Origin: Saururus chinensis | Taxonomy: Eukaryota > Streptophyta > Magnoliopsida > Piperales > Saururaceae | Reading direction: 5' to 3' | DNA length: 64,000 nt | NCBI GenBank assembly: GCA_035235625.1 | Contig: CP141150.1 | Location: forward strand, 1,736,001-1,800,000 | Part shown: piece by piece, positions 1 to 64,000 of the stretch | How positions within the stretch are numbered: position 1 is the stretch's first letter | Layout: each line of letters starts with the position of its first letter | The notes under the pieces: model-generated | Seen by the model: only the letters and a program-made list of their open reading frames with translations | Database searches by the model: none | Told to the model about the DNA's origin: nothing | Made by a program: the position numbers and the translations under genes

Positions 1-829
1 ATTTTTTATTTTAAAAATAAAAAAATTTAAATACTTTGCGATGATTTAAAAAATTTGTTGGAAAAAATCCTACTTGTCACAAACTAGCCAACTTGTTGCA
101 AAAGGTGTACATTTATTGCTAGAAATTTTTTAAATTCTATCAAATAGATAGGTTTTTTTACCTTTTTGTCTTTCAAATAAAATAAAATGGTTCCCATTTT
201 GGACACATTTTAAATTTTGTTGCAAATATCGATTCTATTTACTAGAAAACTACTCATTCATCTTAAATAATCTGATGGTATTTGCGACGATTTAAACTTG
301 TTGTTGCGAATATTTTCTTATTTTTTTAAAGTGTACTTTTGGGATGAATTTTGAAATTTTTCCCAAAATGTAACTTTTAGAGACAAATATTCATTTGTGG
401 CAAAACATTTGGTTATAGTGCTTTTGCGATGACTATTTAATATTGTTGCAAAAATATTTTAAAACAATAAAAGATTATTACTAAGAAAATATTAATGAAA
501 AATTGTTTGGGAGGAACTGAAATTTTATCAATAAAAATGTACACTTTTTGCGACAAAATGAATATTTGTTGCAAAAACCTCTATGTTTTGCAATGAAATC
601 TCATTTGTGGCAACAAGTGGGTTGTATTTGTGACAAATTGAAAAATGTGTCACAAACAAACTAAGTTTTAATGACAAACAAACCCATTTGTGGCAAAAAA
701 ACTCACATTTTCTAAGTGTATAGAGTTTTTGCAACAAGTTCCTAAAATGTCGCAAAAGGTATACTATTAGCGACAAATTTGTGTTGGTTGCAAAAACAGT
801 TATTTCCAAAAGGTCTTTTTATTGTTGTG
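1..829. mobile_element. CACTA-like subterminal repeat block (partial DNA transposon)
   Basis: The block is packed with short direct and inverted copies of the motifs TTTGCGACAAA and TTTGTTGCAAAA and their variants (GTGGCAAAA, TTGCGATGA). The motif stops abruptly near 829, at an end reading TTTTTATTGTTGTG. Dense short motifs next to a terminus ending in GTG are the usual architecture of plant CACTA (En/Spm) elements, whose ends read CACTA. Here the terminal inverse complement is CACAAC, so the end is diverged or the assignment is wrong. The other terminus lies outside the window and no transposase is visible. The reading frame at 528-809 on the minus strand is a by-product of the repeats. Confidence 0.45.
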
Positions 830-3240
830 CGAGCTATGAATTCATAGGGTGAGAACCAAATGAGCAAATTATGATCATTTATGAAAAAGTCCATGGCATG
901 CACCAAATATTAATGTGAAAAACAGCTAAAACTACAATAATCTAAATGCATGCATGTTCCTCGATGAGTGCTTGTACGCCATTTTTTTGTTTTAAGACTC
1001 TATGAACGCTTTTAATTTAAGCTTTTCAGTAATGTTGTCTTGTCACTAAATGAGTTACAGTCAATGTAAATGAGGGACCTTGAAAAGCTCATCAACATTA
1101 TTCCTACTTATCCCCGCTATCTTGTGTTGGTTTGATTTTTTACTGCAATTTTTGTTTTGTGATTTTGAAAACCTATGAATTGTGTAAAAGCCGCAAAGTC
1201 ATCTGGTAAAGGATTTCATTGAACTTTTAGAACAAATTTTGTAGAGCAAATATCAGATCTATTAGGTGTAAATGTCTAATTCTAAACAAGCTAAATCAAC
1301 TAATCCAGCAAGTAAACTAACTACAAAGAAAGACGAATTAAGAGGGCTCCATCCCAGTGGCATCTCATATCCTAAGTTTTGAATGAAGAGGACTCAATCT
1401 GGAATTAAATTAAACAAAATCTTATGTGCGAGCCAAGTTGAGCGATTGCGTGAAGTTCTCTTCTCTTCGGACGCAAACCATCCTAAAGTTACATTGATTT
1501 GTTGATCACATTTACCAACAATAAACTATTAAACTCAGATTTTTATTGCAATTTGTCTTTCATTCTAATAACCAATGTTATAGAATCCATGTAGAAGAAT
1601 CTTTTATCCTAAGGTTCATTCAAATAGCTCACGCATGGTTAAAAAAAATTAAAAAAACTCATGCATACATACCACCAATACAAGAGGGGAAGACCATTTT
1701 TTGGGAGTGGCATTACCCACCATCTTCTGCATATTTCTGGAGCACATATATGCATGCAAACTTATGTATTTGCTTGGTCATTCTCGCTTCATACAAGTTT
1801 TGATTGACTTAGGGCTAGGCCCGTGCAAGATGTTTCTAGAGAAATTAATGGCCGCACCTCTCTCTCTCTCTCTCCTCTCTAATTTGAAACTAGAATTTTA
1901 GTCCTTTAATCTTAATTCTTAACTCTAATTCTCGCTGCCTTTTAAAAACTCCGTTTAGGCCTACCCTACAAGCTAATTGCTATGTGTTTTAAAACTTTCA
2001 AAAGAATGAAGCAATTAGACTAACGATTTTTTCATCATATAGTGATAAAATGTCCTGCCCCTCGGAAACATGTAAAATCCATGAACTGTTAGCACATATG
2101 AGTACCAGATGCATAACTTTTGCTAGCTACTACCATATGTTTATATATATATATATAAAAGCATATATTGTTAATAAGGGGTGTCTTGAGACCCGACCAG
2201 AAAGGCCATGGCAACCAGCCTCTTAAAGCATTGTGACCCAACCAAAAAGGCTATGACAACCGACCTCTTAGAGCATTGTACTCTTTGCCATGCAATCCCT
2301 CAGGCACATACAAAATCCGATATAATCCCTATGAATGGCTAAAAGAGTGGGGTTTATTATGGCATGTTTGACCATCCTGGTATTAATTAGATGGTAATTT
2401 AGGTAATTTTCTTTTCTTTTTCGTAACCTAGGTAACTCCGTGTTGGATGAACGGATGGATGAATACGGCTTTCAAGTGTAACTTAGAAGCTAGAGGCACA
2501 ACAAGCCAGCTGAGTTAATCTGGGTCCAACTTCCAGCTTCATTTTGCTCACCATTTGATCACACACCCCACACTTCACACCTAGGGTTTCAAGTTTAAGC
2601 TAAACCCAAGCCGAGCCTAGTCGGCCACCTTCTCGAGCCGGCTAGCTTACCTGGTTAGGCAACCATGTCTCCAGCCCCTTGGCTACCACTAAAGTGTCCA
2701 CATACATTCCTCCTCCCCAGCCACTTCTTTCCTAATCTAGCCCACACTTGTCCATTACTTCCTTCAGATTCCTTACCAAGTCATGCTTTAGAGCTTGCGA
2801 CCTCAGTAAATGCTCAAAACCCCATTGCTCTCGTCCATTGCCTTTACTTAGCAAATTCCCCGTTAGAATCGAGCTATAGAGCCAGGACTTTTTTCGCAAC
2901 AAGCGAAGATTTTTTTTTTTCTTTTTTATAATAAATACGAGCATAAATTCTATATGAAAACTATTAATATTTAAGATCAATAATACATATATTAGTGTAT
3001 ATTAATATCAATGTCGGAGATGAATGGCTTCCTTCCATTCCATGGGAGCTTCGCTCGTCTCATTGTAGCGGTAAAAAGATAAACTCTTCGCCAAACAAGA
3101 ACAAGTATTTTCATATTTAATCATGCAACCCAGCCGTTGGATTGAGATGCATGAGGGGCCAAACATGATCTGATGGTTGGGAGCATAGGAATACGATTAG
3201 GATGTAGATGGAGATGGTACGTTTAGCATGCTATCCATAT
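830..3240. other. gene-free AT-rich DNA upstream of the F-box gene
   Basis: No coding region is recognised. Visible items are a short CT microsatellite (about 1857-1880), an AT microsatellite (about 2141-2157), the ~45-bp tandem duplication listed separately and a poly-T run near 2909. Short open frames here (for example 2665-2931) have neither domain content nor flanking signals. Confidence 0.6.
2191..2279. repeat. two-copy tandem duplication, ~45 bp
   Basis: Two adjacent imperfect units begin GACCCGACCAGAAAGG and GACCCAACCAAAAAGG and both end in CTCTTAAAGCATTGT-like sequence. A related stretch (CCTCTTAGAGCACCGTA) occurs near 51050, so this is part of a dispersed family. Confidence 0.6.
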
Positions 3241-3243
3241 TCT

Positions 3244-3253
3244 CCATAAATAC
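3244..3253 (+). promoter_or_regulatory. TATA-like box of the F-box gene
   Basis: The sequence CCATAAATAC lies about 90 bp upstream of the chosen ATG (3337). This is a reasonable TATA distance for a short 5' leader. It is a near-consensus match only. Confidence 0.35.
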
Positions 3254-3336
3254 CCACGTCCTGACTGTGCTTGCATAAGTTCTTCACCGTGCTGCTTCAG
3301 CGCCTGGAGAGGGCGGCCAGGCTTGCAGTCGCGCAA

Positions 3337-4573
3337 ATGGCCGTTTTCAGCGACCTGACCGAGGATTTGGTGCTCCTAGTCCTCTCGTGCCTGGCCATCA
3401 AGCCCCTCCACAGGCTGAAATGCGTATCCAGGACATTCCATGCACTTGTCTTGGCCTCCCTCTGGGCGAGAAGGAGCTCCTTTCCGGCCACCGGACTCAT
3501 TTACGAGACGGTGTATGAAGACCCTTGCGGGTCCAAGAAGAAGAAGCTGATCTGCGCGTCCAAGGACGTGGAGCACCTTGATCGGTTCACCTCCTTCGAC
3601 GTTGACCTCAGTTTCCTTCCCAGCCTGCCGGGGCTCAAGGTGGACCACTACTGCAACGGCTTGCTGCTTTGCCATGGAAGAGCCGCCTTGGGTCACCCTT
3701 TCTCCATCGTCCCCCTCGACACCTACTTCATCTGCAATCCCTCGACCAAGCAGTGGACTGCGCTGCCTCGGCCCAGGCCATGGCGGTCGCCGCCCTTCTC
3801 TATTCTAGTCAGCGACCCATCCGTCTCACCGCATTACAAAGTCATAAGGTACTGCTTCAGAGATCCGACAAAAACACAAATATATGTAAGAGAAAGCAAT
3901 TCTGACACTGATATTACTGCGATCGAGTTGCAGGTACTTCCACCGGAGGAACGACGAGGAGGAGGGGACAGACATCGAGCTGGAGATCTTCTCCTCCGAG
4001 ACGAAGAAATGGACCAGATCAACCATCTCCCACGGGGTGGTGGCGTACTACCTGCTGGAGAGGTCGGTGGCCGTGCTCAAGGGGGTGGTCTACCATCTGG
4101 CCTATCCGGCCGGCATTGCTGCCGTAGACGTGAACGGAGAGAAGCCGGAGGCCACCACCGTCGGCCTGCCCGACCAGATGGCCACGTCGTTCAACCGGTG
4201 CCTGGGGATGTCTCAGGGGCGGGTCCACTACTCCAGCATGTACCTCGGCAAGATCAAGGTCTGGAGGCTCAACGATGCGGCGGCCGAGGCATGGGAGCTG
4301 CGACATGAGGTGAATGTGTCACAGCTGATTAACTCTTGTCCGAGGAGAGTCACCATTAATGCTCGGTCGACCTATTATCCGTTTGTTCCGACTAGTTTCA
4401 GCCCTGAAAGGGAGGTGGTCTACCTGGAGATGACTGACGGGATCATTGCTTTTGATCTCTCAACACACAGGTTCGAGGAGTTCTTTGAAACGCGCTGCCA
4501 GTGTCTCTATGTATTTGCCAATCTCCATGTCTATCCTTTCTTCCCCTCCCTCTATGACCCATCTAGTGTTTGA
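3337..4573 (+). CDS. F-box protein with F-box-associated C-terminal region, two exons
   Basis: Exon 1 is 3337-3848 and exon 2 is 3934-4573. The 85-bp GT-AG intron sits in phase 2 (ATAAG|GTACTG ... TTGCAG|GTACTT). The spliced product is 383 residues. Residues about 4-45 form the F-box (SDLTEDLVLLVLSCL, then KPLHRLKCVSRTFHALV), which in this family binds SKP1 in an SCF ubiquitin ligase. A CNGLLLCHG motif near residue 106 and YFICNPSTKQW near residue 130 are hallmarks of the plant F-box-associated domain. The join gives HYKVIRYFHRR, which continues into an IEIFSSETKKW-like motif, supporting the splice. I chose the ATG at 3337 because upstream in-frame codons give only a TTG (3271) and the F-box starts at once. 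The substrate cannot be told. There are no breaks. GC-rich codon use contrasts with AT-rich flanks. Confidence 0.87.
3849..3933 (+). other. intron of the F-box gene (85 bp)
   Basis: It has canonical GT and AG ends and is AT-richer than the exons. It contains no stop in the exon 1 frame, so an unspliced transcript would read on to a stop at 4306-4308 and give an alternative product of about 323 residues with an unrelated C-terminus. Confidence 0.8.
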
Positions 4574-4940
4574 GGGGCATATTGGAGGCCATTGTTGTTA
4601 GTTCATCTTCTCTCTTTCTGCTGTTGTGTCGTGGAAGAACATTCTTATTTTTATTCTCATTTGGTTCTGGAAGTCATCTTCATATATAGATACCTCCATA
4701 AGAATTCATATTATATGGAAAAAGGTATACTATGTATATTGGAGGGTACTGTATTGATCAATGCCTTTCCGTTTCTTTCATTTTTGGTCGATTTAATCTA
4801 TAGGGTAATGAAAGTTATGTAATCAAATGCGTCAGTGCTATATGTACCTCCAAATATTTAAAGACTTTCCGTTCTATACAATACTAGTACTAGAATTATT
4901 AAGTGTCATGCGTTATTCAATTCAAAGCAATTCCATTTGT
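4574..4940. other. 3' flank of the F-box gene
   Basis: AT-rich sequence that presumably holds the 3' UTR. No clear polyadenylation consensus could be assigned. Short frames at 4592-4822 and 4827-5024 show no domain. Confidence 0.4.
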
Positions 4941-4944
4941 TTAA

Positions 4945-5780
4945 TTTGCTTGATTTATTTTCCATACGAAAATATTATTGATCGGCTTGACTTACATATC
5001 TATGGCAGATGCAATTCAGGTTAATTGTGTAAAATAGTATGTGTACGGGTGGAAAAAGAAATTGAGATGCCTGAACAAAACCTCATGTTATCAGTCTTCT
5101 TTTTTTTTTAGATCTTTTTTTCGTTAGGACAGCTTTCCATTATATTAAAGCAACAACTTTGTTCTAAAAAAAAACTGAGTTAACAAACCTGTACTGCTAT
5201 GGTGAGGTTTTAGGGATACAAACATCTTGAATTGATAACATTTTCTTGTCATTAGCCCCTTTTAATCTGGCCCAAGAGATAATTACGCAAGTAGAAATTT
5301 TATTTACTGTGATATTTGCTTCACTATCTACTTTTTGGCTTTTGCCTATCAGTATATATTAACTATTTATGAAGTTAAATTTGGTTATCGCTTCACAATC
5401 ATTTCCATACGAAAATGTAATACGGCTTGATAAACATATTTATGGTAGATTCAATTCAGGATAATTGTGTAATAGTATGTGGGTGGAAATAGAAATTGAG
5501 ATATATGAACAAAACCTCGTGTTGTTAGTCTTCTCCTCTTTTTGGGATTTTTTTTCCATTTGAACGGCACTCCATTATATTAAAAGCAGTAAGTGTGTAT
5601 CAAAAATAAAAATGAAAATAAGACAATAACTTGGTTAAAAAACCTGTATCTTGAATTGAGAACATTCTCTTGTCAGGTAGCCCCTTTTAATGAATGTGAT
5701 ATTTGCTTCACTGTACTTTTTGGCTTTTGCCTATCAGTATTGACTATTGAGAAGTGAAATTTGGTCGCCGCTTGAAAGTA
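4945..5780. repeat. ~440-bp tandem duplication
   Basis: The stretch at about 4960-5395 recurs at about 5401-5780. Both start TTCCATACGAAAAT and contain TCAATTCAGG, GAACAAAACCTC, CCATTATATTAAA and GGCTTTTGCCTATCAG in the same order. Copies differ by many small changes, so the duplication is old. Confidence 0.7.
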
Positions 5781-6044
5781 AAGAAGCTATTATGCAAGTA
5801 TAAGTTTCTCTTCCAAATTCTTCAATCAATATGAAACTTCAACCAATATGAAGAAAAATTGTAGATTCTTAAGCCAGCAAAACCAAACTATTAAGTGCTA
5901 CATCCGTTCCTTAGTAGTGATATTCCTACAACAAAACAATAATTCTCAAAATAAGATACCACAAATTAAAGAAATACAAATTTTATCCTAGATAGATCAA
6001 AGCCTAAGTAAAACCATGTCTTCAAAGGTTCTAATATTTCTTCG

Positions 6045-6700
6045 CCCTTAAATATGCACCGAAACAAGCTTGGGTTTTTCCAACTATTAGAGCAGCGGGT
6101 TTGTACTTTCTCAGTCCCATAACCAATTGATCTGGAGAAACCCATATGGCTTTGATGATGAGCAGGAAGATATTACATGCGGTCAATTATATCAGGTTGT
6201 CCAATATTCCTATGTTCTTTGATACTATAAAATAATCGTAGTTCATAATTGATTTTCTCAAAATAAATTCCGGCTCCTCTCTACTTAACATATTCTGCAA
6301 TAGCATAGTTGACAGGAAAGAATGACATATACGTTCTAGTCATAGTTTATACTGGCATATTAAACGCTTGATATATGGTGCTTCTTCCAACACGGTTATT
6401 CGTCTCAAGATGAGCATTGTTTGGGTAAATATATGTAACATACCAGGCTTGTATATAGTAGTAGGCCAAGTACCGTAGTAACTTAAATTTAATGTATTTT
6501 TAACACTCACCCTAGCTATTTGGATCAAACTATGAAAATGATGCATTGAACTTCCAATTAGCATAGAAAATGTTAAATGAAAATAAGAAGATTATGTTGA
6601 CAAGAAATATAGAGAGAGAAAAATAGAAGTTTAACACTTGAAATCCTTATCGAATAATTTATGTGTAAATATTTTTTAGGATTTGCCCAAAATAAACCTT
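6045..6700 (+). repeat. dispersed duplicate, copy 1 (partner at 10785-11830)
   Basis: It shares ordered blocks with 10785-11830: TCGCCCTTAA, GAGAA-CCCATATG, GATATTACAT-CGGTCAATT, ATATGATGCTTCTT-like, GGTAAATATATGTAACATAC and ACACTTGAAATCC. No coding content is recognised. The pair brackets the LTR element at 7363-10050 and its surroundings. Confidence 0.65.
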
Positions 6701-7264
6701 TAGGTCTATATGTCCAAAACGTGTACAAGATTTCATTGATTCTCAAAATAGATTTAGACATATGTGAGCAACCACACAAGTAGAAGCAAAATATGTACTT
6801 CATTTCGTCCTATATTAATAGCTACATTTGGAAACATAGTAGTTTTTATTGAACGGTAAAACCCACATCTAAGTGAAAGGAAAATAAGCTTATCATACAT
6901 TTTTTTAAGTATCCAACTATTTAAATTGAATAAAATAAACATATTAATATGGAATAATTTTTTTGCCAAATAAAGCTATTAATGTGGTACACAAGGAGTA
7001 CTTAATGACTCCTCTCCCCCTATTCTACTACTTCGATCTTTCTCATCCACTAAACTACACTACCTTGTCCTTTAGCTCGCTTCCACTCATCTCTGCCACA
7101 TCCCGTCCTTTGTCTCCTCCTCTTCTTTTTTGGAATTCGACAAAATTGATCAGAAACTAGTTTAAAAACCATTAAAAACATATTTATAAGCTCCAATCTT
7201 AAAAAAATTGAATCCATAAATACTTTCAACAATTTAAAAAAAGAACAAATTAATTTTATTTGAA
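6701..7264. other. gene-free AT-rich DNA
   Basis: No gene, RNA or structured repeat was recognised. Short open frames here lack domains. Confidence 0.5.
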
Positions 7265-7362
7265 TGCATCTATCCCCCCCCCCAAACAAAAGTTTAGTAC
7301 CCCCCCAAAGGGTAAAAAATAATTCATTCTTTTTTTGCTTAAACCCCCTTATAGTCCCCCAA

Positions 7363-7731
7363 TGTTGTGGACCGGTGTCCACAATGGCCTGGCTAGCCGG
7401 TAATAGGAAAGTGACAGCACAAGACAGCCAAGAAAGGGGAGAAGGAGCAGCATGGCTGCCGGACAGGAGGGAGAGGTGGAGGAGAAGAGAATAGGATTAG
7501 ACAATAATATATTCATTTCATAAACCCAATTAGGGCATAGCCCTTACATTTAAATAGACTAGCTAAGTGGGCTCACTAACAAGCACCTAAGGCCTATTAG
7601 CATAATTAAAAGAAAACACTAATACCCTAATTAACCTATTTACCTAAATACCTTTATTAACCATATTATAATTAAAACCTATACTACTAGCATGTGGATC
7701 CCAATAATAGACCCTTAGAACGTTCACAACA
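7363..7731 (-). repeat. LTR (3' LTR on the minus strand), 369 bp
   Basis: It starts TGTTGTGGACCGG and ends TTCACAACA. It is colinear with 9764-10050 over about 240 bp and then differs in layout. It carries about 80 bp more than its partner. Confidence 0.85.
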
Positions 7732-8097
7732 TTCTACCCCGCTTCCACATCACCTCGTCCTCAAGGTGACCTAAAACTCCAAGTATTGGGCCCACCATAG
7801 CTTCGCTGTGAACAGCCGGTCCGGAACCATGGATGAGACACTTATAATGATGGAGATTGTGGGTCACTACTAAAAAATAGACATGTATAAGTCAGCACAA
7901 ACATGATGGAAATGCAGTTAACTGAACCCAAGGGAAAGGCATAGCTGTGGGCGGTAGAGACGGAAGATGAAGGAGGCGGTAGAGCAAAGGAGTGGGCTCG
8001 GCTTGTTGGGTGCACGATGACGTGGAGTGCCTGCACAGGTCTCCAACAAGCGAGGTCACTATAAGGACTACTGGGCCCCCCAAGACTGCCCACAGAA

Positions 8098-8254
8098 AGC
8101 GTCAGACAACATCAAGGTCTACCCACAGAGGGCATCAAACAGCGTCCAGGTCTACCTACAAAGGGCATTAGACAATGTCAAGGTCTGCCCAGAGAGGGCA
8201 TCAGACAACGTCAAGGTCTTCCCACAAAGGGCATCAGACAACATCCAGGTCTGA
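8098..8254 (+). repeat. 33-bp minisatellite, ~5 copies, in a reading frame of 11-aa repeats
   Basis: Five units of the type AGGGCATCAGACAACGTCAA plus GGTCTACCCACAG follow one another with no length change. In the open frame at 8027-8254 each unit encodes a variant of RASDNVKVYPQ. The frame ends in TGA/TAA just after the last unit. It lies inside the LTR element and on the strand opposite to it. No known protein is recognised, so coding is not established. Confidence 0.75.
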
Positions 8255-8499
8255 TAAATATTGAAGGCAGCAATCAGCAGAGGCATCAGCAGTGCAACAA
8301 CTTTGGACATAAGTGAAGTACTGGACCTATGCGGCCACCCAAATTCTAGAGCCAACGGAAGGCCCAGCCCATGCACAAAGCTGCTTAGAGATCTGAATAA
8401 GGTCAGACACACTCAAAGCCCATCTAGAAGGACTGCACAGTTGTGGTAAAGCCCATAACACACGTGCATAACTCCTCCTTGTGGAAACCCGGTGAAAAT

Positions 8500-9745
8500 A
8501 AGGATACATGCCGATATTTTCACCATGGGTAAAGGAAAAGCAGGTCTCAATTTGGGTGTTACTAGATTGGAATCTAGGAAATCATGATGGTGAGTGGTGG
8601 AAATATAACCCACAGGGAAAGAAAATCCCGCATCAGCAGGCCGTCTCCCGGAAGATCCAGTTCAAAATCGGCCTTTCCCTTCTCAGCTTGCGACTCTTCT
8701 AATCTCCTTCCATGGCGTCCACCAGAGACACCCAGGCGGCCTCCGCCCCTGCAGCTAAGTTGCAGAAGATGGTCGGCCTCAGTGCCCTTCAGCGCAACCA
8801 TCTACCAGCTGAGGGCCAGCACAGTCGGGTTGAAGTGGTAGTCCAGAGAGAAGGCAGTGCCATGACTTTGTTCCGGGATGGAAGTCATCCGGCGACGGCG
8901 GAGGATGAGGCCGGGGTTTAGGCTAAGGAACGACTTCTGGAAAGGCCCCAACTTTGGAGGTTTGGCCGTTGGTCCCCTATTTTCGACAGTGAAATAGGGA
9001 GTTGATCGGGCGGAGGAGAAGAAGGCGACTCGGGCTTTGGCGGAAGGCGAAACACAGAAGGAGGTGGCCATTTTCTAGGCCTCGAGCCTCAGACGGTTCA
9101 GAGTATTCGCGAGGGAGACAACGACGACGACAATGCTAGCATCTCCTCCCATCGCTTTGCTGGACTCTTCTTCTCGGATGATATCGAGGAGGGTCCTGCT
9201 CGAGGCGGCCGACTGCATTGGCGCTGGTGCAGATTTCTCGCAGCAGATGACGGAGCCGAGGGTGAGGCCATGGGAACCGGGTCTAGAGGGGGGCTGATCG
9301 TCGTCCCTGAACCTTGCCTGATTGGCCTATAACGGAAAGACCACTGCCTTGCTCTCCTTCTCGACCAGATCCAGCGGTTCAAGCCATCTCCCAGGCAGCT
9401 TCACGGAGTTGACCCCACAAGTGGTGCCCCACCAGCCAATATAAATCCCAATCTGCACCCACGGCCACATCCTCCCGCCCGCAACGGACTTGGACGAGAG
9501 CCACGCCAAGTTAGCCTTGGAAATTTGGAACGATGCCGCAATGACAGCGGACATGGCGGGATCAGATTGCATGGCTTCCTGCACAAGCATCGGCAAGACA
9601 GTGGTCTGCAGGGGGAAGTGCTTGATTCTCACTTTGTAGTCAGTCACGGATGGAGGTGGTGCTATTCAAGGACTGGTTGGAACCGGCAAGGGTGGTGGTA
9701 GGGGATCCAGGAATGGCGGCAGACGTGCATGTGGTACCCGTCATA
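8500..9745 (-). other. internal region of the LTR element, GC-rich, no recognised domain
   Basis: GC-rich sequence with several overlapping open frames on both strands. The longest minus-strand one (9327-9647) starts close behind the primer-binding site, where gag would be expected. I see no zinc knuckle or other gag motif in it. It could be captured host sequence or worn gag. Confidence 0.35.
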
Positions 9746-9763
9746 GTTCGGATCCGATACCAA

Positions 9764-10050
9764 TGTTGTGGACCGGTGTCCACAACGGCCTGGCTAGCCG
9801 GTAATGGGATGGTGATGGCACAAGACGGCCGGGAAAGGGGAGAAGGAGCGGCATGGCCGCCGGACAAGAGGGAGAGGCGGGGGAGAAGAGAAGAGGATTA
9901 GACAATAATTTATTCATTCCATAAACCCAATTAGGGCATAGCCCTTATATTTAAATAAACTAGCTAAGCGGGCTCACTAACAAGTACCTAAGGCCCATTA
10001 GTATAAGTTTTAATTATATTATGGTTAATAAGGGTATTTAGGTTACAACA
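9764..10050 (-). repeat. LTR (5' LTR on the minus strand), 287 bp
   Basis: It matches 7363-7600 closely. A stretch of about 40 bp at 10002-10042 matches 7643-7683 of the other LTR only in inverse complement. It ends TTACAACA before the CCCAA target duplication. Confidence 0.85.
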
Positions 10051-10139
10051 CCCAATCTTTAACCACTCTATCGCTATCTTCTCTTCTTATCTCCCTGACA
10101 CTGGTAACAATGATCACCACCTCAAAAATTGAATGGATT

Positions 10140-10620
10140 GCTCTAGCCAGATCGTTGTGGCTAGAGGCAAGCTTGGGCATATTGCTCTAGCCAAAGGTGA
10201 ACCTCTGGCTAGATTGCTAGTGCTAGCGAGAAGCGTACCTCTGGCCAGATTGCTAGTGCTAGCGAGAAGCGTACCTCTAGCCATAGATCGACCTCTGGCA
10301 AGAGTTGATCTAGCTACAAGTTCTAACCAGAGGAGGCTCTAGCCAAAGTCCTCTAGCATGGAAAGAGGTTCTTGCCAAAATCGATCTAGCCAAAGCCGGA
10401 CCTTCAGCCAGACAATGATCTGGCCAGAGGTGGCTCTGGTTAGAAGTTGACGCTGGCCAGAGCCACCTCTTGCCAAATGCTGATGATGGGTAGATGTCAG
10501 CTTTGGCCAGAGGAGGACCGCTAGATGTGATCTTTGACCTTTGGCGGATCTCTAGCCAAAAGCAGTGGCCAGAGGGCTAGTGGACCTCCTCTGGCTGGAG
10601 GTCGCCTCCAGCTAGAGGCC
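10140..10620. repeat. degenerate repeat built on CTCTAGCCAGAG-type motif
   Basis: The near-palindromic core CTCTGGCCAGAG or CTCTAGCCA occurs about twenty times on either strand over 480 bp. A 36-bp perfect-spacing duplication lies at about 10208-10279 (CTAGTGCTAGCGAGAAGCGT twice). The spacing is irregular. It is more GC-rich than its flanks and has no supported gene. Confidence 0.7.
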
Positions 10621-10784
10621 AACGCCGGAAGTTGGCCCCCGCACGGGAGAAGAATACTTTACTTTTTAAGTTTGAAATATTATTGGGGTGAGGGTAGGGG
10701 TATACCTGAGTAATATTAGAGTTTGTATTTGGGTGTAAAATGGTGGGGGGTATTGAGCTTTTGTTTAAACTGCCCATTTATTCG

Positions 10785-11830
10785 CCCTTAAGCTTGGATC
10801 TAGAGAAGCCCATATGCTTTTTTATGGTGAGCAGGATATTACATTCGGTCAATTGTATAAGTCCATCTAAGATTTAGTTTATATATATGTTCCTTATAAT
10901 TAATACTCCTATGAAACACTCTTATTTCAAAGCTGGTTGTCTCAAAATAGGTCATTGTTCCTCTCTACTTAAAAAGAAAGAGCACATAGTTAGCAATAGC
11001 TTACAATTGTCCGTAAAGAATGGCAAACATCCTAACATAGTTCTAAAATTCCATTTTAACTATAGCATAGTTCTAAAATTCCATTTTAGCTCATCAAAAA
11101 ACACCTTGAATTGGCTTCTAAACACTTCAAATATCATCACCTAATATGGTTTCTTCATTTATAACAAATTTGATCCAAAATTGATACCATTATATTTATA
11201 AAACAATATTGAAGAGTGATTTTCATCATATTCTAAATTGATTGTATTAGCTTTATGTAAACTAAATATGTTTACTTAGTTGAAAAATAATGTAAAGTTT
11301 GCATGAATTTTTTTTAAAATAAACTAATAAAATTAATTTGTTTTCTTATTTTACATTAACCAAATTATTTGTATAATATATTCAATTTTCAATATACGAC
11401 TCTATTTTGACTTTGTAAAAACTCCAAATACCTCTACTAAATAGTTTTTAAGCCGAATCTGAGTTGAGTTTTCAAACATTGTATTGTAGTCATAAGTTTT
11501 ACTGCTATACCAAACACTCGCTATATGATGCTTCTTATGACTGGTTATTCCTCTAATAATGAACATTGTTTAGGTAAATATATGTAACATACTAGGTTTT
11601 TATACTCTACTAGGTCCAGTAACTGAGATTTAATGTATTTTTCGATCCCACCCTATATGGATAAAACTCTGCAAACATTAGAATTTCCAATCAACATAAA
11701 GAAACACGTGTTAGGTAAAAGAATAATTAGGAGAATGTTGACGAGAGAGAGGCTTCACACTTGAAATCCATTTCTAATATATCATGGGTGTATATTCTTT
11801 TACGAGAAATTCACATATAGGTACATATGT
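10785..11830 (+). repeat. dispersed duplicate, copy 2 (partner at 6045-6700)
   Basis: Same block order as copy 1 but longer. It has extra AT-rich sequence between about 11100 and 11480 and an internal duplicate of CATAGTTCTAAAATTCCATT (11034 and 11067). Confidence 0.65.
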
Positions 11831-12828
11831 CATAGGTATGTTCCATTTTGTGCTAATTAAAATCAATCTCTTAGGATTGTTTTGTCCATATATATAATTC
11901 ACAACATGATTAATAGAAGCATATGAAGTAATAGGTAGAAAGATGTATGTCTTGCAAGAGCGGGGAAACTCATGTTGAATGCGAGTATGTAAACCTAACA
12001 ATATTTGCATTTGTTTCTTTGATTGAGATGATATTTACATTGAGAGGAGCACAAACAAAATAAAAAGAAAGATCTTTTTGGCCAGTCTTATTTAAAATCA
12101 CTTGCACAAGAGAAGAATTTGCCCATATATAACAAAATGGATTACGGAAACACCCACATACCTCACTTTATTTTAACCATTGTTCCAGTATCATCTAAAC
12201 AACGAGATAAGTCTCTTATACACATGGAAGGTTGCTGCGTGTTGGCCGAGACTGATATGGAGAAGGGGGTGGTACCAAAGGAAAAATTGATACATATTTA
12301 TCGTACCACATGGATACGGCCGATATGTATCCCAATGCATATTAATATTTAATTATTTAATTATTATTTTAAAATACATTTTTTTTAAAACATTAATTTT
12401 TTTGTTCCTAAAAACAAAAACACAATTCAAACAAGGTTTAAAGATGATAATAATTTTGTTATATTAAAAATAATTTTTAAAATCTTATATGAGATGAATA
12501 TGGGTGGGTCCATACATTTTACATAATTATTTTTTCTAAATATAGTGCTCCACAATTATGCATTTATTTAAACAACTAACTTGACTCGTATTAAGTATAT
12601 TATTTGGTTCTAAAATGAACTAATTTTAAAGCACTTTATATGGGAAAAAAAGAGTAATAGTTTGTATGGGATAGAGGGAGAAATAGCGTATGGTTGCAAA
12701 ATAAACTAATTTTAGAATACCCGTATCGGCTGATGCGACATTCCATGGTCTTACTATGCTTTAAAAGAAGTATACAATAATATATTATTAGTTATAACAA
12801 TTTTTAAAGTATATAAAAGGGTTAGCAC
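11831..12828. other. gene-free AT-rich DNA
   Basis: No gene is recognised. A small palindrome-like phrase around TCGTACCACATGGATACGG recurs loosely as CCGTATCGGCTGATGCG near 12720. Confidence 0.4.
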
Positions 12829-13263
12829 CTATTTTAGCATGTATGAAGTGTACCATCGACACGTACCCATATTCATAGTCATCAATATTATCATCTGCAT
12901 ATATACGGTTTCCATGCTTACATGGAATATATTTTTTGGATTTTTTTTACTTGCTATTTAATTATGTGTTATGGATTAGCCTTTTAAATGTTTAGTTATT
13001 TATGTACTATGGATTAAACTTTTTCTTTATTACCTTATAGTTGAATGAGCATTTAGTTTTACTAATGAAACTATGTGAATTAATATTTTATAGATTGAGT
13101 TTAGATGAAAGTTGAATTCTATCCTATATTTTGTAGTGCATTCTGAAAACCCAAGATTCTGGTATGCACTATGAAATTTGGGATCTAAAATGCAGATTCT
13201 AATATGCATTCTAAGATCTAGGTTATGAGATGCAACATTTTAAAAATACAGAATGACTAACCC
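12829..13263. mobile_element. possible MITE with GGGTTAG...CTAACCC ends
   Basis: The stretch begins GGGTTAG and ends TGACTAACCC. The same end (TGACTAACCCCC) occurs at 53020. The interior is AT-rich with short repeats of GATTCTAATATGCA type near the right end. No convincing target duplication was found. Confidence 0.3.
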
Positions 13264-14215
13264 TCTTATAGTTTATATCATACCAAGGTTGCAGTTTACC
13301 ATTTTTCTAAAAACCCAAGCAATTGAGGAAGAATTACCTATGTACATCGAGACATTTATCCAAATAAATAACATTCAAAATACACATACAGTTGGGGAAT
13401 ATGTTTTAAAGTTACAAGAATATAATTGCTAATGCTGAAAAATGTGAGCCTAATGTTGCATACATTATTTAGTCTACAAGCCCAAATTTCTTGCCTGGCC
13501 CATGATCAAAATCCCAAGCCACCTTTTCCCCCCTTTCTTTTACTTTTGGCTTTCAACAGATCAACCTGGTGCCCTGATCAATAACCTCACAAGTATCACA
13601 TCTAAGAACATGAAACATAATTATCAAATGTGACTCCTACTTATGGTCATTATGCATGTGTTTAGTGAAAATACAAGCTCAAACTTATACTACTTTGCTA
13701 ATGATTCTCTTCACTACTTAGTCTACTATCAAATTTAACAATTTATACAAGCACATCGGCATGCTGCTCAGTGGGGACATTTGTTATCAAATATGAGAGA
13801 CTACCAAGCAGCAATTGGCCTAATTAATCTATTCATTGCATATTCAAATATCTAATGGTGCAAAAGACTGGGGTGATCAAGAATGACCTAAGAGAGATTA
13901 GAATGCAGAATTCAACATGTTTAGCCTTAGTTGGTCTTGTGGGATCTCTCTCTATTTGGGGTCGATTTCCATTGCCGTAGTGTACATGTGAGGGTGCTTG
14001 AGTCTTACCTAGCAAAAAATGGTGAATTCTTGTGTTAGCTCCGTGTCTCTCTTTGTATTAGTCCTTTAACATTTCTATTAAGTGAGTCGATGAGGCCATC
14101 TTTAATACAGGTGAAGGATTTCTCTTCATAATCGAGTTAGTGTGCTAGATTTGATGAATTTCCATGGAGTCACATATAAGCTTGTTAGACAAGAGGAAGA
14201 TCAGTGAGTTTCATG
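13264..14215. other. gene-free AT-rich DNA
   Basis: No coding domain was found on either strand. The frame at 13833-14015 on the minus strand is short and unrecognised. Confidence 0.4.
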
Positions 14216-15680
14216 AATGTTACAATTGTTGGGATCAAAGCCCCCAAGGGAGAGGAGCTCAACAATGACCTTCAACATGGAAAATAAATGTGACAATAAA
14301 AGACAAAATATCTAAGGTGGTCTATCAATATGTTAAACTCCACCAATCAAACAAATCCACTATATTTGAGAAGAATTATATAGAAGAAGATTATAGTTCT
14401 CACAACCCTTGAATCCTCTCAACTCTCACAAGCCAAAGCTTTTACAATGTTTTTTCTCACTTCCCCTAGAATTCTAAGTCCTTATACACCCCATAGGTCA
14501 TACAAGTAGTATAAGCCTATTTAGAGAAGGAAATCTTGGGTAGCCAATAAGAAATAGTCTAATATAGAGAGAAAATATGTGTCAAATCATTGACTGATTG
14601 ATCATTCGGACCTAACGATCAATCATTTCTCAAGTTGGCCTTCATCATCCATTCTAGTATCCCAAACAAACAATCAGTTCTCTTGAGTACATTCTAGTAC
14701 CCAGAGCGATCGGTCATATTGTGCCCATGAACTATTGCTCCACTCTTTGGAAATCTCCCACTTGGGAGATTGATCTAACATCACCATTCTCCAAATAATC
14801 TCATACTTGAAGTCAATAGTCTTTAAGTCATTCTCCTACAGTATAAAGCAAATTTGTGTGACCAACATCAATCTTCCATCATTATAGACCAATCAATGAT
14901 TTCCATGGTGACCATTTTTGTTAGATCTCTAACTTTAACCTAGTTTAATTATGTGAATTTGTGTCATTTTACTTGTTTGTCGGTTTGACTTGATTTTTGG
15001 GCTTAATTTCACTTTATATAAGTTTTAGTATTAAACTCAATATATCTAATTTTTATGGATTTTATTGTACCTTAATTAAGAGTGTGGACCCTGTTGCAGG
15101 CCCCACATCCACATTGGACAGTGTGTGACCCACTTAACCCCTAAATTTATATTATTTTATTTCAATAGGATTTGGAATGTTTAAACTAGTTTTTAGCCCT
15201 AAAATAACCCTAATTAGCCACATAGGAGAAGAGTTGTGCAAGGGAGAAAAAGGTGCTCTACCCCTATTTCCCAAAGAGGAAAAAATGATTAAGGTATGTT
15301 TCCTTGCCCTAATCACCATGTATTTATGAGATATGTTAGAAATAACATGACATGTAGGTAGACTGAGTAGATGCTTATGGAATGTAAATTATGACATTAT
15401 GCATAGGTCGTACAAGTTTATGTGATTATTCCATGATAAAGGGCATAGTAATTGATTATGTAATGAATGTTATATTGGTTATGATTGTGTTGTTATTATG
15501 AATTTACTTTCTGTATTATAATCCTCGTTGAGCTTTGGCTCACCCATCTTTGTTTCGTGTTTTATTTTGGGTTGCATATTGTGCCAAGCAAGTTGTTCTG
15601 ATGGGCTCTATGTTGAGTACGAGGATGTTGTTGATCATTTAGAGGGGATTTATAGAGATGTTGGGTCTTATGTTCGCTTG
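14216..15680 (+). mobile_element. LTR-like retroelement debris, family not resolved
   Basis: The phrases TTGTTGGGATCAAAGCCCCC (14228) and GAGCTTTGGCTCACC (15530) are of a kind commonly met in plant LTRs. The run CCTAATTAGCC...CCCTATTTCCCAAAGAGG resembles the leader zone of the solo LTR at 17094-20543 in layout. No termini with target duplication could be fixed and no pol motif is present here. A decayed fossil. Confidence 0.35.
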
Positions 15681-15682
15681 TT

Positions 15683-16276
15683 TATATATATATATATACA
15701 CACACGCACACACACACTTGACTCTACTTCACACTTTCTATTTAGCCATTGTTGGCTTAGACTTATTATAGCTATGTGTGGGCTTGTTTATGACTAGTCT
15801 GTGGGTATGAGTGGACTAATGTTTTAATTAATAATCTTTTTTTTGGTGTATTTACTTTTGTACAAAGTATATGTGTGCAACTCCATAGTGTGTTCTACCC
15901 AGGGATGGGTTAAGTCTTCCATAATCCAACTCCACCTTGTTGTGTAGTGTGCCACTTTCTCCTTAGATCGGGTTCGGCTTGATATATATATATATACACA
16001 CACGCACACACACTTGACTCTACTTCACACTTTCTATTTAGCCATTGTTGGCTTAGACTTATTATAGCTATGTGTGGGCTTGTTTATGACTAGTCTGTGA
16101 GTATGAGTGGACTAATGTTTTAATTAATAATCCTTTTTTTGGTGTATTTGTTTTTGTACAAAGTATATGTGTGCAACTCCGTAGTGTGTTCTACCCAGGG
16201 ATGAGTTAAGTCTTCCATAATCCAACTCCACCTTGTTGTGTAGTGTGCCACTTTCTCCTTAGATCGGGTTCGGCTT
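15683..16276. repeat. 296-bp tandem duplication with TA/CA microsatellite at its junctions
   Basis: CTTGACTCTACTTCACAC starts at 15717 and again at 16013. The ~296-bp units are nearly identical, with a handful of base differences. Each begins with a (TA)n(CA)n tract. The duplicated segment holds the end of the copia relic, including its CAAGGTGGAG-type tract on the minus strand. It is recent compared with the surroundings. Confidence 0.85.
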
Positions 16277-16299
16277 GGGGGTGGCACATGTTGGGGCAT

Positions 16300-17090
16300 G
16301 ACAACTTTGGTCAACATATTTGTAGGATTCTCCTTGTTACGGATCTTCTCCAACTGAAGCTTTCATTCTTCCACAAGTGATTAGATAAAGTCATACTTAA
16401 TATCAATGTACTTTGTCCTTGAATGAAATAGTTCATTCTTTACAAGATAAATGACACTGGCTATCTGAATACAAACAACATTCAACATGCTTTTTATCCA
16501 ATTATTTCAAGAAAGCCTTCAACCAAACCATGACTAAGTATGCCTCTGTATTGCCAATAGGCAACATTGTCAACTAATGTAAACACATCATGTGGTGCTC
16601 TTCCCACTATTTGAATCAACTCCAAGATTTGAATCTACATATCCTTGAAAATTAATTTCTCTTCCACTAAAATAAAGACTCATCATTCGAGTTCCCTTGA
16701 CATGCCTCATGATCCATTTCACTGTTTCCCAATGCTCTTTACCTAGATCACTCATGCATTTTGCTACTATTCTCACCGCATAAGCAATGTTTGGCCCAAT
16801 ACATGTTATAGCATACACGAGGTTACCAACAGCTAAGGCATAAGGCACACTCACCATGTGCTTCCACTCCTTTGAAGTGGATGGAGATTGATTCTTAGAA
16901 AGTATGAAATGTCCCGCCAATGGAGTACCCACAACCTTGCTTGTAGTTGTGGATTACATGTGCAGGACTTTCCCCACATATTTTGCCTAAGACAACAACA
17001 ATTTCCTATGTATTCCATCCCTAATTATGCGTATGTCAATGATTTGCTTTGCAACACCCAAATCCTTCATGGAAAACTCTTATAATTGAA
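16300..17090 (-). pseudogene. copia reverse-transcriptase end and RNase H fossil
   Basis: The longest open stretch is 16588-16932. It includes the PYALAVGNL, GKEHWETVKW and GYVDSN motifs shared by plant copia RNase H regions. The C-terminal ENPTNMLTKV motif follows at about 16330. Fossil remnant. Confidence 0.85.
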
Positions 17091-17769
17091 GACTTGTGCC
17101 CTAACCACGGGCAATCTAATTTACGGAATTTACGCACTACTTTGAGCAAGAGTAAATAGGTAAAATCAAAGAGTTACTTTAACTCTAAATCAAACCATAA
17201 ATCTCAAACCCACATACTAATAATCCATGGCCACACACTTGGCTTAACACAAGGTCTCAACAAAACTCAAGATATAGTATATCACAAATCTAAAACAAGA
17301 ACCATTCCACAAGGTTCTAACTTTGTAACAAAACAAACAAGGAGACATGCAAAGACTAGAAGCCTCCACGACTACTCCCAGGTTCTTCCCAACCTTTCCT
17401 CATACAGAGGATCCTGTCTGTCTGTGTGTCGTGCCACGCAGCCCCAAAACAAAACAAGGAAAGTGGGGTGAGTATTAATAATTAGTAATGGTTTTAAATA
17501 CAACTATAATAATCAGAAAATACGACGGCATGACAATGTAGTAATTCAGATCTCAAAATTAACATGTTATACCAATTTCTGATCATTTACTAGTTAAAAC
17601 CCCTATTTAACCATAAACATAAAAACAGCTAGCTTACATAAGACACCTATTAAGTCAAGTCATAAATATTCAAGTTATAACCTAATATGCATCCCACATT
17701 GGTATATGTTCATATCTATTCAAATCAAACATGACAATCCCATAAATCACCCAAGAGGTGTTTTTCACA

Positions 17770-17992
17770 CCCTTTTCTGATCATGCAATCATATCACATA
17801 AACATACACAATAGTGTCTCATTTACACACTTTCTGATCATTCATTCATATCACATAAACCTGCATAATAGTGTCTCATTCACACACTTTCTGATCATGC
17901 ATTCATATCACATAAACCTGCATAATAGTATCTCAATCACACCATTTCTGATTATGCATTCATATCACATAAACCTCATTCACCCTGCATGA
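17770..17992. repeat. 57-bp tandem repeat, 4 copies
   Basis: CATATCACATAAAC recurs at 17790, 17847, 17904 and 17961, exactly 57 bp apart. Units also share TTTCTGATCATGCATT. It lies within the solo-LTR-like block. Confidence 0.85.
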
Positions 17993-18099
17993 CAAACGTG
18001 TCAAACACGTGATACACGATCATGCATAGCATTTATAATAAACATACATCAATACAAATGGTGAATGCCTCCATCAAGGAGTAAACACAAGTATTGCCA

Positions 18100-18400
18100 C
18101 AAGGTTGAACGTAGTCCGATTTCCTAACTAGAAACCTAGGGCATTGCTCGCTCTGGACATAGTCCAAATTCCATAAGAAAACCAAGATGTAGGGGTAGTC
18201 AGCTCCTCTGCTCACTAAGGACAATCCACACGGGAAGTCCAAATTCCCACATAGGGAACCTAGAGCAGGTCTGCTTGCCAAAGACGATTCTGGCCAAGAA
18301 CGTCCAAATTCCCACATAGGGAACCTAGAGTAGGGTGTTCGCCCAGGACATCTATGTGGTGGGGAGAGTCCAAATTCCTACATAGGCATACCACTCTGGG
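18100..18400. repeat. ~65-75-bp tandem repeat, 4 copies
   Basis: GTCCAAATTCC, followed in most copies by CACATAGGGAACCTAGAG, recurs four times between about 18162 and 18385. Spacing is slightly variable. It lies in the same LTR-like block. Confidence 0.75.
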
Positions 18401-20544
18401 TGCTCAGTGTCCAGATGTGACTGTCTCAATAAATCTCAACCGCAAGACAAGTATACAACTCGTCCTCATATAACTCAATTGACTCGACTCAACCCAGGGA
18501 GTATACATGTTCCACGCATGAACTTAAATTGAAAACATGTCCTTTCGGACCAACCAAGTTCCGATTAATTTACCGACCGATTAATCCGACATGCAATCTC
18601 AATCATTACATACAATTGATCAATTCCGGTTAAACAACAGTAAAACCTCATTCATGAAGTCTGATACATGATGCATGATATCACGATACATCCGTGAGCA
18701 AAAGTCTATGTGGGTTCCAACACATAGAACGTGCTCCCAATCAGTCCCCTCATTCATCATAATCAAAGCATAATTAACTACAATTTCATAGTAGATTCCC
18801 CATTCATGTGTGTATTCATGCATATTCTAAGCATATGACCAATGCTTGACAAAAACTCATAAGACAACATACGCATGCTTAAACACATTCAAAACAATGA
18901 TTCCAAACTGAAATCAAAGCGAAATCCAATATAAAGCTTAAATCCACCCATGTGAAATCGAACGTTCACTCCCACAAACATGATTTTTCCACACATTTAG
19001 CCACAACATGATCACATCCATTACCCATAAACCATCCTCATTATAAGAGAACACAACTCACCATGTTTCATATAATATCCCTGCTAGAAACATATTCTAA
19101 TCACAAGAATTCCAACATTCAAAAGTTCAAGGTACTTCAATATCAACATGCATAACTATCAACAAAATATAACGCCACAAGACCACACTTAAACACATTC
19201 CATAAACTTTCATCATTATTTCTACACCTCCAATAGCCTAATATCATCATAAAACACCTCTCATAACCATTAGAATCATCAAATGGAGTAAAACATTGAA
19301 ATGTGCATAAGTTTCAAAAATAGCAAAAACTGTCATGTAACCGTTTGATCACCCTACAAGGCCATTTGATCAACTAAACTGCAAATCTCTCAAAAATATA
19401 GTGTTGTCGATCGAATGGCCTGTCGATCGCCCTTGCAGGCCATTCGATCGCCAACAAAGCAGTTTTGACCTTCTTCTTCATTTCAAAAATCAAACCGAAA
19501 CACCATTAAAATACCTTCAAATCTTCATCCAATGTATCAAAAACTCATAAAACCTTCCAGAATACTAATCTAAACCATTCTAAGACAAAACCCTAAGAAA
19601 TCGAAGTGAAAGATTAGCATTTATTAAACCCACAATTAGAGGTCAAATCAAGCAAAACTCACTTCAAATAACATCATAAAAACTGAGATTTTTACTACCC
19701 AAAGTTAAAATTGAACAACTCATTACCTTTCCTTGTTGATTTTGGGTCGGAATGAACCTTTAATGTCCTCCAACACCTTCCAAAAATACAATTTTAAGTT
19801 AACATACAACCAATCTCGATTTAGCTTTGAAAAATCAAAAGTAAACATTAGATCTAGGGCTTTAGAAGCCTAAAAATGAGATTTTAAAGATTAGGGCTTG
19901 GAGAATAGAGGTAAATCAGTTATTTTAATGCTTGAAATTGAATCAAATCAAAAGGGAAAAGATAGATTAAAAATGGATTAAAAAAAATCTAGGGTTTAAG
20001 CTTGATTAAAGAAGACATACCTTAATCCCTTTCTAATTTGGGCCTAATTGGGGAATTAGGCCTTAATCTCCCTCTCCCATCCTATTCCCAAATGGGAAAT
20101 GGCTCAGCCCTTTCTATTTATAGTAAGGTTTGGGGTACACTTAATGAACTAATGGGTGTAAATAGAAGTTTTGGCTAAAAATGAGTATTTTGATAATTTG
20201 AGCACAAATTAAACCTGAGAAAATTCTGAACTTTTTTGTATGAGCTTGTGTTGATGTCTGGGTCAATTTGGTCCAAAAATCTCAATTTCATCAGTGGGGT
20301 CCATGGGGTCCCACCAAACCCTAATTTTTGGAAAATTAGTAAAAATTCAAAAAAAATCTCAAAAATTCAGGTTTTACCAAAAAATTACTTAAAACTAATA
20401 ATTGTGAAGTTGGTTTTGATTAAAACCTTTATAAATTACTCAAATTTAGAAAATCATTCCGAACCAATCAGAATTAGTATTAAACCACATAAAAGCATTT
20501 AAACAAAATGGATTCAAACCGGTTTACAATCAGGGATCTTACAA

Positions 20545-20965
20545 TAGTTGTATAAGTGAATATCCTTATGAAACCATTAAATCTCTTGTACAATTGTCTT
20601 GGAGTTTGTTTCAAGCCATACAAGCTTCTCTTCAACATACCCCTTTGTTGATTCATATAGATCTCATCCTCCAAGTCTCCACGAAGGAATGCAATCTTTA
20701 CATCTAACTTCTCTAAATGCAAATCTTTAACTTCTTCAAAACTATAGTAGAAACCAACATCTTGTATAAAACCATCAAATTTCTTATACTATTATCTAGG
20801 AGATTTTTTCAAGTCATACAAGCTTCTTTTTCAACATACACACCATATTCTTCTTTCCATGCACAACATACACGTGTTGATGCAAATAGATCTCTTCCTC
20901 CAAGTCTCCATGAAGGAATCTAGTCTTCACACCCAACTTCTCTAAATGTAGATCTTTAACTACTA
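20545..20965 (-). repeat. two head-to-tail copies of a copia RT segment
   Basis: The stretch at about 20552-20730 and that at about 20768-20960 encode the same part of the reverse transcriptase (LEKL-VK--FL-GDLE-EIY, then LKQ/CMLKKKL). The adjacent DNA is alignable (CATACAAGCTTCT in both). Part of the fossil described above. Confidence 0.7.
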
Positions 20966-21540
20966 CAAAGCTAAGGATATTCTTGATTGTGCATATTTTG
21001 ACATCTATGGCAAATATCTCTGTAAAGTGCACTCTATATTGTTCAAAATCATCACAAAAATTCTTTTGTTTCACCAATTGATTCTATCTACTTTTTTCAT
21101 CTTGTAGATTCATCTATTGTATAGAGCCTTTTCCCCTTTGGGCAACGTAACCTTTTCTCAAGTCTTGTTTGAGTTCAATAACTCCATCTCATCATCTATG
21201 ACATTTTTTCACTAAAGATGAGTACTCACCTAAGATTCCTCCTCAAAACTTCCAAGTTCACCATTATATGTTAATAACAAATAATTCATTCCAGAAGACC
21301 ATGGTGTTTTTTTGCTTATGCTACCTAGTGGATGTCCATCTAAGAGGTGTTTGAAGTTTTGTCTAAGAGGTGGAGGCTTGATTTTCTTCAATTATGATAG
21401 GAATGTCATCATGTGAAGAGTCTTCATTTGAAACCTGAGTTTCTTCATTGTAAATTTGACGAGTTGAACCAATTCCAACATTTTCCTCAAGTTCTATAAT
21501 CTCTTTCTCAACATCCTTCCCCTTTTATAGTACTAATTTA

Positions 21541-21784
21541 TTTTTGTATAGTTTAACACATTGAATACCACACGGCCGCCATTTTAATATGACCTAATAA
21601 TCATACTAATTCCATCTAACATACATAATTATCACGCACGTGACAGCCGTTGGGTGTCGAACAAACACAAAATACTCGCAAACATGATAAATCTAGCATA
21701 AAACGGAGTCATTGCATGGCTAAAAATATATATCATAACTACATAATAAAATTACACTTTCAACAGAACATAATAATTATATAG
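21541..21784. other. boundary zone between copia and gypsy relics
   Basis: AT-rich DNA with no recognised motif. It contains a CGTGACAGCCGTTGGGTGTC phrase that could be LTR debris. Confidence 0.3.
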
Positions 21785-22690
21785 GCCAAGGACCATTGTG
21801 CGTAGAGCTTATCTAAGACTTCATTATTTGCTAACCAATCCATTCTTAAGATGACATCAAAGTTTGTCATACCTAAGACTATAAGGTTAGCCTCCCATTT
21901 TTGGTTTTCTATGGGCATAGACACATCTTATAGAAACTCCTGAGCTAGAAAAGTCTTTCTCATAGGAGTTAACACTTCTAATATATATCCTAGTTTCATA
22001 ATCGAACAACCAGTACTTAAAACAAATCATAGGATATATAAAAGAGTGTGTCAATCCTGGATCTCTTTAAACTTTAACAATCTTGTCCAAGATCAAAAGT
22101 GTACCTTGTATAACTTTTATTGAAGTTTAAGCTTTAAGCATAGACTTGCCCCTAGGTCTCAGTCTTTTGTTATGTCTTTATCCCCTCTTGATTCTTCTTT
22201 TTGGGGCATTCTTTAATCTTGTGTCCCTGTTTGCCACAAGAAAAGCACCATCCCTCTGAGTGATATTAGACTCTGGGTGGATAAAAGCAGTTGCACTTTG
22301 AACACTTTTCTAATTTCATCTTCCTTGAACTTGTGCCTGTGATCCAAAAAGCTTTTAAACTTTTTGGTAACTATTCTGGTGAGGGAACATATATTTCTTC
22401 TTTCTTTCTTTAGTCTTAGAATTGGTGCTCTGCCCACGGTCCTTACATCATGCTAAGAACTCTTGATATTCCTAATCCAACAAAAGGGACAATTCCATTG
22501 CCTTTGTAAGAGTAGTGGGTTTAGGCTGAAATCCTTGCAACTGTAATTGATGAGTCATTCTCTGCATCATCAGATAGAAGAGGTTTTCCATTGGGTTTTC
22601 TAATACTGCTAATTCATGAGCCAAAGTTTTAGTATGAGCTGAATCCTCAGAAGGTTGAACCACTTTACCATTGTTAGAAGTCATTTCTAG
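21785..22690 (-). mobile_element. Ty3/gypsy gag-protease relic
   Basis: On the minus strand, in order: a gag-like stretch (NPMENLFYLMMQRM, 22472-22684), a CCHC zinc knuckle CFSCGKQGHKIKEC (22207-22248), and a protease-linked motif FDVILRMDWLAN (about 21788-21850). This order is that of plant gypsy gag-pol. No LTR pair or pol core follows. A broken and truncated fossil. Confidence 0.8.
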
Positions 22691-23569
22691 GGGTACTAAT
22701 AGATTGTAACAACCTTAAGTTCACATGAAAATTTCAAACTAATAGTGTTTATTTATAAACATTTTTATATACACATACCAGAATAGGTGTTTTTAAAACA
22801 CGACTCACAAAAAGTGGCATGCTTAAAACACACACCAAACATACAATCACAAAATAAGTTAAAAACTTTATAGTTTAACTTAAAAGCGGAAACAAACTTT
22901 TAAACTCAACACACAACTTTTCAAGCTGGGGGGGGGGGGGCTTCTCGAGGAAAGTTTATCCTTTGCAACCACTCAACGAAGTAGTGCTCTCTCTTTTTGC
23001 AGGAGACACATCTCCCATGCAAGCGCTCTGTGTACCACTTTGGTCCCTTGCTTGTTGCCTCTTTGAGCATCTTCCTCCCTTTTCTATTTCTTGGGATTTA
23101 ACTTACTTGGGTTAGAGTCCCTCATAATGTTTTCTCCCTCAAGGCTCTTTGTCTCTTCCTCCCTGCTCAAGTTCTCCTCAAATAGTTCCTCTTTGGACGG
23201 GTCCTCCTCGGACTCCTCGATTATAATCAGGGAATTGGAAATGGTTATCACTTTGTGGACTTCACTGTTCTAAGGTGAGGCAGGTGAAAAAACAGTTTCA
23301 CAATCACTTTATGAGTCTAAAATTTCCACAATGATAGTTTCCTATAAAGTCTCTCCTCTATTTCTCTCTTCTTGCAATGGCATGGGAAATTTTTTTACCG
23401 TCAAGTGGTACAATGAGCTAGGGATATGTGTCTTCTTTGACTTACAAGCTATCTATCATATAATTTTTAAGAAAACAATGCATCAGTCAACTCATAGAAA
23501 TAAAATATTAATTATTTGTGTGACTGATTTAAACTATTGCTCTACGGACAATGATACCTTGGGAAATGA
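22691..23569. other. non-coding stretch with poly-G run
   Basis: TGTAACAACC at about 22704 could be the end of an LTR lying upstream of the gag relic. A run of about a dozen G lies near 22928. The pyrimidine-rich stretch at 22980-23220 gives short open frames without domains. Nothing else is recognised. Confidence 0.35.
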
Positions 23570-24820
23570 TACCAAATGTGATAGCCATAATTTTTTATCA
23601 TTTTCGGCAAGAAAATATGACTCTTTTGCTTATTTGTTTTACTCATACCTGTAGAGTCAAGAGTGGGGTACAGTCACAGCCATTGGGCCTCATGTAATAA
23701 CCTGGATTTTTCTTTGGTTCTTTTTTTGGCTTCTTGGGGAATTGTTTATTTGTTTTAATCTTTCGTATTACTTTTCTCGACAATTATGTGTTGGTGTCGT
23801 ACGTAGCCTCGGTTGTAGGTGGAAAAGGTTTGTACGTTTTCAAGGGTGTAAACGCGTAAGTTAAGGTTTCAGAACTTAAATTAAAAACTCGGTCCTTTAG
23901 ATAGGGTTTTTGAGTAAAAAGGGGTTGTTTTGGTCAAGGTGTGGTCTTAAATGGGAGTTCATCGTGCATCAGGAGTTCTCGTGTGAGGAAAAGAAGTTGA
24001 GACACACGAGGTAGAGGTGCACGTGTGAAAAAAAAAAAGAGAAGAATAAAACAAAACACATTTTGTGTTCTGCACAGTGTTTTTTGCAGGCAAACAGGAG
24101 AGACACTCCACCCCCTTTTCACTGTGAGCACCACCGCTGCCCCTCCCCTTCGCCGGAGTCTAACTATCCAATCACCGTGAGACAGGCCGCGCCACCTTTG
24201 ACCACCGTCATGCGTCCTCCTCAGAAAAAATCATTTGTCGGCCAGATTGTGGAGAATCTCACTGTTTTGGGCCAAATTGCCTTAGGAGCCGACAGGAGCT
24301 ACCAAAGCTTAGTCTCCTGGCAGCCACGAACAGCGCGGAGTCACCCTTGGTCAGCGGAGCCACCCTAGGTTAGCAGCCTCCTCCGCTTTCCAGTCCGCCC
24401 TTTTCTCCCTAGTTCTATGAGTACATGCAGTGTGCCACCACAGCACCACCACCGAAAAATCAGCCACCCCTTGCCACGATGGTACTACATCACCTTGGAC
24501 CACCGGCGAGCTGCCCTCCACCCTGATTTCTACTCCGACCAACCATCTCTTATGGATCTGCCCTATTTTTGGCCAAACCAATGCTAGGACCGGCGAAAGT
24601 CACTGCCTTGAGCCATTTTCAGTTGGTCCCAACGCCACCTCTCCCACTTTGGGTCCCTACTTGCCTCCCCACATACCCTTTCCCCCTTCTATAATTTTAT
24701 TCCACCTTCCCTGCTTATTTATCTACTAGAAAATTTACAAAGAGAAATATCGAGTGACCATTCCGCCTTACCAGCGGCCAGAGACCATCACCGTACTCCA
24801 TTTTCACCGTACTCCGTTTT

Positions 24821-25072
24821 AGAAATGCTACATCCGCTCGCATTTACAGCTCTTGCTCACGAATAAGACAAAATAACATGCACCAGCCCAAATCTAATCT
24901 CCCTGTAATTTTTAATATTCCAAATATACCCTTAATAAATGCACTCAGTGCCTCACACCCGTTTCTCATTTTTTATTCTTCGCTTCAGAAACTGAAACAG
25001 ACACCACTCGCCTCCCATTTCAACGGCAGCACGGCCCAACTGCAGTCCCCCTCCCGGACTCCAGCCCCGTTT
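24821..25072 (+). repeat. left terminal inverted repeat of the MULE-type element
   Basis: It runs from AGAAATGCTAC to CAGCCCCGTTT. Its inverse complement is at 25701-25960. Confidence 0.85.
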
Positions 25073-25700
25073 GCTGCACAGCCTCTCGGACTCCTCCGCC
25101 GAAACCTTGGTTGCAAAGCATATGGATGGGGTGGTAGATCACTGCTAGGAGTTGCTCCGGTCGAGAAGCCAGCGGCTCAGAGCCTCCACCTAGCTCATGC
25201 CTCCCCCTCCTCTGCTTCTTTCCTTCTGCCTAGCTCCAATAAATGCAAGATCTTCCTCCTCTAGCATCAACATAAGGAAGAAGCAGAGGGAACAGTTGGC
25301 GGCGGCTGTCGAGAACGATGATGAGACGGTTTGGGAGTAGCTGGTTATTGGCAGCGGCGGCCTGGCTGCTTGCTAGGTCTTTGGCCGCAGCCGCCTGGCT
25401 TCTTGTCGTTGCCGTTGTTCCGGCTCCGCTCGGCCCAAGTTCTTTGAGCACCCATCCCTCCAAATGCGACCGGTGCTTCGCCCCGACACCCCTTGATCAC
25501 GATTCCAGTCTCTGCTGGCCTCCCCAGTCCCTGTGCATGTCGGTCGGAGCTAGCGGAGGGATATGGGTTGGGAAGGATGCATGGCTTGAAGTGAAGTAGG
25601 GGTAGGATCGTTCCGGGCTGGGTGGGGCTGCGGTCGGTTTGGGGCAGATTAGTGGCCAGGCTAAGTGAAGCCATGGCCCGGTCAGAGAGCAATGAGCCGG

Positions 25701-25960
25701 AAACGGGGCTGGAGTCCGGGAGGGGGACTGCAGTTGGGCCGTGCTGCCGTTGAAATGGGAGGCGGGTGGTGTCTGTTTCAGTTTCTGAAGCGAAGAATTA
25801 AAAATGAGAAGCGGGTGTGAGGCTGTCAGTACATTTATTAAGGGTATATTTAGAATATTAAAAATTACGAGGGAGATTAGATTTGGACTGGTGCATGTTA
25901 TTTTGTCTTATATGCGAACAAGCCAAAGAGCGGGTAAATGCGAGCGGAAGTAGCATTTCT
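25701..25960 (-). repeat. right terminal inverted repeat of the MULE-type element
   Basis: It runs from AAACGGGGCTGGAG to GTAGCATTTCT and mirrors 24821-25072. Confidence 0.85.
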
Positions 25961-27186
25961 TTACTCCTTACCCTCTTTTTCTATACGCTTATACCATACC
26001 CACGTTGTTGGACTCACATAAGCTCTTTTTAGGCGTGTAGGCACCCTGATTCGCCGTTGGGGGTGTTGTGAGAGACGTCCAGAACCTTAGACATTGATTG
26101 GAGATCAACCATTGCAGTTTCCACCCCATATCAATCTCTTGTAGTGTAAGGGTGTGTGGGCTGCTGATTCTCCACCAACGCTGCCATCGTGGTATGCCCT
26201 GACATCAATTTTGGCTCGGACGACAAGGTAGGAGACTCTGAATCTTATAAATTCCCTTTAGCGTGCTTTTATGATAGAATACATGCTAGGACCAAGGTGT
26301 TAAAATGTATAATGCGTAGATGTATATTAATGTAGAGGATGTCAAGTACGTAAGCTAATTTTGTGGTTGTATGCGTATATTATAAAAATTAGGTGTGTCA
26401 GTTAGTAGATTAGTCGGATGTTCACGTTATGACTCATTCTTGATTTAGATAGATGGATGAGCGGAAGACCTATGTAATGAGTCATATTTCTTGCTAAATG
26501 CATGGGTGATCGTTATGCTTACGCAAAGAATTATGTTTACATGTTCTAAAGGCTATAAAGCATGTTGTAAGGTGTATGTGTGGTGTATAGTTAGAACTAT
26601 GAGCAGTTATATATGTGATGATGATGTGCATATGTTTTATAAGTGACAATCGGTTTCGGCTGATTCGAATTTCAGAGAAATGAGACAGAGACTTTAAGGT
26701 TTAGTAAATAGGCAGATTAGGGTTCAGGGCTTAATTATAAGCTACAGGTAAAAGTGCAAAGCATAATGGTACCTGCATAACATATAAACTATAAGTTTCA
26801 ACATAATTGAATTAAGTGGATTGATAATAAGAGTGAGTGTTTAGCTAGATTGACGGATTAAATTCTGTATCAGTTGACGACTGATGGATGGTCAGTTGCT
26901 CACTTGTAAGATTAACGTAGTTCATACATTTGGGGGATGTCTTCAAAATATGTGTAAGTTCGGATTTTTGATGCTATGTTGAGACCACTGTAAGTTTTCT
27001 GCCCAGGTGTGGCACTGTAAGTTTTTTGCCCAAGAGTGGCTCTGTAAGTTTTCCTGCCTTAATTGGCACTATTAGGCCTTTGTTGGCCCTGTATGGCCCC
27101 AGAGAGTGGGCATATGCGCGCTTAGGTAAGTAGTATCATGGATCTGCTCTTACCTGTTTAATCTTGTGCCCCATGAGCACCGGTGC

Positions 27187-27735
27187 ATGGTAATCATCCT
27201 AACCAAAGGTCTTACAAAATGAATGGCCAAATTTTCTTGAGAAATTTTATGTATTATAATTTTGGTAAGATAACTGAATTATTATATATATGTAACACCC
27301 CGTATTCTGATTGCTCTTAACCCGGAGTGTTAAGGGTTATTACATAAATTTTAGTCAAGTTTAAAGCGGTTTCAAGGGATGGAATCCCACTATATGAGTA
27401 GAGCTCGAAATAACAAGTGTAATGAATTAAGGAACACGTGAAACAGAGGTTGTGAATGAAAATTATGACATCGGGAAGTGTGCTACATGGGCAACACCTA
27501 CTAAAAAGTATGAGATAACCTATCCATATGAGGTATAGTTTTGAAGGGCTCGTCGATACGAGTCTATCGGTACCAAGAACGTGTGATTCCAACTTCAGGA
27601 TAAGAAGTTATCACGTTTTGAAGTTGGAATCGTATTTGAATAAAATAAAATAAAGAAAATATGGAATATCTAACGTAAGCCGGAGCCATGCTGAGCCGCT
27701 ACACACCGCACTATCTCCTTCAGAATCTTTCTAGT
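27187..27735 (+). mobile_element. LTR-terminal fragments inserted in giant LTR copy 1
   Basis: Relative to the clean copy this stretch is extra. It starts with CATGGTAATCATCCTAACCAA, a phrase also present in the foldback element (CATGGTAATCATCATAGCCAA near 61749). It also contains TGTAACACCCCGTATTCTG at 27292, a typical LTR start. It is probably a junction of two LTR pieces. Boundaries are approximate. Confidence 0.4.
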
Positions 27736-28679
27736 GTATAGGTTCCTCCCCGAAGGTCAAGGTGACGCCCTAGTGGCATTCATTCCTTTTGACATTAGAG
27801 CTAGTTAAGGCTTAACTGGCTCTAATTGTCGAGTTAAGTATAAGTGTAAGATGGTAAGCGTAAGACTGTATAAGTAGTAAGTACGTGAGAATAAGAGTAT
27901 GATAGTATGAGATTTGTTATAAGTAAGGTGACGAGAAAATTTTTAAGTCTAGGAAGCTCAGAGGAATTGTAGTACTTGGGTTGAGATTATATGTTTATCT
28001 TCTCCTAGTTTATGGTATGTTACTATCTTGTGAAGTAGCTTTTGTGTGAACTTTTAAGGTTCACTGATTTTGATTCTCCTACTGGGTATGAAAATACTTA
28101 TATTCTTTTTCTCTAATCACCAGGGACTTCCGTGGGGCCTAGTTTGAGAGTTGTTTAGTGTTTGAGGATACTCTTTTTGGATTGTAGGTCGACTTTTTGA
28201 CTCTATTGTTCTTTGATTATTTTATGCCACGATCTGTTGTAAATAATTTTTGAAATACATGTATTAAGTGAGGTGAGCGCTCTTACATGTATTATTTTGG
28301 ACTAGTACATAAATTATCTTATTATATTTGACTATTATGGAACTTGTGCCCAGCTACGCCTGGGAAAAATCTATTGAAAGCCCATGGTCATGGCAATTGT
28401 GTGTCTTTTGTTCGTTATTCATGCCTGGGATGAGTAGACTACGGGATTCAAATGATTTATCGATGTTATATATCTATTTTGAGTTGAAAAGGAAATATTT
28501 ACGTGGTTATAATACCAAGGAATGAGAATTTTAAACAAATGTTTTTCACAGGTTTCGTATTTTCGTCAATTTTCACCAATTTACAATTGCCATATTGCAA
28601 ATTTTTTATTTAAATTTGATGAAAAATATTTTGAAAACCCCAAGCGTGATACCTCAGGCCCTTAGCGCACTACAATGAT

Positions 28680-31600
28680 TTCTGACACGAGAAAGGAAGA
28701 AAAGAGAAATGAGAAGAGAAGAGATTCAAAAAAAGGATTGGGCTAGAACGAGCCCATTCCAAAAATGCCTGGATGCCCCCTAGTCTCTTCTCACTCATTC
28801 TTGAGCTGAAGGCGGCACCACCAGTTGACTACCAAGGATCCTCGGTCTGGCGAAGGCAAGGCCTCCTTCCCTGCTCTGCCCCAACTAAGCTCGACCTCCC
28901 CATCCCGACTCCACCCTTTTCTCCCCGGACAGTCTCTCTCCCTCTATTTTGGATTCTAGCGCTCCCGATGTGGCCAACAATGGCCTGACAACCACCGTGG
29001 GTTATGCCCCAACTTGGCAATGGCCAGGGACGGCCCCACCTGGCCTGGCTCCACCTACTCTAGCTTCCCTTGCGCCCCTCTATTTTCTATTTTTCTCCAG
29101 TTTGGGGTGCAAAAAGGGTGCTAGCTTTTGAAGCTACCGCCTCTTGTTGGAGGTAGCTCTGCATGGTCTCCACTGCCATGGCAAAGCTAGAAAAGACAAA
29201 CACCTTCCCTCCTTGGTGCTCTCCTCCACTTTTCCCTTCTGGTCCCCTATTTTTCTGCTTGAGCATTTCTTCTCTATTACTATTTTTGTTGCTGTCACTG
29301 GTGGGTGGTTGTAGCCGGCCAGTCCAGGCCCCCTCAATGTGGTGATAGTAAGGAGCCACTTCACTTGGCTCCGTTCCACCTCCTCTCCCCCCACTCTGCC
29401 AAATTGCTCTGTTCCATCCACACAAATAGAGCCAATTTTCCCTTCTCTCTATGTTGTTTTTCCATCATGTCACCATTGCCATCACCTTTGGTTGTTGCCT
29501 TTGTCCGGAGATAGCTCCACCTGACCGCTACAACTATGAAAGAGATAGTCAGAGTTGCCATCGCCCCTCTGTGCTCGTTCATACCATCCGCATGGTCAAC
29601 CTCTTGGTGTTGCATTTTCTTCCATCAGCAATAATGGAGGTTATCTCCATCGGCCTTGGCATAGAAAAAGCCTCGTGGCCTTTGCTCTACCTGTGCTCAA
29701 CTCCAAAACACCCCTTTTTCCCTTTGACGTGCTAAACACACAGCTGCCATCACCAATTGTTTTAATTATAGGTGGCGATAGGCGATGTTGCCATTTCCAC
29801 TAGCCACCACCTCATGGTCTTAGCTCTATCACCCTTGTGGGCCTAGAGCCACCTCTGGACCCACTAACTACCCCTTTACCCCTCGGGTGACCCTTTGGCG
29901 GAGTGTGCAAGTGGTTGCGATTGCGATTTATGGTATAAGTATCATTTTTGTTCCTCCTAACCTTCAGATGGCTCTGTCACCGACTGGATTTGACCCTCAG
30001 AGCCCTCTTCCACCTCTCCTTTGTCCTCAAGCATTGCCACATGCCCTCCACCCCTTATGTGGCCATAGTTGAGACAAATTATTGTCATTGGGTGTTATTC
30101 ATGGCCGATTTTGGTGTCTTATAGCCAGACAAGAGCTTCTTATCTGCCAGGTGACTTCTATATAGTCCACCCTTAGTTTCCGATAGCACTTTCTACTTCT
30201 TTGGCATGACCCTTCTTTTGGATGCCCTAGTATGCCGTGTGGATTGCATATTCGCCATCCTTATCTTGTCGTAATTATTTCTGCCACTTCCTAAACCTAA
30301 GGACAACAACTCTCTCAACTAGGTGTTGCTTTTGGATGCCAACTCTGCTGCTAATGTCGCCACTATCGTGTGCTTGCCGTCAAATGTCATGGATTATGAT
30401 GTAGGGGAGCTTTGAACTCGTAATTTCATGATTGCATACTTTAAATTTTTAGCAGCATGCTAGGACTGTGATCAATGCATTGGATATTAAATAACGATAT
30501 GATTGCATGATGTGCATGTAAGCATGATTATATGTTATGTTTAAAAATGCATATGACATGAATGTGAGCTAAAAGTATGTTTGATGTATGTGGATTATGT
30601 GTATGCTAGTTATGGCTAGCGAGTATGCCATTAAGCTATGTATAGAATTACGTGTATATTATACATAAGTGTGATGGACATATGTATGTTTGATGACTAT
30701 ACTCCTGTGCGTTGGATATGTGTATGTGTGTGGAGGCATATGTATGGGAAATGGATGGTAAGAGGTGATAGAGGGTTTGGTATGTATTTGTTGTGGATGT
30801 GTAACCATATGACAGAAGATAGAGGATGTAAGTTTGATGGGTGAGGATTGGAGTGGATTGGTTTGGATCGGAACATATGTTGGAGGTTCAATAAGACAAC
30901 TTAGGTTTGGAGCCTTATGGGGATGGTCAGATGCTAAAATTGCACAATATAATTGTACAAACATAACATATATAATATGATGAAATAGAAAGTAAGAACA
31001 ATAAGTGAGGTATATGTAAGGGGGTAATAACTGGGGTTGCCTCTGAGGAGCTTAGTTTGATGACATTTGAGTAAGATATTTTGGCCATAAGGTGGATGGT
31101 GGAGACAGTGTGAATATGTAAGAATTTGGTGTACAATGAGTTATGTTGTGAGATGGATGGGTTAAGTGATTTATTGCCCTGATGAACTAGGGTTTTCGAA
31201 CGGGCTCAACTTCAGTTTGATTAGTGAAAGACTGTAGGATAGAAGAATTTTATGGCATAATTATACCACATAATTACTTAATTCAAACTTGAATTATAAG
31301 TAAAGCTAATATGGTAGCCTTGTAAGTTTGATACTTGAGGGTTTCAATAGATTAAGTTTCGTGTTAGAGTTATTCGTTAATTAGTCAGCTGAGCATTTCT
31401 CATGTCTTGCCATGGTGTTTCTCCTACGAGATGTTGTCTGTGTATTGTATTCTAAGCCCAAATATTTGATGCTCTATTTAAAGTGATATATGTTTTCGAT
31501 TTTATCTATATGTTGTATTAAGGCCTAACATTTGATGCTCAATTGAAGCCCTATATGTTTTTACCCTTAGTTGGCACTATATGATTCTACCCAAGAGTGA

Positions 31601-34600
31601 CATTGTAAAATTCTGGCCCAAGAGTGACATGTATGATTATACCCTTAGTTGGCACTGTATTACCCTTAGAGCATGGGCATTTGTATGTTTAGGTAAGTAG
31701 TATCATGGAACTGCCCTTATATGTTTGATCTTGTGCCCCATGAGCATAGGTGTGCCTTTAGAAAAGTCTATGATGTCTAGTTACTCCCCAGAGGTTAAGG
31801 GGATGCCCCAATGACATTCCTTTCCATTTTGATGTTGGAGCTTATTAATTGTAATGAGATTCAAGAGTCGATAGTATATGTATGATTGTACGAGTATGTA
31901 TGTTTTGAAGTAAGTTTGTAAGATTTTGAGCAAGACTGTAAGTGTAAGATTCCAAGGAAGATTCTAAGAGTATGTTTTGAGTAAGACTATAAGAGTATGT
32001 TCTAATTAAGACTGTAAGCGTATGTTTCTATGCAAGACTATAAATGTATACTTTTTCACGAGACTATAAGCATATTGTAACACCCCAACCTGAGTCGGGT
32101 TCCAGAAAATCTCTAATAAAACTTTTTTCTTCCTTAAATAAGGAATCATCATCTGTGTGCGAGAGGTACAACGTTTATCTATGCACTACAGAGCTTCAAG
32201 CTTCCATATACACCCAACGAAGCTTCATAGTTCGTCGCGTGTAAATCAGAATAAAATATATATTTATAATTATTTTAGATTAGGCCAACGTTGCCTTACC
32301 GTTGGTTGCCTACATATGTATTGGATAACATTTACAATATTATTCCAATATGATCGGATCGGAATGTAGTTTTGCCTAACGGCTATTACATACATCAGGC
32401 ATCACAAAATTATATACGTTAAAATATGTATATACTGATATTCAATCGGAGTCATACTAAAACTCGTAATCCATCGGAGTCAAATAGAAGTTAATAAATT
32501 AACAAAATTACACATTTCGCTCTACTACAAAGCAGAACATAACACATTTACACGTCTCATTCTATCCCAGAGCAAGACTAAATACATCACACATCTCATT
32601 CCATCCCAGACAAGACAGGTCACATTTAGTCACATCTAAACACAACATATCATAACACAGTAGATCAAAGCATAGCAGGACACTTTAGATCATATCGGAT
32701 AAAGCATAACAAATAATTCAAAACAGAACATCTTAGTATACATCAAATAAGAGAAAATCATACATATTAGTATATTATTATCACTAATTAAGATGTGCAT
32801 GCATATAAGTCATTTAACATCCTAAGTTAACTACTTAGGATGCATACATATTCTTAAACCCATATTAAAATAGGAGGTAATACATACTCATAGGAGACAC
32901 AGAAAGTGGCGGCGTTTAGAGCTATTCATTTCTTCAGAATGTCCTCCTTTCAGATATGAAGATGGAGGGTAGAATCACCTTCGAAATAGGTGGACGTAGC
33001 ATCTCTTCGCCTGGAGATGCTCCTTACTTTTCTTGCTCGAAAGCGACAGACAAAACATCCTCTTTTCGGCGACGTTTTTCTCCTTCCATGCTTATGAACT
33101 ATGGACGGAGCCTCCCCTTAGCATGTGGATGTCTCTCTTACTGGGTGGCTCTTCAGTGGAGGACAGAACCTCTCCTACTCTGGATCGCTTCTCTCGTTGA
33201 GGGCCGTCTACTGCGGAGAGAACCCCATCTTGATCCTGGCTCCTTTTTCTTTCTCCAGTACTCGAGGATGATGAGCAAGGCCTCTCCTTGTCTTAGGGCA
33301 TTTTCTCCTCATATAGTCTCCAAATCAAAGAAAGGTCCCCTCCATTGCGTAGAGCATGCTCGATTTTGCCTCTTGAATGGGTCGAACTCAGAACACTTAG
33401 AAACGTAGAAAACGAAGGTTGTGTCTCAAAATGGACCAAAATGAGGTATTTATAGCCCCGAGCCGAGCTAAAACCACGACGCCCACCGTAAGGCATGGCA
33501 CGGCTCGTGCATTATGAGGGTCACGCTTACACATAACATGCGTGGCAGCTGCGCGTTACATGTGCGGCGGCCACATATTACGCGCGTGGGCCAGCACGCG
33601 TTTGTTGCGCACACGTTTGTTGCACGCGGTTTTTGTTTTTATATACTAATCTTCAAATGCGCGTATCTTTCTACCCCGGATTCTGATTCACGTATTCTTG
33701 GTACTGTTGGACACGTATTGATGACCCCTTCGATATTAGACCACTTAAATCACTTTATCCCACTATTTTTAAGTATGTCAAGCCTAAATTATACGCTTCC
33801 TGAGTTTGTAACTTTCGTTCCCAACCTCTGTTTTGCGCGTTCTTCTATTTGTTACGCTCGTTTCTTCAAGCTTTACACATGTACAGAGGTTTCAACCTCT
33901 AAAACCTTCTAAAATTTATCTAAAAATTATCCAATTAGGCCTAACCCCTCGGGTTAGACGTAATCGGAAAACGAGTCGTTACACATATGCTTTTGAGCTA
34001 GATTAGAAAAGTAAGAATTTTAGTAAGATGGTACGAGTAAGATTGTAAGAATATTTTGAGTAAGACTATAAGTGTAAAAATGGTAAGAGTAAGTGTAAAT
34101 GTAAGATTGGTAAGATAGTATATGCATGTACATCATGGTTATATTATTCAATTTTGATGTATATTCATGTTTGAGTTGCATGAACATATCCATGTATGAA
34201 CTTACATAGTTCATTGTTTAGAACTCTCGAGTATTTTTCTACTGAATATGAAAATACTCATTTTTCCTTTTTTAGCCCCGATGTTCGGGAGGCTTTTGCA
34301 TATTTGTGATGGAGAGCTCATGAAGACAAACACTTATTTTTGTGGGTAGATTAATTCCCATTGGCTCAGGTATACCCTTTAACTTATTGAGAGTCTTTAT
34401 TATTTATCCACAATATGATATATTGGATGAGATAAAAATTGATATATTTATACCTTTTGGTCTTTTGATTTAGATTAGACTATCGATTGTTTATGGAACC
34501 TGTACTCAAAGATGCCTAAAAGAGATTGGTTTGGAAGTACTATGTTTGATTGAAAAGAAGAAAAAGATTATATGGTTAAAATTAATGTGTGATATTTTAA

Positions 34601-34720
34601 ATTATAAAACTGCTTTCATAGGTTTCATATTTCGTAATTTTTCCCGATTTACAACAATTATGTTGTAAAAAAAAATCTTGAATTTTTAAGAAAATATGAT
34701 GAAAAATCTTGGGCATTACA
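28680..34720 (+). mobile_element. giant LTR family, copy 2 (5' edge unclear; hit by a solo LTR)
   Basis: Landmarks are shared with 34850-39426: GGTGGCGATAGGCGATGTTG (about 29771), TAGGGGAGCTTTGAACTCGT (30403), CAAACTTGAATTATAAG (31285), GTAAGTAGTATCATGGA (31692), TACTCCCCAGAGGTTAAGG (31782), GAATATGAAAATACTCA (34244) and the end GAAAAATCTTGGGCATTACA (34720). It is interrupted by 32076-33983. The GC-rich first half has open frames on both strands but no recognised domain. Fossil LTR. Confidence 0.65.
32076..33983 (-). mobile_element. solo LTR, 1908 bp, with CATAT target duplication
   Basis: It has TGTAACACCCCAACC...GTCGTTACA ends and is bracketed by CATAT on both sides (32071-32075 and 33984-33988). 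Removing it restores the AAGCATATGCTTTTGAG continuity of the surrounding giant LTR. The TATA motif GGCTATAAATACC on the minus strand (about 33452) suggests minus-strand orientation. An open frame of 150 codons on the plus strand (32956-33408) contains imperfect repeats and no domain. Single LTR, so no age estimate. Confidence 0.88.
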
Positions 34721-34849
34721 GTTGTACTCTTAAACTTGACTATTGTATCGTAGAGAACTTTATGACTTACACTTACAGAGCAAAGGACTCCTAAGTGAGG
34801 TCACGATATAAATTTGGAATAATGTGAATGCATTTGAGAATGTTATGCT
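34721..34849. other. short host segment left of the giant solo LTR
   Basis: AT-rich segment that joins directly to 39432 onward if the 34850-39426 LTR is removed. No gene. Confidence 0.5.
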
Positions 34850-36699
34850 TGTAAGGTCCCTGTTTTTTTACGATTTTTTGTGATTTTCCTGCTATTTTCC
34901 TGGTCATTTTCGGCAGGAAAATGTGACGTTTCAGCATATGTATATTTATGTATTCATACCCCATATTTATACCCGTAGAGTTGGGTGTGGGGCTTAGTCG
35001 CAGGGCGCGGGCCTCGCTGCGCGCTTACGGCGCGAAGTTTGGAGCTATAACGCGTAACCAATGGGTAAACGCGTATTAGGGACATAGATGTAAAAATTAA
35101 AAAGATTAACTACATATATCTTCCTCCCCATCGGTTTTCACAGAACCGACATTCCAGTTGACGTCCAGTGAGTTTTTGAGAAAACCCGAGGGCATATCCG
35201 GTCTCTTCATTCTCCCTCCTCCGTCGTCGAATTCCTTCGATTCTTGTCAGGATCCGCTTTGCCTCACCGCCACGAGTCCGTAGGTACCGGCTATGACCGC
35301 CACCACGGCCTCTTCACTCCTCCACGAGGTACCGAACCTTTTTTCGGGTTTTTCTCTCCTTCAATCCCGTTTTTGAACTATGGGTGTACGATTTTGACAT
35401 CGTTTGTGGCCGCTCTCAACTAGACTTATGTTTAGTTGGCCACTAGGAACCCATAGGCGCTGGCTAGAGCCGCCGCCATGCTTTCTTCGCTCCGTGGTGA
35501 GCTACTGGCACTTTGGTTGGGTTTTATTTCTACTATGCCATCTCACTGTCCGTGGGAGTTTTTGGACGCCGGTGGGTTTCCGGTTGTCGTCCGGCCACCG
35601 GTAGGACTCCGTCCAGCCTACCTCGACCCGGTGTCAGTAGGGGTTTGCCGTTTCTGACCCCGCCTCGCCCCTATTGCCTTACTCCACCTGATTAGACGCT
35701 TTGGGTGCGTCTCGGGTCATTGGCATCGGCGAGCCGTGGGCCATTTGGCCATCGTGGGCTCCGCCCCGGCTTGGCGATAGTGAGGGCCAGCCCCGATTGG
35801 CCCAATTATACACTCCACCCGGAATGGGCCGCTTGTCATTGCCCTATACCATGCGAGATGCACAGCCGCCCGCACCATGGGTATTGGTTGTGGGTGGCGA
35901 TCGGCGATGTCGCCGCTTAGATTGGCCACTGCTAGGGCCTTAGCCCTGTTGGCTTTTGTGGGCTTTGGGTCGTCTCCGTTCAGCCCTCTTCCCCCGCCCC
36001 TTTGGGTTGCGTGTGCATGTGGCCAAGCGTGTACTTCTGGGTTTAGGCGCCGCATTCGTGCCGCCTGACCATCGGATGGCTTTGCCACTGAGTGGAGTAG
36101 ACACATAGCCCTCCACCACCTCTCCTTTGTTCTCATGCATTGCCCCACGCTCTCCGCCCTTATGTGGGCCCTTGTTGACACGAAATCGTCGCCGTTGGGT
36201 GCTGTCCACGGCCGATTTTGACGTCTTTGTGGCCGGCTGAGCACGTCTTAGTCACCGGCCGATCTTCAGTGAGTACACCATCGACTTCTGGTCGCACCGC
36301 CACCTATGTTGGCTTGACTTTTCTCCCGGCAGCCCTAGTGTGCCGCCGTGGATCGCGGGTTTTGCTGCATTGATTTCTGACACCCTGTTTGGCCGTGACT
36401 AGTTCCGGCGCATCCTAAAACCCTCGGGACAACAGCTCTCTCAGCCATGCAACGGTTTTGACCGCCAACTCCGCCGCCGATGCCGCCACCGTTGTGTGCT
36501 CACCATCGAACGTCATGATTACGAGGTAGGGGAGCTTTGAACTCGTAAATTCATGAAGCATGCTTTGAATGAGTAGCAGCATGCTAGGATTGTATGATTC
36601 CATGCTTGGATGTTAAGTAACGATCCGCTTGCATGATGTACGTGTAAGTATGATTGTATTGTATGATTGATATGCATGAGATGTATGCACGTTTTATGG

Positions 36700-36900
36700 A
36701 TGTGGATTATGTATGCGCTAGCGATGGCTAGAAAATATGTCAGTATGCTACGTATGTGTTATGCATGTGCTAGTGATGGCTAGCGTGCATGTTTGGAGTA
36801 GGTATGAATTATGCCTGTGCTAGTGATGGCTAGCGTATATGTTTGAATGTGTATGCATGTGCTAGTGATGGCTAGCGTACATGTTGTAAGCAGCGTATGT
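36700..36900 (+). repeat. ~48-50-bp repeat with TGCTAGTGATGGCTAGCGT core, 3-4 copies
   Basis: The core occurs near 36718 (diverged), 36770, 36818 and 36860. A single related site, GTATGCTAGTTATGGCTAGC, is in giant LTR copy 2 at about 30601. It is an expansion private to the clean copy. Confidence 0.7.
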
Positions 36901-37639
36901 ATGACCGTATGTATATGTTATACGTATGTGTGAGACATACGTATGTATGATGGCTTTTTGCCTATGATTTGGATATGTGTAAGTGTATGTGGGCAGAGGT
37001 ATGGGCGATGGACAATAAGAGGTAACAGAAACTTTTTCTGGATTTGGATACGGTTGTGTAAGTGTATGACAGAGGACAGAGGGTAAGAGTATGACGGGCA
37101 AGGATTAGAATGGATCGGTTTGGGTTGGATTGTATGTTGAGGATTGTCAGACAGTAAGAGTGTTCATAATTGTACAAGCATAACGTACAGATTATGAAGT
37201 GAAAAGTAAGTATAATAATAAGTGAGATATAAGTAAGAGGGCGACAACTGGGTTGGCTCTGAGGAGCGTTATTTAAGGATGTCATTGTAAGATGTTTTGG
37301 CCATAAGATGGATGGCGAAGTATGTAAGACTGTAAGGGTTGGTTGTACGATGAGTTTTGTCCATGATGTGGACGGGTAAGTGAAGTCTGTTGCCCTGACA
37401 AACTTGGGTTTTGGAGCGGGCTCAGCTTCAGTTTGACCAGTCGAGGACTGTGAGTTTGTGTGGCATAATTGTACCGCATAATGTACTTAATTCAAACTTG
37501 AATTATAAGCACAGCTAATGATAGCGTTGTGAGTTTGAGACTTGAGGGTTCGACGGATTAAGTTCCGTGTTTGAGCTGGCCGCTAATGAGTCGGCCGAGC
37601 TTTTATCATGTCTTGCCATGGTGTTTATCCTGCGAGATG

Positions 37640-37895
37640 TTGTCTGTGTGCTATGTAGAGCACCGAACATCTGATGCTCTGCTGAGAGCGACGTTGTTTC
37701 TGATTTGGTCTGCGTGCTGTATAAGCCCAGACGTTTGATGCTCTGTTGAGAGCGATGTATGTTTCTGACTTTGTCTGTGTGTTGTATGAAGCCCAGATGT
37801 CTGATGCTCTGTTGAGAGCGAAGTATGTTTTCGATTTGGTCTGTGTGTTGTATAAGCCTAGACGTTTGATGCTCTGTTGAGAGCGTTGTATGTTT
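37640..37895 (+). repeat. ~65-bp tandem repeat, 4 copies
   Basis: TGATGCTCTGTTGAGAGCG and CTGTGTGTTGTATAAGCC alternate four times. Copy 2 of the family has only a diverged version (near 31455-31550). Confidence 0.75.
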
Positions 37896-37970
37896 CTGCC
37901 CAAGAGTGGCACTATACGTTTCTGCCCAAGTGGCACTGTATGTTTTCTGCCCAAGAGTGGCAATGATACT

Positions 37971-38131
37971 ATAAGACCCATTATGGTGGGCAATTCTCTG
38001 GCACTATAAGACCCATTATGGTGGGCAATTCTCTGGCACTATAAGACCCATTATGGTGGGCAATTCTCTGGCACTATAAGACCCATTATGGTGGGCAATT
38101 CTCTGGCACTATAAGACTCATTATGGTGGGC
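37971..38131 (+). repeat. 35-bp minisatellite, 5 copies
   Basis: ATAAGACCCATTATGGTGGG starts at 37971, 38006, 38041, 38076 and 38111, exactly 35 bp apart. The first four are essentially identical. It lies within the giant solo LTR and must be recent. Confidence 0.9.
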
Positions 38132-38177
38132 AACTGTATGACCCCTTATGTGTGGGTGTTTATGTTTGCGCACTCAG

Positions 38178-38235
38178 GTAAGTAGTATCATGGATCTACT
38201 CTTACGGTAAGTAGTATCATGGATCTACTCTTACC
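38178..38235 (+). repeat. 29-bp direct duplication
   Basis: GGTAAGTAGTATCATGGATC and the following CTACTCTTAC occur twice in a row. Copies 1 and 2 of the LTR family have the unit once. Confidence 0.85.
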
Positions 38236-38399
38236 TGTTTGATCCAGTGCCCTATGAGCATTGGTGTGCCTTACCTTTGGAAAAGTCCATAGCGTCTAGT
38301 TACTCCCCGGAGGTTAAGGTGTTGCCCCAGTGGCATTCTTTTCCTTTTCGACGCTGGAGCCTATTAGTTGTAATGAGCTTCAGTGGTCGTTGATATGTG

Positions 38400-38720
38400 T
38401 ACGATTATGAGTGTGAGTACGACTGTATGTGTATGAGCAGGACTATAAGAGTGTGTATGAGCAGGACTGTAAGCGTATGAGTATGAGCATGACTGTAAGA
38501 GTATGAGTATGATTGTGAGAATATGTTTCTGAGTAAGACAATAAGTATGATTTTGTGCAGACTATACGAGTGAGGTCGTATGAGTCTGATTGTACGAGTA
38601 AGGTCGTACAAGTATGTGTAAGCTGTATGAGTAAGCATACGATTATACGAGTAAGGTCGTACAAGTATGCTTATGTTGTATGAGTATGCGTACGGTGGTA
38701 CAAGTAAGTTTGTATGACCC
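38400..38720 (+). repeat. degenerate short-unit repeat (GAGTATGA / TGTACGAGTAAG type)
   Basis: Loose 18-24-bp units such as TATGAGCAGGACTGTAAG and GTACGAGTAAGGTCG run for about 320 bp. The minus-strand open frame here is repeat-encoded and not a gene. Confidence 0.6.
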
Positions 38721-39431
38721 TGGATAAGGGTGTTTGTGTAAGTTTGATTTGGTATAATTTTGGCACGATAGTGCCTTTGGTATGACTTTGTCACGTTGGT
38801 GCATTTGGTATGCTGCATGCGTATATGCATGATATGATTATATTATGTTGACTGCTTCATGTTTGAGTTGCATGAACGCATGTATTTTTGAACTTGTGAG
38901 TTCACCGTTTGGGATTTCCCCTACTGGGATTTTCCTACTGAGTATGAAAATACTCACCACCCTACTTTTAGCCCCGTTGCACGAGAGGTTTTGCAGGTTG
39001 TGCGGAGAGCTCCTGGAGATGGACGCTCGTTTCAGCGGTGGATTGATTCCCGTTGACTCAGGTATCTGCTTGACTCTTTGCGAGTTTATTTGTGCCACGA
39101 TCTCCTATATTAGGTGAGACGAGAAGTTAGATGTTTATTCTGGACTTTCATTTAGATGAGTCTGTGGACTATTATGGGACTTGCACTCAGGGATGCCTGG
39201 GAGAGTGATTTGTATTTAAAAGTCTATGATCATAGCAATTTATTCGTACGTATGTTTTCGAGTAGCGCCTGAGGATATTTGATTTGACAGTACGATGTTT
39301 AACCGTATGATGTTTTAAATTATAAACTGTTTATACAGGTTTTGATTTTACCATTTTGACTCCAATTTATGGAAAAAAAATTCTATGAGTTTTAAGAAAA
39401 AAGGATGAAAAATCTCGGGCGTTACAATGCT

Positions 39432-39970
39432 TACTTTACTTATGATTGATTATGATTATATTTACTAATGAATATAATAGTGATGATCTTGTGATAATTG
39501 AGTTAAATCATGTGTATTGTCATTTTATAATACTTTGTTTGGCCATCCCACTTGGTATATTCGTATACTCAGCATCTGCATGATGTAGGTTCGCCAAAAG
39601 AGTAGCTGGGTTGGGGTCATTGAGCAAGGGAAGGACATAAAGCTTGTATAAATAATGTAGGATTTCTTTATCTTTGGTAGCAAACTTTTATTATAGTGTA
39701 TCATTTGAATATAGGCATGTGAGTATTAATTACTTATGCTTGTACATGTGATAGATCTTGGTATATACTTAGGCTGGGCCTTGTGTAATTTATGCGTAAT
39801 TTGTCCTATATATGGATATGATGATTTGAATATTCGGATGTTAAAAAACGAGTAAGTCACCTCAAGGATAATTTTTTTAAAGGATTAACAAAAGGATTTT
39901 TGAAAAAGATATTTTTGTTTTCATCGATTTCATTATGTTAAAAGAGTTTTAAATACCCAAAGGTGTGACA
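39432..39970 (+). mobile_element. LTR-like end fragment
   Basis: AT-rich stretch with a CACTTGGTATATTCGTATACTC phrase, ending AAAGGTGTGACA, which looks like an LTR terminus. It is continuous with 34721-34849 once the giant LTR is removed. No coding content. Confidence 0.4.
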
Positions 39971-40195
39971 CCATGACTAGGATCTCGACGAAGCTTTTCA
40001 CCAAGCAAGTAGTGAGCATCTAGTAGACAAAGAGGAAAGGGCGGAGCGGGACACACAAAGGAGAGAGGAGCTAAGGAGAGCAAACATAACTTTGGCATAA
40101 TCGTGGAGGAGGCTGGTTACATAGATGAGGGAGGATTTAGAAGCTAGGTGGGCTTGAAGGGGATCATGCAACTGGAGAAGAGGTCGGAGAATAGT
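39971..40195. other. gene-free stretch
   Basis: Purine-rich sequence with no recognised feature. Confidence 0.4.
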
Positions 40196-40204
40196 TTTCT
40201 TTTA

Positions 40205-40452
40205 GGGAAATTTATTTAAATAATAATTTTTTAAAAAATTATTTACCAATTGGACTACTTTGAGAAATATTTCCCAAGGTGGTGTTACTTTTTGCCACGT
40301 AGATAGCTTTTTTTTTAATTTTTTTATGATTTCGTACTTTAGAAGGACGAAATCAGTACTGATTTCTCGAAGTGGCAAAATACAGTACCACTTTGGGAAT
40401 GGTCCGAATTGGTAAATAATTTTTTAAATATTATTATTTAATTAAATTTCTC
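40205..40452. mobile_element. MULE-type MITE, 248 bp, perfect 9-bp target duplication
   Basis: TTTCTTTTA occurs at 40196-40204 and 40453-40461. Between these, the left arm GGGAAATTTATTTAAATAAT...TTTACCAATT mirrors the right arm AATTGGTAAAT...AAATTTCTC over roughly 90 bp. The interior has TTTTGCCAC and its complement, so most of the element folds into a hairpin. A 9-bp duplication fits the Mutator superfamily. Confidence 0.88.
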
Positions 40453-40461
40453 TTTCTTTTA

Positions 40462-41080
40462 CAACATTTGTTTTCACTATAATAGTCATAACCAAAAAAT
40501 ATTATGTACGCACGTAAATTAATTGTTCAAAATTTTCTAATTAAATTAAATAATATTAAATTTAAGTATGCACGTCAATGCATCATAAGGCATGAAATTA
40601 AAAAAATGATGACACACATTAGCAGGGGGATAATTCAATAATGTGCATTAATAGAGGGGGATAATTTGGGGACATTAATAGAGATGGCAAGCAGGTGATT
40701 CGAAAGCACTCTATGTCCCTTCATGTTGTGTACAATTATAGAGGGGAAAGTTTATAAATGCCCTGATTAACTTGCGCCTATGGCTATGTGCACCGAGGTG
40801 CTGTGAGATGTCAGATATAAATCTGACGGCTCAAAACTCTCGTGTGTGAGCCAGGGTACACGTAAACGGGACTTTAATATAGATCTATATATTATAAATA
40901 AATTTACACAGGTCTTGTTCCGGTTTAGATTATATATTATAAAATTTTAAATGGGCCTCGTTGCCGGTCTGACCGGAACGAATGGAGAATTCGACCCGAC
41001 GGGCCTCGACGACGGGAGCCAGCTGCCCATTAACGGTCTAATTTCGGACGCGGAGTCGCCCGCAAACGGTCGAATTTCCC
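40462..41080. other. gene-free stretch
   Basis: AT-rich at first, GC-richer from about 40950. No gene is recognised. Confidence 0.4.
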
Positions 41081-41081
41081 A

Positions 41082-41560
41082 AGGCAGAGTATATGAATGA
41101 AAGAACCAACTCATCGCCTCCGCCCTTTTTTCAAGGCAGAGTATATGAATGAATGAATCGAGCAGAATCGGATTTGCTTCTGTTCTGCAGTTCTTTCTTT
41201 CTTTCTTCCTCTGCAAATGCGAGTGTATGGCCGAGGATTCCCCATTTCGTCTCGAGGTTTTCTGGTGCATTCTTTCGGCGGAGAGATGCGGGTGTTCGGG
41301 AACGCTTCAGCTTCCTGCGGGCGTTGGAGGCTTCTTCTCCTCACCCTCGCCTCCACAGGTCTTCGGATGGCGATTCTTTGTGCAAGGGGATTCTAGGGTT
41401 TCTTCGTCCTCTCTGTTTCCCAACTCGGTCCTTCTCCCCCCTATACTCATCTTCCACAAACTTCTCCGAGTTTTTCTTTTCTTCCTCTTTTCGTTTTCTG
41501 AAAAGATTTTTCTTTTTGTGGATTCGACAGCATCTTCTCGACAGTATTTTTTGTTATCTG
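41082..41560 (+). other. possible leader exon ending at a strong 5' splice site
   Basis: From about 41080 base composition changes to CT-rich and GC-richer. CAAGGCAGAGTATATGAATG is present twice (about 41081 and 41133). Two overlapping open frames (41149-41583 and 41153-41611) run across it, both rich in Ser, Phe and Leu without a domain. The segment ends TTATCTG|GTAAGTGG (donor at 41561), a near-perfect plant 5' splice consensus. It could be a 5' UTR exon whose coding exons are lost or far away. The protein frames are more likely composition effects. Confidence 0.35.
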
Positions 41561-42533
41561 GTAAGTGGTTTTCCCAATTTTAAATGCAATATTGTATCTG
41601 GTCGTGTCTAGTTCTGTAAATAAATGTTTTCTTCTTCTGGACAGCCTATTTGATGTCGTGCTCTCGACTGCCGGGTAAAGCAGGCAAATCTAGAAAGACG
41701 GCCAGAAAAGCCCCGCCGGTGAGAGGCTGTTTCGGTGCAATTCCAGGTAGGAACTCGTCCACCACGTTCTCAATATCATAGGCCACATCTTTAACTTGTC
41801 TTACCCATTCTTTCACACCCTTTCTCCTGTCCTGAAGTGTCTCTGCATCTATCAAAAAGGCACTTATGCTTCTTAAACTTTTTTCAAATTCCATCATTTC
41901 GTGGCGCACTCCACCCAATAACTCCGCCTCTTCACTGGTAGGTGCTCTGCAACAAGATGCACCACAGCTCCGGCCATCTGAACTCCGGCAATTTCGCAAG
42001 CTCGAGCTTCTCTGTGTTGATCTATCTCTCACTACTGAACTTCTGACGCAGAAAGAGCAAAGCAGGTGTCGATTCTGTTGACCTACTGGGATAAAAAAGA
42101 ATAGGTTTGTTGAATTATTGAGTGTAAGAACTAAGAAGCCAAGCCACACGAATCTGGTAAGTGGTTTTCTTAATTTTAAATGCAACTTTGTATGCTAGTT
42201 GTGTCCGGTTCTGTAAATACATGTTCTCGACAACATTTTTTTACTCTGGTAAGTGGTTTTCCCAATTTTAAATGCTACTTTGTATTCTGGTCGTGTCTGA
42301 TTCTGTAAATAAATGTTTTCTTCTTCTTCTCGAGATCATTTTTTTCTATATGGTGAGTGGTTATCCCAATTTTAAATGCAACTTTGTATGCTGGTCGTGT
42401 CTGGTTCTGTAAATAAATGTTTTCTTCTCCTTCTTCTCAACAACTTTTTTTGTTATCTGCTAAGTGGTTTTTCCAATTTCAAATGCAACTTTGTATGCTG
42501 GTCATTTTTGGTTCTGTAAATAAATGTTTACAT
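41530..42533 (+). repeat. 90-110-bp tandem repeat centred on CTGGTAAGTGG, ~5 copies
   Basis: Each unit has a TCTCGACA-type start, TTTTTT, TCTGGTAAGTGGTTTTCCC, AATTTTAAATGCAACTTTGT, GGTCGTGTCTGGTTCTGTAA and ATAAATGTTTTCTTCTTC. Splice-like sites start at 41561, 42157, 42249, 42353 (GTGAGT) and 42460 (mutated to CTAAGT). A ~490-bp segment with the NLR fragment lies between copies 1 and 2. Confidence 0.8.
41646..41977 (-). pseudogene. CNL disease-resistance gene fragment (Rx N-terminal coiled-coil domain)
   Basis: The minus strand reads MAGAVVHLVAEHL from an ATG at 41977. After a one-base frame change near 41940 it continues as SEEAELLGGVRHEM, LRSISAFLIDAETLQ, VKEWVRQVKDVAYDIE and NVVDEFLP, stopping at 41646. 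These are the conserved positions of the Rx N-terminal domain of plant CC-NB-ARC-LRR receptors, including the EDVID-related motif (here DIENVVDEF). No NB-ARC (P-loop, kinase-2) or LRR sequence follows within the window, so only about 110 codons of a usual ~900-1300 remain. It is flanked on both sides by copies of an unrelated tandem repeat, so it looks like an inserted or deletion-derived piece. Intact NLR genes detect pathogen effectors. This one cannot encode a receptor. Confidence 0.85.
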
Positions 42534-42539
42534 TCTCTG

Positions 42540-42700
42540 TAGCTTTTCAACTACGGTTCATATTGCCCAAAAGTGGATTTTTAAGAAAACCCTAGTAAAT
42601 AAATGAATTTTGTAGCAAAATTGGTGTTTAAATATTCTTTTACTTTTGCTAAAATCATAAAGGTCTTAATTTTATAAACTAAATCATAACAGTTAACTAA
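42540..42700. other. gene-free AT-rich DNA
   Basis: It begins with an acceptor-like TTCTCTGTAG at about 42530-42542. No coding segment is recognised. Confidence 0.35.
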
Positions 42701-42701
42701 G

Positions 42702-43350
42702 GGTGTGATTATTTCAAGTTGTGTACTTATTTAGAGTTTAGAAATTATGATTTTGGTTATAATTTTCAACTTTTCTTTTTATTTCTTATCAAAAGGTATT
42801 TAAGGGTTTTGAAAATGAATTTCAAAGTATTTAGTCTTTGTTTAAAAACTTATTGTATTGAAGTTATTTACTGAACTTTAAGAAAAAATACTGAAAAGTA
42901 ATAATTAGCAATGTCAAATCTTAGGTTGCTGAAAATAATTATCATTTTTTGTTATAATTTTCAACAATTTTTTTATTTCTTATTAAAAAAATATTTAAGG
43001 TTTTGAAAATGATTTTCAAAGTGGCGAGTCTTTGTTTAAAAACTTATTGTTTTGAAATTATGTTTTGAACTTTACAAAGAAATACTGAAATTTTGCAATG
43101 TCAAATCTTAGGGTGTAGAAAAAATTCAAGTTGATTTACTTGTATTAGTTAGAGTTCAAAAATTATCATATTTGGTAACAATTTTGAACATTTCTTTTTA
43201 TTTCTTATCAAAAGGTATTTAATGGTTTTGAAAATGATTTTCAAAGTGGTGAGTCTTTATTTAAAAATTTATTGTTTTGAAATTATTTACTTAACTTTAC
43301 AAAAAATACTGAAAATTAATAATTAGTAATGCCAAATCCTAGGGTGCTGA
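42702..43350 (+). repeat. ~190-220-bp tandem repeat, 3 copies
   Basis: Units start at about 42702, 42925 and 43111. Shared blocks include TTTTTATTTCTTATCAAAA, GGTTTTGAAAATGATTTTCA, GTCTTTGTTTAAAAACTTAT and AATGTCAAATCTTAGG. Very AT-rich and diverged. Confidence 0.75.
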
Positions 43351-45090
43351 ACTCCTACTGTTGAATCCATGAAGTGCTACTTGCAAGTGAAAATATTCCA
43401 TGGTTTCCACCTAGATGAACTAGTAGATTGTAGGATCTTGTAATGGTTAGGCCCTCTTTTTGTTCGACGCAATAAGGACTTGTCTATTAGGTACCTTATT
43501 TCACTTGCTATAATTCCCATCATAATAGCATGTGCAATCGACCTTGTTGGAGTCCATTAAGTTTCGTCGTTTCACTTGTGAGGTAGAAAACTAGGTTGCT
43601 TTACATTTGATTAGTAATAGCTTTAATTTACTCTTTATAAGAGATAGTAATACATAGTGTGCATCTTTTTTTGAGCCAATATAGAACGTAGTTATAAGGT
43701 TTCCTCGTTTCACTTGTGAGGTAAAAATGGAGGTTGCTTTAAATTTGATTATTAATACTTTTAATTCATATTATAGTTAATTTGAAAAAGCTTGCGTAGT
43801 GGTCATGGGGACCACATACATCCATGATGCATGAGCCGGTCATCGGGATAGCAATAGCGAAGTTTTTTGCTTGCATGCTTGTGAGTTTCACTTTGCGTTG
43901 TCCCAATAACATGAGCTTATGTGGTTTACCTTGAAATCGTTGGATGTGTGTAGTGTCTTCTTTATTAACAATCGTTATTACTCAGCTGAGAAGAATTATT
44001 ATTTTATAAGAGAGCAATACATAGTGCGCATCTTTTCTTTGAGCCAATATGGAACGTAGTTATAAGGTTTCCTCGTTTCACTTGTGAGGTAAAAATGGAG
44101 GCTGCTTTAAATTTGATGATTAATACTTTTAATTAATATTTTAGTTAATTTGAAAAAACTTGTGTAGTGGTCATGGGGACCACATACATCCATGATGCAT
44201 GAGTCAGTCATGGGGATAGCAATAGCGAAGTTTTTTTGCTTGCATGCTTGTGAGTTTCACTTTGCGTTGTCCCAATAACATGAGCTTATGTGGTTTACCT
44301 TGAAATCATTGGATGTGTGTAGTGTCTTCTTTATTAACAATCGTTATTACTCAGCTGAGAAGAATTATTATTTTATAAGAGAGCAATACATAGTGCACAT
44401 CTTTTCTTTGAGCCAATATAGAACGTAGTTATAAGGTTTCCTCGTTTCACTTGTGAGGTGAAAATGGAGGCTGCTTTAAATTTGATTATTAATACTTTTA
44501 ATTAATATTTTAGTTAATTTGAAAAAACTTGTGTAGTGGTCATGGGGACCACATACATCCATGATGCATGAGTCAGTCATCTGGATAGCAATAGCGAAGT
44601 TTTTTTGCTTGCATGCGTGTGAGTTTCACTTTGCATAGTCCCAAAAACATGAGCTATGTGGTTTACCTTGAAATCGTTGGATGTGTGTAGTGTCTTCTTT
44701 ATTAACAATCATTATTACTCAGCTGAGAAGAATCAATATTTTATAAGAGATAGTAATACATAGTGCACATCTTTTCTTTGAGCCAATATAGAACGTAGTT
44801 ATAAGGTTTCCTTGTTTCACTTGTGAGGTAAAAATCTTAAATTGATTATTAATACCTTTAAATTCATACTTCAGTTAATTTAAAAAAGCTTATGTAGTGG
44901 TCATGGAGACTACATATATCCGTGATGCATGAGCCGGTATATTGGGATAGCAACAGTGAAGTTTTTTTGCTTGCATGTTTGTGAGTTTTACTTCACGTTG
45001 TCCTGATAACATGAGCCATGTGGTTTACCTTGAAATCATTGGATATGTGTAGTTTCTTCTTTATTAACATTCATTGTAACTTAGCCTAGA
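43351..45090 (+). repeat. ~369-bp tandem repeat, 4 copies
   Basis: GAGCCAATATAGAACGTAG starts at 43673, 44041 (one change), 44410 and 44780, at steps of 368-370 bp. Units also contain TTTCACTTGTGAGGTAAAA, GGTCATGGGGACCACATACA and TTGCTTGCATGCTTGTGAG. The middle copies are the most alike, and flanking DNA holds worn partial units from about 43351 and on to about 45840. Confidence 0.88.
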
Positions 45091-46055
45091 TGAACTAGTA
45101 ATGCTTAGGGACCTCCTTTACTTTGACATAATAAAGACTCTGTCCATTAGATACTTTATTTCACTTGGGGGGTGGAAGATTGCGTTGATTTACATATATA
45201 TTATTAGTAGCCTTTATTCCCGTGTTAATGGCATGAGCTATTGACCTTGTCAGAGTCTTTAGAAGTTTACTTCATGATGGTTCACCTTAACTTGTCTTAG
45301 AATGTGACTCAGGTTTACATAGATTTAGAGATCATGGGAATTGCACATATTGACGATGGATGAGCTTGTTTGTTGGTATAGGAAGTGTTTGGCCTGCATG
45401 CATGTGAATTTCACTCTGTGATCATTAGCTTTTGTTTGTCCCGATAGTAGTAGGAGTCTTGTGGTTTACCTTTCAGTATTTGCTTGCACGCAATTTCCTA
45501 GCTGTTACCTATGAATTTTATATCATCAGCCTAGATGAACTACTATCATGTCGAATCTTAAAATACTTAGGCCCTCCTTTTGTTTCGCCCAATAAGGACT
45601 CAGTCTTTTAGGTACCTTACTTCACTTGGAGGGTGGAAGTTAGGTTGTTTCACTTTGCTGGTAGTGCCTGTTTGTTTTCTAAGTGGGAGTCATGCAGTTT
45701 ACTTTAAAAATGAATGGGTATGTAGTTTCGAGTCTGATGCCAATCAATTTTTGTAAATTTTCCCTGGATGAATCGGTATTGTGTAGAAATTTGTAATACT
45801 TAAGGTCCTTTAATATCTTTTGATAACATAACAGCAACACAGGTGTTCTTACTTTTAAAGTCTGAAATTTACTAGCTAATGTTCTTTATTTTTTATGATC
45901 CATCTCCATATGCATGAGACCATTTCAGATATTTTCTTGTATAGAGAAAAGAGAGTTGTTATTGCATTGCCAAAGCAGAAGAAATACTTGTAGTGTTTTT
46001 CCTTGCCTTTGCCTTTATATGCTTGTACTTTAACAATCATTATATTCTAATCCTG
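45091..46055 (+). repeat. diverged partial copies of the 369-bp repeat
   Basis: Fragments such as CCTAGATGAACTA, CTTGCATGC-like GCCTGCATGCATGTGAATTT and TGTGGTTTACCTT recur in scrambled spacing. No gene is recognised. Confidence 0.5.
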
Positions 46056-46069
46056 TGATGGGGTGTCTC

Positions 46070-46590
46070 AAGATGCAGCAGGCTGACGAGAGGTTGGTGG
46101 CCCTAAAGCTTATTAACAAGGAAGTTGTTGATCTGCATTTATATTGACTTGGTAGATTTTCCTATTGAACTAGTGCATTAGTTGATATCTTCATTTCCAC
46201 TTTTAGGGCAATAAACTTGTATAAGGATCAATATTTTGAATTGGAAATTTCATGTAGGCAACCTAAAAGACAGCATAGGAAGTCAATAACATTATATGTT
46301 GTCATCGAAGACACACACACATTATAATTTGCTTTTAGTTGTTATCAAACTTGGTTATATGATTGTAATCAACAACTCACTGGAAAACATCCTATTTGGG
46401 GAAGTCTTTAAAAGTCTAAAATGCACACAGGAAGGACTGACCTTTGATGTAGCTCCACAATCATCCTCTTATAGTAGGTTCTGTATTGAGTCCTCCCATG
46501 GTGTGGTTCTTAAGCTTCAGCAACATGACTGATGAGAGGTTGGTGGCCCCTGAGTTTATTGAGAAGGAAGTTGTTGATCTGGTACATATA
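46070..46590 (+). other. duplicated exon-like segment of an unrecognised gene
   Basis: Two copies of the segment GACGAGAGGTTGGTGGCCC ... GAAGTTGTTGATCTG occur at 46085-46140 and 46529-46581. The second reads MTDERLVAPEFIEKEVVDL and ends at a GTACAT splice-like donor. Between them an open stretch encodes FDVAPQSSSYSRFCIESSHG followed by VVLKLQQHD. The text looks protein-like, but I do not recognise the family and no full gene can be built. Confidence 0.35.
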
Positions 46591-47984
46591 TTGACTTTGG
46601 TACATTATCCTTTTTAGCATACTACAAGTTCATATCTTCTTCCTGTGCTGTTCAGTGCATTAAACTTTTGCGTAAGGCTTAGTATTTTGATTTGAAATTG
46701 TCATGTAGTCAACTGAAAGTCAGCACATGTGTTGGGGTTGAAGATATTTGTGTATGGCTATATATATTTTATATTTATTTGGCTTGCAGATTATTTATTA
46801 CTCAATTATATGATTGTGACCAACTAATCACAGGAACACATCCTGATGCAGTTTAAGTACGGTTGGTGGTGTTTGGATTCAGCAAACTTGAGAAAAAGGT
46901 TAGTGATTACTATATTTGAGTCTAGAATTGGTTTGCCTAAATGGTTCCATGCTTGAGCTTTATTTCTTTTTCCAAAACAACATTACCTTCTGCTATCTGT
47001 TCCACAGATAAGGTGTCAAAGTTCTTGGGACTTATGTAGAATCCTCTGTCATGGATCATGGAAGTGGCTGCCATCATAATCATATCCATTGCTCTTGCGC
47101 ATGACGAAGTAAAATAAGAACTCATTTCTCTTTTTTTAATTATTTGGCCCTCATGAATTGATTTTGATTGATGCTATGCTGTAAACCTTTTATCATGCAG
47201 CATAAGAAAATTGGATTTCTATGTAATCCATGCAATCAGTAACTCTACATGAGCTTTGGCTTGCTTGGCTACTAAAGCTAAGGTGGTTCTTCTTGGACTT
47301 TTTTTTTAAATACACAAATAGTTTCCATTTAGATTAACTTTAAATGATGCAATCAGGTCCTGCATGATGGGAGTTTGAGTGAGCACTAATCTGCTGCGGA
47401 GGAAATTAGTATTAAACTCATCGATACTTGGCTGCTTAATGGAGATTCTCTTAATATTGATCAGGTCTCCTGTTAATTCTGAAAAATGTTTAGATTGGTA
47501 CAGCAAATTGCTGTGCTTCTAACACATCTGATGTGTGGTTTGCAGTCTGTACCTACATAGGGGAATCTCCACCTGTAATCAAGAATCTGGGTAGACTCAG
47601 GTTCACCTTGCAAGCAAGGAGAGATTGAATGAGTTGTGATTGCCAACTCAGTTCAGGCTTTCTATGGAAAAGCAGCTCATCTGGCTGAGACAAATACCCC
47701 CATGTTGGGCATTTTCAACAGGCTGAAGTTTCTCTTTATAGGTTTCGATGGCAATTGGAATTTCTGCAGTTGTCCGATGGCAATGGGCATGGTCATTGAG
47801 ATAGGTGACGGGATTCAGAAAAGTAATTATTGTGTAGGTATTGATCTCCTTTTTGTGCTTCTTATCGGTCATGGTAAATGCCAACTTTTTTTCTATCACC
47901 ATGTCCATCAATTCACATTGTTTATCACAGCATGTTTTCTGTTATTTTTGGTACCTTCAATTTTATTCTTTAGTGAATACAAAA
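46591..47984 (+). other. further exon-like pieces, no complete gene
   Basis: Short protein-like segments occur with splice-like edges: FKYGWWCLDSANLRKR (about 46850-46900), SIKLIDTWLLNGDSLNIDQ (about 47405-47464, followed by GTCTCC) and VQAFYGKAAHLAETNTPMLG (about 47650-47710). They are on the plus strand, the same as the neighbouring exon-like array, and may come from one donor gene. The family is unknown to me. Intervening DNA is AT-rich, as expected for introns. Confidence 0.35.
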
Positions 47985-49240
47985 ATTAAACCTCGCCATT
48001 CTTCTATTTTTATTTCTATGATGCAGGAATTATAATATAAAGAATGACTTGTATGGATGTATTGTGCGAAACACTTTACTCCAAACAAGCTTACAGTTGA
48101 CGTGAGCATAATTGAGGTTATGTATGTGGTTCCTTGATATGTGTATGGCATCATATAATGCTTCCAACAAGTATGCGTAATGCAAAGTTTGCCACAACTA
48201 GAATCTTGAATGATTTTAAATAGACTACATTTTTTCATTATATTTTCACTCAAATGCACAGGTCCCACTATTGGATTTGGGTCATAAACTACAGGTTTTT
48301 GCTAAAGGGATGGATTAGGGACATTGATGCACTGATGGCTGTCTTGATAGTTTCTGTGTTATATGATCCAGAGGTGTAGGTATTACTACTTGACGAAATT
48401 ATTACTGCTTCTATTTGATATCATAGCTTGAATGTCAAATATTTTTTTATTTGTGGTCTGTAGGTGCAAGCTGGAACTGAAGAGGTTCACTTTTTCTCCA
48501 TGTAACCCAACTGACAAGAGAATAACGCTAGCATAGATATATGTTGCAGCAAAAGGAGCAACAAAAGAGGTACATCATATCACTTTTTCATCTTTAAATT
48601 CTATTCTTTAGTGAATACAAAAATTAAACCTCACCTTTCTTCTATTTTTATTTCTAATGATGCAGGAATTACAATATAAAGAATTAGTATGGATGTGTTG
48701 TGCGGAATGCTTGCTCCAAACAAGCTCACAGTTGACAAGAGCATAATTGAGGTTATGTATACGGTTCCTTGACATTTGTATGATATTAAAATGCTTCCAA
48801 CAAAGTATTCATGATACAAAGTTTGTCATGACTACTATCTTGACTGATTTTAAATAAATTACATTTTTAAATTAGATTTTGCCTCAAATGCACAGGTCTT
48901 ACTGTTGGATTTTGATATTAAATTACAGGTTTTCGCTAAAGGGGTAGATTAGGGATAGTGATGCACTGATGGGTGTCTTAATAGTTTCTATATTATATGA
49001 TCCAAAGGAGGTATAGATTTTACTTCTTGACAAAGTTATTACTGCTTTTATTTGATGTATTAGCTTGAATGTCAATTTTTTTTTGTGGTGTGTAGGTGCT
49101 AGCTGGAATTGCAGAGGTTTACCTTTTCTCCATCTAACCCAATGGACAAGAGAATAACACTAGCATATATAGATAGTGCATCAAAAGGAGCAACAAAAAA
49201 GGTACATCAGATCACTTTTTCATCTTTAAATTCTATTCTT
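47985..49240 (+). repeat. ~640-bp unit array, block A (2 units) with exon-like segments
   Basis: Each unit has segment a (after TGATGCAG: a piece readable as MDVLCETLTPNKL), segment b (after ATGCACAG: VPLLDLDIKLQ) and segment c (after TGTAG, 106 bp, ending AAAGAG before GTACATCA; it reads RFTFSPSNP-DKRI-LAYIDS, then A-KGATK). Segment c lies at 48464-48569 and 49096-49201. The splice-like borders are kept in each copy. The protein family is not recognised. Some segments carry stops in the best frame, so coding ability is doubtful. Confidence 0.7.
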
Positions 49241-49532
49241 TACAGGGGGTTAGTCATTGTGGATTTCATAATAAAAACTTCAAATTTCACAATTGAATGT
49301 TAGCTGTTTTGGATTTCTAGTAATATATTTACAATCCATCGTTAGCGAATGATGATTTTCAATATGATATTCTGAATGCAGTGTTAGTGGATTAGGCGTT
49401 AGAATGACAAATTTATAATATTAAGTTAGTCAAAGGTAATAAAATTTTAAGTGCCTAGGATTTTAGAGGTGATCTTCTAAAATCATCGGGTAAACAAACA
49501 TTTCTCTCTTCTTCTTCTGCGGGCTGCGTGGG

Positions 49533-50685
49533 GGGAAAGTTTGGAGCCTCTGTCGGGATGCCTTTCTGGCCGACCAATAATTCCTCCTCCTCCGCTTCAG
49601 CTTCTGCCATAGTCTGAACCACCACCAAGTCCATAACCAGGCCACGCATCAACACGTTGATGGATCACACTTCCTCCGTCTCCTCCGTCGCCTGTTCCCT
49701 TCTTCCTACCAGGCATCGTCTGAAGCTCAATCCTCCCACCAAGCTATATTTTCCTTGTGAGAACTACTCCCCTCTACTCTATTTTGCCGTTTTCTTTTTG
49801 CTATATCAGTCCGTCATTTCGCTTCATTTTTTATGTTTGCGGTCAACCATTGCGAAGTGAGTAGTTTTTTTTATTTTTGATGGTTTTCTGATGGAATCCT
49901 GCAATGTAAGTGATGCTAGGTTTTTCGTCAATCTGCGAAGGTGGTCTTGCTTTATATCCGTCGACTCTTTGTTTTTGGCCATCTATTGCTTCATTTCCAT
50001 TTATTTAAATGTGTTCTTGCTGTCATAGTTGATGGTCTATTGTTATAATCTGCAGCACTTTTTGTGGTCTTTTGTATTGTTTCCTGTTTGTGCTCATTTT
50101 CATTTTTATTGCTTATGCCCCTATTTTTCGTTCCAATCCATCACTAAACACCTTTTGTTGTTGTTTTTTTTTTTTTAAAAAGATGAACCTGGTAAACAGG
50201 TCAGAAGCGCAATCAGGATAAAAAGTACCAGCAAATCTCACATAGCATTCAAGGTTAGCTTTTTGGGCACATTAATTAGGGCTTTGGATATTTTAGTTTC
50301 ATTGTTGTTTATATATGAGTCCTTGGCAAAAAAACTCTTAACTGACTGGAACTTCGTTTTGATTTAGTTTCAAACAACTGCACCTAAAAGCTGTTTCATG
50401 CATCCTCCTGGGGGCATTCTTTCTCCGGGTGAAACCATAATAGCAACTGGTACGACGCAGCCTTTCTGATGCGTTTGTTTATCTTCTGTTGTTCTTTTCC
50501 AGCAAATCCTTCCACAAATAATGCTAAATTTATATTTTTGGGTTTCTCTATGGTTCAATTACTGGTGTTCAAATTTGTGGAGCATCCAGAAAACAATGAG
50601 AAACAAACGGATCAAAAGAGCAACGTCAAATTTAAGATTGTAAGCTTGAAGGTGAAAGAAGGGATCGAGTATGTGCCAGAGCTGG
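49533..50685 (+). pseudogene. VAP4/MAMI-type MSP-domain protein pseudogene (VAP27-related)
   Basis: Exon-by-exon match to plant VAP-like proteins of the VAP4/MAMI group, which are MSP-domain proteins (the VAP/VAP27 family acts at ER contact sites). Exon 1 ends 49756 (RHRLKLNPPTKLYFP), exon 2 is 50183-50253 (YEPGKQVRSAIRIKSTSKSH...), exon 3 is 50368-50449 (FQTTAPKSCFMHPPGG...), and exon 4 ends 50685 (VFKFVEHPENNEKQ...KVKEGIEYVPEL) before GTAAGT. Breaks: upstream of ATG 49558 (MPFWPTNNSSSS) the GKVWSLCR stretch is one frame off; an in-frame TGA lies at 49615; the expected intron 3 acceptor before TGTTCAAA at 50566 is GG, not AG; and the exons for the rest of the MSP domain and tail are not in the window. 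Introns are kept, so it is a duplicated, not a processed, copy. A short start at ATG 49660 is possible but would still lack the C-terminus. Confidence 0.85.
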
Positions 50686-50689
50686 TAAG

Positions 50690-53008
50690 TACCTGTTATA
50701 TTTACAGAGCTATTGTATATTCAAGTTCTCTTATTGGCCCGTTTTGATTGTTTTACTTTGTTCCTAAACCTACAAGATGGCTTATAAATACTCACGTATC
50801 ATGTATTTATTTTGAATCTTATCATTTTGGTGAATTTATTTTGAAATAATCATAAATTACTATATGCTTTTTAATGCCGGGAATAAATGCAGTGGAAAAA
50901 ATGTGATTTTTTTAATTGGGCTGTTCACAAAAATTTGACTTTTTCATCCAGCCTAGAGGTAGCTGGAAGAAGAAAAACGAATGCATTTTCTCAACAAGGG
51001 GTGCCCAAGCCCTTAGCATCTGTCTAGAAAGGGATGGGAAATTAGCCTCTTAGAGCACCGTATTCTGTCCCCAATCCCCTTGAGTATGTACTATACCCCC
51101 ACACTTCACACGTACTAGGTAAGTTGGGATATTATGACTATGGGTGGCCAAGTGGGGGTTCAAAATCAGGACCTTGGCTGGCTTCCTAAGGCATGGTCCT
51201 GGTCATCCCATCAACACACTAATAGTTAAGAAAAACCAAAACAGTATGCCCCCAAGTTTGAAGTAACCATGTTGTTCAACAAGGATATCCATATTATCTT
51301 CTATCTGTTTACTGTCCTGCAAATATTTTAGCGCTATCTCAGTGAAACGATAGTGTGTAAACACAGAAAAAATAGGGAGCTATAAGTTGGTGGGCCCCTG
51401 CAGGGGCAATGCCAAGGGGATTGAAACATAGCCTTCTGAGTAGGGACTTGCCATTGGGCCCATTCTGAAAAGGGGGTCTCTTTTATCCACCTTGTGATTG
51501 TTAGCCATTGAAATCAAATCCATCTGTCATGAAGATTTGCAAGGCTGGAATATTGTTGTTTTTCCCATCATTATGGTATTTTAATATTCTAATTTTTTTT
51601 TCAATTTTTTTATGAATGTTAACATCTTTTATAGTTGTTTTCTTAATAATCAAACTAATGTTCACAATAATGCTCGTTGAGTGACTATGAATAATGCAAT
51701 TCCTGCAAGACTCAGAAGCAGTAGGAGTAGGAGGGGGCCATATATGGGTTTCGCTATGGGAATAATAAAGTGTTGATGCCTTCCAACACTATCAGTCATT
51801 TTGGTTTTGTGCCAATATAAAAATATGATTTATCTATATCTTTCTTTTACCATTTCACCATTCCACAAAGCAATGAATGAAGAGGGCCTTGCTTATATAT
51901 ATAAATACACATCTAATTTAGCCTTGATTTCTCCTTTGTTATGGTATTGGTTAGTATCTTTCTTGAAGGTAATTATTGAATGTTTAAAGGAAGAAAAATA
52001 TTTACTGTTTGTTAAAAACTCAATCCCAGAGCTTTTAAATTAAGTAAAACCTTGTTCTGAGCATCCAATAAAACTGAAATGCTGTTGGGTGACACTGTTG
52101 AACCGGCAAATTCTTCTTTTCCTTCTTTGCTTTTTCTTGTTTTTTGGAGAATTCCATAGGAATATGCTTATGTTTTTGGAGCCCTGTATGTGTTTGGGCT
52201 TTTGATTAGTGTTGGTCACTCCATAAGTTGCAAAAAAGAATGTGGCAACCGTGTAAACTGTAAAGTTGGCTGCCTCCACAAACGGAGGAGTTTTATTATA
52301 CAGAACCTAAGCACAATTCTATCCGTGTGAGTCCACTGATCTGCACTTCTCTGTTAGATATTTTAGAATAGCACCATGATTTTGCATAGTCGTCATGTCA
52401 CACCTCACACCTCGAGAAGTATTGAATGCATAGTCGTCATTTTAAATTGAGATTGTTGCTGACATAACCTTGGCTTGCCCTTATATGGCAGGTACATTTG
52501 GAATTGATTAGAGTGATTGTAGTTTAATATCACAAGTTTGCACTTATTTTCTAGAATTTGATTTAGATGACAATATGACAAGTCAAGTGGAACAAAGGAT
52601 GGTGGCTAATATATGGAGGGATGAAACACTTGCAAAAATATAGAACTATGCAATGTTTATAATATGAGATCATAGATTGAGTATTGTTATGACTTGGGAG
52701 CCTTGTGCATCATTGCATTGTAGTCTTTTTATTTAAAAAGTTCTATGTAATATAAATATTTTTATTTTATGTGTTAATAACGTGTTTGAGGTTACTAAAC
52801 TATAAACTACGGATTAATTAAATTTGAAAATTGTAAATAAAACATTTGCATGAGTTTATTATTTTGAAATCCAGGAGCTCAAATCCGTGGATTCTAGCAA
52901 TCCAGGATTTGGGCATCTAAATAATTTGAAATCTGGCAGATTAAATCCATGAATTTGGATTAGATTCTAAAATTCTATATTCCAAATCCATCATTCTAGA
53001 ATCTAAAT
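50690..53008. other. gene-free AT-rich DNA right of the VAP pseudogene
   Basis: No missing VAP exon was found. The phrases CCTCTTAGAGCACCGTA and ACACTTCACACG near 51050-51110 recall the repeat at 2190-2580. A stretch with GGTTCAAAATCAGGACC at about 51160 resembles a B box but no tRNA or SINE body could be drawn. Confidence 0.4.
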
Positions 53009-53020
53009 TGACTAACCCCC

Positions 53021-55905
53021 TTTTATATGATCCAAAGGAGGTATAGATATTACTACTTGACAAAGTTATTACTGCTTTTATTTAATATATTAGCTTGAAT
53101 GTCAATTTTTTTTTTGTGGTCTGTAGGTGCTAGCTGGAATTGCAGAGGTTTACTTTTTCTCCATCTAACCCAATGGACAAGAGAATAACACTAGCATATA
53201 TAGATAGTGCAGCAAAAGGAGCAACAAAAGAGGTACATCAGATCACTTTTTCATCTTTAAATTCTATTCTTTAGTGAATACAAAAATTAAACCTCACCTT
53301 TCTTCTATTTTTATTTCTAATGATGCAGGAATTACAATATAAAGAATGACTAGTATGGATGTGTTGTGCGGAATGCTTACTCCAAACAAGCTCACAGCTC
53401 AATTATGTATATGGTTCCTTGACATTTGTATGACATTAAAATGCTTCCAACAAAGTATTCGTCATACAAAGTTTGTCATGACTACTATCTTGACTGATTT
53501 TAAATAAACTACATTTTTTAATTAGAGTTTGCATCAAATGCACAGGTCTTACTGTTGGATTTGGATACTAAATTACAGGTTTTTTGCTAAAGGGGTAGAT
53601 TAGGGATAGTGATGCATTGATGGGTGTCTTATAGTTTCTATGTTATATGATCCGAAGGAGGTATAGATATTACTACTTGACAAAGTTATTGCTGCTTTTA
53701 TTTAATATATTAGCTCGAATGTCATAATTTTTTTTTGTGGTATGTAGGTGCTAGCTGGAATTGCATAGGCTCATTTTTTTCTCCAACTAACCCAATGGAC
53801 AAGAAAATAACACTAGCATACATAGATAGTACAGCAAAAGGAGCAACAAAAGAGGTACATCATATCACTTTTTCATCTTTAATTATTGTTCTTTAGTGAA
53901 TAAAAAAATTAAACCTCACCTTTCTTCTATTTTTATTTCTATTGACATAAAAGAATGACCGGTATGGATGTATTGTGCGAAACACTTACTCCATATAAGC
54001 TCACAATTGACAAGAGCATTATTGAGGTTATGTATGTGGTCCTTGTCATTTGTATGACATTAAAATGCTTTGAACAATGTATGGTGATCCAAAGTTTGCC
54101 AAGACTATAATCTTGACTGATTTTAAATAAACTATATTTTTTAATTAGATTTCTATCAAATGCACAGGTCCCACTATGGGATTTGGATATTAAATTACAG
54201 GTTTTTGTTAAAGGAATGGATTATGGATAGTATTGTGCGAAACACTTACTCCATATAAGCTCACAATTGACAAGAGCATAATTGAGGTTATGCATGTGGT
54301 CCTTGTCATTTGTATGACATTAAAATGCTTTGAACAATGTATGGTGATCCAAAGTTTGCCAAGACTATAATCTTGACTGATTTTAAATAAACTATATTTT
54401 TTAATTAGATTTCTATCAAATGCACAGGTCCCACTATGGGATTTGGATATTAAATTACAGGTTTTTGTTAAAGGAATGGATTATGGATAGTATTGTGCGA
54501 AACACTTACTCCATATAAGCTCACAATTGACAAGAGCATAATTGAGGTTATGCATGTGGTCCTTGTCATTTGTATGACATTAAAATGCTTTGAACAATGT
54601 ATGGTGATCCAAAGTTTGCCAAGACTATAATCTTGACTGATTTTAAATAAACTATATTTTTTAATTAGATTTCTATCAAATGCACAGGTCCCACTATGGG
54701 ATTTGGATATTAAATTACAGGTTTTTGTTAAAGGAATGGATTATGGATAGTATTGTGCGAAACACTTACTCCATATAAGCTCACAATTGACAAGAGCATA
54801 ATTGAGGTTATGTATGTGGTCCTTGTCATTTGTATGACATTAAAATGCTTTGAACAATGTATGGTGATCCAAAGTTTGCCAAGACTATAATCTTGACTGA
54901 TTTTAAATAAACTATATTTTTTAATTAGATTTCTATCAAATGCACAGGTCCCATTATGGGATTTGGATATTAAATTACAGGTTTTTGTTAAAGGAATGGA
55001 TTATGGATAGTGTTGCACTGATAGATGTCTTGATAGTTTCTATATTATATGATCTAAAGGAGGTATAGATATTATTGTTTGACAAAGTTATAACTACTTT
55101 TATTTGATATATTAGCTCGAATGTCAAATAATTTTTTTGTGTGGTGTGTAGGTGCAAGCTGGAATTGAAGTGGTTCACTTTTTCTCCATCTAACCCAACG
55201 GACAAGAGAATAATGCTAGCATACATAGATAGTGCAGCAAAAGGAGCAACAAAAGAGGTATATCATATCACTTTTTTTATTTTCAAATTCTATTATTTAG
55301 AGAATACAAAAATTAAACCTCACCTTCTATTATTTTTTTCTATGATGCAGGAATTATAATATTAAGAATGACTAGTATGGATGTATTGTGCAAAACGCTT
55401 ACTCCAAACAGGTTCACAGCTGACAAGAGCATAGTTGAGGTAGTGTATGTGGTTCCTTGATATTTGTATGACATTAAAATGCTTCCAACAAAGTATGCAT
55501 GATACAAAGTTTGCGACAACTACAATCTTGACTGATTTTAAATAAACTACATTTTAATTAGATTTGTAATCAAATGCACAGGTCATAAACTACTGGATTT
55601 GGATCATAAACTACAGGTTTTTGCTAAAGGGGTGGATTAGGGATAGTGATGCACTGATGGCTGTCTTGACAGTTTCTATGTGATATGATCCAAAGGAGGT
55701 ATAGATATTACTGCTGGACAAAGTTATTACTGCTTTTATTTGATATCTTAGCTTGAATTTTAGATTATTTTTTTTGTGGTCTGTAGGTAAAAGCTGGAAT
55801 TGAAGAGGTTCACTTTTTTTCCATTTATCCCAAGTAATAAGAGAATGACACTGGCATACATAGATAGTGCAACAAAAGGAGCAATAAAAGAGGTACATCA
55901 TATCA
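53021..55905 (+). repeat. ~640-bp unit array, block B (about 4 units) with exon-like segments
   Basis: It continues block A. Segment c copies lie at 53127-53232, 53748-53854, 55152-55257 and 55787-55892, and segment a copies near 53328, 53950 and 55350. The units share TATGATCCAAAGGAGGTATA and TGCAGCAAAAGGAGCAACAA. Copies in block B are closer to one another than to block A in several diagnostic phrases. The last unit ends at about 55905, where unrelated DNA begins. Confidence 0.75.
53971..55010 (+). repeat. exact 4 x 260-bp tandem amplification inside one array unit
   Basis: TATTGTGCGAAACACTTACT starts at 53971, 54231, 54491 and 54751, exactly 260 bp apart. Each ends GGAATGGATTATGGATAG. Copies differ at only a few places by eye. 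Each contains segments a and b. The amplification ends where the normal unit text (TGTTGCACTGATAG) resumes at 55011. Confidence 0.95.
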
Positions 55906-56089
55906 CTTTTTTATCTTTACCATATTCAAGCAGCCAACTAGATGAATAATTATAGCCATTGTATCTCTGGCAACAAAAGAGTAAATAAATCTACCAGACG
56001 AAGAGCTCAAAAGTCAAAGATCAACCAAAATATGGACTACTAATAGAAAAGGAAGAGAACTGCATCTCTTTAACTTCATAGCTCTTTTT
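55906..56089. other. transition between unit array and pyrimidine array
   Basis: Ordinary mixed-sequence DNA with no recognised feature. Confidence 0.4.
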
Positions 56090-56865
56090 CAATCTTATTT
56101 CCTCCCTCTAATAATTGCCCATCACTCTCTTGTTGCCTCTCTCTAGTTTTCTTTTCATATCTCCTCTCTCAAATCGCCTTTCTCTATTTACATCTCTTTC
56201 ATGGCCTCTCTGTCTTATTGTCTCTCTTTATAATTGTATTTCCTCATCTCCTCTCTCTAATCCCCTCTCACTCTCTTATTGCTTGCCTCTTTCTAGTTGT
56301 CTTTCCATATCTCCTCTCTCAAATCGCCTTTCTCTGTCTCTATCTCCTCTTTCATTGCCTCTCTTTCTCTCTCCCCATCACCCTCTCCCTTTATAATTGT
56401 CTTTCCTCATCTCTTCCAATTACCTATCCCCTTCCTTTGGTCTCTATTCACTCCCCTCTCTCTAGTTCTCTCCCTCCTTCCCTAGCTCCTCCCTCTCTTT
56501 GGTTTCCTCCCTCCCTTGGCTCTCTCTAATTGCTTCTCTCCCCTCTCTCTAATTGCTTCTCTCTAGTTCTCTCCCTCCTTCCCTAGCCCCTCGCTCTCTT
56601 TGGTTTCCTCCCTCCCTTGCTCTCTCTAATTGCTTCTCTCCCCCTTCCACCCCCACTGCCTTCCTCTTATCCCCCTCCCTTATTTCCCTAATCATCTTCT
56701 TCCCTCTCTCTTTTTTACACTCTTTGCCCTTCCCTCCCACATTCCCTCTTGATCTCCTGATCTACCTCCCTTGCTCTCTCTCTCTCTAAGCGCCTGTCCT
56801 TTCCTCCATCCCTCGCTCTCTAATCGCCTCTGTCTCTCCTCATACCTCACTGACTTCCTGCTCTC
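56090..56865. repeat. pyrimidine minisatellite, block 1
   Basis: The plus strand is almost wholly C and T apart from TAATTG boxes. Typical units are CTCTCTAATTGCTTCTCTC and CCTCCCTCTCTTTGGTTTCC. A duplicate of about 100 bp lies at 56465-56560 and 56570-56640. Long open frames here are low-complexity Ser/Leu/Pro and not genes. Confidence 0.85.
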
Positions 56866-56869
56866 TATT

Positions 56870-57860
56870 TAATTGTGTTATAATTGTGATGAACTATATG
56901 CCTTTGTGGTTGACAATGCACCTGACCCCATGGATTCTACATGCCCTATGACTGAGTTTGACCCTAATCTTGTTGCGTTGGTAAATGATGTGGACCCCTA
57001 CTTGTCATTGTATGCCTATGAAGGAGGTAATGCTCCTTCCAACACCATGCACATCAATGACTAGATGGAAAAACATCTTGTCTTAGTTCTTACTAATATA
57101 GAGAGCACACCCATAGTTTCATTAATGATGTTGTTGCTAAAGAGCTAGGCTTGTCGATTTCTGAGTGTCCTGCCTTTGATGTTATGGTAAGAGATGGTGG
57201 TGCTAAGCTTCACAATATGGGGGTTGGTCGCAATGCATGCCTTCTTGCTCAAAGCCTTCCCATCCATGCTCATTTTTATGTCCCACCTATCAAGGAAGCA
57301 GATGTTGGTTGTCCGTGGGATGGACCGGCTGGGTATGTTGTACAAAGTAGAATGGAATTTGACCTTACGTCAATGAGCTTTGACACATTGGCAAGGTCAA
57401 GTGCCACATTACCACCCAAAAATTGCGCATCATTTAGAGGCCTCAACTAAAGTATGCATGGGTCCTCCAACTTCTTGCAATTAATGAGAGTATTGATACT
57501 TCATGGCCTTGAGGTTAAGGCCTTGCAGAAGCAGTGGTGGAATGTTATGACCCAGTGTAAGCCATAGTACTTTGTTTAGGATAGTCTTTAGACTCCTACT
57601 TGCTTAGGTCTTTAATTCCTAGTTTGATAAGGAAGTTTACTTTTAGTATACTCTTCATTAGGTTCCAATTAGTAAAGGCTAAGCTTTGCCTATAAATGTC
57701 ATGTAATGGCTTTGGCAATTCATTAGAGAAATTAATTAGAACTCAGTAGTAGTCTATTTACCTTTTTCCAACATCTCTTCTCTCTCCTTAATTTCATCTA
57801 TCTTCCCAATCCATCATCCCCATCGTCCCGCTACAAACCCGTTGTAGACCACCCATCTAA
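56870..57860 (+). mobile_element. Ty3/gypsy relic: protease piece joined to polypurine tract and LTR
   Basis: The reading frames at 56873-57064 and 57151-57450 match the retropepsin region of plant gypsy polyproteins (motifs LGLSISECPAFDV, LPIHAHFYV, KEADV). At 57505-57542 a CTTGAGG...GCAGAAGCAGTGGTGGAA purine-rich tract leads into an LTR-like start TGTTATGACCCAGTG (57543), with CTATAAATG as TATA near 57690. Most of the element between protease and LTR is absent. The left LTR is not seen. Fossil, broken. Confidence 0.7.
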
Positions 57861-58060
57861 AACTCCTCTAATTGTCTTTTCCTCTATGAATCCTTTGTTT
57901 CCCTTTCTCTCCTCTCTTACTCTCATTCTAATTGCCTCTTTGTCTCTAATTGTCAACCCCCTCCAAATTCCTCTCTTGCACTCATTCTAAAATCCTCTCT
58001 ATTTCTCTCCCTCCTTCATTGTCTCTCTTCCTCTCATTTTGAAACCAAAACTTTTCTACA
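57861..58060. repeat. pyrimidine minisatellite, block 2
   Basis: Same CTCTAATTG-type units as block 1, following the LTR-like segment. Confidence 0.7.
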
Positions 58061-58430
58061 TAGATTAATCAAAATTATTGAAGGAGAAAGAAATTAGAGA
58101 AACTTAGAAACAACAATGAGAATATATATCCTTAGAAGGTAGGACAATTGAGTTGCTTAACAAAGGATGCTTAGATGACTAGATATGCACTAGTTTTAGG
58201 TCAATTATTAACTACTAGGAGATGGTTGAGCATTTAGGTACAGCCTTGACTCCTCAGCCGTAAATGTTGGAGGCTATAGAGGTGAACAACTCACAAATTA
58301 TGGCTAGAAATACTATGACGGAAAGCAACACAGGACATAAAATCACCCTAGTAAGCACATGGCATTGAATGAGGCCATTGTTGAAGCATGGAGAGAACAC
58401 CAAAAGAAATAACCTGTCACTCTTTGATTT
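58061..58430. other. non-repeat spacer inside the pyrimidine array
   Basis: Purine-balanced DNA of about 370 bp. No motif is recognised. It could be gypsy gag debris, but this is not demonstrable. Confidence 0.4.
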
Positions 58431-60395
58431 CTTTCTCCCCCTCCTTCACCACCTTCCTTTTATCTCCCTCCGTCCCTCGTTTTTCTAACTCTCTCTAACC
58501 TGCCCTCCCAAATCCTCTTGCTCTCACAAATGGCCTTCCTCGCTCTCTCTAATTGCCTCTCTCCCCTATGTTGAGTCCCTTTTTCTCTCCAATTATCTGA
58601 GTCCTGGCTTTCTCTTTCTTTATGTCTCACCCTTGCTCTCTCTAATTATCTTCCTTTCCGTCTCTCTTTTGTCCCTCTCTTCCTTGCTCTATCTCAATCT
58701 CCCTCTCTTTGTAAACACCTCTCCTTCCGTCATTCCCTCTCTCTTTAATTAACAAATCTCTCCCCATCTTGCACTCACTCCTTTCTTTCTTTAATTGCCT
58801 TTGACCCTCTATTTATGCTCTCTCTAGTGGTCCCTCCCCCTCCCTCTCTCCTCCCTTCCACATCTATCTAATTGGCTCTCTCCCTACGGAATTTGTCATT
58901 ATCCATTTCTCTCTTCTCTTGCTCTCAGTCTAATAGATTATAATATCTCTAATTGTCTCTCCCTCTCGTTCTTTGTCCCTCCCTCACACTCTCTTTAATT
59001 GTTTACCTCCCTTTCATTCATTGCCTCTATCCCCTCACTCTCCTATGCTCTCCCTAATTCCTCTCCCTCTCTCCTTCCTGCTCTATCTAATTTACTCGTA
59101 CTTCTCCACACTCTCTCTCTAATTATCTCTCCCGCTTGTCAAGTCCTTGTACTTGCCCACTTTTTATGTCAACCTCATTCTAATCGCCGCACTCTATCTA
59201 ATTGTCTCTCCCTCTCCCGCCTTTGCTCTCTCTATTTGTCTCCTCCCTCTCCCTCCCTTAGTCTCTCTCTAATTGCCACTCTCTCCCCCTCCCTTGTTCT
59301 ATCTATTTCTCCCCTTCTCTAATTATCTCTCCTCTTCGTTAAATCCTTGTCGTTGCCTCTCTTATTTGTTGCTTTGCTGCTCTCTCTAATCGTGTCTCCC
59401 TCTATCTCTCTCTCTAATTGTCTCCCTGCCTCTTTCATTGCTTTCCCTCTCCCCTTTTGTCCCTCTCCCTCCCTTCCTCCCTCCCTCTCTTTCAATCTCT
59501 CTCTATTTACCACTCACCCTCTCCCCATCCCTTGTCCTCTCTTTCATTGCTTCTCTCCCTCTTTCCTTTTGTCCATCTTCCTCCCTCCCTCCCTTTGTCT
59601 CTCTCTCTAATTGCCACTCTCCCCATCCCTTGTTCTCTCTATATCTCTTGTAGTTGCCACTCTCTCCCCCTCCCTTATTCTCCCTATCTCTCTCTAATTG
59701 CCTCTCCCTCCCTTGTTCTCTCTTTCTCCTCTCTAATTACCTCTCTTCATCCCTCCTTCTCCAATTATTTTTCTCTTCTTCCTCTAATTATTTCTCTCCC
59801 TTTCTTTCTAATTGTTTCTCTCTACCCTTTCCCTCCCTCCCTCGATTTTCTCTCATTGTAATTGCCACTCTCTTTTTCCTCATGCTCTATCTTGAATTGC
59901 CTCGCTTCCTCCTTCCCTTCCAACCAGTCTCTTTTTCATTTCTTCTCACCCCTCCCTCATTACCTCCACCTTATTTCCCTCCCTCCCATATCTCACAAGT
60001 TGTGTCCCCCTAATTATCTCCTTCCCTCCCTTGTTTTTTTTTTAATTCTCTTTGACCCGCCCTCACACATCCTCTATCTCACTGAAATTGCTTCTCCTGC
60101 CCTCTCTAATTGCCTCTCTTTGTTCCTTCCCCTTCGCCATTTGCCTCTCTCCTCTGTCGAATCCCTCTTTTTTCCTCCCTCTTACTATCTCTCTTCTCGC
60201 TCTGCACTCTGATTTCACTCCCTCTTTTCTCTCCCCCCCCACCCTCAATCTACTCTCTAATTGCCTCATTTGCCTTCCTTCCCAACTAGTCTCTCTGTAA
60301 TTGTTCCTCTCCCCCTCACTTCCTCTTATCTCCATCTCCCACATCTCTCCAGTTGCCTCTCCCTAATTATCTTCCTTGCTCTTTCTAACTCTATG
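58431..60395. repeat. pyrimidine minisatellite, block 3
   Basis: About 2 kb of C/T-rich units with the recurring box TCTCTAATTGCCTCTC or TAATTATCTC. A longer phrase (TCATTGTAATTGCCACTCTC, CTCCCTCCCATATCTC and TAATTCTCTTTGACC in order) at about 59855-60065 recurs near 62530 and 63280, showing a higher-order repeat. Confidence 0.88.
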
Positions 60396-61864
60396 TGTCA
60401 CGACCTGATTTTCCATAGGATTTTTTTTCTTCCAATAATTACAATACCATATCAACATAAAATAAAATTCATACTAAAATATTCACTTCATTGAATTCCT
60501 CAAGAAAACTCGGTTGTTCATTTTTAATGATCTTTGGCTAGGATGATTACCATGCCGATGAACTGAATTATTAAGGTAATTAAAGTAACCTAATATTTAG
60601 ATCGAATCAACATCGTTTAATGTTAACTGCCTACGTACCACTTCAAGGTAGAAGATGATCGGATCTATACGTAGTTCTCCATGATACTACGTGAAATACA
60701 TCATTCAACATCTTTATTTACATAGCATTCATACATTATGTAAAAGAACATTGTCATCATATCCAAACATGGTCATTATATATGTATCATAACTTAACAT
60801 AATATTTACATGATCATTCGATATCCATCATGTTATAACCTTTACATAATCATCGTATGTATCATATAACATAATATTTATATAGCTCATTCCTTATATC
60901 ACCCACAGAATTAGCTATGTGATCCGTGAGTTGCGCTGTGGGTTGTTAGTGCAAAATGTTCGATAAGTTTTCAAACTACAAGATGTATAGTGGTAAGTAG
61001 AGAAGTGACTTGTGGAGTACTATCCATCTTGTAGCCTATTTGATAGAAAAGAATTTAGAAAAAAAATTTCGGGTTATGATCTCATTATACAATAACTGAG
61101 AAGTAGATTTTTAAAACGAATTTTGTTACTAGGCTCTTGAGCGGATTTTATGTGGAATAGGATGAGTTGATGTTGGCCACATCAATTCTTTGAGTTCTAC
61201 CTAGACTACGCACGGTTGATCACCCATCCTCCCCCTCTCTCACTCTTCCTCTTTTGCTTTTGCAGATGACCACCCACTGCACTTTCGCACCGGCGCAACT
61301 CACGGATCACATAGTTAATTCTGTGGGTGATATAAGGAATAGGCTATATAAATATTACGTTATATGATACATACGATGATTATGTAAAGGTTATGACATG
61401 ATGGATATCGAATGATCATGTAAATGTTATGTTAAGTTATGATACATATATGATGACCATGTTTGGATATGACTAAGTTTGGATATATATCATGTTTGGA
61501 TATGATGACCATGTTCTTTTGCATAATGTATGAATGCTATGTAAATAAATATGTTGAGTGATGCATTTCACGTAGTATCATGCTAGGGCATTCAGAACTA
61601 CGTATGGATCTGATCTTCTTCTACCTCGAAGTGGTACGTAGGCAACTAACATTAAACGATGTTGATTCGATCCAAATATTAGGTTACTAATCTTTTCTTT
61701 TAAGATGTTGTAAGTATTTAGTTATCTTAATAATTTAATTCATCGGCATGGTAATCATCATAGCCAAAGATCATGAGAATATTTTAATATGAATTTTATT
61801 TTATGCCGATATGGTATTGTTATTATTTGAAAAAAAAAATCCTTTGAAAAATCAGGTCGTGACA
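60396..61864. mobile_element. foldback element, 1.47 kb, arms of ~550 bp
   Basis: The left arm 60396-60936 and the right arm 61293-61864 are inverse complements from TGTCACGACCTGATTTT to GATCCGTGAGTTGCGC. They run through AATATTTAGATCGAATCAAC, GTACCACTTC-AGGTAGAAG and CACGTAGTATCAT on opposite strands. The loop is 60937-61292. The flanks CTATG and CTTTG may be a worn 5-bp target duplication. The TGTCACGACC...GACA termini and the GTAGTATCAT...GGATCTGATCTTCTT text recall LTRs of this region, so the arms may be two LTRs in opposite orientation. No coding sequence. It is inserted in the pyrimidine array. Confidence 0.88.
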
Positions 61865-64000
61865 CTTTGTCCTTCCCTAAACCCTCTCCCTCTATTGAAT
61901 GCCTACCTTGCTCTCACTCTTCCCCCTCTCTCCGTAATTGCCTCATTTCCCCATTCCCTTCCTCTTCCTCCCTCTCCCCCTTCTATTCCTAAAACCTCCC
62001 TCACTTGGTCAATATTTAAATGTCTTTCATTCCCTCCTCACTCTCTATTTGCTTCTCTATCTCTCCATCCCTTCCTCAATCGCTCCTTTCCTCTTTAATT
62101 GGCTTTCGCTTCCCCCTATTTATGCTCTCTCTAATAGCTCATTGTCCCTCACTCCTTCCCTCCCTTTTTATCTAATTAGTTTTCTCCCCCCTAATCCCAT
62201 TCTAATTGCCCTGCTCTCTCTAATTGTCTCTTCTTTACTTTTGTCATTCGTTTATCGTCTCCCTCCCTCACTCCGTTAGCCTTTTTCTAATTGCCACTCT
62301 CCTTGTCCCTTCTCTCTTTTCTCTAATGAGTCTCTCCCTTCCAGCAAATCCTTGTCTTTGCCTCTCTTTTTTGTTGCTCTCATTCAAATTTCCACTCTCT
62401 AATTGTCTCTCCCTCCATCGCTCTCTTTACTTGTCTCCCTACCTCTTTCATTGCCTCTCTCCTCCCTCCCTCCCTCCCTCGATCTCTCTCTATTTGCCTC
62501 TCCATCTCTCTCCCTCGCTTTCTCTCTTTTCTCTCATTGTAATTGCCACTCTCTCCTTCCCTTCTAATCAGGCTCTCTTTAATTTCTTTTCTCCACCTTA
62601 TCTCCCTCCCTCCCATATCTCTCTAGTTGTCTTCCTAATTAGTTCCTTCCCTCCCTCATTTTTTTCTAATTCTCTTTGACCTTTCCTCTCACATCCTCTT
62701 GCTCTCAAATTGCCTCCCTCGCTCTCTCTAATTGCCCCTTTCCTCGCTCTGTCTCTCTTTCTCTCTCCTGTGTCCTCCCCTCCCACACTCCCTCTCCATC
62801 TGTCGAATTGCCTCCCTTGCTTTCCCCCTCTCTTGGTAATTGCCTTGTTTCCCTTGTTCTTTCTCTATAATTGTCTCTTTCCCCCCCTCTATGTAATTAC
62901 CTCATTCCATCATTCACTCTCTCGAATTACCTATTTCCCCTCTCTAAATCCCTCTCGTTCCCTCTCTTTACTTCTCTCTCTCTCTTCTATCTCTAAACCC
63001 TCAATCCCTCGCTTGATCTCTATCTAAACGCCTTTCCTTCCCTCCCTTCCTTAGTCCCTAATTGCCTCTCTATCTCTCCATCCCTTGCTCCATCCCTCCT
63101 TTCTCTCTTTTAATTGCCTTTCTCCCCCTCGTTTTGCTCTATCTAATAGCTCATTCTCCCCCTTCCTTGCTCCTTCCCTCCCTATCTAACTAATTGGCTT
63201 TCTCCACCCACACCCTCTCTAATTGCCTCTCCATCCCTCCCTCTCTAATTTTTTCTCTCTCCTTTCTTTCTCTCTTTTCTCTCATTTTAATTGCCACTCT
63301 CTACTTCCCTTCTAACGAGTCGTAAAATTTCTTCTCCCCCCTTCCCCTTCATTACCTCCTCCCTCATCTCCTTCCCTCCCATATATTTTTTGTTGCGTAT
63401 CCTTATTATCTCCTTCCCTCCTTTATTTTTTTGAATTCTTCGTGCCTCTCTCTACTATGTCCAATCCCACTTTTTTCCACCCTCCCTTGCTTTTCTAATT
63501 CCCTCCCTTTCCTATCTTTATTTGCCTTTCTCCTATCCTTCCCTCCTTTTCTTTATAAAAAAACTTGCCCTTCCAATTGCCTCTCTGTCTCTTTTCATCC
63601 CTCGCTTACTTGCTCCTTTCTCTTTTTAATTGCCTCCCCCCTCACACTCTCTGTCACTATCGTGCTCTCCTTTTTGCCTCGGTTGCTTCGTCTTTCTATA
63701 TTTGATTCTCTCTATCTCCATCGTACCCTCACTCTTTCACTATCTTTTTTATTACCTTTCTAATTGTCTCTCCCTCCTCTCTCTCTCTCCCCTTCCTCTC
63801 TCCTTTGCTCTATATGTTGCCTCTCACGCTCTCTCTAATTCCCTATCACTCTCGTTCATCTATGTAATTGCCTCTCTTCCTCCTTTTCCAACCTGTTTCT
63901 CTATAACTTCTTCTCTCCCCCTCCTGCCCTGACTTCCTCCCTCTTATCTTTCTCCTTTCCAAATGTTTCCAGTTGCCTCTCCCTAATTATCTTCATTACA
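61865..64000. repeat. pyrimidine minisatellite, block 4 (runs off the window)
   Basis: It continues block 3 after the foldback element with the same boxes and two more copies of the higher-order phrase (about 62530 and 63280). The open frames of 60-150 codons in it (for example 62224-62679) are low-complexity and lack stops only because the plus strand is nearly free of A and G. Confidence 0.88.

Follow-up and report, generated by a model that had tools for sequence, protein, structure and literature searches.

A probable locus-specific pyrimidine-rich minisatellite with higher-order blocks in Saururus chinensis

Degenerate minisatellites and low-copy satellites with higher-order repeats are a general class of plant sequence. 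The tract described here lies in a 64,000-nt stretch of the Saururus chinensis genome (assembly GCA_035235625.1, contig CP141150.1, positions 1,736,001 to 1,800,000; hereafter the window) and is like that class in its tandem units, higher-order blocks, spread by duplication and slippage-type indels, but unlike it in being ~80% C+T on one strand, in its blurred short period and in its occurrence at four loci on three chromosomes. It shares short indels and CT runs (42 of them, of 4 to 7 units) with what is generally known of plant (CT)n/(GA)n microsatellites; however, it is kilobases long, has ordered blocks and contains a TAATTG box in excess of Markov expectation. The third comparison is with Polycomb response elements whose GAGA motifs are targets of BBR/BPC proteins, and which the tract recalls in its density of GAGA/TCTC-type sequence; its density of RGARAGRRA, by contrast, equals that of order-2 composition.

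The tract is a real, low-copy repeat that seems ordinary in kind and is apparently decaying. It is probably a pyrimidine-rich minisatellite of some age, specific to its loci and organised into higher-order blocks, which segmental duplication has spread and slippage now alters; no function was detected in it. No paper containing the string CTCTCTAATTG appeared by its title to be about a satellite, and no listing or abstract opening that we found described the tract sequence.

Composition, box and blocks

The four tract segments in the window (Table 1) total 5,184 nt (T 2201, C 2033, A 637, G 313; 82% C+T). The initial annotation had placed the start of the tract well (segment 1 begins at 56086) and had it running past the edge of the window, as it does: segment 4 extends as far as window-equivalent position 65190 and then, with breaks, to ~71530 (C11:1,807.5k). 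Its description of the tract as nearly all C and T is right in that the strands differ strongly (1-kb windows from 59001, 62001 and 63001 have GC skews of -0.71 to -0.76) but overstated as to composition, A or G making up ~18%.

Table 1. Features of the tract and its neighbourhood (window coordinates)
Feature	Position	Strand	Remarks
Neighbouring tandem array, 369-nt unit x 3.9	43634..45069	+	92% matches; C8 has homologous sequence too
Neighbouring tandem array, 260-nt unit x 4.1	53963..55015	+	99% matches; homologous sequence also beside tract on C8
Pyrimidine-rich box tract, segment 1	56086..56872	+	83.1% C+T, 6 TAATTG
Dispersed repeat fragment in tract, LTR-retrotransposon-like by reading	56873..57759	+	many genome matches
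Pyrimidine-rich box tract, segment 2	57760..58040	+	77.6% C+T, 3 TAATTG
Non-pyrimidine stretch between segments 2 and 3	58041..58424	+	part resembles C11:1,801.19-1,801.3k by eye
Pyrimidine-rich box tract, segment 3	58425..60405	+	81.8% C+T, 15 TAATTG
Higher-order block, copy A	59226..60158	+	aligns with 61886-62774
Dispersed element with long terminal inverted repeats, in tract	60395..61865	.	arms ~60395-60936 and ~61293-61865; six inverted-repeat pairs
Pyrimidine-rich box tract, segment 4	61866..64000	+	81.6% C+T; runs on past window
Higher-order block, copy B	61886..62774	+	aligns with 59226-60158
Higher-order sub-block	62000..62241	+	partner 63008-63265, offset ~1.0 kb
Higher-order sub-block	63008..63265	+	partner 62000-62241

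TAATTG occurs 42 times in the four segments, against means of 1.13, 6.24 and 20.17 at Markov orders 1, 2 and 3 (100 simulations each), and its orientation is nearly uniform, with 63 TAATTG and 3 CAATTA in the 7,747 nt of the tract and its continuation to ~C11:1,807.5k. That the box recurs is thus clear; the regularity also attributed to it is weak, the spacing being slightly more even than random both for TAATTG (CV 0.713 vs 0.894 +/- 0.105; 26 of 1000 random sets as even or more) and for AATT[GA] (0.677 vs 0.846 +/- 0.085; 7 of 1000). In the tract, Tandem Repeats Finder (periods up to 500) returned nothing but short local arrays; with these, the weakly even spacing and a blurred fine period, a regular unit of some 10-100 nt would be tentative at most.

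Ordered repeated units beyond base composition, as in a minisatellite with higher-order repeats, were found as blocks. The alignment of copies A and B (676 identities, 142 mismatches, 186 gap positions) scores 296, where 12 order-3 simulations reached at most 122; that of the two sub-blocks (200 identities, 37 mismatches, 26 gap positions) scores 201, where 20 simulations reached at most 102. Outside the window, C11:1,800.29-1,801.18k scores 237 against 59242-60168, and C11:1,800.03-1,801.18k scores 248 against 61884-63027 (simulated maximum 121 for each). All ten segment pairs tested exceed the maximum of their own 12 simulations, the weakest narrowly (113 vs 109). Block offsets peak at 1000-1199 nt (39 of 197, counts that are not independent because the windows overlap), with lesser groups at 1500-1599, 1900-1999, 2100-2199, 2300-2399 and 3500-3599 nt. 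The self-similarity check proposed by the initial annotation therefore upholds its long ordered phrases and large-block duplication, and the box excess together with the ordered blocks bears out its picture of a minisatellite-like array.

We propose that the array began with the amplification of a short CT-rich unit that had TCTCTAATTG at its core, and that blocks of ~1.0-1.2 kb, with roughly 8-12 boxes each, were then copied in tandem, possibly by unequal exchange or replication-based copying. Against this explanation stands the fact that the ancestral unit is not derivable: aligned bases of the blocks are ~80-84% alike and the fine period is blurred.

Two of the stretches within the tract belong to dispersed repeats. 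Positions 56880-57760 have at least 40 matches on 9 of 11 chromosomes (40 scored of 189 candidates, the stretch itself and its 97% copy in C11a counted in), and are called LTR-retrotransposon-like from reading only; neither Pfam nor PDB has a match for the 117-aa piece at 57097-57447, and for the 63-aa piece at 56873-57061 Pfam gave sub-threshold matches only. For 60395-60935 there are at least 41 matches (40 scored of 345 candidates), among them the C11a copy and both arms of the element itself. Both repeats are likely to have entered by insertion; by eye, no target-site duplications were established for them. The absence of any match to a transposable element hence holds for the tract, which no dispersed family matched, but not for these two inner stretches. 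The sequence L012:1200-1860 (L012 ~1190-1300 is C11:1,801.19-1,801.3k) has 7 matches, all in the C8, C9 and C11 loci.

Genomic distribution and origin of the box

The tract is present at C8:34.257-34.290M, C9:37.288-37.304M, C11:1.600-1.615M and C11:1.792-1.808M, and a genome search with the box, as the initial annotation had advised, was mostly locus-specific. Inside these four loci lie 18 of the 19 exact CTCTCTAATTGYCTCTC matches genome-wide; the surroundings of an exact match at C1:29,693,228 read as different, less CT-rich sequence. Within one mismatch, CTCTCTAATTGYCTCTC is found at 120 places, and among the 100 listed 68 are in the loci and 32 elsewhere, compared with 33 genome-wide for the reversed pattern. 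Of the 54 places that match a looser box pattern, 19 fall within the loci and 35 outside them (control 22), and related short CT/TAATTG strings are therefore somewhat above control elsewhere. A dispersed satellite or transposable element was rejected, as the many genome-wide copies expected of one were not found and occurrence elsewhere is, apart from the looser pattern, about that of the control.

The surroundings of the tract are homologous between loci, and window positions 4600-7000 have a 98% copy at C11:1,544.6k. The tract would thus have moved to C8, C9 and C11 within a larger composite region that also includes an AT-rich module and the arrays of 260- and 369-nt units, presumably by segmental duplication, to which the homology and order of the surroundings point. 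The two C11 copies (C11a and C11b) are 187-196 kb apart and could be a false duplication, that is, two haplotypes placed in tandem.

The AT-rich module (C11:1,801.85-1,803.28k) lies beside the tract and is homologous to a clustered, apparently noncoding repeat family, whose members each have a single CT box (like CTCTCTCTTTCTTTCTCTAATTGGCTCC) immediately preceding the start of this homology. It is conceivable, if unlikely, that the tract is this box hugely expanded. All 16 family sequences (15 places, L026 and L029 being the same one) match the module not only in C11b but in C8 and C9 too, the matches being of AT-rich sequence and on both strands; TCTCTAATT is present in 12 of 15 aligned rows, with a close variant in the other 3; by eye, in 5 family rows and with an uninformative sixth, L035, set aside, the module homology appears to begin with AAGAAGC.TGACCA, just after the box; and orientation and order are common to tract, module and box. 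However, a locus-specific segment of ~650 nt separates tract and module, and when the box region of the family (-60 to +75) was aligned locally with the tract, the scores were not clearly above those of simulations (40 each, Markov orders 2 and 3): 47 in C11b (simulated means 45.5 and 46.8), 50 in C8 (45.6 and 47.8) and 44 in C9 (40.2 and 41.1). A short core query in C9 was borderline, its score of 42 exceeding 40 of 40 order-2 simulations and being reached by 3 of 40 at order 3. Because the similarity of tract and family box failed these simulations, we keep the box origin as a rival to the minisatellite reading, despite its fitting position and orientation.

Decay between copies and functional readings

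Between C11a and C11b, substitutions per kb are 22.0 in the tract and 21.1 in the flanks, while gap openings per kb are 15.2 and 3.7, respectively (~fourfold). Length mutation is thus raised in the tract, and mostly by 1-4 nt rather than by whole units (81 of 92 gaps; 37 of 92 are of 1 nt). Present drift would accordingly combine substitution at the flank rate, in this recent pair, with many indels of 1-4 nt, such as polymerase slippage in C/T runs would leave. In the older pair, C8/C11b, substitutions per kb are higher in the tract (107.5) than in the flanks (85.8). Selection on the box was rejected for the recent C11 pair, in which the box is no better conserved than the rest (identity 0.927, vs 0.949 at other tract positions outside near-boxes). 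In C8/C11b, letters are somewhat better conserved within the box than in the remainder of the tract (A 0.795 and 0.757, T 0.932 and 0.882, G 0.821 and 0.685), a weak trend that may reflect weak constraint, homogenisation or alignment bias.

A protein-coding repeat on either strand was rejected as well, since the frame is not kept (37 of 92 C11 indels being of 1 nt); the longest stop-free frame in the tract, 151 codons, is shorter than in 20 of 20 order-2 simulations. Searches of Pfam with 8 stop-free pieces in or near the tract gave sub-threshold matches for pieces 5 and 8 and none for the other six, two pieces had 0 matches in PDB, and Rfam (9 sources) gave 0 matches at gathering score.

As the initial annotation pointed out, DNA of such strand asymmetry can adopt H-DNA or R-loop structures, which in this tract might take part in recombination or replication, and the purine strand does have 41.6 G runs of 3 or more per kb and at least 40% G in 200 of 358 windows of 100 nt. 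A G content of at least 50%, however, is reached in only 5 of 358, and the suggestion of H-DNA beyond composition found no support: in sets of 20 simulations, mirror repeats with arms of at least 10 nt number 2.35 +/- 2.41 at order 1 and 5.6 +/- 3.6 at order 2, against 8 in the tract, and pyrimidines run unbroken for 40 nt at most, no longer than the simulated means (42.8 and 41.3). Homopyrimidine mirror repeats being in no excess over order 2, an H-DNA-forming mirror repeat is not supported, and we regard the structural role as extremely improbable.

Plant BBR/BPC proteins, according to PMC6477699, recruit Polycomb complexes and have GAGA/TCTC and extended GA/TC repeats as their binding sites. 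The tract might then be a dense platform for these GAGA-binding proteins, a silencer akin to a Polycomb response element: 118 RGARAGRRA sites in 7,747 nt (15.2 per kb) compare with 0.49 per kb in window positions 1-55500 and exceed the maximum, 95, of 100 order-1 simulations. Order-2 composition, however, yields the same count (103.6 +/- 12.8), (CT)4+ runs number 42 against 43.0 simulated, and the C11 copies are without constraint; PMC6477699 itself attributes its binding signals to GAGA tetranucleotides and not to RGARAGRRA. Without RGARAGRRA sites beyond order-2 composition, a GAGA/BPC Polycomb response element is not supported, and we hold the platform very unlikely. Equally slight is the chance of the compound case, in which the family's single CT/TAATTG box expanded at one ancestral locus into a kilobase-scale, one-strand pyrimidine array that is now a platform for GAGA proteins. 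Triplex, R-loop and GAGA-factor roles are predicted at most, and are not required to explain the tract.

Were the compound case true, one regulatory box would be present in the genome both as seed and in its expanded state; were the box origin alone true, the genome would still have the seed box next to the form that grew from it. As a minisatellite, the tract offers a worked example of the ageing of a degenerate CT-rich array after segmental duplication, and a warning that a striking box in a pyrimidine-rich repeat need not mean function.

Composition and higher-order structure

From position 56086 on, four segments of the tract, a pyrimidine-rich and minisatellite-like stretch of DNA, total 5,184 nt and are 82% pyrimidine on the + strand; they hold 42 copies of the TAATTG box, where simulations under Markov models of order 1, 2 and 3 average 1.1, 6.2 and 20.2, respectively. 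Over 7,747 nt, including the part beyond the window, TAATTG occurs 63 times and CAATTA 3 times; the consensus of the 60 boxes with sufficient flank approximates CTCTCTAATTGcCTCTCTCTC. The boxes, described in the initial annotation as regularly recurring, are spaced just slightly more evenly than chance would give. The tract does continue past the window edge, as was proposed, and can be followed, although interrupted in places, as far as about C11:1,807.5k.

The tract has a strong higher-order structure. Three long ordered blocks (59226-60158, 61886-62774 and C11:1,800.29-1,801.18k) reach pairwise alignment scores of 237-296, against a simulation maximum of 122, in agreement with the growth by large-block duplication that had been put forward. 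All 10 of 10 segment pairs exceed their simulations, some by a narrow margin. In a scan of overlapping windows, 197 of 2,236 comparisons pass the 99.9% threshold set by simulation, where about 2 would be expected; here the commonest block offsets are 1.0-1.2 kb, with further groups near 1.5, 1.9, 2.1, 2.3 and 3.5 kb.

The tract also harbors two dispersed repeats (see table), each present in both C11 copies described below. The inverted ends of the second are about 540-570 nt long and begin GTGTCACGACC; among its matches listed, those outside C11:1.6-1.8M are 75-85% identical, and no target-site duplication was established for it.

Features of the tract and its surroundings (window positions unless prefixed C11)
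Feature	Position	Description
F-box and At3g26010-like beta-propeller (Pfam)	inside 3265-4570	
Rx_N domain (Pfam)	41649-42194	minus strand
Tandem array beside the CT tract	53963-55015	260-nt unit × 4.1, 99% matches
Dispersed sequence in the tract	56880-57760	at least 40 matches, 9 of 11 chromosomes, itself and the second C11 copy included
Dispersed element with long inverted ends	60395-61865	at least 41 matches
Duplicated C11 stretches	C11:1544623-1628462 / 1740600-1822108	about 82-84 kb (part unread); ~2% substitutions in compared flanks

Genomic copies and their setting

The window is C11:1,736,001-1,800,000 of a 516 Mb assembly of 11 contigs, and its Pfam domains (see table) suggest a plant. 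In this assembly, box patterns concentrate at C11:1.600-1.615M (C11a), C11:1.792-1.808M (C11b, the window copy), C8:34.257-34.290M and C9:37.288-37.304M. With at most one mismatch, CTCTCTAATTGYCTCTC occurs at 120 places; among the 100 listed (the other 20 sort after C11:1,795,194), 68 lie in these four loci and 32 elsewhere, and the reversed-pattern control gives 33 places. A looser 23-letter pattern, allowed two mismatches, separates the loci less cleanly: 19 of its 54 places are inside them and 35 outside, against 22 for its control. The initial annotation had asked whether the box is locus-specific or dispersed; matches outside the loci are near the control level for the stricter pattern and somewhat above it for the looser one. 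Match counts from genome searches are lower bounds throughout. At all four loci, pyrimidines and boxes mostly share one strand, which is the + strand when the locus is oriented by its neighbouring arrays and by the AT-rich module beside the tract.

The two C11 copies belong to a duplication matching 1,544.6k-1,628.5k with 1,740.6k-1,822.1k at an offset of 187-196 kb (1,547.0-1,580.7k left out), which might be a true duplication or an artefact in which the assembly set two haplotypes in tandem. By inference, the C8 copy (86 substitutions per kb in its flanks) and the C9 copy look too diverged for such an artefact. The C8 composite region is in opposite orientation, with the module present three times; that of C9 is shorter and more diverged.

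Around the tract, the 260-nt array looks much younger than the CT tract it adjoins. The F-box gene at 3265-4573 is possibly a broken copy or intron-bearing, since its two domains sit in different frames. A stretch of C1 (C1:29,694,063-29,697,354; L020:6063-9354) has 75-83% homology with C11:1,766.3-1,775.3k, upstream of the tract, and lies near moderately CT-rich DNA with one exact box, its CT strand being opposite to that of C11.

The AT-rich module and its clustered family

The segment C11:1,801.2-1,801.86k is locus-specific, with 7 matches, all within tract loci. Adjoining it, the module (C11:1,801.85-1,803.28k) matches all 16 of the 16 sequences tested from a clustered family (15 places on C1, C5, C7, C8, C9 and C11). 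In a 15-row alignment, the single box of this family reads TCTCTAATT in 12 rows and a close variant in 3. Because it sits immediately ahead of the start of module homology, the tract was suggested to be this box in expanded form; however, the similarity of tract to family box is no better than in simulations for C11b and C8, and only borderline for C9. The family itself is apparently noncoding, with at least 49 matches to one 451-nt query, for which 40 of 89 candidates were scored. Its members combine a 5' part that is conserved with a single CT/TAATT box and AT-rich sequence. One of them (L027) carries a 463-nt unit × 4.0 at 99%, and Rfam returned no match in the five members tested. At C9:37,296,305-37,302,794 (L024:2305-8794), eight successive matches to a module piece lie about 754 nt apart.

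Divergence and function

Between C11a and C11b, substitution rates are equal, at 22.0 per kb in the tract and 21.1 in the chosen flanks (6,056 and 12,593 aligned bases), whereas gap openings per kb are 15.2 and 3.7, counted in aligned tract, larger alignment-breaking changes being left out. The 92 tract gaps are mostly short (37 of 1 nt, 22 of 2 nt, 10 of 3 nt, 12 of 4 nt, 4 of at least 10 nt), and box letters are not more conserved than the rest of the tract in this pair (0.927 versus 0.949). Between C8 and C11b, substitutions per kb are 107.5 in the tract and 85.8 in the flanks, and a given letter is somewhat better conserved inside a box than outside the boxes. From these figures, the drift of the tract is of slippage type; the recent pair gives no sign of constraint, the older pair a weak sign at most.

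A protein-coding tract is not supported: 1-nt indels are numerous, and all 20 of 20 simulations have longer stop-free frames. Neither mirror repeats nor pyrimidine runs exceed what order-2 composition gives, and the suggested H-DNA or triplex is not supported beyond that composition. GAGA-type sites, the DNA described as bound by BPC proteins (PMC6477699), are dense in the tract, above order-1 and not above order-2 simulations. The tract is therefore probably a minisatellite that is specific to these loci, organised in higher-order blocks and decaying neutrally.
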